Of a DNA stretch of 34,432 bases, positions 1 to 34,432 are shown piece by piece. This DNA is from Geobacter sp. (GTDB taxonomy: Bacteria; Desulfobacterota; Desulfuromonadia; Geobacterales; DSM-12255), in assembly GCA_009886125.1 (NCBI GenBank), contig VFJK01000101.1, positions 1 through 34,432 of the forward strand, given 5' to 3'. The notes below the pieces were generated by a model. That model was not told the origin of the DNA. It saw nothing but the letters and a program-made list of their open reading frames with translations, and did not search any database. The stretch's first letter is position 1; each line of letters begins with the position of its first letter. A program made the position numbers and the translations under genes.

Positions 1-529
1 GAAACTCAGCTTTCATTCATCAAGCAAATTTTGCGTAAGGATTGTCGAAATCATCCGGAATGGGATGCACTGGATCTGACTACATTGCCCTTGCGCTACT
101 ACCTGGTTTCCGTCCGGAAAGGGTGCTTTTCCGCCCTGGCGGCGTCAATCTGCGGTTTTGCTTGTGCGGCGTACAGCAGTACGCCTCCGCGCAATCCCTT
201 GATTCCCTTGCCAGTACGAAAAATCCCCGCTTTCCACATCGGAAACTGCTAGTTTCACATCCGGAGTTTCCGGATGGAAACTACCTGACAACAGCGGGAT
301 ACAATGGGACGGCTCCGAAAAGACCTGCAACATGCCGGAACTGGTGAATGTTGTCATCACGCAAATGAGAAGGAAATTTCCTGACTTTGGACTAACGGGC
401 GTCATGACCGCTCAGGGGAGTGCTGTAGGTGACTGCTGGGAGTTGTATATCTCGGACGATGGATTTGCCAGGAAAAGGAAGTTGGTGGTGGTCAGCGATG
501 TTGGTCAAGAAACTGCGCCGGTGTCATAA
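1..529 (+). pseudogene. Broken paralogue of the 99-aa ORF at 1376, frameshifted and interrupted by a MITE
   Basis: The first 105 bases closely match 1432-1536, the coding region of the intact small ORF downstream. The homology resumes at 288 with the codons for DNSGIQW. Two lesions are visible. One base is missing near position 79 relative to the intact copy, which shifts the frame. A 176-bp element then sits at 106-281. Removing 106-287 rejoins the shifted frame as LALLPDNSGIQW and leaves an open reading frame that runs to a stop at 529. After about position 308 the sequence diverges from the paralogue, so the C-terminal half (including CWELYISDDGFARKRK) is specific to this copy. The start lies outside the window. 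Function is unknown. The last 38 bases overlap the end of the PIN-domain gene on the other strand. Confidence 0.75.
106..281. mobile_element. MITE-like element with imperfect terminal inverted repeats and target duplication
   Basis: The left end reads GTTTCCGTCCGGAAA and the reverse complement of the right end reads GTTTCCATCCGGAAA, a 14/15 match. The element is flanked by TACCTG on both sides (100-105 and 282-287), and the direct match extends to ACTACCTG if the terminal AC is counted. It has internal hairpins: CGTAC/GTACG at 170-183, and two short ones near the right end. It encodes no transposase, so it would be non-autonomous and moved in trans. The 6-8 bp duplication and the restored reading frame after its removal support a true insertion. 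Confidence 0.75.
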
Positions 530-905
530 TGGGGATGGTGCAGTAGTTGCCGATGGCCAGCAGGTGAGGATCACCGGAGACAATTGCTGCTGCATTAGCT
601 GTGACGGCGCAGGAGAGGAACTTGTCGTCGTCCGGGTCTTCGGCGATTACGGCAACGGTCTCTTTTGGTTGTACGAAGAGCGACCAGGCAAATACGAATT
701 CGAGGATATTGACCTGCAAGGTGGGGGAAAACTTGAGTTTGGGGTAGGCAACGACTCGCTGGAGTTCGGCGTAGATGTCGCTGGTGATGCAGTTGACGAT
801 ATGGCGCTTTTCCATGAGGCGCAGCACCGCTTCCGGCTTGCCATCCCAGCCGAAGGCCGAGATGAAGACGTTGGTGTCGATGACTACTTTTGTGACCGTG
901 CCCAC
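492..905 (-). CDS. PIN-domain ribonuclease toxin (COG1569-like)
   Basis: This 137-aa protein has the PIN-domain layout: VIDTNVF near the N terminus (Asp10), a mid-protein acidic residue (Glu47 in SDIYAELQR), DPDDDKF (Asp92-94) and SGDPHLL (Asp112). These fit the metal-binding acidic cluster of PIN RNases, which cleave RNA as toxins in VapBC-like modules. Its start overlaps the end of the upstream 75-aa ORF by 22 bp, the usual antitoxin-toxin arrangement. The length matches the 'putative toxin, PIN family' group better than short VapC proteins. RNase activity and target are inferred from the family. Confidence 0.85.
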   Translation of the reverse strand: MGTVTKVVIDTNVFISAFGWDGKPEAVLRLMEKRHIVNCITSDIYAELQRVVAYPKLKFSPTLQVNILEFVFAWSLFVQPKETVAVIAEDPDDDKFLSCAVTANAAAIVSGDPHLLAIGNYCTIPIMTPAQFLDQHR

Positions 906-1111
906 AGGATAGCCTCTGCAGCAGTTTCCGGCCCCAGCTTCTCCCGTTTTACGGTTCGTGACGCCTTACGGGTTATCTCTTCAAGCGGCAAAGGCGCATA
1001 AAGTTTTTTCTTGAAGAGCTGATCTATCAGTTTCTTGAGCCCTTCCGGAGGGAACTGGGTCAGAGCTTCCAAAAGCTGGTTACTGTTCAGTTGGATAGAC
1101 GGGTTGTTCAT
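884..1111 (-). CDS. Small protein, probable antitoxin partner of the PIN toxin
   Basis: A 75-aa protein beginning MNNPSIQLNSNQ. The start is fixed by a GGGAG ribosome-binding site about seven bases upstream; an in-frame upstream extension to 1279 has no comparable signal. It contains a hydrophobic amphipathic stretch (LLEALTQFPPEGLKKLIDQLF) split across residues 13-33, and a basic C-terminal half with RKASRTVKREK. No standard DNA-binding fold was recognised. The 22-bp overlap with the PIN gene and the gene order suggest it is the antitoxin. That role rests on context, not on a recognised domain. Confidence 0.65.
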   Translation of the reverse strand: MNNPSIQLNSNQLLEALTQFPPEGLKKLIDQLFKKKLYAPLPLEEITRKASRTVKREKLGPETAAEAILWARSQK

Positions 1112-1375
1112 ATTAGCTACTCCCTGAGATTGAACTTCTTCCGCTAGCCGCACTGATAAAATAACATGTTTTACATACAACTCCACAATAAAATTCAGCC
1201 GGTTATCCTCTGTAAACGATACCCCTGGAGAATTCACGGGCTCCATAGCGGTCGGGGCTCCATAGGGGTCGTGTCTCAACTCCCTACAGCTTTAAATAAC
1301 TGAAATAAACATGACCCCAATTGATACCTCCATCAAACTACAAGAGCTTAAATCAAGCGGTTGGAGGGGGTGGCA
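1112..1375. other. Intergenic region between two divergent toxin-antitoxin modules
   Basis: This 264-bp gap separates the minus-strand PIN module from the plus-strand RelE/XRE module. It has an A/T-rich stretch at about 1155-1200 that could hold the promoter of the PIN module, a tandem CTATGGAGCCCC-like motif (on the minus strand) at about 1238-1266, and the inverted repeat listed separately at 1265-1318. No convincing ORF was seen. Confidence 0.5.
1265..1318. repeat. REP-like inverted repeat
   Basis: GGGGTCGTGT at 1265-1274 is matched by ACATGACCCC at 1309-1318, pairing at 9 of 10 positions around a 34-base spacer. The arms start with a G-run as in REP/RAYT-type repeats or IS ends. No transposase is present here, so it may be a decayed element end, a REP-like unit or an operator. 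Confidence 0.45.
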
Positions 1376-1675
1376 ATGGGGTGTCATACTGAATTCAGAG
1401 GCTCTTTGCGGTTCAATACGAAACTGACTGAAACTCAGCTTTCAGCCATCGAGCAGATTTTGCGTGAGTATTGTCGAGACCATCCGGAATGGGACGCAAT
1501 GGAGCTGACATACATTGACCTTGCGCTACTATTTGACAACAGCGGGATACAATGGATATGCAAAGACGAGAGCAGCCAAGCTTTGCTTAACCTCTTGTGC
1601 GCTATGCGTAAGATAAAGCCTGTTGACAATATACCCGAAATAGGGATATATATCGTCTATGACCTGGACCGTTGA
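1376..1675 (+). CDS. Uncharacterised 99-aa protein overlapping the RelE-like toxin gene
   Basis: The start ATG at 1376 has a strong GGAGGGGG signal six bases upstream; a TTG at 1361 inside that signal is less likely. The protein begins MGCHTEFRG and contains the HPEWDAMEL and FDNSGIQW motifs shared with the broken copy at position 1. The last 17 bases overlap the toxin gene at 1659 in another frame, so the two are probably cotranscribed and translationally linked. No known domain was recognised. It is small and acidic, with no signal peptide or membrane segment. A role as an accessory component of the toxin-antitoxin module is possible but rests on position only. Confidence 0.7.
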   Translation: MGCHTEFRGSLRFNTKLTETQLSAIEQILREYCRDHPEWDAMELTYIDLALLFDNSGIQWICKDESSQALLNLLCAMRKIKPVDNIPEIGIYIVYDLDR

Positions 1676-1937
1676 ATTCACCGGAAAAGCTAAAAAGCAG
1701 AAGGAAAAACTCTCGGTCAGGGTTCGAGAGGCGCTTTTCCAGCTGGTCAGGGAGATTCAGGCCGACGGACCTGTGCGTGGCGACTGGCCCAACTATTCAA
1801 AGCTGTCGGACAATCGGCACCACTGCCACATAAAGAAAGGTCAGCCGACCTATGTGGCTGTCTGGCGCGAGGACAAGGGCAGGATCAGATTTGTGGAGGT
1901 AGTTTATGCAGGGACACACGAAAAGGCCCCCTACTGA
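1659..1937 (+). CDS. RelE/HigB-family mRNA interferase-like toxin
   Basis: A 92-aa basic protein with the RelE/HigB shape: an N-terminal VEFTGKAKKQKEKL helix, a central LSDNRHHCHIKKGQPTYVAV strand pair and a C-terminal RIRFVEVVYAGTHEKAPY strand. Toxins of this family cleave mRNA, often on the ribosome. It is followed by an XRE-type antitoxin, the reverse gene order (toxin first) typical of higBA-like modules. It overlaps the preceding small ORF by 17 bp and the antitoxin by 32 bp. The Shine-Dalgarno signal is weak (AGGGA about ten bases upstream), consistent with coupling to the upstream gene. Confidence 0.85.
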   Translation: MTWTVEFTGKAKKQKEKLSVRVREALFQLVREIQADGPVRGDWPNYSKLSDNRHHCHIKKGQPTYVAVWREDKGRIRFVEVVYAGTHEKAPY

Positions 1938-2256
1938 CGACATGGTGACGTTGCGCCTGCGCGTTCAACGCCGCAATGCCCCGCTCGTCAAGAAGTACGC
2001 TGAGAGCATCGAGGCCGAGGAAGACCGTAACTACACTGTTGCGGAGGTGTTTCCGGAGTATCTGGGCAAGGAACGGCAGACGGCCCTGCGCGCCTACCGC
2101 ACCCGCGAGGGGCTTACCCAGAAGCAGCTTGCTGTTCTGACCGGCATTCCCCAGCACCACATCAGCGAAATGGAAAACAGCAAACGGGGGATCGGCAGAG
2201 AGCGGGCGAAGAAGCTTGCCGAATCTCTCCATTGCGACTATCGACAGCTCCTTTGA
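1906..2256 (+). CDS. XRE-family antitoxin / transcriptional regulator
   Basis: A 116-aa protein with a C-terminal XRE helix-turn-helix at about residues 62-116: TREGLTQKQLAVLTGIPQ then HISEMENSKRGIG and the AKKLAESL helix. The N-terminal 60 residues probably bind the toxin. The start at 1906 is supported by a GGAGGT signal five bases upstream, lying inside the toxin gene. Antitoxins of this type neutralise the toxin and repress their own operon. The HTH motif is visible; toxin binding is inferred from gene order. Confidence 0.88.
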   Translation: MQGHTKRPPTDDMVTLRLRVQRRNAPLVKKYAESIEAEEDRNYTVAEVFPEYLGKERQTALRAYRTREGLTQKQLAVLTGIPQHHISEMENSKRGIGRERAKKLAESLHCDYRQLL

Positions 2257-2293
2257 TGCAAACAGGCCTGATTTGATTTCACGAGGTATAAGC

Positions 2294-3280
2294 ATGACCA
2301 CGACAGATAACGCAATAATCCTTTATCAAAGTCCGGACGGTGCGGCTTCACTAGAAGTCAGGCTTGACCATGAAAGCGTCTGGTTAACCCAGGCCCAATT
2401 GGCTGATCTTTTCGCGGTCAAAATACCGGCTATCAATAAGCATCTGAAGAATATTTTTAACAGCGGCGAGTTGACGGAAGGGGCAGTTATTTCCATTTTG
2501 GAAACAACTGCCGCCGACGGAAAAAACTACCAGATCAGATACTACAATCTGGATGCAATTATCGCGGTGGGTTATCGGGTCAACAGTATGCAGGCAACCC
2601 GTTTCCGCCAGTGGGCGACGCAGGTGCTGCGCGACCACATCGTCAAGGGATATACGGTCAACGAGCAACGACTGCGGGAGGAGAGCGCCAAGCTGCAGGC
2701 GATGCGGCAGACAGTGGAGCTGCTGGCCCGGACTCTGACCAATCAGGAGCTGGTGAGCGATACCGGCAGGGACGTGCTGCGGGTCATTACCGACTATGCC
2801 TACGCCCTGACTCTGCTGGACCGCTACGACCACGGCACCCTGACCATTGAGGGGGTCACGAAAGAAGCGCTCCACGTCATTCAGTACGAGGAGGCCATCG
2901 GCATCGTTACCTCCATGAAGGGGGAATTTGACGGCCTGTTCGGTCTGGAAAAGGATCAAGGGTTCAAAAGCGCTCTTGGTGCCATCTATCAGACCTTCGG
3001 AGGCGAGGAGCTCTACCCCAGCGTTGAGGAGAAGGGGGCCAACCTCCTCTACTTCGTCGTCAAGAACCACGCCTTCAGCGACGGCAACAAGCGGATCGCC
3101 GCCGCCCTGTTCATCTACTTCCTCGGCATGAACGCTATCCTCTACCGCCCTGACGGCAGCAAACGTCTGGCCGATAACGCCCTGGTGGCGCTGACGCTCC
3201 TCATTGCCGAAAGTAAGCCGGATGAGAAGGAAACTATCGTCAAGGTGATTGTGAATCTGATAAACCGGAAGAATGATTGA
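2294..3280 (+). CDS. RhuM-Fic/Doc fusion protein
   Basis: A 328-aa protein starting MTTTDNAIIL. ATG 2294 has a GAGGT signal seven bases upstream; the frame is open further upstream without one. Residues 1-145 match the RhuM-type N-terminal region (WLTQAQLADLF, YNLDAIIAVGYRVNS, FRQWATQVL). Residues 150-328 form a Fic/Doc domain with the active-site motif HAFSDGNKR at 259-267. Fic enzymes AMPylate proteins, whereas Doc phosphorylates EF-Tu; the GNKR ending resembles Doc. No separate inhibitory-helix partner (Phd-like) was recognised next to it. It may be a self-contained toxin or phage-defence-type protein; its substrate is unknown. Confidence 0.85.
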   Translation: MTTTDNAIILYQSPDGAASLEVRLDHESVWLTQAQLADLFAVKIPAINKHLKNIFNSGELTEGAVISILETTAADGKNYQIRYYNLDAIIAVGYRVNSMQATRFRQWATQVLRDHIVKGYTVNEQRLREESAKLQAMRQTVELLARTLTNQELVSDTGRDVLRVITDYAYALTLLDRYDHGTLTIEGVTKEALHVIQYEEAIGIVTSMKGEFDGLFGLEKDQGFKSALGAIYQTFGGEELYPSVEEKGANLLYFVVKNHAFSDGNKRIAAALFIYFLGMNAILYRPDGSKRLADNALVALTLLIAESKPDEKETIVKVIVNLINRKND

Positions 3281-3320
3281 GTCCCGCTCCGCCTGCTTTA
3301 ACAGAGGTCTGCGGATCTTC

Positions 3321-3350
3321 AATCATTTCGTTGTCGTAACCGATATGATC
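3321..3350. repeat. 30-bp dyad element, copy A
   Basis: AATCATTTCG, ten spacer bases, then CGATATGATC: the arms pair at 8 of 10 positions. It is 25 of 30 identical to copy B at 4607-4636, measured from 3320. It lies 40 bases after the RhuM-Fic stop and 31 bases before the 60-aa ORF. It could be an operator, an RNA hairpin or a recombination site. Confidence 0.6.
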
Positions 3351-3381
3351 ACAACAAAATGCAAGACAAATGGAGCCAAGC

Positions 3382-3564
3382 ATGCAAACCCTGCAACCCG
3401 CCCCAACTCTTAAAGACCTCCGCAACCGGATTGACGAGGCAATTGCCATTGCCGGTGAAGATGCCAGATGGAACGGTTTTGACGACGAGGCGATTTACAT
3501 CTATCATCCGACCGACAGCAGCAAGTGGGTTGCGATTTTCCCGAGAGAAGTAAAAACACCATGA
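3382..3564 (+). CDS. Uncharacterised 60-aa protein coupled to YhcG
   Basis: The chosen start, ATG 3382, has GGAG six bases upstream; ATG 3370 is also in frame but overlaps that signal. The protein begins MQTLQPAPTLKDLRNRID and carries the segments WNGFDDEAIYIY and KWVAIFPREVKTP. No domain was recognised. Its stop codon overlaps the yhcG start as ATGA (3561-3564), so the two genes are translationally coupled. This implies a functional link with the nuclease-like protein, possibly as an antitoxin or regulator. That role is inferred from gene order alone. Confidence 0.65.
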   Translation: MQTLQPAPTLKDLRNRIDEAIAIAGEDARWNGFDDEAIYIYHPTDSSKWVAIFPREVKTP

Positions 3565-4604
3565 CCACCCCCATAATAACCAGCTACGATCATTTCCTCC
3601 ACGACCTGAAGACGCGCATCCGCGCTGCCAGGACGCGAGCGGCGCTTGCTGCCAACCGCGAACTGGTATTGCTCTATTGGCAAATTGGCCGCGATATTCT
3701 GGAGCGCCAAGAACGCGAAGGATGGGGCGCCAAGGTTATCGAGCGTCTGGCAAGGGATCTTCGGAGCGAGTTTCCGGACATGAAGGGGTTTTCTCCCAGG
3801 AACATGCTGTTTATGAGAGCCTTTGCCGAGGCATTTTCGGATGAGGCAAAAGTGAAACGGCTTGTTTCACAATTGCCATGGGGACATGTTGTCCGCCTTA
3901 TTCAGAAGGTCAAATCACCGGAAGAACGCGAATGGTACATCCGCAAGGCCTTTGAACATGGCTGGTCGCGCGACATTCTGGTGATGCAGATTGAATCCCG
4001 CCTCTTTGTTCGGCAAGGAAAAGCTGTCAGCAACTTTGCCGCTACTTTGCCACCGCTTCAATCCGACCTGGCTGAGCAAACACTAAAAGACCCCTATCTG
4101 TTCGACTTTCTGGGACTTGGCAATGAGGCTCAGGAACGTGAAGTCGAACGCGAACTGGTCAAGCATATCACCAGTTTTCTGCTGGAGTTGGGCGCAGGTT
4201 TCTCATTTGTCGGCAAGCAAGTACACCTTGAAGTGGAAGGAGAAGACTTCTTCATCGATCTGCTCTTCTATCACCTGAAACTGCGCTGCTACGTGGTCAT
4301 AGAACTGAAGGCGTGCGCCTTCAAACCGGAATATGCCGGAAAACTCAATTTCTACCTTTCAGCAGTGGACGCCACCATGCGGCATGAAAGTGACAACCCA
4401 TCCATCGGCCTGATTCTCTGCAAAGATCGCAAGGGGTTGATTGCCGAGTATGCGCTGAAAGACATTTCAAAGCCGATGGGCGTATCCGAATATCAGCTGG
4501 TTGCCGCCATCCCGGAAAACCTGAAAGGGAGTCTGCCGACCATTGAGGAACTTGAAGCGGAATTTTCGGATAATGTCAAAGAATGCAACTCAACAGAGGA
4601 ATAG
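3561..4604 (+). CDS. YhcG/DUF1016-family PD-(D/E)xK nuclease-like protein
   Basis: A 347-aa protein. The N-terminal half (residues 10-165) matches the YhcG N-terminal domain: NRELVLLYWQIGRDI, GWGAKVIERLARDL, FSPRNMLFMRAFAEAF and QLPWGHVVRLIQKV. The C-terminal half contains a PD-(D/E)xK-like core with FIDLLFYH (Asp233), YVVIELK (Glu248-Lys250) and KPEYAGKLNFYL. The family is widespread in genomic islands and has been proposed to cleave DNA. ATG 3561 was chosen because it overlaps the stop of the upstream 60-aa ORF. The gene is closed by dyad copy B two bases after its stop. Confidence 0.88.
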   Translation: MTTPIITSYDHFLHDLKTRIRAARTRAALAANRELVLLYWQIGRDILERQEREGWGAKVIERLARDLRSEFPDMKGFSPRNMLFMRAFAEAFSDEAKVKRLVSQLPWGHVVRLIQKVKSPEEREWYIRKAFEHGWSRDILVMQIESRLFVRQGKAVSNFAATLPPLQSDLAEQTLKDPYLFDFLGLGNEAQEREVERELVKHITSFLLELGAGFSFVGKQVHLEVEGEDFFIDLLFYHLKLRCYVVIELKACAFKPEYAGKLNFYLSAVDATMRHESDNPSIGLILCKDRKGLIAEYALKDISKPMGVSEYQLVAAIPENLKGSLPTIEELEAEFSDNVKECNSTEE

Positions 4605-4606
4605 TT

Positions 4607-4636
4607 GACCATTTCGTTGATGTCACCGATATGGTC
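4607..4636. repeat. 30-bp dyad element, copy B
   Basis: GACCATTTCG, ten bases, CGATATGGTC: the arms pair at 9 of 10 positions. Compared with copy A, the third arm position is C-G here and T-A there, a compensatory change that keeps the pairing. It starts two bases after the yhcG stop codon. Confidence 0.6.
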
Positions 4637-4655
4637 ATTAGCTCAGCGACCTAAA

Positions 4656-4688
4656 CAAAAAAAGGTTGCCGTTTTTTGCCCGGCAACC
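4656..4688 (-). terminator. Rho-independent terminator of the DEAD-box helicase gene
   Basis: GGTTGCCG at 4664-4671 pairs with CGGCAACC at 4681-4688, and the minus-strand transcript ends in a U-run from the A-tract at 4657-4663. It lies about 45 bases beyond the helicase stop. Confidence 0.85.
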
Positions 4689-4732
4689 CCTCTTCTCTGT
4701 CAATCCGCTATTCTCATAGATTCATTTCAAAT

Positions 4733-6088
4733 CTAGCTCTGCCCTCTCTGATGCTCTCCGGCCGGTCTTCTGTACTCGACGACGACATCTCTTTGAGGCC
4801 GCGGTGCGCCCCATTTCTGGCGACGGTCACTCGTCGGGGCAGCGCTCTTGCCGGCTTCACCCTTCCAGGCTCTGTTGGAAGCATTTGAAACTGCCGGTTT
4901 CTTACCCCGACCTGCCCCACCCTTGCTGCTGCCAGGGAGACGAGGAAGCTCACGAGTCGGTTCCAGACCGACAATAACCTGACGTGGCAGCTTTTGGCCG
5001 ATGAAACGCTCGATCTTGTCTAGATAGTTGAGCTCGTTGAGGGAAACGAAGGAGATCGCTGTGCCGCTTGCTCCTGCACGGCCTGTTCTGCCGATACGAT
5101 GGACATAATCCTCGGCGAAGCGCGGCAGATCGAAGTTGATGACATGGCTGATCCCGTTGACATCAAGACCTCTTGCCGCAACGTCAGTTGCAACGAGCAG
5201 CTTTACCCTGCCCTTTCGCAGATCCGAGATCGTCCTGTTCCTGGCACCCTGTGTCATATCCCCATGAAGCGCAGCAGCAGAGTGCCCCTGGCTGTGAAGG
5301 TCCTGAGCAAGGGCATCAGCGTCTTTTTTCGTGGCAGAGAAGATGATTGCGCGGGAGAGTTCATCGTCTGCAAGCAGGTGTCTCAGCAGTCTGTTCTTGT
5401 GCTGGAAATTATCGGCAACATGAAGCCTCTGCTCGATAACATCGAGCGTAACCTTATTGCCGGTGATCTCCACACGCTGAGGATCACGAAGCATCCTGCC
5501 GGCAAGTTTAGCAGTTGTGGCATCCATGGTAGCGGTAAACATCATTGTCTGCCGCCCCTGCGGGGTTGCAGCAGCAATCTTGTCGATATCCTCGCTGAAC
5601 CCCATATCGAGCATCCTGTCGGCTTCATCAAGGATCAGCATCTCCAGACGGCTGAAGTCGATTCGTCTGTTTTCAAGATGATCGACGAGACGCCCGGGAG
5701 TAGCTACGATGAAATCGACGGGTTGTGAGAGAAGACGAAGCTGTTCACGGTAGGACATCCCGCCGAGAATTGCACCGCTGCGTACCTTGGTAAAACGGCC
5801 ATACGTTTTGACTGCTTCAGTAACCTGATTGGCAAGCTCTCTGGTCGGAGTCAGAACGAGTATTCTCGGCCCTTTCCCCCTTAATTCGGTAGGCATTGAA
5901 AGTTTCTGCAGTGCAGGGAGGACAAAACTGGCTGTCTTACCGGTACCGGTCTGGGCTGTCCCGATCAGATCATGCCCTGCAAGCGCCAATGGAATTGCCT
6001 GAGCCTGTATAGGGGTTGGAGAGGTGTAACCGCATGCCGAAATGGCTTTTAAAATTGATGGTGATAGATTGAATTCTGCAAATGTCAT
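4733..6088 (-). CDS. rhlE: DEAD-box ATP-dependent RNA helicase, RhlE type
   Basis: A 451-aa protein with all the helicase motifs in order: Q motif GYTSPTPIQ (20-28), Walker A AQTGTGKT (45-52), PTRELA (81-86), TPGRLVD (130-136), DEAD (154-157), motif III as TAT rather than the usual SAT (185-187), RGLD (306-309) and HRIGRTGRAG (330-339). The C-terminal 80 residues are basic and low complexity, as expected for an RNA-binding tail. RhlE-type helicases remodel RNA in ribosome assembly and RNA decay. The start is supported by AAGGGA five bases upstream. The RhlE name is by similarity; other DEAD-box subfamilies such as CsdA are less likely given the short tail. Confidence 0.9.
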   Translation of the reverse strand: MTFAEFNLSPSILKAISACGYTSPTPIQAQAIPLALAGHDLIGTAQTGTGKTASFVLPALQKLSMPTELRGKGPRILVLTPTRELANQVTEAVKTYGRFTKVRSGAILGGMSYREQLRLLSQPVDFIVATPGRLVDHLENRRIDFSRLEMLILDEADRMLDMGFSEDIDKIAAATPQGRQTMMFTATMDATTAKLAGRMLRDPQRVEITGNKVTLDVIEQRLHVADNFQHKNRLLRHLLADDELSRAIIFSATKKDADALAQDLHSQGHSAAALHGDMTQGARNRTISDLRKGRVKLLVATDVAARGLDVNGISHVINFDLPRFAEDYVHRIGRTGRAGASGTAISFVSLNELNYLDKIERFIGQKLPRQVIVGLEPTRELPRLPGSSKGGAGRGKKPAVSNASNRAWKGEAGKSAAPTSDRRQKWGAPRPQRDVVVEYRRPAGEHQRGQS

Positions 6089-6358
6089 GAAAATCCCTTT
6101 TTAGCGGCAATAGAAATGAATGCGGATCGCTTTGCTGAAGCAAAAAAACGTCATCCGGTAATGCCCACACAAACGCCTTAAGATCTCTTGCCTTGAAGAT
6201 CTTTAAATGAGCCTTTGTGTAATGGGCTTGGCATCGTCGCCAACCGGACTATCAGCTGCTTGTCAGGGATTTTCTGAACTGCAGGAGGGGTCAGAGAGCG
6301 ATGGGTGAAAGTGAACCTCAAAGGGTTCACCGTTCATAATCAGTAATGATACAGTACT
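6089..6358. other. Intergenic leader of the helicase gene
   Basis: This 270-bp gap holds the leader of the helicase gene. It contains an inverted repeat at 6167-6220 and a short hairpin, GTGAACC/GGTTCAC, at 6311-6330 that could end transcription of the upstream minus-strand gene. It has no clear ORF and no convincing sigma-70 promoter. Confidence 0.5.
6167..6220. repeat. Imperfect inverted repeat in the helicase leader
   Basis: ACACAAA at 6167-6173 pairs with TTTGTGT at 6214-6220, and a second paired block (TTAAGATCT against AGATCTTTAA) lies inside. The repeat starts 79 bases upstream of the helicase start codon and would fold into a stem-loop in its mRNA leader. Confidence 0.5.
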
Positions 6359-7117
6359 TTACTTCTTAATGCTAGCATTCTCCAGTATGGTGGCATATTT
6401 ATATCCGCCACCAAAATCGACATCGTTGTGAAACACTCCGGTGAAGGTAACTATATCGCCGATATCGGCACTGTCCCTGGTGGTCACGACAAGCTTGCTC
6501 GCACCGCTTTCACCGCTGCCGTCCTTTATGTGGATCCAGTTGCGCTCCATGATGCCGATCGAGGCCTTTACAACCTGACCGCTTACAGTAATCGTCTTAT
6601 CCTGAAGAGCATCTCTCTTCTCGATTATTTCAGCAATTGTATAGGCGCCCTCACCTGAAGCCTTGGCAACTTTCAACCCTTCGACTATTTTCCTGTCACT
6701 TTTCTTATTCTTATTGCCTGGAGCAGGAGCACTCATATCGGTAGTCTTGTGAGCGTTGACTTTTCGTTTTTCGTTGTACTTATCAGTAGGGCCACCGGAG
6801 AATATGATTTTAGCAAATGTCTTGTCAAGCGGCTTGCTCTTGAACTCGCCCATCTGAACACCCGGCTGAAGCTCGACCTCATCCCCGACCTCTACATAGA
6901 GTTCAGGAATGGCGACCCAGTCCTTGAATCCATCGGCGTCAAGAATAAGCAGATACGTGTAACCGCTGCTGTTCAGCAACTCGACAATTTTACCTGCTAT
7001 GGGGGCAGCTTTAGTAGCTTCCATCTCAGGCTGAGGTTTCATATCCGGCATGCCAAAAGCGATCCCGGAAAAAGCCATCAAAATGGCTGCAAATAGTGTA
7101 ACGATTAGGAGCTTCAT
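6359..7117 (-). CDS. Exported two-domain protein (NrfJ-like plus OB-fold-like)
   Basis: A 252-aa protein with an N-terminal signal peptide (MKLLIVTLFAAILMAFSG, likely cleaved after about residue 22). The start at 7117 has GGAGGT just upstream; an upstream in-frame start at 7162 is rejected because it would bury the signal peptide. Residues 35-105 (GKIVELLNSSGYTYLLI, DWVAIPE, VGDEVEL) resemble NrfJ-like periplasmic domains found near cytochromes. Residues 165-250 (KTITVSGQVVKAS, NWIHIKDGSG, DIVTFTGV) resemble an OB-fold nucleic-acid-binding-like domain. Function is unknown; periplasmic location is predicted. It is probably a single-gene unit. Confidence 0.75.
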   Translation of the reverse strand: MKLLIVTLFAAILMAFSGIAFGMPDMKPQPEMEATKAAPIAGKIVELLNSSGYTYLLILDADGFKDWVAIPELYVEVGDEVELQPGVQMGEFKSKPLDKTFAKIIFSGGPTDKYNEKRKVNAHKTTDMSAPAPGNKNKKSDRKIVEGLKVAKASGEGAYTIAEIIEKRDALQDKTITVSGQVVKASIGIMERNWIHIKDGSGESGASKLVVTTRDSADIGDIVTFTGVFHNDVDFGGGYKYATILENASIKK

Positions 7118-7160
7118 GAAACCTCCATTCGCAAAGTGTAAGCTTTGCGCTTTAGAAAAC

Positions 7161-7191
7161 AAAAAAGACCCGGGTCGCCCAGGGTCTTTTT
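7161..7191 (-). terminator. Terminator after the tRNA genes
   Basis: AGACCC and GGGTCT arms around 7168-7186 are flanked by A- and T-tracts, so it can work in both directions. It lies just after tRNA-Glu on the minus strand. Confidence 0.85.
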
Positions 7192-7201
7192 GTTATCTGA
7201 C

Positions 7202-7279
7202 TGGCGTCCCCTGCCGGATTTGAACCGGCGTCGCCGCCGTGAAAGGGCGGTGTCCTGGGCCGGGCTAGACGAAGGGGAC
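7202..7279 (-). tRNA. tRNA-Glu (anticodon UUC)
   Basis: On the minus strand this folds into a cloverleaf: acceptor GTCCCCT paired with AGGGGAC, T-loop GGTTCAAATCC and anticodon loop CTTTCAC giving UUC. The 3' CCA is encoded. It lies 14 bases after tRNA-Lys and is probably cotranscribed with it. Confidence 0.95.
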
Positions 7280-7293
7280 ATTCAAGGTAAAAA

Positions 7294-7369
7294 TGGTGAG
7301 CCGCGTTGGGATCGAACCAACGACCACCTGATTAAAAGTCAGGTGCTCTACCTACTGAGCTAGCGGCTC
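7294..7369 (-). tRNA. tRNA-Lys (anticodon UUU)
   Basis: On the minus strand the acceptor GAGCCGC pairs with GCGGCTC, the D-arm has AGCTCAGTAGGTAGAGC, the anticodon stem CTGAC/ATCAG encloses the UUU anticodon, and the T-loop GGTTCGATCC is followed by an encoded CCA. The promoter is immediately upstream. Confidence 0.96.
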
Positions 7370-7386
7370 ATCGTGACAAGTATTTT

Positions 7387-7415
7387 TATATATCAAACCC
7401 TCAGCATGACGTCAA
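7387..7415 (-). promoter_or_regulatory. Sigma-70 promoter of the tRNA-Lys/tRNA-Glu pair
   Basis: On the minus strand, TTGACG (7410-7415), a 17-bp spacer, then TATATA (7387-7392). The tRNA-Lys 5' end lies 17 bases further on. Near-consensus elements suggest strong constitutive transcription independent of purA. Confidence 0.85.
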
Positions 7416-7430
7416 GCTTTTTTTGCATGG

Positions 7431-8753
<1,323 letters not shown>

Positions 8754-8799
8754 TTATCTGCGAAGCTGAAGCTGCCTGACTGTTTTATAAATCAGCTGG

Positions 8800-10107
8800 T
8801 TACGAAAACAGCTCTGACCGGTCCAGAAATGCCTGATCGGTCATAGTAAATACACGTCTGGTTCCATCACTGACCTTGAGTAAGACGGCATCCCTTTCAT
8901 CTGCTGCAAGGTCGCCGACTATTACGACCGACTGGATCCCGGTTCTTCGGGCATACTCGATGGAATCATGCAGATCCCTGCGGATGATATCACGTGCAAC
9001 GATGAACCCCTTCTCCCGGAGCCTTGCAGTGAGCTCCAGAGCAGCGGTGCGATCTTCCTTCATATTGAATAAAAGAATCTTCGGAGTTACCGGCAGATTA
9101 ATAACAGCAGACTTTTCAAGACCCTGAAGCAGATTGAGCACATTAAAGGCAAATCCAGTTGCCGGAGCTGGTCTTCCGTAGCGGCCCATGAGGCCATCAT
9201 ATCTTCCGCCGCCGCAGACCGGCTCACCGATGTCCGGGACAAATCCTTCAAAAGTTACCCCGGTGTGATAGGAGAGGCCCCGGATCTCACCGAGATCGAT
9301 CGTGAGCTCATCTCGTATGCCATGGATTGCAAGTATGTCCACTACTTTGGCAAGATTGTCCAACGCTCTCCTGGAGCGGTCATTTCTGACGGTTAACGAG
9401 GCCTTTTGAATAACATCCGCACTGCCGAACATCCTGGGAAGCTCTGCTATTTCACTCTTTGTCACATCTGGGATATCCACGCTTTCGAGTATTGATCTGA
9501 CTGTTGTCGAATCCTTGCGGGCAATAGACTCCTGAAGAGCTTTCAATACTGACAATGAAAGATCGGCAGCTGACATTATCCCCCTGAAGAATTCAACCTG
9601 GCCAAGATCTAATTTGAAGCCGGTAAAGCCGAGTTTTCTCAGTACTTCAGCAGACATTGCGATCATTTCAGCATCAGCTTCGGGAGATTCAAGGCCGATA
9701 AGCTCGACTCCTGACTGAAACAGTTCACGGCTCCTTCCGGATTGTGACTCCACCTGGCGAAGGACTCTGCCATTATAGTAAAGCCGGTGCGGCAGAGGAT
9801 ACCCTGACATTCTCATTGCTTCGATGCGGGCAACCTGAGGGGTAATATCCGGAGGGATTGCAAGAAGCCTGTGACTCTGCCTGTCTTCAAACCTGAATGA
9901 CTTATCGCGAAGAGAATCATCCATTCCGACTGCAAGGAGTTCCTCGAACTCAAACATCGGAGGGATTATCCTCCTGAAACCCCACAGTTCGAAAGTTCTG
10001 TTAATCCTCTCTTCGATGAAACCGATCAGTTCAGCCTGTTCCGGGAGGAAATCAGTGACGCCCTTAGGGACAGAGTTTTCCCTGTTATTTTCAGCTTTAA
10101 CTTTCAT
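8800..10107 (-). CDS. hisZ: ATP phosphoribosyltransferase regulatory subunit HisZ
   Basis: A 435-aa class-II aminoacyl-tRNA-synthetase-like protein: [15 protein letters not shown] at the N terminus, [39 protein letters not shown] and the glycine-rich [15 protein letters not shown]. The family resembles HisRS but does not charge tRNA; it assembles with the short HisG to give active, histidine-regulated ATP phosphoribosyltransferase, the first enzyme of histidine synthesis. A true HisRS is an alternative, but the divergent signature motifs and location next to purA favour HisZ. The Shine-Dalgarno signal is weak. Confidence 0.88.
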
Positions 10108-10184
10108 TATTATTCCGGAATGTTATTAGCAAAACGCTAAAAATCGTAACAGCTGAGATATGCTGTGTCAATGTAAAAGCAGCA

Positions 10185-10222
10185 CAAAAAAACCCCTCTG
10201 CCAGGTGAGCAGAGGGGTTTTC
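10185..10222 (-). terminator. Rho-independent terminator of the nuo operon
   Basis: AACCCCTCTG at 10191-10200 pairs with CAGAGGGGTT at 10210-10219 around a nine-base loop. The minus-strand transcript ends in a run of U from the A-tract at 10186-10192. It is 20 bases beyond the nuoN stop. Confidence 0.92.
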
Positions 10223-10241
10223 TCACGATATTGCAGCAGAC

Positions 10242-11696
10242 TTACATCAATACAGCCTTCTGTGCCAGTTCAAGGAAAAGGCCCGGAAGAACGCCCGGGA
10301 CAAGAACGCCAATTACTGCTATCAACAGACAGAGCACAAACGCCGGAGTAAGCTTTACCCACTCGAAATCCTCAGTCGGTTCCTTGAAGTACATGAATAC
10401 CATTACGCGCAGGTAATAATAAACGGAAGCTGCACTGTTCAGAACACCTATGACAGCCAGCCAGATATAACCTGCCTGAATTGCGCCGGAGAAGAGGTAG
10501 AACTTACCGATGAATCCGGCTGCAGGCGGAATCCCTGCAAGTGAAAACAGGAAGATGCAGAAAGCGATGCCAAGTACCGGGTGCCTATAGCCAAATCCTG
10601 CGTAATCTGAGACGTTGCTGTTCTCCTCACCCTTCTTCCCGACCAGAATGATTATTGCAAAAGCACCGATGTTCATGAATGCGTAAGAGAGCATGTAGAA
10701 GAGAATCCCTGCTGTTCCGACTGCGTTTCCTGCAGTGAAGCCGACAAGAATATAACCAGCGTGTGCTATTGAAGAGTAAGCGAGCATTCTTTTTATGTTC
10801 TGCTGATAGAGTGCCGTGATGTTACCAACTGTCATTGTGAGTACTGCAAGTACCCATAACAGGCTTGACCACTCAGGCTTGAGCGCAGGTAATGCGACTA
10901 GGAGCACTCTGGCAAATGCTGCGAAACCGGCTGCCTTAGGTCCTACAGACATGAATGCAGTCATTGGTGTCGGTGCGCCTTCGTATACATCCGGTGTCCA
11001 CATATGGAACGGGGCGGCAGCAACCTTGAACGCAAACCCGGTTGACATAAGAATCATTCCGGCAACCAGCATCAAATTGGAAGAGGATACTCCGTTCATA
11101 GCAATGTAGGAGGCAATCTTTGCTATCTTCGTCGTCCCGGTAGCGCCATAGGTTAAAGCCATGCCGTAGAGAAGGAACCCGGTAGAAAAAGCACCGAGAA
11201 GGAAGTATTTGAGTCCTGCCTCATTCGACTTGATATTGTTACGGTTGAATCCAGCCAGTACGTAGAGAGAGACGGAAAGTACTTCCAACCCGAGGAATAT
11301 CGTCATCAGATCGGTTCCTGATGCCATGAGCATCATACCTACTGTAGCAAAAAGGATCAGCGGGTAGATCTCTCCCTGATTGCACCCCTCACGCTCGAGA
11401 TACTTGTCGGTTATCAGAATACTCATAGCAGCAGAGATCAGGAATATCACCTTGAAGAAGATTGCAAAGTTATCCTGGATGATCGTACCGCTGAATCCTT
11501 CAACTGAAGACCCCCAAGCCGGTATTAACATGAGAAGAGTTCCAAGGATCCCTGCTATGCTCAGATACCCGAGGTATCCTTTCTGCTCGCTTTTAACAAA
11601 GACATTTATCAGGAGCAGTGCCATTGCAACGACTGAAAGTACGACTTCAGGCGCAATTACGGCAAGATTTATCGCTGGGATTGCAATCGTGTCCAT
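10242..11696 (-). CDS. nuoN: NADH-quinone oxidoreductase subunit N
   Basis: A 484-aa polytopic membrane protein of the Mrp antiporter-like family, one of three proton-pumping subunits of complex I. ATG 11696 is preferred over TTG 11699 because GGAGG lies six bases upstream. The conserved middle contains FLGLEVLSVSLYVLAGF, LKYFLLGAFSTGFLLYG, KVAAAPFHMWTPDVYEGAP, NIKRMLAYSSIAHAGYI and FSLAGIPPAAGFIGKFYLF. The charged Glu in the first of these and the Lys residues of the second and third form the proton path in the family. It is the last gene of the operon, 20 bases from the terminator. Confidence 0.96.
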   Translation of the reverse strand: MDTIAIPAINLAVIAPEVVLSVVAMALLLINVFVKSEQKGYLGYLSIAGILGTLLMLIPAWGSSVEGFSGTIIQDNFAIFFKVIFLISAAMSILITDKYLEREGCNQGEIYPLILFATVGMMLMASGTDLMTIFLGLEVLSVSLYVLAGFNRNNIKSNEAGLKYFLLGAFSTGFLLYGMALTYGATGTTKIAKIASYIAMNGVSSSNLMLVAGMILMSTGFAFKVAAAPFHMWTPDVYEGAPTPMTAFMSVGPKAAGFAAFARVLLVALPALKPEWSSLLWVLAVLTMTVGNITALYQQNIKRMLAYSSIAHAGYILVGFTAGNAVGTAGILFYMLSYAFMNIGAFAIIILVGKKGEENSNVSDYAGFGYRHPVLGIAFCIFLFSLAGIPPAAGFIGKFYLFSGAIQAGYIWLAVIGVLNSAASVYYYLRVMVFMYFKEPTEDFEWVKLTPAFVLCLLIAVIGVLVPGVLPGLFLELAQKAVLM

Positions 11697-11736
11697 CAAT
11701 TTCCTCCAGTATCTATTTAACTGATAAGTTTAAACT

Positions 11737-13356
11737 TTACGGATGACCTGCAGGCTTTCCAGCCGGAACGGCAGGGTGACCTTCAGGTACAGCCGGATTT
11801 CCCGCAGGCTTAACGGACTGTGGAGCCATCTGCATAGACGGTTGCACAGGAATAGTTGCTGCAACTGCCGGACGAATTCGGCTCTGTTGAATGACCTTGT
11901 CAATCGCAGGAGCCATCTTGTCGATAAACGGTTTCGGATAGAGCCCCATGAAAAATATCATGAAAATCAGCGGAAGCATTATAGCAATTTCACGTGCGTC
12001 AAGATCCTTCAGGTTCTGGTTCTTCGGATTGTCCAGCTTACCGAACATGACACGCTGGAACATCCAGAGCATATAAACAGCTGACAGGATTACGCCGCTT
12101 GATGCAACAACAGTATACCAGCGCAGTTTGCTTTCGAACCCGCCTAGAAGGACCAGAAACTCGCCGACAAAACCGTTTGTGCCGGGAAGACCGATTGAAG
12201 AAAAGGTCACTATCATGAAGATAGTTGCAAAAATAGGCATCTGCTTGGAAAGTCCGCCAAAATCGGTAATCAGTCTTGTGTGGCGGCGTTCATAAATGAA
12301 ACCGACGATAAGGAAGAGTGCGCCTGTCGAAACCCCATGGTTGAGCATCTGCAGCATACCGCCCTGAACCCCCATCTGATTGAGCGAAAAGAGACCAATC
12401 ATGACGAAACCCAAATGAGCTACCGAAGAGTAGGCTACAAGTTTTTTTACATCTTCCTGCACCATAGCCACGAGTGAAGCGTAGATAATACCAACTACGG
12501 CAAGGGTGGCAATAAGCGGTGTAAAACGTTCAAGAGCATTTGGGAAAAGAGGCATCGCGAAACGGACATAACCATATGTTCCCATTTTCAGAAGAACAGC
12601 GGCAAGTATTACCGAGCCGGCTGTAGGTGCTTCTGTGTGAGCATCGGGTAACCATGTATGGAGTGGGAACATGGGAACCTTAATGGCAAACGCAAGTGCA
12701 AAGGCAAGGAACATCCAGGTCTGTGTAACCGGATCCAGATTCAATCCGAAAAAGTTAAGAATACTGAAGTCGGTAACGCCTGCACTCATACCCTTGAAGT
12801 AAAGGGCGATGATGGCAACAAGCATGAGGAGAGAACCGACCATTGTATAGATAAAGAATTTAACCGCAGCGTAGATCCTGTTCTTGCCACCCCAGATACC
12901 GATAATAAAGTACATAGGGATCAGCATGACTTCCCAGAAGATGTAGAAGAGAAAGAGGTCAAGGGAGACGAATGCTCCGAGCATCCCGACTTCCAGCAAA
13001 AGAAGACAGGCCATATATCCCTTTACCCTCTGATCCACAGCTTTCCAGGTAGAAAGGATTGCTATAGGCATGATGAATGTCGTGAGCATGACCAGCCAGA
13101 GGCTTATTCCGTCTATACCGACGTTATAATTCATCTTGAATGGACCAGCCTTGATCCAGGGGATGTTCAGCAGGAACTGATAGTCGGCGTTCGTGACGAA
13201 CCCTGTTACCAAAGGTATGGATACCAGGAAGGTCAGAACCGTCACAAGGAGTGTGAAACCTCTCAGTAGGCCATGATTGTTGCTGGGGATAAACAGCAGG
13301 ATGAAAACGCCCAGCAGCGGCAGAAAAGTCATCAGGCTCAGGATTACTTCATTCAT
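11737..13356 (-). CDS. nuoM: NADH-quinone oxidoreductase subunit M
   Basis: A 539-aa proton-pumping subunit with MNYNVGIDGISLWLVMLT, FYIFWEVMLIPMYFIIGIWG, KVPMFPLHTWLPDAHTEAPT and DVKKLVAYSSVAHLGFVMIG, all family hallmarks including the Glu and Lys of the proton channel. The last 45 residues are unusual for the family: a Pro/Ala/Gly/His-rich tail with repeated PAVP, PAGK and GHP units after the final membrane helix, making the protein longer than a typical NuoM of about 500 residues. The gene is 37-38 bases from its neighbours on both sides in the operon. Confidence 0.96.
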   Translation of the reverse strand: MNEVILSLMTFLPLLGVFILLFIPSNNHGLLRGFTLLVTVLTFLVSIPLVTGFVTNADYQFLLNIPWIKAGPFKMNYNVGIDGISLWLVMLTTFIMPIAILSTWKAVDQRVKGYMACLLLLEVGMLGAFVSLDLFLFYIFWEVMLIPMYFIIGIWGGKNRIYAAVKFFIYTMVGSLLMLVAIIALYFKGMSAGVTDFSILNFFGLNLDPVTQTWMFLAFALAFAIKVPMFPLHTWLPDAHTEAPTAGSVILAAVLLKMGTYGYVRFAMPLFPNALERFTPLIATLAVVGIIYASLVAMVQEDVKKLVAYSSVAHLGFVMIGLFSLNQMGVQGGMLQMLNHGVSTGALFLIVGFIYERRHTRLITDFGGLSKQMPIFATIFMIVTFSSIGLPGTNGFVGEFLVLLGGFESKLRWYTVVASSGVILSAVYMLWMFQRVMFGKLDNPKNQNLKDLDAREIAIMLPLIFMIFFMGLYPKPFIDKMAPAIDKVIQQSRIRPAVAATIPVQPSMQMAPQSVKPAGNPAVPEGHPAVPAGKPAGHP

Positions 13357-13394
13357 CGAATCTGCTCCTTTAAGAACTAAACAGTCTAAGTCTG

Positions 13395-15389
13395 TTAACG
13401 GAATACGTAAACTGCGATTATTGTGACAACACCTATAGCCATGCCCATTGCGTAGTTATGGACATACCCGGACTGGAGGCCTTTCAGCCCGGCTGAAAAC
13501 GCCATTACCAGTTTTGCAGTCCCGTTTACCACACCATCTACTATTACTACGTCAAAACCTTTCCAGAGGAGATTGCCGAAGGACTTGCAGGGGTTTACAA
13601 ACAGGAAATCGTAAATCTCGTCCACATACCACTTGTTATAGACGACTTTGTACAGTCCCGGGAACGCGGAGGTGAACTTCTCAGGAAGTGATTTATTAGC
13701 CATATACATTGTATAAGCAATCGAGATGCCGATCAGTGCGACTACAACTGAAAATGCCATCAGGCCAAACTCCAGCGCATGCGAGTGATGTGCACCGCTA
13801 TGGGCGTACTGCTTGCCGTATTCGTTGGCAAGTTCAAAGACAGGATCAAGCCAATGCTCGAAATAGTTCGGAAGCATTCCCAACAGCTTCGGCATACCGA
13901 TGAAACCGCCGACAAATGCAAGGAAGCCGAGAACCATGAGCGGGATGGTGATGACCAGCGGTGACTCGTGGAGATACTCCTTGACCTTTGGATTGATCCT
14001 GCACTCGCCGAAGAATGTCATGAATACAAGGCGGAACATATAGAAAGCCGTGAAGCAGGCAGCGATGCAGCCGATACCCCAGAGGAGTATATTAAGTGAA
14101 CCATGATACGGATTTGCAAAGGCCTGCCAGAGGATCTCATCCTTTGAGAAAAAGCCTGAGAAACCGGGGATACCGGCAATGGCAATGGTCGATACAAGAA
14201 AGGTAATAAAGGTAATCGGCAAGGCCTTACGCAACCCGCCCATGTTCCTCATATCCTGAGCATCATCATGGAGATGCCCTTTGTGGAGTGCATGGTGCAT
14301 AGCATGGATAACAGAACCTGACCCAAGGAAGAGGCATGCCTTGAAAAAAGCATGCGTCATCAGATGGAATATACCGGCTCCGAATGCGCCGACACCCATG
14401 GCCAGGAACATGAACCCGAGCTGTGAAACGGTAGAGTATGCAAGAACCCTCTTGATGTCATTCTGTGCTGTGCCGATTGTAGCTGCAAAAATAGCTGTTA
14501 ATGCACCGACAACTGCGACTACCATCATCGTCTCAGGAGCCTTGATGAAAACAAAGCTCATCCTGGCGATCATGTAGACGCCTGCGGTAACCATTGTTGC
14601 GGCATGGATGAGTGCGGATACCGGAGTAGGACCTTCCATAGCATCAGGCAGCCAGGTGAAAAGGGGAATCTGAGCAGATTTACCGGTTGCACCGACGAAG
14701 AAACAGAGGGTCGCGAGAGTAACAACACCGCCATAAGGAAGAAGGTGCGATGCAGCCTTGATCTCTACAAAATTGATCGTCCAGATGTTATGGTTGGATC
14801 CGAACCACCAGAAGAGAACGAAGAGTCCGAGCAGAAAGCCGAAATCGCCGACCCTGTTCATGACAAAAGCTTTCTTTGCTGCATCCCCTGCAGACTTCTT
14901 TTCAAAATAGTAGCCGATAAGAAGGTAGGAGCAGAGACCAACGCCTTCCCAACCTATGAACATGACCAGCATGTTCGCACCAAGCACGAGAAGCAGCATC
15001 GACATACAGAAAAGATTGAGGTAGGCGAAGAAGCGGTAGAACCCCTCTTCTCCGTGCATATAGCCGATTGAGTAAAGATGGATCAGGGAGCCGACGCCGG
15101 TAACCACCATGAGCATAACTGCTGACAGAGGATCGACAAGGAAAGCCATGTCCGCCTTGAAGCTGCCTGCATGAATCCACGGAAACATGACCTTTTCGAA
15201 TACACGCTGTTCAGGCGGCATACCTACCAGCTGCATCAGTATTCCGCAGGAGACCAGAAAGGAGAGGAAGATCATGAGAGTTCCGATTCCGCCGATCACC
15301 GCTTCATTCTTGATCTTCTTCCCGAAAAGTCCGTTGATCAGAAATCCGATCAGGGGGAACAGTGGTATGAGCCAAACATTGTCAAGCAT
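13395..15389 (-). CDS. nuoL: NADH-quinone oxidoreductase subunit L
   Basis: A 664-aa membrane protein, the largest antiporter-like subunit. Hallmarks: FLVDPLSAVMLMVVTGVG, FIGWEGVGLCSYLLIGYYF, AQIPLFTWLPDAMEGPTPVS, DIKRVLAYSTVSQLGFMFLA and IPGFSGFFSKDEILW. The C-terminal region contains the long amphipathic arm (from about residue 520) that runs along NuoM and NuoN. The start has AAGGAG seven bases upstream. Confidence 0.97.
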   Translation of the reverse strand: MLDNVWLIPLFPLIGFLINGLFGKKIKNEAVIGGIGTLMIFLSFLVSCGILMQLVGMPPEQRVFEKVMFPWIHAGSFKADMAFLVDPLSAVMLMVVTGVGSLIHLYSIGYMHGEEGFYRFFAYLNLFCMSMLLLVLGANMLVMFIGWEGVGLCSYLLIGYYFEKKSAGDAAKKAFVMNRVGDFGFLLGLFVLFWWFGSNHNIWTINFVEIKAASHLLPYGGVVTLATLCFFVGATGKSAQIPLFTWLPDAMEGPTPVSALIHAATMVTAGVYMIARMSFVFIKAPETMMVVAVVGALTAIFAATIGTAQNDIKRVLAYSTVSQLGFMFLAMGVGAFGAGIFHLMTHAFFKACLFLGSGSVIHAMHHALHKGHLHDDAQDMRNMGGLRKALPITFITFLVSTIAIAGIPGFSGFFSKDEILWQAFANPYHGSLNILLWGIGCIAACFTAFYMFRLVFMTFFGECRINPKVKEYLHESPLVITIPLMVLGFLAFVGGFIGMPKLLGMLPNYFEHWLDPVFELANEYGKQYAHSGAHHSHALEFGLMAFSVVVALIGISIAYTMYMANKSLPEKFTSAFPGLYKVVYNKWYVDEIYDFLFVNPCKSFGNLLWKGFDVVIVDGVVNGTAKLVMAFSAGLKGLQSGYVHNYAMGMAIGVVTIIAVYVFR

Positions 15390-15434
15390 TCCAGACTCCT
15401 TGATTTAAATGATTCTTTATAAACCCAGCCCTGA

Positions 15435-15737
15435 TTACCACTTCATCAGGTTCATATCTTCAACATCAATTGATTCACGGTTCTTGAAGTAGGCGATCAT
15501 CAGTGCAAGCCCTACAGCAGCCTCAGCTGCTGCAACGGTCATGACAAAGAAGACAAAGATCTGACCGTCAAGATTTCCAAGATACTTTGAAAAGGCGATG
15601 AACGTCAGATTAACGGCGTTCAGCATCAACTCGACACACATGAAGATGACGATCGCATTTCTCCTCGTCAGCACACCAATCGTACCGATTGCAAAGAGTA
15701 TCGCACTTAGAACCAGATAGAAATTAAGTGATACCAT
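15435..15737 (-). CDS. nuoK: NADH-quinone oxidoreductase subunit K
   Basis: A 100-aa protein with three membrane helices. It has the two conserved membrane glutamates of NuoK, in [14 protein letters not shown] and in [13 protein letters not shown], which belong to the proton path at the junction with the antiporter subunits. Length is typical. It starts 18 bases after nuoJ ends. Confidence 0.97.
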
Positions 15738-15755
15738 GTCTATATCTCCTGACGC

Positions 15756-16259
15756 TTACAGTTTTTTCTTCGAAAGGACTACTGCACCGACGATTGCTAC
15801 AAGGAGCAGAATCGAGGTAATCTCAAACGGTAACAGGAAGTCGGTGAAAAGCGATTTGCCGATCAGTTCGGTATGGCCGACTTTTGAGATCATTGCAGAG
15901 TCAACGGTTCCCCTTACTGACGACAGCGAGCTCTTTACCAGCAGATACCAGGTCTGCACCAGAAGAAGAAGCCCGACCGAAATCCCCATAAAGAGTGCAT
16001 GACTTGTTCTTCGTCCGGCTTCGCTCTTGATATTGAGAAGCATGATGACAAATACGATCAGAACCATGATTGCGCCCGCATAGACAATGACCTGAATGGC
16101 TGCCATAAAGGGAGCTTCAAGCATGACATAGAGGGTGGCAAGACAAAAGAATGTCATGATGAGCGACAGAGCACTGTTTATTGGGTTCTTGTTCGTAACT
16201 ACCATCAGGCTGCATATGACGGCAATTGCTGCGACTATGAGGAAAAACAGGGTTTCCAT
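15756..16259 (-). CDS. nuoJ: NADH-quinone oxidoreductase subunit J
   Basis: A 167-aa membrane protein with five predicted helices, including SALSLIMTFFCLATLYVML and FMAAIQVIVYAGAIMVLIVF. The latter contains the conserved helix-3 VYAGAIMVLI segment that undergoes rotation during complex I turnover. It lies ten bases downstream of nuoI, so translation is probably coupled. Confidence 0.97.
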   Translation of the reverse strand: METLFFLIVAAIAVICSLMVVTNKNPINSALSLIMTFFCLATLYVMLEAPFMAAIQVIVYAGAIMVLIVFVIMLLNIKSEAGRRTSHALFMGISVGLLLLVQTWYLLVKSSLSSVRGTVDSAMISKVGHTELIGKSLFTDFLLPFEITSILLLVAIVGAVVLSKKKL

Positions 16260-16269
16260 TGCTGCTCCT

Positions 16270-16668
16270 TTATCTCTTTTCTAGCAGTCGTTCTTTTGAA
16301 AATACAAAATCCGTACGCTTGTAGTTAGCAAGTTCAAATTCCTGTGTCATACCGAGTGCGTCGACCGGACAGGCTTCAACGCAGAAACCGCAGAAGATGC
16401 AGCGGAGCATGTCTATCTCGTACACTGCTGCGAATTTCTCATGATTCGCGTCCTCGCCTGCTTCAACAGTGATGCACTTGGCAGGGCAGACCGTCGGGCA
16501 GAGATAACAGGCAACACATTTGGCACTGTTGTGAGAAACCTTGAGCGTATGCAGCCCGCGAAATCTGGGGGCTACTACCGGTTTCTCTTCAGGATACTGA
16601 AGCGTTACAGCCTTCTTGAAGAGATGACTGAATGTTATTTGCAGACCTTTTATCAGGGGTACTATCAT
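16270..16668 (-). CDS. nuoI: NADH-quinone oxidoreductase subunit I
   Basis: A 132-aa ferredoxin-type subunit holding two [4Fe-4S] clusters (N6a and N6b). Both binding sequences are visible: CVACYLCPTVCPAKCI and CIFCGFCVEACPVDAL, each CxxCxxCxxxCP. RFRGLHTL precedes the first motif, as in the family. It carries electrons between NuoG and NuoB in the peripheral arm. It is slightly short but complete. The start has GAGAGGA eight bases upstream. Confidence 0.97.
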   Translation of the reverse strand: MIVPLIKGLQITFSHLFKKAVTLQYPEEKPVVAPRFRGLHTLKVSHNSAKCVACYLCPTVCPAKCITVEAGEDANHEKFAAVYEIDMLRCIFCGFCVEACPVDALGMTQEFELANYKRTDFVFSKERLLEKR

Positions 16669-16713
16669 GTGCGTATCCTCTCCACAGATTCTGTCGGGAA
16701 CTTGATTAAAAAA

Positions 16714-17763
16714 CTACTTGAACAGCGTCATCCAGATGGCATTCCCCATAATCAGGAACAGGGTGATCGGCAGGAAAACCTTCCATCCGAGCTTCATCAA
16801 CTGGTCATAACGGTAGCGCGGATAGGTGGCACGTATCCACATGCAGACAAACATCAGTACGTATACTTTGGCGATGAAGTTTAAAACCGATGGTAGCGGT
16901 CCATGCCAGCCGCCGAGGAAGAGTGTCGTCATCACGGCACAGACGGTGACCATGTTTGCATACTCGGCCATGAAGAACATGGCGTACTTCATGCTGGAAT
17001 ATTCGGTGCAGAAACCGGAGACAAGCTCGGTCTCGGCTTCCGGAAGGTCGAACGGCGTCCGGTTGATCTCGGCCAGCGAGCAGATGAAAAATATGATCCC
17101 CGCAACGAACAGGAACGGGTTACGGAAAATATACCAGCCGAACAGTCCGCTCTGATCGGCAACTATCGCCTGCAGAGAGAGTGACTGCGAAACCATGAAG
17201 ACACAGACTATTGCCAGTCCTGCAGCAAGTTCGTAGGAGATCATCTGGGCAGAAGCCCGGAGACCGCCAAGAAGCGAATATTTGCTGTTTGACGACCAGC
17301 CGGCGAGAACGATCCCGTAAACTCCGAGCGATGCCATGGCAAGGATATAGAGCACGCCTATGTTGAGGTCGTACACGGTCCCGGCTTTATCAGCATAAGC
17401 AGCTATCTGCAGGGGGAACTTGTAGCCGGCTATCTGTATTGAGTCACCGAAAGGGATGACCGCAAAAGATATGAACGCAGGGACAAGTGCTACCAGAGGA
17501 GCCAGCACAAAAGCAAACTTGCTTGCCTGGGCCGGGATTATCTCTTCTTTGAAGAAAAGCTTGATCCCGTCGGCAATCGGCTGCAGAAGTCCGATAGGGC
17601 CGGTTCTGTTCGGTCCGATACGCACCTGCATAAAGCCGATCAGTTTACGCTCGGCGTAGGTAGCGTAGGCTACTGTCAGAAGAACGAATACAAACGCAAC
17701 CAGCACCTTGAGAATCATGGCAGCGAAGTATATGTACCAAGGTATATCACCAAATATATCCAT
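16714..17763 (-). CDS. nuoH: NADH-quinone oxidoreductase subunit H
   Basis: A 349-aa membrane protein with about eight helices that forms most of the quinone chamber entrance. Signatures: TYAERKLIGFMQVRIGPNR, GLLQPIADGIKLFFKEE and INRTPFDLPEAETELVSGF followed by EYSSMKYAMFFMAEY. The conserved glutamates of the quinone-to-membrane charge path are in these motifs. Length is near the family average. Confidence 0.97.
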   Translation of the reverse strand: MDIFGDIPWYIYFAAMILKVLVAFVFVLLTVAYATYAERKLIGFMQVRIGPNRTGPIGLLQPIADGIKLFFKEEIIPAQASKFAFVLAPLVALVPAFISFAVIPFGDSIQIAGYKFPLQIAAYADKAGTVYDLNIGVLYILAMASLGVYGIVLAGWSSNSKYSLLGGLRASAQMISYELAAGLAIVCVFMVSQSLSLQAIVADQSGLFGWYIFRNPFLFVAGIIFFICSLAEINRTPFDLPEAETELVSGFCTEYSSMKYAMFFMAEYANMVTVCAVMTTLFLGGWHGPLPSVLNFIAKVYVLMFVCMWIRATYPRYRYDQLMKLGWKVFLPITLFLIMGNAIWMTLFK

Positions 17764-17802
17764 ACTTTCCTCATCCCCTCTTGAAGAAGTTATTTCGTTT
17801 CT

Positions 17803-20292
17803 TTATCTACTCAAGGTAACCCATGTCACCGGATTTCCTGCTGTAACAGAGTTAATTGCAGATGTTTCGAAATGATAGGGCACAAATACGACCCCTTCCG
17901 GCATCCTCGTCCCTACTTTTACTTTAAGGTTCAACTCACCCGCAGCAGACTTGAGCTTGATCGTATCACCTTCTGAAACTCCGAGTTTCCCGGCATCAGT
18001 TCGGCCAAGCTCCAGATAGGACTCACCACATACCAGCATCGGACCTTCGCCGTAACGCGACATCGTTCCGCAGTGGTACAAAGAGCTTCCAATAAGCAGT
18101 GCAAATTTACCTTCTTCAGTTTCCGGGACTACGCCGACAACCGGTACCAACTTCGGAGTGATGACCACTGGATAAATAACTCCGTTGTCTCCAAGCGAAT
18201 CTGTAGAGAGTGAACTGTACCCTGGAGTCGATGCAGCTATCTCCGTGAATATCTCAGCTGAACTTCCACCACAAGCAGCGCCGCTGAGCTTCGAGATGAG
18301 TTCGGCAGTTATCTCGCGGTCGCTTCTCGACTGACCGACAGCACTGATCGCTTTCCTGATCTGCTGGACATTCCTTCCAACACTGGTGAAGGTGCCGCAC
18401 TTCTCGGCAAAAGATTTTACCGGCAGGACAACATCCGCCATCTGCGCCGTTTCAGTGAGGAACAGATCCTGAACCACAACAAAAGCTCCCGATTCAAGGG
18501 CCTTTACGGATTTTGCCTTGTCAGGATAAGAAACGACAGGGTTTTCACCGGCAATGTAGAGGACCTTTACGGCTCCGCTTGTGCAGCCTTCAAGGATCGC
18601 GCCGGCATCACGCCCGCCGGCAGTCGGATGGATAGCGAGATCAGCAGCGCCCTGGCTGTTGTTCTTCTCTCCGAGGATTAAGATTCCGCACCCTTCCTTG
18701 TTCAGTTTTCCGGTCAGTATTGCCAGATTCGCAAGAGCACTTGTCAGCTCACTGCCGTGTCCCGGATACCCAAGGCCGATCGGAAGGAGTATCAGCGCTT
18801 TACCCGCCTTCGCATAGTCAGTCGCCAGCCTTGTTATTGCCTCTACTGGAACACCTGCTGCTGCGGAAATCTGCTCGATTGAAACTGCGGCAAGCGCACT
18901 CTTCAGAGCATCAAACCCGGGCAATGACTGCGCTGCTGGATCTGCCAGATTCTGGTCAAGGATCGATTTCGCGATCGCGTTGACAAGCAGAATCTCCGAG
19001 CCGGGTTTATGGATGTATTTCTTCGCATCGGGAAGCCTGGTCAGCTTGCCGCTCTTGTCGGAAAGAATCCGCAGATCCACACCCTGACGTTTTACGGCAA
19101 GATTGATCTCAAAACCGATTACCGGGTGCGTCTCGTATGCATCACTTTTTAGGACCAAAAGAAGGTCGGTTTTCTGGATATCTTCGATCAGTGACGGAGA
19201 AGCCGTAATGCCGAAACTCTCCTTGAGCCCTTCTGTTAATGCCTTATGCGCATAACCCGCAGAATGGTCGATACTGTCAGTGCCGATCACATCCTTGAAA
19301 AGCTTTCTGAACAGGTAGAGTTCCTCATTCGTAAGGCGCGGTGTTACCAGGGCAGCGACTGAAGAAGGATCTGACTTTTTCGCTTCACTCAGACGACTTA
19401 CAACAAGATCAATGGCTTCTTCCCATGATGCCGGGACAAGTGTGCCGTTTTTCTTGATCAGCGGGGTCGTGAGTCTTTTATCGCTATTGATGAACTGGTA
19501 CCCAAAGCGTCCGCGGCTGCAAAGCTGGCCGTTGTGAAAGCCCTGATCTTCATCGTAAACTGTTGTCAGGACCTTGTTGTCCTTGACCCCAAGGGTGAGC
19601 TGGCAACCGGTTCCGCAGTAGGAACAGACCGATTTCACCTTGTTCAGCGCCCACCATCTGGCTTTGAATTTAAACGGTTTCGCAATCAATGCTCCTACCG
19701 GGCAGACTGATATACAAGAGCCGCAGTACTCACAATCAAGCTTCTCATCGAACGGGGTGCTGATCTTCGCTTCGATGCCGCGGTTAACAAAGGAGTATGC
19801 ACCGAACGCCACGATCTCGTCGCAGATACGGGAACATTTACCGCAGTGGATGCAGCGGTTCTGATCGCGTTCAATGAGAGGATTTTCGTAGTCTATATCC
19901 CAGCGAAATTTCTCATCGGTAAACTTGTTGGCGTTAACCTTGTACTCATAGGTCAGATTCTGAAGATCGCAGTCGCCGGCAGCATCACAGACCGGACAAT
20001 CCAGTGGATGCTTCAGCAGAAGCAGTTCAAGCACAAGTTTGCGTGCCGTCATTATCTCGTCAGTCGTTGTGCGAACAATCATCCCTTCTGTTACCGGAGT
20101 GGTGCAGGCAGGAATAAGGCGTCCTTTCATCTGCTCCACTTCGACCAGACACATCCTGCAACCACCAAAAGGGTGCAGTTTCTTGTCGTGGCAAAGAATA
20201 GGGATACGTATGCCTGCAGCCTTTGCGGCGTCAAAGATGGTAGCGTCCTTCGCTACTGTCACCTGCTTGTCGTCTATCGTGAGATTTACCAT
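17803..20292 (-). CDS. nuoG: NADH-quinone oxidoreductase subunit G
   Basis: An 829-aa iron-sulfur subunit. A ferredoxin-like [2Fe-2S] site uses Cys34, 45, 48 and 63. His95/Cys99/102/108 bind a [4Fe-4S] cluster. Two ferredoxin-type [4Fe-4S] sites follow (Cys147/150/153/157 and Cys187/190/193/197). A further [4Fe-4S] motif, Cys223/226/230/258, heads a molybdopterin-oxidoreductase-like domain that in complex I binds no metal cofactor. It passes electrons from NuoF/NuoE to NuoI. Confidence 0.96.
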   Translation of the reverse strand: MVNLTIDDKQVTVAKDATIFDAAKAAGIRIPILCHDKKLHPFGGCRMCLVEVEQMKGRLIPACTTPVTEGMIVRTTTDEIMTARKLVLELLLLKHPLDCPVCDAAGDCDLQNLTYEYKVNANKFTDEKFRWDIDYENPLIERDQNRCIHCGKCSRICDEIVAFGAYSFVNRGIEAKISTPFDEKLDCEYCGSCISVCPVGALIAKPFKFKARWWALNKVKSVCSYCGTGCQLTLGVKDNKVLTTVYDEDQGFHNGQLCSRGRFGYQFINSDKRLTTPLIKKNGTLVPASWEEAIDLVVSRLSEAKKSDPSSVAALVTPRLTNEELYLFRKLFKDVIGTDSIDHSAGYAHKALTEGLKESFGITASPSLIEDIQKTDLLLVLKSDAYETHPVIGFEINLAVKRQGVDLRILSDKSGKLTRLPDAKKYIHKPGSEILLVNAIAKSILDQNLADPAAQSLPGFDALKSALAAVSIEQISAAAGVPVEAITRLATDYAKAGKALILLPIGLGYPGHGSELTSALANLAILTGKLNKEGCGILILGEKNNSQGAADLAIHPTAGGRDAGAILEGCTSGAVKVLYIAGENPVVSYPDKAKSVKALESGAFVVVQDLFLTETAQMADVVLPVKSFAEKCGTFTSVGRNVQQIRKAISAVGQSRSDREITAELISKLSGAACGGSSAEIFTEIAASTPGYSSLSTDSLGDNGVIYPVVITPKLVPVVGVVPETEEGKFALLIGSSLYHCGTMSRYGEGPMLVCGESYLELGRTDAGKLGVSEGDTIKLKSAAGELNLKVKVGTRMPEGVVFVPYHFETSAINSVTAGNPVTWVTLSR

Positions 20293-20331
20293 CGCGACCG
20301 TGTCTCCCTCGGAAATCGTTGCTCTCTATTC

Positions 20332-22113
20332 CTACTCAATTGCCATGAAGCGGCAGGCATCATAGCAGGACTTGCATTTCGTGCATTTTTCCTTGACGAG
20401 TTCAGCAATCTGCCCTTTTTCCCATTTGATCGCATCCACCGGACAGGCTTTGAGACAGGCTCCACACTTGACACACTTCTCAGGGATTACCTGCCAAAGG
20501 AGCAACTCCTTGCAGCAGTTGGACGGGCAGCGCTTGTCAGTAATATGTGCCTCATACTCGTGGCGGAAATACTTGATTGTTGAGAGGATCGGGTTTGGTG
20601 CAGTCTGGCCAAGACCGCAGAGTGACGCCTTCTTGATGGTGGTACCCATTTCGAGAAGCGTATCAATATCGGTCATTTCGCCACGACCTTCGGTGATCCT
20701 TTCAAGGATATCAAGCATCGCTTTCAGACCGATCCGACAGGGAACGCACTTTCCGCAGGACTCATCGCGGGTAAAATTAAGAAAGAAACGGGCAACGTCA
20801 ACCATGCAGGTTGTTTCGTCCATGACAACCAGGCCACCGGAACCCATCATGGCACCGGCCTTGATCAGTGAGTCATAATCAACCGGCGTGTCGAGGATAT
20901 CTGCCGGGATACAGCCGCCTGAAGGCCCGCCAGCCTGGACAGCCTTGAACTTCCGGTTATTGGCAATACCACCGCAGACACTGTAAATAACATCACGGAC
21001 GGTCATACCTGCCGGCACTTCAACCAGGCCGGTATGCTTTACCTTACCGGTTACCGCGAAGATTTTGGTACCTTTGGTTGTCTCGGTTCCGAGAGAGGCG
21101 TACCACTCTGCCCCTTTCAGGATAATGTGGCGGACGTTGGCAAACGTCTCAACGTTATTGATGTTTGTCGGTTTGCCCCAGAGGCCCTTGACAGCCGGGA
21201 ACGGAGGACGGGGACGGGGCATGCCGCGCTCGCCTTCAATAGAGGCCATCAGAGCAGTCTCTTCACCGCAGACGAAAGCCCCGGCGCCTTTCTTGATCCT
21301 GAGATCAAAATCGAAACCGAATCCCATCACATTCTTGCCGAGATACCCCTTTTCATAGCAGACATCTATGGCCATCTGGAGGCGTTCAATTGCGAGAGGA
21401 TATTCTGCGCGGACATACACATACCCGTAGGTAGCGCCGATTGCATAGCCGGCAATCATCATCCCTTCGATAATGCAGTAGGGGTCGCCTTCAAGGATAG
21501 AGCGGTCCATAAATGCACCGGGATCACCTTCGTCGGCATTGCAAATGACATACTTGAGTTTACCGGGAGTAGCAGCACAGAAAGACCATTTCATGCCGGT
21601 CGGAAAACCTCCGCCCCCACGTCCCCTGAGACCGGATTTCTTCATCTCGTCGATAACCGATGCCGGGGTCATCTGCTTGACACACTGCTCGACCGCCTTG
21701 AAACCATCCTCAGCGAGATAGGCATCAAGGCTTTCAGGATTTATCTGGCCGCAGCCGGTCATAACGATACGCATCTGCTGATCGACAAAGGTATTGTAAT
21801 ATGGCTTCGCCTTTCGCTTTTCCAATGTCGTTTTATTGACAATGTGCTCATCGACGATGTTCTCAACCTCTTCCGGCAGCACGAAGTCGTAGGTAACCCG
21901 CCCCTGCTCCTCGGTGATGATATCAACCAGCACATCATTGGCACAGAGGCCGCGACAGCCGGTTTTGATGACGTCACAGCGCTTGCCGACCGTGGCATCA
22001 ACACCCTTCTCGGCAATAACCCTGAGGAACTCGGCCTCGACCTCTTTGGCACCCATCGAAACACCGCCGGTACCCTGGCAGATCAGTATTTTTATTGCTG
22101 CATTTTCGCTCAT
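20332..22113 (-). CDS. nuoF: NADH-quinone oxidoreductase subunit F with C-terminal ferredoxin extension
   Basis: A 593-aa protein, well above the roughly 445 residues of a standard NuoF. Residues 1-100 form a thioredoxin-like domain with Cys12, 46, 53 and 57; the position that is Cys in CxGTGC motifs is Gly16. GRGGGGFPTG (164-173) begins the FMN/NADH-binding part, and ESCGKCVPCRIG plus SLCGLG bind a [4Fe-4S] cluster (N3). The last 55 residues add two CxxCxxCxxxC motifs (CVKCGACLKACPVDAI and CTKCKSCYDACRF). This layout is shared with HndC/HoxF-type subunits. It oxidises NADH. In Geobacter-type complex I the extra clusters suggest an added electron entry or exit; that is inference. Confidence 0.95.
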   Translation of the reverse strand: MSENAAIKILICQGTGGVSMGAKEVEAEFLRVIAEKGVDATVGKRCDVIKTGCRGLCANDVLVDIITEEQGRVTYDFVLPEEVENIVDEHIVNKTTLEKRKAKPYYNTFVDQQMRIVMTGCGQINPESLDAYLAEDGFKAVEQCVKQMTPASVIDEMKKSGLRGRGGGGFPTGMKWSFCAATPGKLKYVICNADEGDPGAFMDRSILEGDPYCIIEGMMIAGYAIGATYGYVYVRAEYPLAIERLQMAIDVCYEKGYLGKNVMGFGFDFDLRIKKGAGAFVCGEETALMASIEGERGMPRPRPPFPAVKGLWGKPTNINNVETFANVRHIILKGAEWYASLGTETTKGTKIFAVTGKVKHTGLVEVPAGMTVRDVIYSVCGGIANNRKFKAVQAGGPSGGCIPADILDTPVDYDSLIKAGAMMGSGGLVVMDETTCMVDVARFFLNFTRDESCGKCVPCRIGLKAMLDILERITEGRGEMTDIDTLLEMGTTIKKASLCGLGQTAPNPILSTIKYFRHEYEAHITDKRCPSNCCKELLLWQVIPEKCVKCGACLKACPVDAIKWEKGQIAELVKEKCTKCKSCYDACRFMAIE

Positions 22114-22149
22114 GACTTAAATGTCCCTTACCGAAATAGTATCGAGCTG

Positions 22150-22674
22150 TTACTTTTTCATTGGTCTTTGATTATAGTCTGCAACGATTGCATCAACCTT
22201 CTGCACGGTCATCGCACCATAGGTAGCATCGTTGACCATTGCCAGCGGAGCCATTCCACAGGCGCCCAGACAGGCAACCTTCTCGAAGGTGTAGCGCAGG
22301 TCAGCTGATGTCTCGGCATGACCGATATGAAGTTTGTCGAAAAAGGTCTCGACAATCCGGGGAGCACCCTGAACGTGGCAGGCAGTACCGACACAAACGC
22401 GGATTATGAAACGGCCGCGCGGTTTGAGATGGAACTGGGCATAAAAGGTAAGCACGCCGAAGATCTGGCTCGGGTAGACATTAAGTCTCTCGGCAACAAG
22501 GTCGATCGTCGGCTTCGGGACGTACCCGTACTCATCCTGAATCCCTTGAAGGACCGGCATAAGATTGCCATGAAGCGTCAGATATTTATCAATGACTGCA
22601 TTGGCAGCCGTCAGATCAATAACTTCTTCGCTTTTTTCTTCAGTCGCGGCATTTTGAGCGGTTGCGTTACTCAT
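22150..22674 (-). CDS. nuoE: NADH-quinone oxidoreductase subunit E
   Basis: A 174-aa thioredoxin-like [2Fe-2S] subunit (N1a). The ligands are in VCVGTACHVQGA and ACLGACGMAPLAMVN, in the family spacing. GVLTFYAQFHLKPRGR precedes them. The first 30 residues, with an EEKSEEVIDL stretch, are extra and hydrophilic. It partners NuoF, whose gene follows 36 bases downstream. Confidence 0.96.
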   Translation of the reverse strand: MSNATAQNAATEEKSEEVIDLTAANAVIDKYLTLHGNLMPVLQGIQDEYGYVPKPTIDLVAERLNVYPSQIFGVLTFYAQFHLKPRGRFIIRVCVGTACHVQGAPRIVETFFDKLHIGHAETSADLRYTFEKVACLGACGMAPLAMVNDATYGAMTVQKVDAIVADYNQRPMKK

Positions 22675-22700
22675 GGACTTCCATCTCCTTTGAAGGGAGT

Positions 22701-23870
22701 TTAACGGTCGATTTCACCCAGAACGATATCAAGGGTTCCGATTACGGCAACAAGGTCAGCGATCATGGCACCCTTTGCCATCTTTTCGATTGCGGAAAGA
22801 TTCACAAATGATGGTGGTCTGACTCTCATCCGGTACGGCTTGTTACCGCCATCACTGACAATGTAGTAGCCCAGTTCGCCCTTGGGAGCCTCGATCCCCT
22901 GATAGACTTCACCTTCGGGAGCAGGGAACCCTTCACTGGCGATCTTGAAGTGATGGATGAGACCCTCGATCGAGTTGTAGACGTTCTCTTTCGGCGGGTA
23001 GCATACCTGCGGTTCATCAGCCAGTACCGGACCGGGCTTGAGAGCCTTCATGGCCTGAGTGATAATACTTATCGCCTCTCTCATTTCAATGAGGCGAACC
23101 TTGTAACGATCGAAGGTATCGCAGTTCTCACCGACCGGCACCTTGAAGCTGTACTTCTCATAACCGCTGTAGGGATTGTCGCGGCGAAGGTCCCAGTCGA
23201 CTCCGGAACCACGTAACGCCGGCCCGGTAATACCGGCATCAATAGCATCCTCTGCCGATATCACACCATTGCCGACTGTACGCTGAAGCCAGATGGTATT
23301 CTTGGTAAGCAGGCCTTCATACGTATCCAGATGTCCGGGAAAAGTGTCCACGATCTCCTGAACATCCTTCTCGAAACCATCATAGACATCTGCCGAGAGC
23401 CCACCTACACGGAAATAGTTACTTGTCATACGTGCGCCGGAGATCTTTTCGTACAGCTGCATGACCTTCTCGCGCTCCCGGAATGCATAGATAAAGACTG
23501 TCATGGCGCCGATGTCAAGTGCATGGCAGGCAATCCAGACAAGGTGTGACTTGAGTCGTGTCAGCTCGGTAAGAATGACCCGCACCGTCTCTGCCCGCTC
23601 CGGGATCTCAATACCCATGAGCTTTTCCACGGCCAGAACATAGCCGAGGTTGTTGCTCATCGGGGCAAGATAATCAAGGCGGTCAGTGAGAGGAATAGTC
23701 TGATGGTAGGTGCGATGCTCGGAAAGCTTTTCGACGCCACGATGGAGATAGCCGATGTGAGGAGTAATCTTCTCGATTATCTCGCCGTCAAGTTCGATTA
23801 CAAGACGCAGAACCCCGTGTGTCGACGGATGCTGCGGCCCCATATTTACTGTCATTGTCTCTTTATTCAT
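22701..23870 (-). CDS. nuoD: NADH-quinone oxidoreductase subunit D
   Basis: A 389-aa 49-kDa-type subunit that lines the quinone site together with NuoB. Motifs: MGPQHPSTHGVLRL with the quinone-pocket His, GYLHRGVEKL, RLDYLAPMSNN, PAPEGEVYQGIEAPKGELGY and RPPSFVNLSA. The protein is separate from NuoC here, unlike the fused NuoCD of enterobacteria. Confidence 0.97.
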   Translation of the reverse strand: MNKETMTVNMGPQHPSTHGVLRLVIELDGEIIEKITPHIGYLHRGVEKLSEHRTYHQTIPLTDRLDYLAPMSNNLGYVLAVEKLMGIEIPERAETVRVILTELTRLKSHLVWIACHALDIGAMTVFIYAFREREKVMQLYEKISGARMTSNYFRVGGLSADVYDGFEKDVQEIVDTFPGHLDTYEGLLTKNTIWLQRTVGNGVISAEDAIDAGITGPALRGSGVDWDLRRDNPYSGYEKYSFKVPVGENCDTFDRYKVRLIEMREAISIITQAMKALKPGPVLADEPQVCYPPKENVYNSIEGLIHHFKIASEGFPAPEGEVYQGIEAPKGELGYYIVSDGGNKPYRMRVRPPSFVNLSAIEKMAKGAMIADLVAVIGTLDIVLGEIDR

Positions 23871-23915
23871 TGATTTATCACCCCTGCAGAGTGTTGAAAG
23901 TGTGTAACGGAATTC

Positions 23916-24410
23916 TTAGGAAAGACGGCCTTTATACGGCTCCCGATCCGGCCCCTGAAGCGGGTAGTCCTTGCGGAGAGGATGCCCGACCCAGTCATCG
24001 GTCATGAGAATCCTGCGAAGGTCGGGATGGTTGTTGAATGTAACCCCGAACAGGTCGAATACCTCGCGCTCAAGCCAGTCGGCTGAAGACCAGACCCTGG
24101 AGACTGTATCGATTGTGCAGTCTGACTCGGTAACCTGGGCCTTGACCCTGAGCCTGTCCTTGTTCGGGATCGAGTACAGGTTGTATACAACCAGGAAGCG
24201 CGGATCCTGCCCCAGATAGTCAACTGCCGTTACGTCGGTAAGCAGATTGTATGCAAGAGCACTCTTGAGGAAAGTGCATATCTCGACGATATTCTCTTTC
24301 CTGACCGTCACAGTGACTTCACCGCGAAACTCTTTGACACCGATTATATCTGCGGCAAAACGCTCTTTAAGCTTCACAACTGCACGATTATTTTCTGCCA
24401 TATCAGCCAT
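23916..24410 (-). CDS. nuoC: NADH-quinone oxidoreductase subunit C
   Basis: A 164-aa 30-kDa-type subunit. The signature is EREVFDLFGVTFNNHPDLRR followed by ILMTDDW and GHPLRKDYPL. It supports the quinone module beside NuoD. The first ATG is used because AAGGA lies just upstream. It is a separate gene from nuoD, with a 45-base gap. Confidence 0.97.
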   Translation of the reverse strand: MADMAENNRAVVKLKERFAADIIGVKEFRGEVTVTVRKENIVEICTFLKSALAYNLLTDVTAVDYLGQDPRFLVVYNLYSIPNKDRLRVKAQVTESDCTIDTVSRVWSSADWLEREVFDLFGVTFNNHPDLRRILMTDDWVGHPLRKDYPLQGPDREPYKGRLS

Positions 24411-24433
24411 ACCTCTTCCTTTACTATGATCAC

Positions 24434-24946
24434 TTATGCAGCAGGCTCGTAACGCTCACCGAGGCCGATTGTCGAACCGAATGAATTACGCTCACGCATG
24501 ATCTTTTCCTGAAGCTTGATAAGTCCGAAAAGAAGCGCTTCAGGACGTGGAGGGCACCCAGGTATATACACATCAACCGGGAGAGCCTCATCAATACCCT
24601 GGACAACGCTGTACGTATCGAAAATCCCTCCGGAACAGGCACAGGCACCCATGGCAATAACCCACTTCGGTTCCGGCATCTGCTCATATACCGTCTTGAT
24701 AACCGGAAGCATTTTCTTGGTAACAGTCCCTGCTATGATTATGCAGTCCGACTGGCGGGGTGATGCACGGAATATGATGCCGAAGCGGTCAAGGTCGTTA
24801 TGGGATGCACCGGTCGCCATCATCTCGATAGCACAGCATGCAAGACCAAAGGTCATAGGCCAGATGGATGATTTGCGTGACCAGTTGACGAGACCGTCCA
24901 GAGACGCAGTGATAATATTATCTCCAAGCGGATTATCTACTCCCAT
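24434..24946 (-). CDS. nuoB: NADH-quinone oxidoreductase subunit B
   Basis: A 170-aa protein that binds the terminal [4Fe-4S] cluster N2 next to quinone. Ligands: adjacent cysteines in [10 protein letters not shown], then GACACSGG and [11 protein letters not shown]. The start [10 protein letters not shown] was chosen because AAGGAG lies seven bases upstream and it overlaps nuoA by ten bases; an in-frame extension to 25075 reads through nuoA and is rejected. Confidence 0.97.
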
Positions 24947-25293
24947 TCCAAGGCTCCTTTTTTCCATATGTAAATATAGCCTACGAAGAGGATCAGCATG
25001 AAAGCCCCCATCTCCATAATGCCAAAAACCCCGAGACGCTTGAAAAGGACCGCCCAGGGGTAAAGGAAAACACATTCAATATCAAACAGGATGAACAGCA
25101 TCGCAATAAGATAGAACTTGATCGAAAAGCGCTCCTGAGCGCTTCCGACCGGCTCGCAGCCGCACTCGTAAGGCTGAAGCTTGACTGCTGAAAGCTTCTT
25201 CTGCCCGATAAGGGAAGAAAAAACGAGCGATCCGAGACCGAAACATACAGCTATTGCCAAAAGTAAAATAATCGGGAGATATGCTCCTGCCAT
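24937..25293 (-). CDS. nuoA: NADH-quinone oxidoreductase subunit A
   Basis: A 118-aa membrane protein with three helices, first gene of the operon. Conserved parts: [27 protein letters not shown] split over residues 41-67, and [11 protein letters not shown] with the conserved acidic pair. Start MAGAYLPI (25293) is preferred over ATG 25305 because GGAGG lies five bases upstream of it. Transcription begins about 100 bases upstream at the promoter listed at 25401-25429. Confidence 0.96.
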
Positions 25294-25373
25294 CTGTTCC
25301 TCCATCCGCCCATGAATTGTAAACGAGCACCCGATTTCTCTTGGAATTTCAACTCATCGGGATTAGATTGCAT

Positions 25374-25390
25374 TACTGTATACAGTATAC
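25374..25390. promoter_or_regulatory. Palindromic operator candidate in front of nuoA
   Basis: TACTGTATACAGTA (25374-25387) is a perfect 14-bp palindrome, and GTATAC occurs twice within 25378-25390. It begins about ten bases downstream of the nuoA -10 box, the place for a repressor to block transcription. The GTATAC core resembles GntR-type operators, but the regulator is not known from the sequence. Confidence 0.65.
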
Positions 25391-25400
25391 AATGCCGCGT

Positions 25401-25429
25401 AAATTAGGTTATTTGACCTCCTTTGTCAA
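25401..25429 (-). promoter_or_regulatory. Sigma-70 promoter of the nuo operon
   Basis: On the minus strand: TTGACA (25424-25429), exactly 17 bases, then TAATTT (25401-25406). It would produce a leader of about 100 bases before nuoA, containing the palindrome at 25374-25390. Confidence 0.75.
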
Positions 25430-25509
25430 GGGAAAAAAAACTTTAATTTCGCTCCGCCGGTAAGGCCTTAAAAGCTCTGCCAATCCTTATTGACCGCAGG
25501 ATTAATGCC

Positions 25510-25539
25510 TTGACACAAATTGCATATCTATGCTAACTC
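25510..25539 (+). promoter_or_regulatory. Possible promoter of hemL
   Basis: TTGACA at 25510-25515 is a consensus -35, but the -10 region 17-18 bases further (CTAACT/TAACTC) is weak. It lies 69 bases before the hemL start. No other better candidate was seen. Confidence 0.3.
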
Positions 25540-25583
25540 GAAGAAAATAATAGTAAGTATTAATTCAGCCGGTGAGGTACAAA

Positions 25584-26867
25584 ATGGATCATACAAAATC
25601 AAGCAAACTCTTTGCTGTTGCAAAAAGCATAATCCCCGGCGGGGTGAACAGCCCTGTCCGTGCATTCAAGTCTGTCGGTGCTGATCCTGTCTTCCTATCA
25701 CGTGCATCCGGCAGCAAAGTCTATGACGTCGATGGCAACGAATACATAGACTATGTCGGCTCCTGGGGGCCCATGATACTCGGGCACTGCCATCCGGATG
25801 TTGTTGCTGCAGTCAAATCAGCCGCTGATAGCGGCGCCAGCTTTGGTGCCCCCACTGAAAAGGAGATCACCCTCGCGCAGATGGTTATCGATGCCGTCCC
25901 TTCAATAGAGATGGTCCGCATGGTCAGCTCCGGCACAGAAGCGACTATGAGCGCGATCCGTCTTGCGCGTGGCTATACCGGCAGGGACAAAATCCTGAAG
26001 TTTTCCGGCTGCTACCATGGGCACTCCGATGCTCTGCTGGTGAAGGCCGGTTCAGGCGCTGCCACGTTCGGCGTTCCCGACTCTCCGGGGGTACCGAAGG
26101 ACTTTGCAAAACACACCCTGACAGCCATCTTCAACAACCTCGACTCCGTAAAAAAACTCGTTCAGGAAAACAGCGGGCAGGTCGCCTGTATCATCATCGA
26201 GCCGATTGCCGGGAATATGGGGACCGTCCCGCCTCTGCCGGGCTTTCTCGAAGGGCTTCGCACGCTCTGCACCAGCGAAGGTATCGTCCTGATCTTCGAC
26301 GAAGTCATGTCAGGCTTCAGGGTGGCCTACGGTGGCGCTCAGGAGGTGTATGGCGTCACTCCGGACATGACGACGCTGGGCAAGATCATCGGCGGCGGCC
26401 TCCCTGTCGGCGCATTCGGCGGGAAGAAAGAGATCATGTCGCTCCTGTCACCATCCGGCGGCGTCTATCAGGCCGGCACGCTTTCCGGCAACCCTCTGGC
26501 CATGAGCGCCGGGATCGCAACGTTGCATCTGCTTCAACAACCCGGCTTCTATCAGCAGCTTGAAGAGAAGAGCGCCTACCTTGCAGCCGGAATCGCCAGG
26601 GCAGCAAAAGATGCCGGCTATCCGGTTTTCTCGACCCGCGTCGGAAGTATGATCTGTACATTCTTCACCCGGAACGAAGTCACGGATTGGGACAGTGCAG
26701 CAACGAGCGACACCAAGGCCTTTGCAACTTTTTTCCGGGGTATGCTGGAGGAGGGGATCTATCTCGCCCCCTCTCAGTTTGAAACCGGCTTCGTCTCGAT
26801 CGCCCACTCAACCGGGGAACTTGACAGAACTATTGCCGCTGCCGGAAGATGCTTCAAGCAGCTGTAA
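25584..26867 (+). CDS. hemL: Glutamate-1-semialdehyde 2,1-aminomutase
   Basis: A 427-aa PLP enzyme that converts glutamate-1-semialdehyde to 5-aminolevulinate in the C5 heme pathway; heme demand is high in cytochrome-rich Geobacter. Motifs: [15 protein letters not shown] (18-32), [16 protein letters not shown] (115-130), [27 protein letters not shown] with the PLP-contacting Asp, and [14 protein letters not shown] with the PLP-binding Lys267. ATG 25584 is preferred over GTG 25572 because GAGGT lies just before it. It stands alone between nuo (divergent) and the atp genes. Confidence 0.96.
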
Positions 26868-26896
26868 GGAGATCCAGATATTCAGGAATCAATCTA

Positions 26897-26925
26897 TTGA
26901 CACTTGTGGCCAGACATGTTAAGAA
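26897..26925 (+). promoter_or_regulatory. Candidate promoter of the atpZIBE cluster
   Basis: TTGACA (26897-26902), 17 bases, then TAAGAA (26920-26925). It lies in the 104-bp hemL-atpZ gap, 47 bases ahead of the first ATG. The -10 is imperfect. Confidence 0.5.
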
Positions 26926-26971
26926 GTTCAGGTTTTGTTCCTTACTAAACAGCAGCTTTGACTAGATACCT

Positions 26972-27217
26972 ATGGCGACAAGTGAGGAAAAGAGGAGTCT
27001 GCTCCGCACGCTCGGGACACTCTCCACGATTGGAATATCAGTTGTCGTTGCCATAGCGATTGGCGTCTTCATAGGCCTGAAGCTCGACAAATGGCTCGGC
27101 ACGGCACCCTGGTTCTTCTTCATTTTCCTCTTTTTCGGGATTGTGGCCGGCTTCAGAAATATTTACATAATGGCCGGTAAAGAGATAAGGCGGGAAGACG
27201 CTGATAGCGATAAATGA
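26972..27217 (+). CDS. atpZ: AtpZ/AtpI-family ATP synthase accessory protein
   Basis: An 81-aa protein with two membrane helices: a first helix around IGISVVVAIAIGVFIGLKLD and a second around WFFFIFLFFGIVAGFRNIYI, with the GLKLDKWLGT loop between them. This matches the small 'ATPase gene 1'/AtpZ family found at the head of Fo operons, proposed to help c-ring assembly or transport Mg2+/Ca2+. The Shine-Dalgarno signal is poor. The frame of the next gene overlaps its end. Confidence 0.85.
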   Translation: MATSEEKRSLLRTLGTLSTIGISVVVAIAIGVFIGLKLDKWLGTAPWFFFIFLFFGIVAGFRNIYIMAGKEIRREDADSDK

Positions 27218-27587
27218 CGAAAACGCCGAAGCGATTATCGTCAAACTGAGCCTGATATTTCTGGCTTCACTGACATTTGCCGGTTTTCTTTTGAGTTCAA
27301 CCGGTTTTGCACTGAGCATCCTTGCCGGCGGTATCCTCGTTCTTCTCAACCACTTCTGGCTCAGAAATATTCTGGAAAGAGTCCTTTCCGGCCAGGCTGA
27401 AAATGCAGCACGTTATGCGATCATCCGTTTTATCCTGAGACTTTCGCTGATAGCAGTTGCTGTAGTCGCCCTTTTCAGATCCGGCGTACATATTGCCGGA
27501 CTCCTGACCGGGCTTTCAATAATTGTGTTAGCTACGATTTCCGTTTCAATATATGCACTGGTGCATCACAAAGGAGAGTCGTCATGA
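27201..27587 (+). CDS. atpI: ATP synthase subunit I (start codon unclear)
   Basis: The frame is open from 27189 to the stop at 27587 and encodes four membrane helices, as in Atp[55 protein letters not shown] and [20 protein letters not shown]. The only standard start in the frame is TTG 27291, which would delete the first helix and lacks a ribosome-binding site. Translation therefore probably begins upstream, at a nonstandard codon such as CTG 27201, overlapping atpZ. The coordinate given is a guess within 27189-27240. The stop overlaps the atpB start as ATGA. The family assists c-ring assembly. Confidence 0.75.
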
Positions 27588-28273
27588 TCCACCCCATTCT
27601 GTTCCTGCAGTTCTTTCGCGAGCTGCTTGCCCCGCTTCACATCTCACCGGCAGGCATCGATGCCATTGCATACACCTGGCTGATCATCGCTCTTCTGGCG
27701 ATTCTCTCCATCATGGCTACCAAAGCGCTTAAAGCAGTGCCGGGTGGCCTGCAGAACTTCATGGAAGTCATCATCAGCGGCATCGAAAACATGATCGTCG
27801 AGACGATGGGCGAGCATGGCCGCCCCTTCTTCCCGCTTATAGCGACTCTTGCCATCTTCATACTCGTCTCGAACCTGATCGGCCTTGTGCCGGGCTTTTT
27901 CCCGCCGACTGCCAACATCAACACAACAGCCGCCTGCGCGGTCGTTGTCTTTGTCATGACCCATGTCGTCGGCGTCAAGGAGCACGGCTTCAAGTACATC
28001 AAGCACTTCCTTGGTCCGATCATGTGGCTGGCGCCGATGATGTTCTTTATCGAGGTAATCGGTCACTTCAGCCGCGTCATCTCCCTGACACTGCGACTCT
28101 TCGGCAATATGAACGGCCACGAACTTGTCCTGATGATCTTCTTCGGGCTTGCTCCGTTCCTGGTACCGCTGCCGATGATGATGATGGGAGTGCTGGTATC
28201 ATTCATCCAGGCATTCGTTTTCATGCTGCTGGCGATGATCTACATCCAGGGATCACTGGAGCACGCCCACTAA
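27584..28273 (+). CDS. atpB: ATP synthase Fo subunit a
   Basis: A 229-aa membrane protein that forms the proton half-channels of the stator. The essential arginine is Arg171 in [34 protein letters not shown] and [18 protein letters not shown] are also family features. The start overlaps the atpI stop by four bases, so translation is coupled. F1 genes are not in the window, so the F-type operon is split here. Confidence 0.96.
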
Positions 28274-28337
28274 ACCAACTTACGCTTTTTCCTATACAAT
28301 CTAGGAAATATAAACCAAACGCAGAAGGAGAAAGAAA

Positions 28338-28613
28338 ATGAGTTTTTTTACAATGTGTGTACTCGCAGCTGGTATCGGCATGGCACTCGGAACACTCGGA
28401 ACCGGTATCGGTCAGGGCATGGCAGTAGCACGTGCAGTTGAAGGCGTTTCGCGTAACCCCGGCGCATCCGGCAAGATCCTCACCACCATGATGATCGGTC
28501 TCGCCATGATCGAGTCTCTCGCTATATACGCTCTCGTTGTCTGCCTGATCATCCTCTTCGCAAACCCTTACAAAGAGATCGCACTGAAACTTGCCGAGAC
28601 CGTAGCAAAGTAA
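28338..28613 (+). CDS. atpE: ATP synthase Fo subunit c
   Basis: A 91-aa two-helix protein that forms the rotor ring. Helix 1 has the glycine-rich GTLGTGIGQGMAVARAVEG stretch (18-36), the polar loop has RNP (39-41), and helix 2 has the ion-carrying Glu59 in MIESLAIYALV. Gln26, Ser60 and Tyr64 are positions that also appear in Na+-type rings; see findings. An AGGAG signal is upstream. The gene ends the cluster, with a strong terminator behind it. Confidence 0.97.
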   Translation: MSFFTMCVLAAGIGMALGTLGTGIGQGMAVARAVEGVSRNPGASGKILTTMMIGLAMIESLAIYALVVCLIILFANPYKEIALKLAETVAK

Positions 28614-28631
28614 TCATTTCCCTTCAGGGAA

Positions 28632-28667
28632 TAAAAAGGGGATGCCAGATCGGCATCCCCTTTTTTT
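28632..28667 (+). terminator. Terminator of the atp cluster
   Basis: GGGGATGCC (28638-28646) pairs with GGCATCCCC (28652-28660), followed by seven T. It lies 19 bases after the atpE stop. Confidence 0.95.
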
Positions 28668-28686
28668 ATGTTCATCGTCATCGGCC

Positions 28687-28857
28687 AGTTGCACTCTACC
28701 TGCATTCGTGCTGCGGAACCATTTCTACAATTCTAGGCTCATTCCGCTACAGCAGATAAACTCGCTTCGCTCAGACAGTATCTGCTGCTTAACGCTTCAT
28801 TTCACCAAGAATTGAAACGAAATGGCCCCAAGGCACTCATTCCGGCAAAGTGCAACT
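28687..28857. repeat. Nested long inverted repeat between convergent genes
   Basis: Four blocks pair in nested order: AGTTGCACT (28687) with AGTGCAACT (28849); CCATTTC (28719) with GAAATGG (28819); CAATTCT (28728) with AGAATTG (28808); CAGCAGATA (28750) with TATCTGCTG (28779). All 32 pairs are perfect, and the outer spacers are 23 bases on both sides. This is the main content of the 364-bp gap 28614-28977, with a terminator at each end and no ORF. It could be a MITE or a structured RNA. Confidence 0.65.
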
Positions 28858-28926
28858 CTCCTCCACCACCTGCAATGGACACATCATCCCGCAGAAGTCC
28901 TCAACACTTGTCAAAGAGCCGGATAC

Positions 28927-28959
28927 AAAAAAACCCGCCTTTTGAGGGGCGGGTTTTTT
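28927..28959 (-). terminator. Bidirectional terminator of the CoA-transferase gene
   Basis: AACCCGCC (28932-28939) pairs with GGCGGGTT (28948-28955) between an A-tract and a T-tract. It is 19 bases beyond the stop of the minus-strand gene and also blocks read-through from the plus strand. Confidence 0.92.
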
Positions 28960-28977
28960 CAGCATGTCAAGTCAGGT

Positions 28978-30582
28978 CTATTCGCAAAGATCAACCTTGA
29001 TGTCCCAGTTCTTGAGCTTCATAGTGCCGTTTCTCTCAAGGTTGAGGTGCATCTTGAAGGCGCGATCCCACAGCTGCGGCTCGTGACCGACCTTGCGTCT
29101 GAGGCAGTCTGCTTCAGCTATATTGAGATATTCGGTCAGCTGATCCCTGTATTCAGGGTGAGCACACTTCTCGATGATGCGACGGGCGCGATCCTTTGGA
29201 GCAAGACCGCGAAGGTCGGCAAGACCCTGCTCGGTGATGACGCAGTCCAGGTCGTGCTCAGTGTGGTCAATATGCGAGCAATGTGGTACCACGCAGGAAA
29301 TACCGGTTGGGTCAGTCTTGCTTGGGCGGCTTGAAGGGGTATGCATCATCTTCAGGTAGCCGTTGCGGAGGAAGTCGCCGGAACCGCCAAGACCGTTGAT
29401 CATCCTTGTACCACCAACAAGAGTCGAGTTGGCGTGTGCATAGATGTCGATCTCAACAGGAGTATTCATGGCGATACAACCGAGACGACGGATCGGCTCG
29501 GGAGCATTGGAGATAGAGAGGGGACGAAGAGTGATCTTATCGAAATATTTGTCCATGTTGGCGAAGAATTTCGGGAAGCCAGGCTCTGCGGAAAGCGAAA
29601 GCGAGCAGGAAGAGGCACAGTCAAGCTTGCCCGAGTCGAACAGGTCGAGCATGGTGTCCTGAAGAACCTCGGTGTAGACGGACAGATTATAGAACGGCCC
29701 CTTGGCCAGACCACCGATAACAGCATTGGCGATGGAACCGACACCTGACTGGATCGGCAGCAGATTGTCCGGCAGACGACCCGCCTTAACCTCTGCCTGG
29801 AAAAAATCGATAACGTGATTGGCGATCGCATCCGAGGTATCATCCATCTCGGTAAAAGCACGACCCTGGTCACGCAGCTTGGACTCTACAACAGCAACGA
29901 TCTTCTTCGGATCACAAGGAATGGAGGTGGAACCGATGCGGGAGTTGGCCTTGGTGATATTGAGCACCTGGCGATTCGGCGGAGTAAGCGGAGTAAGAAG
30001 GTCATGAATCCCTTCAAAAGATGGCTGTCCGGTGTTGATCTCGATAATGATCTTGTCGCACTGCATAAGAATTTCAGGAATAACGCCGCAGGATGAGGTC
30101 GGCACCAGACCACCGTCCTCGGTGATAGCCGAGCACTCGATAATGGCCAGGTCGAGTCTGCCTGTTGGTGAATCCTTGGTGTAGAAACCGTAGCCAAGAT
30201 CCTGGGCAAAGAGGGAGAGATGCTTGTCGCCCATACGGATGCGGCCTTCATTGATACCGGCAGCGATGTTCTTGCCGGTCTGGTAAGGCCAGCGGCGGTC
30301 GATCATATCATTTACGGCCCAGCGGTCTTCAGTCTCGGCACCGACAGAAGCACCGATGAAGAGATTGAACTTCCACTTGCCCTGGAGGTTGTTTTTTTCA
30401 ACGTGCTCGGCAACGGCAATCGGAACTACTTTCGGATAACCGGCCGGGGTGAAGCCTGACCAGCCAAGATTCATGCCTGGCTTGAAGAACTGCACCGTCT
30501 CCGCGGCAGTCATGACCTTGCTTAAAAGTGACTTGTGACGTACGCGATCCTGCAGGGTACCGTAATTCTTTGTGTGTGGCAT
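28978..30582 (-). CDS. Succinyl-CoA:acetate CoA-transferase / acetyl-CoA hydrolase family
   Basis: A 534-aa class-I CoA-transferase of the Cat1/AarC/acetyl-CoA hydrolase family. The catalytic glutamate is Glu305 in YTEVLQD (303-309), preceded by SGVGSIANAV (279-288), and the oxyanion loop is GLGGSGDFLRNG. In Geobacter, enzymes of this type (Ato) activate acetate using succinyl-CoA, coupling acetate uptake to the TCA cycle. Acetyl-CoA hydrolase is an alternative annotation and cannot be excluded from sequence. The start has GGAGG ten bases upstream. The gene is monocistronic, with the promoter at 30702-30730 and a terminator behind it. Confidence 0.9.
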   Translation of the reverse strand: MPHTKNYGTLQDRVRHKSLLSKVMTAAETVQFFKPGMNLGWSGFTPAGYPKVVPIAVAEHVEKNNLQGKWKFNLFIGASVGAETEDRWAVNDMIDRRWPYQTGKNIAAGINEGRIRMGDKHLSLFAQDLGYGFYTKDSPTGRLDLAIIECSAITEDGGLVPTSSCGVIPEILMQCDKIIIEINTGQPSFEGIHDLLTPLTPPNRQVLNITKANSRIGSTSIPCDPKKIVAVVESKLRDQGRAFTEMDDTSDAIANHVIDFFQAEVKAGRLPDNLLPIQSGVGSIANAVIGGLAKGPFYNLSVYTEVLQDTMLDLFDSGKLDCASSCSLSLSAEPGFPKFFANMDKYFDKITLRPLSISNAPEPIRRLGCIAMNTPVEIDIYAHANSTLVGGTRMINGLGGSGDFLRNGYLKMMHTPSSRPSKTDPTGISCVVPHCSHIDHTEHDLDCVITEQGLADLRGLAPKDRARRIIEKCAHPEYRDQLTEYLNIAEADCLRRKVGHEPQLWDRAFKMHLNLERNGTMKLKNWDIKVDLCE

Positions 30583-30609
30583 CTCCTACCTCCTGGGTTG
30601 ATTTTGGGG

Positions 30610-30628
30610 TTCACGGCATAGCCGTGAA
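30610..30628. promoter_or_regulatory. Hairpin in the CoA-transferase leader
   Basis: TTCACGGC, three bases, GCCGTGAA: a perfect 8-bp inverted repeat with a short loop, about 30 bases upstream of the start codon and close to the ribosome-binding site. It could be an operator or an mRNA stem-loop controlling translation or stability. Confidence 0.6.
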
Positions 30629-30690
30629 AAGCCCTATTTAAACATCTGAAATCCGTCTAAAATCTTTAGCACTAATGCGGTCTACACAAA

Positions 30691-30709
30691 AGTAGAACCG
30701 GATTCTACT
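30691..30709. promoter_or_regulatory. Operator candidate over the CoA-transferase -10 box
   Basis: AGTAGAA, five bases, TTCTACT: perfect 7-bp arms. The right arm contains the -10 element of the minus-strand promoter, so a protein bound here would block transcription. A third half-site, TCTAC, lies at 30681-30685. Confidence 0.6.
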
Positions 30710-30730
30710 GAAGGGGGTCTATTTCGTCAA
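30702..30730 (-). promoter_or_regulatory. Sigma-70 promoter of the CoA-transferase gene
   Basis: On the minus strand: TTGACG (30725-30730), 17 bases, TAGAAT (30702-30707). The start of transcription would be about 110 bases ahead of the start codon. Confidence 0.75.
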
Positions 30731-30765
30731 GCTAAAAATATAATGTTCTAACGCTTACTATACCG

Positions 30766-30794
30766 TTGAGCTTGGGTTGGTAATATGTTAGAAA
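30766..30794 (+). promoter_or_regulatory. Possible promoter of the ferritin-like gene
   Basis: TTGAGC (30766-30771), 17 bases, TAGAAA (30789-30794). Both boxes are imperfect. The spacing and the distance of about 35 bases to the start codon are reasonable. Confidence 0.35.
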
Positions 30795-30828
30795 AGTACG
30801 GATTTCATTCATAGATCTGGAGGAGATG

Positions 30829-31302
30829 ATGAGCGAGCAAAATGATGTATGCTACACCTTCGAAGGCGCCCTTGAAATGGCCATCAGCATGGAGCATGAC
30901 GGCTTCAGGCACTATCTTGATGCTCTGCGCATTGTCAAGTCAAAGGCAGCCCGACAGATACTCAAAGAAGCTGCCCTCGATGAACTGGCCCATAAATTCG
31001 AACTCGAAAAAGCACTTGTTGACGGGCATGTAACCGATGGTGCTCTCGACAAACCCCTTCCAACTATGAACCTTGATTCAGTACTGGCCAAAAAAGAACT
31101 CAAGCCCGATTCGGACGCACGGGAAGCACTTGCGTATGCGATCCACCTCGAGAACGGTGCGATCCTTTTCTACAAAAAGATGGCAGGCGCCTGCGCCGGA
31201 GCTCCAATGGGGAAACTTATGGATCGACTTGTCGCTGACGAGAGCCGTCACCTCCAGCAGCTTGAGGATCTGTACGAAGAACATTTCATGACTGAAAACT
31301 GA
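30829..31302 (+). CDS. Ferritin-like diiron protein (rubrerythrin family)
   Basis: A 157-aa four-helix protein. The diiron ligand pattern is visible: Glu22, Glu52-x-x-His55 (DELAHK), Glu108 (HLENGAILFY) and Glu138-x-x-His141 (DESRHL). There is no C-terminal rubredoxin domain (no CxxC pair), so it belongs to the ferritin-like branch rather than classic rubrerythrin. The likely role is handling of peroxide or iron in an anaerobe; this is inferred. ATG 30829 is chosen over 30826 because GGAGGAG (30819-30825) is better spaced to it. The stop shares one base with the next start. Confidence 0.85.
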   Translation: MSEQNDVCYTFEGALEMAISMEHDGFRHYLDALRIVKSKAARQILKEAALDELAHKFELEKALVDGHVTDGALDKPLPTMNLDSVLAKKELKPDSDAREALAYAIHLENGAILFYKKMAGACAGAPMGKLMDRLVADESRHLQQLEDLYEEHFMTEN

Positions 31303-32189
31303 TGATTCTTACCGATCGTGTCGGCTCCGGGCAGGATGGACTCAGGCTGGATGACGCTGCAAAAGCACTCTTCCCCCAGCTCTCCAAAAGTCAGATCCGC
31401 CGCATCATCGACCTGGGGGGCTGTGCCGTCAATCAGGTCATGATCAGGGTTGCTTCACGCGAGCTCAGCAGGGGAGACGAGATAATCCTCGGTGTCATGG
31501 AGCCGGAGCGGTTCGTCGATTTCAGGCTCAAAACGGAAGAGCTCCTCTACAACGACCGGAACTACCTTGCACTCAACAAACCATCCGGGATCAACAGCCA
31601 GCGAACCCCCTATCAGCTCAAGGGCACAGCCGAATACGCTGTTGCTCTTTATCTCAAGGAGCAGGGTATCAACGAGCCTGCCCGGGTCATCCACCGCCTC
31701 GATCGCGGCACCTCAGGCGTCATGTTCTTCCCGAAGAACAAACCTGCTGCCACCTATATCTCCTCTGAACTCAAAGAGAGCCGGGTCGAGAAGATCTACT
31801 GGGCCATTGTCTCCGATCTGCCCGAGGAAACAACCTGGACCGTCGATGCGCCGATCGGCAAGCTGAACAAGTTCCGCTACGGCGTCACCCTGCCGGGCAA
31901 GCCCTCGGTCACCGACTTCCGCGTCATCGCCACATCCGGCAGATATGCCCTCATCGAAGCACGACCCTTCACCGGCCGCACCCACCAGATCCGTGTCCAC
32001 CTCACCCACAGCAGCCTCCCCATCGTCGGCGACTCACCCTACGGCGGCGCTCCGGCCGAACGGATGATGCTCCACTGCCGCAGCATGAGCTTCAAGGGGA
32101 AAATCGGCGAAACGATTCGCGCCGAAGCACCGGTGGATGAAGCGTTCCGGCGCATGGCAGCTGCGTTCCAATTACAACAGCCCGAATAA
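31302..32189 (+). CDS. RluA-family RNA pseudouridine synthase
   Basis: A 295-aa protein. An S4-like RNA-binding domain occupies residues 10-65 (LSKSQIRRIIDLGGCAVN), followed by the RluA catalytic domain with HRLDRGTSG (131-139, catalytic Asp134), LNKPSG and FTGRTHQIRVHL. It isomerises uridines in rRNA or tRNA; which sites cannot be told from the sequence. The start overlaps the preceding stop as TGATG, so translation is coupled to the ferritin-like gene, an odd pairing without known functional link. Confidence 0.92.
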   Translation: MILTDRVGSGQDGLRLDDAAKALFPQLSKSQIRRIIDLGGCAVNQVMIRVASRELSRGDEIILGVMEPERFVDFRLKTEELLYNDRNYLALNKPSGINSQRTPYQLKGTAEYAVALYLKEQGINEPARVIHRLDRGTSGVMFFPKNKPAATYISSELKESRVEKIYWAIVSDLPEETTWTVDAPIGKLNKFRYGVTLPGKPSVTDFRVIATSGRYALIEARPFTGRTHQIRVHLTHSSLPIVGDSPYGGAPAERMMLHCRSMSFKGKIGETIRAEAPVDEAFRRMAAAFQLQQPE

Positions 32190-32265
32190 GATCCCCTATT
32201 CCCTATATCATGGGGAACGACGACCGTTGTTGACTTGGTTGTCCTCTCTCCCCCTCTGGAAATTG

Positions 32266-32302
32266 AAAAAGCCCCACCAGGACTATCCCGGCGGGGCTTT
32301 CT
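32266..32302. terminator. Bidirectional terminator between the pseudouridine synthase and phoU
   Basis: AAAGCCCC (32268-32275) pairs with GGGGCTTT (32293-32300) with CCGG/CCGGC-type additions inside. It serves the convergent genes at 32189 and 32329. Confidence 0.85.
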
Positions 32303-32328
32303 ATTGCTAACACAATCAATTGATCCAA

Positions 32329-33000
32329 TCAGACTGTCGTATGCCGGATATCTTTCCCCTTGACCATGAAGATCACCATCTCTGCCACGTTGGTTGCGTG
32401 ATCGGCGATCCGCTCCAGACACTTGGAGACATAGATGATCTTGAGCGAGCGGCTTATGTTGGTGGCATCTTCGATCATGAAGGTGAGGAGTTCGCGCTGG
32501 ATCTGCTCGTTGAGTTGATCGACAAAGTCGTCATCGCGACAGACCTTGAGAGCAAGTTCGTCATCGCCGCGGACAAAGGCATCGAGCGCCTCTTTCACCA
32601 TGACACCGGCCCAGGTCGCCATTCTGGGGAGATCGATGTAGGGCTTGAGCATCGGCTCCTCGTTCAGCTCCTTGACCCGTTTGCCGATGTTGCGGCACTG
32701 GTCGCCGATCCGCTCGAGATCGGTGACGATCTTCAATGCCAACGTGATAAACCGGAGATCACGCGCCGCGGGCTGCCGTAACGCCAGGACCTCCAGACAC
32801 TTCTCATCGATCAGCACCTCAAGCCGGTTGATCTCGTGGTCGTATTCGATGACCCGGTCTGCCAGAGCAGAATCGCGCTCTACAAGCGCCTTGAGAGAGT
32901 TGTTTATCATCAGCTCGACCTTCCCTCCCATCTCGAGAAGCTTTTCCCGGATGTTCTTCAACTCGGCATCATACTGTCTGCTGAAATGTTCTCTTTCCAT
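32329..33000 (-). CDS. phoU: Phosphate-specific transport regulator PhoU
   Basis: A 223-aa all-helical protein with two PhoU repeats. Family motifs: YDHEINRLEVLIDEKCLEVL, ARDLRFITLALKIVTDLERIGDQCRNI read across residues 78-105, and the second-repeat CLERIADHATNVAEMVIFM near the C terminus, with the metal-binding E/DxxxD pattern. PhoU links the Pst transporter to the PhoR/PhoB system and represses the regulon when phosphate is plentiful. It is last in the pst operon. Confidence 0.95.
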   Translation of the reverse strand: MEREHFSRQYDAELKNIREKLLEMGGKVELMINNSLKALVERDSALADRVIEYDHEINRLEVLIDEKCLEVLALRQPAARDLRFITLALKIVTDLERIGDQCRNIGKRVKELNEEPMLKPYIDLPRMATWAGVMVKEALDAFVRGDDELALKVCRDDDFVDQLNEQIQRELLTFMIEDATNISRSLKIIYVSKCLERIADHATNVAEMVIFMVKGKDIRHTTV

Positions 33001-33026
33001 TTATTGCCCCTTGTGAATAGTAAACC

Positions 33027-33088
33027 GTGAAAAGTGAAAAGTGAATACGACGAACCGCATTTTTCACCTTTCCCTCTTCACATTTCAC
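33027..33088. repeat. Inverted repeat between pstB and phoU
   Basis: Three GTGAA units (GTGAAAAGTGAAAAGTGAA, 33027-33045) face TTCAC units at 33062-33088. They can fold into an imperfect stem-loop in the pst transcript. Its simple repeated units resemble dispersed intergenic repeats. Confidence 0.55.
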
Positions 33089-33093
33089 TGATT

Positions 33094-33855
33094 TTAGCCG
33101 AATCTTCCGGTAATGTAATCCTCTGTCTGCTTGTGCTCCGGTGTCGTAAAGATCTTCTTCGTCGGCCCGTTCTCAATCATCTCCCCCATATACATGAAGG
33201 CGGTTGAGTCGGAGACCCGGGCGGCCTGCTGCATGTTGTGGGTGACGATGATGATGGTGAAACGCTCCTTGAGCTCTTCCACCAGCTCTTCAATCTTGAG
33301 GGTGGCGATCGGGTCGAGGGCAGAACAGGGCTCGTCCATCAGGATCACTTCCGGCTGGACAGCGATAGTCCGGGCAATGCAGAGGCGCTGTTGCTGACCG
33401 CCGGAGAGGTCCATGGCGCTTGTTTTCAGGCGGTCCTTCACCTCATCCCAGAGCGCGACCCTCTTCAGTGATGTCTCGACTATCTCGTCAGATTCATTCC
33501 GTCTCATCCGGTTGTTCAGCTTGTAGCCGGCAACTACGTTATCATAAATATTCATTGCAGGAAAAGGATTGGCTTTCTGGAAGACCATGCCGATCTTTCG
33601 CCTGATCGCCACCGGATCGACGGAGCGGTCATACAGGTCCATTCCGTCGAACAGGATCCTCCCGGTGACTTTTGCTGAGGGGACAAGATCGTGCATCCGG
33701 TTTATGGAACGGAGCAGTGTCGATTTGCCGCAGCCTGAAGGTCCGATGATCGAGGTCACGGTATTCTCCATAAAATCGAGAGAAACAGACTTCACCGCGT
33801 GGTTGGAATCGAAGTGGACATTCATATTTTCAAGAGTAACTTTTGCGTTGTTCAT
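33094..33855 (-). CDS. pstB: Phosphate ABC transporter ATP-binding protein
   Basis: A 253-aa ABC ATPase that powers phosphate import. Walker A GPSGCGKS is at 38-45, the signature [16 protein letters not shown] and Walker [14 protein letters not shown] follow, then the switch histidine in [10 protein letters not shown]. The start [10 protein letters not shown] was chosen because GAGGA lies five bases upstream; the longer in-frame extension to 33963 would run through the repeat at 33877-33929. Length is typical for PstB. Confidence 0.96.
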
Positions 33856-33876
33856 AAATCCTCGTAAAACGTTTGT

Positions 33877-33929
33877 GTAGGGACGACCCATGGGTCGCCC
33901 GGATTGGGCGAGGCATGCCTCGCCCCTAC
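33877..33929. repeat. Dispersed double-palindrome repeat between pstA and pstB
   Basis: GTAGGG at one end faces CCCTAC at the other. Between them are two palindromes: CGACCCATGGGTCG and the 20-bp GGGCGAGGCATGCCTCGCCC. This arrangement is typical of REP-like intergenic repeats. It overlaps the last codon of pstA. Confidence 0.75.
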
Positions 33930-34432
33930 GAATATCTTTTCTGTCTGCCAAGCAGCCGTGCACCCAGATTCAGGGTAAACATGACTACTACCAGGACAAG
34001 CGCACCCGCCCAGGCAAGTTTATGCCAGTCCTCATACGGGGCGATGGCAAAGCTGAAAATCTGAAGGGGGAGTGCAGCAATCGGTTCAGTCATTTTTCTG
34101 CTCCAGAACTGGTTCCCGAGAGCGGTGAAGAGCAGCGGCGCTGTTTCGCCGGCAACGCGGGCAATAGCGAGCAGTATGCCGGTAACAACCCCTTTGCTGG
34201 CGCTCTTCAGAATGACCTTCAGGCTCGTTCTCCAGAGCGGAACACCCAGAGCCAGCGATGCTTCACGCAATGTTCCGGGCACCATCTTGAGCTGCTCTTC
34301 CGTGGTCCGGAGGACGATCGGGATCATGATGAGAGAAAGGGCGACTGCTCCGGCAAGAGCCGAAAAACCCTTCATCGGCAGGACCAGGAGCGTGTAGGCG
34401 ACCATGCCGGTAATGATCGAGGGGATTCCCGC
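33926..34432 (-). CDS. pstA: Phosphate ABC transporter permease PstA, C-terminal part
   Basis: 168 residues are visible; the start lies beyond the right edge. The sequence begins [10 protein letters not shown] and contains [20 protein letters not shown] with [20 protein letters not shown], the EAA-type loop that docks onto PstB, then [20 protein letters not shown] and a final membrane helix. It ends RYS with a TAG stop inside the repeat at 33877-33929. It is a transmembrane subunit for phosphate import. Confidence 0.93.

Follow-up and report, generated by a model that had tools for sequence, protein, structure and literature searches.

A conserved promoter-overlapping palindrome and a leader hairpin upstream of the acetate CoA-transferase gene (ato) in Geobacter and its relatives

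The control region ahead of ato, the gene for succinyl-CoA:acetate CoA-transferase, is a real and widely conserved module in a Geobacter sp. and its relatives, and it resembles a known kind of arrangement, in which an operator overlaps the promoter and is combined with a structured leader. The observations that establish this module are the promoter match, the palindrome, the conservation across the order in most genomes, the near single-copy occurrence of the element and the position of the leader hairpin. The reading favoured here, with moderate confidence, is that the palindrome is the operator of a putative dimeric repressor, accompanied by a structured leader, where we infer the binding of the protein, the sign of the regulation, the effector, the start site and the function of the leader. 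The usual presence of one element per genome points to a regulator dedicated to the use of acetate. Acetate is the key electron donor for the relatives of Geobacter in sediments, in bioremediation and on electrodes. Loss of Ato activity is reported to have left a mutant of G. sulfurreducens unable to grow with acetate alone (Segura et al. 2008, cited in PMC7894505). With a sharply defined candidate operator that is nearly single-copy, the regulator should be within direct reach of DNA-affinity capture, and such an operator offers a compact natural switch for engineering.

The window, i.e., the whole stretch of DNA analysed (34,432 nucleotides), carries ato on the minus strand (28978..30582, 534 amino acids). 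The sequence-only reading had called the product an acetate CoA-transferase, and this identity holds, given that the protein scores 571.8 bits against the NCBIfam model NF053853 (cut-off 500) and also matches the Pfam families PF02550 and PF13336. The promoter that the same reading had described, TTGACG-17-TAGAAT overlapped by the arms AGTAGAA and TTCTACT, is likewise present on the minus strand, with the -35 box TTGACG at 30725..30730 (also seen in alignment A1) and the -10 box TAGAAT at 30702..30707, both recovered by a search for sigma70-like sites. These hexamers match the consensus at 10 of 12 positions with a spacer of 17, as is typical of a sigma70-type promoter, and they form the sole sigma70-like site in the 501 bases between 30400 and 30900, a count that is not significant alone when set against shuffled sequences (mean 0.6, sd 0.8). 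Directly 5' of the -35 box lies a conserved T-tract (30734..30738, minus strand), which corresponds to columns -29 to -25 with 0.66-1.86 bits.

The operator candidate itself, AGTAGAA-CCGGA-TTCTACT (30691..30709, with no strand assigned), is recognised by its inverted repeat, which overlaps the -10 box of the ato promoter, and by its conservation. Judged from the window alone it is unremarkable, since a repeat in a single sequence is weak evidence when the whole window holds 36 perfect inverted repeats of 7 bp (loops of 3-10), along with 12 (partly overlapping) perfect repeats of 8 bp; it is the comparison with other genomes that shows it to be non-random. Within the genome from which the window comes, the generic pattern GTARAA-N5-TTYTAC, at one mismatch or fewer, is not enriched (26 places vs 47 for the control), and the second exact copy of the generic palindrome (L198, on contig C161) lies within a long reading frame.

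The comparison drew on 80 related ato loci from named genomes (Geobacter, Pelobacter, Oryzomonas, Geomonas, Desulfuromonadales and similar), of which 79 were used (L107 has no upstream sequence), and L055 and L104, with 95 and 226 nt of upstream sequence, were scored as misses. The 19-mer AGTARAATCCGGTTYTAMT was found with two mismatches or fewer in 63 of the 79 upstream regions, and in none of 80 reversed and none of 400 shuffled regions used as controls. The sequence-only reading had staked its case on the conservation of the motif in orthologous promoters, and the motif is indeed conserved there, both by this count and by the matches of the promoter model R1 in 57 of 58 genomes, described below. 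Aligned on the palindrome, 65 promoters, that of the window included, all have TARAAT as the -10 box, and the spacer to the -35 box is 17 in 60 of them, 16 in four and 18 in one; alignment A1 retains 54 of the 65, after the removal by hand of 11 that were identical to a retained promoter at 52-62 of 62 positions. Mean information content over 51 non-redundant promoters reaches 1.84 bits in the -10 box and 1.68 bits from there to the end of the palindrome, with 0.54 bits in the spacer and 0.13 bits downstream, and the conservation of the right half-site is close to that of the -10 box.

What is conserved is an inverted repeat over the core promoter, in the manner of a repressor operator, and it is imperfect in many promoters, given that 27 of the 65 have C at position 1 and that the R5/Y15 pair is non-complementary (A-C) in 24. 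The half-sites share a degenerate position which is mirrored between them, with A in 39 and G in 26 promoters at R5, and C in 41 and T in 24 at Y15. Position 5 of the palindrome is also the third position of the -10 box, at which the textbook box has T and these promoters have A or G, with T in none of the 65. Positions 5 and 15 vary independently of each other (A-C in 24, G-C in 17, A-T in 15 and G-T in nine promoters), and this combination of mirrored degeneracy and independent variation fits a symmetric dimer on the half-site GTARAA and counts against an RNA stem. A hairpin formed by the palindrome in the RNA was, for its part, rejected on the absence of covariation at positions 5 and 15 and on the location of the left arm inside the -10 box.

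The two halves of the palindrome can also part company in evolution. The right half is degraded, while the -35 and -10 boxes are kept, in the f2 genomes G013, G016, G019 and G021, and also in G035, G046, G048, G121 and G129, these nine being a list of genomes rather than a count of independent losses. The right half is thus separable from promoter function, and it seems, from this comparison, to have a role beyond basic promoter strength. A separate observation concerns the four f2 leaders (L276-L279, from G021, G013, G019 and G016), all of which carry TAAAACTTCGGTTTA about 20 nt downstream of the degraded right half, possibly as a relic of a shifted operator or as a hairpin in the RNA, with UUCG as its loop.

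The element occurs close to once per genome, and it does so at ato. Of 58 genomes, 43 have the pattern TARAATCCGGTTYTAMT (one mismatch or fewer) once and four have it twice, which makes 47 with the pattern, and its backwards control yields three occurrences in total over the 58. The model R1, which represents the promoter by sequence only, matches 57 of the 58, the genome of the window among them (E <= 6.2e-5), and G037, the sole genome without a significant match, also lacks any match to ato at E <= 1e-50. Given that R1 was trained on these promoters, its matches on them arise partly by construction; the counts for AGTARAATCCGGTTYTAMT and TARAATCCGGTTYTAMT are free of any model. At E <= 8.5e-4 there are 59 matches of R1, 57 of which sit 24-144 nt upstream of an ato match (67 selected ato matches were used in this comparison of distances), and the remaining two are an ato promoter at a contig end in G021 and a site upstream of pta in G025. 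Across the order, 126 of 141 genomes match R1 at E <= 0.02, one of them (G077) at miaB. Across the class, at E <= 0.003, the matching genomes number 127 of 277, made up of 125 of the 141 in the order and two of the 136 outside it, and both of the latter matches lie away from ato and were treated as chance. Beyond the 58 genomes, the downstream gene was inspected in G077, G121, G125, G129, G140, G227 and G262 only, and of the 16 non-matching genomes in the order (E <= 0.003) G037 is the one in which the absence of ato was checked.

In genomes with several ato-like genes the element is usually found at one of them, the exceptions being G006, with a tandem copy, and G125, where it occurs a second time. 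Further matches (in G004/G012, G011, G038, G006:C48, G024, G051, G028 and G056) have no common context, the match in G140 was treated as chance, and that at miaB was treated as possibly so. The miaB match (L287, G077:C1:3215425-3215468) is a weak copy of the promoter and palindrome, with an E-value of 0.013 among the 141 genomes. The neighbours of ato vary by lineage, any one neighbour family being present at 36 of 81 loci or fewer, and neither the scan of the palindrome in the genome of the window nor that of R1 over the 58 genomes returned a second site that would hint at autoregulation.

The expectation that the motif would recur at the promoters of other acetate or TCA genes was not borne out, as the element is near single-copy, with pta of G025 the one case of this kind. 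Here TTGACC-17-TAAAATCCGGTTTTAAT lies about 130 nt upstream of the gene for phosphate acetyltransferase (TIGR00651, score above the cut-off), which represents the other route of acetate activation, and G025 is the one genome with a second copy of the element at this gene. The scan of R1 at the other 29 pta loci gave no site, and the pattern search at the pta loci fitted G025 alone; the pta loci compared number 30, out of 56 genomes with a pta match. By eye, the pta element (L190:1990-2027) is without the A/C-rich leader of ato. The motif is also missing from 26 upstream regions of sucC, which have 5-8 mismatches in 17 and whose closest sequences include GTAAAATCCCCTTGTCT (G028 and G050); these regions come from 26 of 29 loci, as L260, L265 and L272 gave no rows.

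Transcription of ato likely starts at 30693 on the minus strand, which is position 17 of the 19-mer, as suggested by its distance to the -10 box and by a near-invariant A (64 of the 65 promoters), and the resulting leader would be about 111 nt long. It contains the Shine-Dalgarno sequence GGAGG (30589..30593, minus strand, read from the sequence), preceded by an A/C-rich linker (30594..30609, minus strand), a conserved stretch in alignment A2, and by a hairpin with an 8-bp stem and a 3-nt loop (30610..30628, minus strand), of the form TTCACGGC-ATA-GCCGTGAA, 16 nt upstream of GGAGG. The hairpin near the ribosome-binding site, which had been noticed in the single sequence, proves to be a conserved feature of the leader by its position and its pairing. 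The third TCTAC half-site that had been linked to the palindrome (30681..30685, no strand assigned) is present in the sequence and not conserved, with an exact GTAGA/TCTAC in four of 64 leaders, that of the window included, and it probably has no functional role.

The evidence for the hairpin comes from a fold of the region and from the 64 leaders that the 65 promoters provided (L099 yielded none). Folded in segments of 25 nt, 56 non-redundant leaders gave mean z-scores, relative to dinucleotide shuffles, of -1.19, -1.67 and -0.65 in the segments whose 3' ends lie 10-20 nt upstream of the Shine-Dalgarno sequence, which alone are clearly more stable than the shuffles, and the remaining segments ranged from -0.22 to 0.18. 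Among 46 non-redundant leaders, 59% have a stem of 6 bp or more at the place of the hairpin, vs 10% of shuffles (maximum 22% of 100), and in segments further upstream the figure is 11-15%. Chimeras built from the 5' half of one leader and the 3' half of another have such stems in 34% (maximum 48% of 100), and, as the native stems are commoner than these, the arms match their own partner better than the arms of other leaders; for 5-bp stems the margin is thin, at 67% vs a mean of 51% and a maximum of 65% in chimeras. With 21 distinct 5-bp arm pairs among the 46 leaders, the hairpin is conserved by place and pairing and not by sequence, and about 40% of the leaders are without a 6-bp stem by the same measure.

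The stability of the whole leader of the window is ordinary (z -1.13), and in full-leader folds the Shine-Dalgarno sequence is on average paired more often than not, with a mean unpaired value of 0.32, and 0.49 in the window, which counts against a leader that simply holds the ribosome site open. Two further arrangements were considered and set aside. A toggle between the 3' arm of the hairpin and the Shine-Dalgarno sequence would need a 5-nt complement that is found in 30 of the 64 leaders only. Pairing of the 5' end of the mRNA with the Shine-Dalgarno region is modelled on pyrC-like switching, and here its partner would be GGAGGTAG; it occurs in the minimum-energy fold of the window, is absent from the centroid and shows no covariation, as an A is kept at position 17 even opposite a would-be partner that is C or A. 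A scan of Rfam gave no family, the single match (E 1.8) lying within the coding region and falling far short of the gathering score, and the predicted hairpins show, by eye, no consistent GGA in their loops, GGA being contained in the Shine-Dalgarno sequence.

Operators that overlap the promoter and serve dedicated metabolic repressors are a known general class, and the ato palindrome is like them in its place over the -10 box and the start, in its fixed spacing to the -35 box and in its metabolic target. It is unlike them in that no linked or autoregulated regulator gene was found for ato, that the site occurs about once per genome across the order and that its centre is as conserved as its arms. 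Given this, the mechanism proposed here is that a sigma70-type promoter carries a 19-bp palindromic operator, with the half-site GTARAA, over its -10 box and start, and that a putative dimeric DNA-binding protein, which is not the product of a conserved neighbour of ato, most likely occupies it. The bound protein would compete for the -10 box and the start with RNA polymerase, and would block it, as long as an electron donor other than acetate predominates, and release of the protein during growth on acetate would turn ato on, with which the greater abundance of Ato proteins reported for G. sulfurreducens on acetate (PMC7894505) agrees. The leader of about 111 nt, with its hairpin, A/C-rich linker and strong Shine-Dalgarno sequence, most likely serves to stabilise the mRNA or to hold the ribosome site open. 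A wider proposal, to which we give somewhat less than an even chance, is that an undescribed and unlinked acetate-responsive regulator acts at about one site per genome across most of the order, and that the operator-promoter module is movable, as at pta, and independent of the leader module, which is conserved in structure.

Several features count against the operator reading, namely that the searches turned up no regulator and no second site suggestive of autoregulation, that the central TCCGG is conserved to the same degree as the arms, which a spacer would not need, that the palindrome is imperfect in many promoters, and that a single site overlaps the start, with no tandem sites. As the centre and the start region are conserved like the arms, the main rival, unlikely as we consider it, dispenses with the repressor and takes the near-invariant stretch from the -10 box to about +3, with its CCGG discriminator and fixed start, as a sensor read by RNA polymerase itself, for example of ppGpp or nucleotides. 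GC-rich discriminators occur in stringently controlled promoters, and the (nearly) invariant TCCGG and start region, the nearly single site per genome and the lack of a linked regulator all suit such a sensor, which leaves unexplained, however, why the half-sites mirror each other with the same degenerate position and why the right half is lost where the promoter is kept. A leader that exerts the main control, with the hairpin and the Shine-Dalgarno sequence acting as an RNA switch or as a target of CsrA behind a constitutive promoter, is the least probable of the rivals, and gives no account of the palindrome in the promoter. The conserved position and pairing of the hairpin favour it, as does an ato-1 transcript reported at 0.03 of the wild type in a csrA deletion biofilm of G. 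sulfurreducens (PMC11934962); the presence of a 5-nt complement to the Shine-Dalgarno flank in the hairpin regions of only 30 of 64 leaders, the pairing of the 5' end without covariation, and the lack of an Rfam family and, by eye, of a consistent GGA loop speak against it.

Rather improbable, too, is the binding of the palindrome by an activator or by a known global regulator of Geobacter, such as an IclR of the GSU0514 type, HgtR or ModE, for which several sites per genome should be seen, where R1 nearly always finds one. This alternative draws on reports of GSU0514 as a repressor of sucCD and of HgtR as a repressor of TCA genes (PMC7894505), on the prediction of a ModE site at one of the ato genes in G. 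sulfurreducens (PMC2700814) and on the IclR protein L234 encoded in the genome of the window. The GSU0514-sucCD system of G. sulfurreducens sits at the same branch point as ato, from succinyl-CoA to succinate (PMC7894505), and it differs in that the upstream regions of sucC, at 5-8 mismatches in 17, are without the ato motif and in that the IclR consensuses, GKTYCRYW3-4RYGRAMC or TGRAACAN1-2TGTTYCA (PMC8222616), differ from GTARAA-N5-TTYTAC; by eye, GTARAATCCGGTTYTAMT is likewise unlike them. The ModE prediction is an earlier assignment of a regulator to ato, and, by its published description, ModE governs a regulon of multiple genes, most sites of which are missing in G. metallireducens (PMC2700814), unlike the ato motif, which is near single-copy and order-wide. 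RpoN (PMC2725144) and GSU1771 (PMC10599522) are also reported to affect ato expression in G. sulfurreducens. In the available portions of the open-licence Geobacter literature, the promoter and palindrome of ato are not described, and the core sequence appears only in unrelated work.

The genome of the window encodes two IclR-type proteins, L234 and L235. L234 belongs to the GSU0514 family, an assignment at family level only, and is without support as a regulator of ato. The symporter-linked L235 was rejected as a candidate because its presence is independent of the motif, among the matches listed, where the motif is intact in several g14 genomes that have only weaker relatives of L235 (best E about 1e-45) and the f2 genomes, with a degraded site, have an IclR of the L235 type. 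By eye, the L235 gene (L235:1339-2109, on contig C124) lies directly upstream of genes for a DUF485-type protein and a solute symporter, and it is plausible as a regulator of acetate uptake.

Finally, two minor observations concern the surroundings of the promoter. The intergenic region of the ato promoter in the window is shared with a divergent gene for a rubrerythrin-like protein of the ferritin fold (30826-31302, plus strand), a pairing that is found in five of 81 loci only. A GTATAC hexamer, missing from the window, lies about 10-15 nt 5' of the -35 box in many of the related ato promoters (for example at L035, L038 and L047), where it is possibly a further control site.
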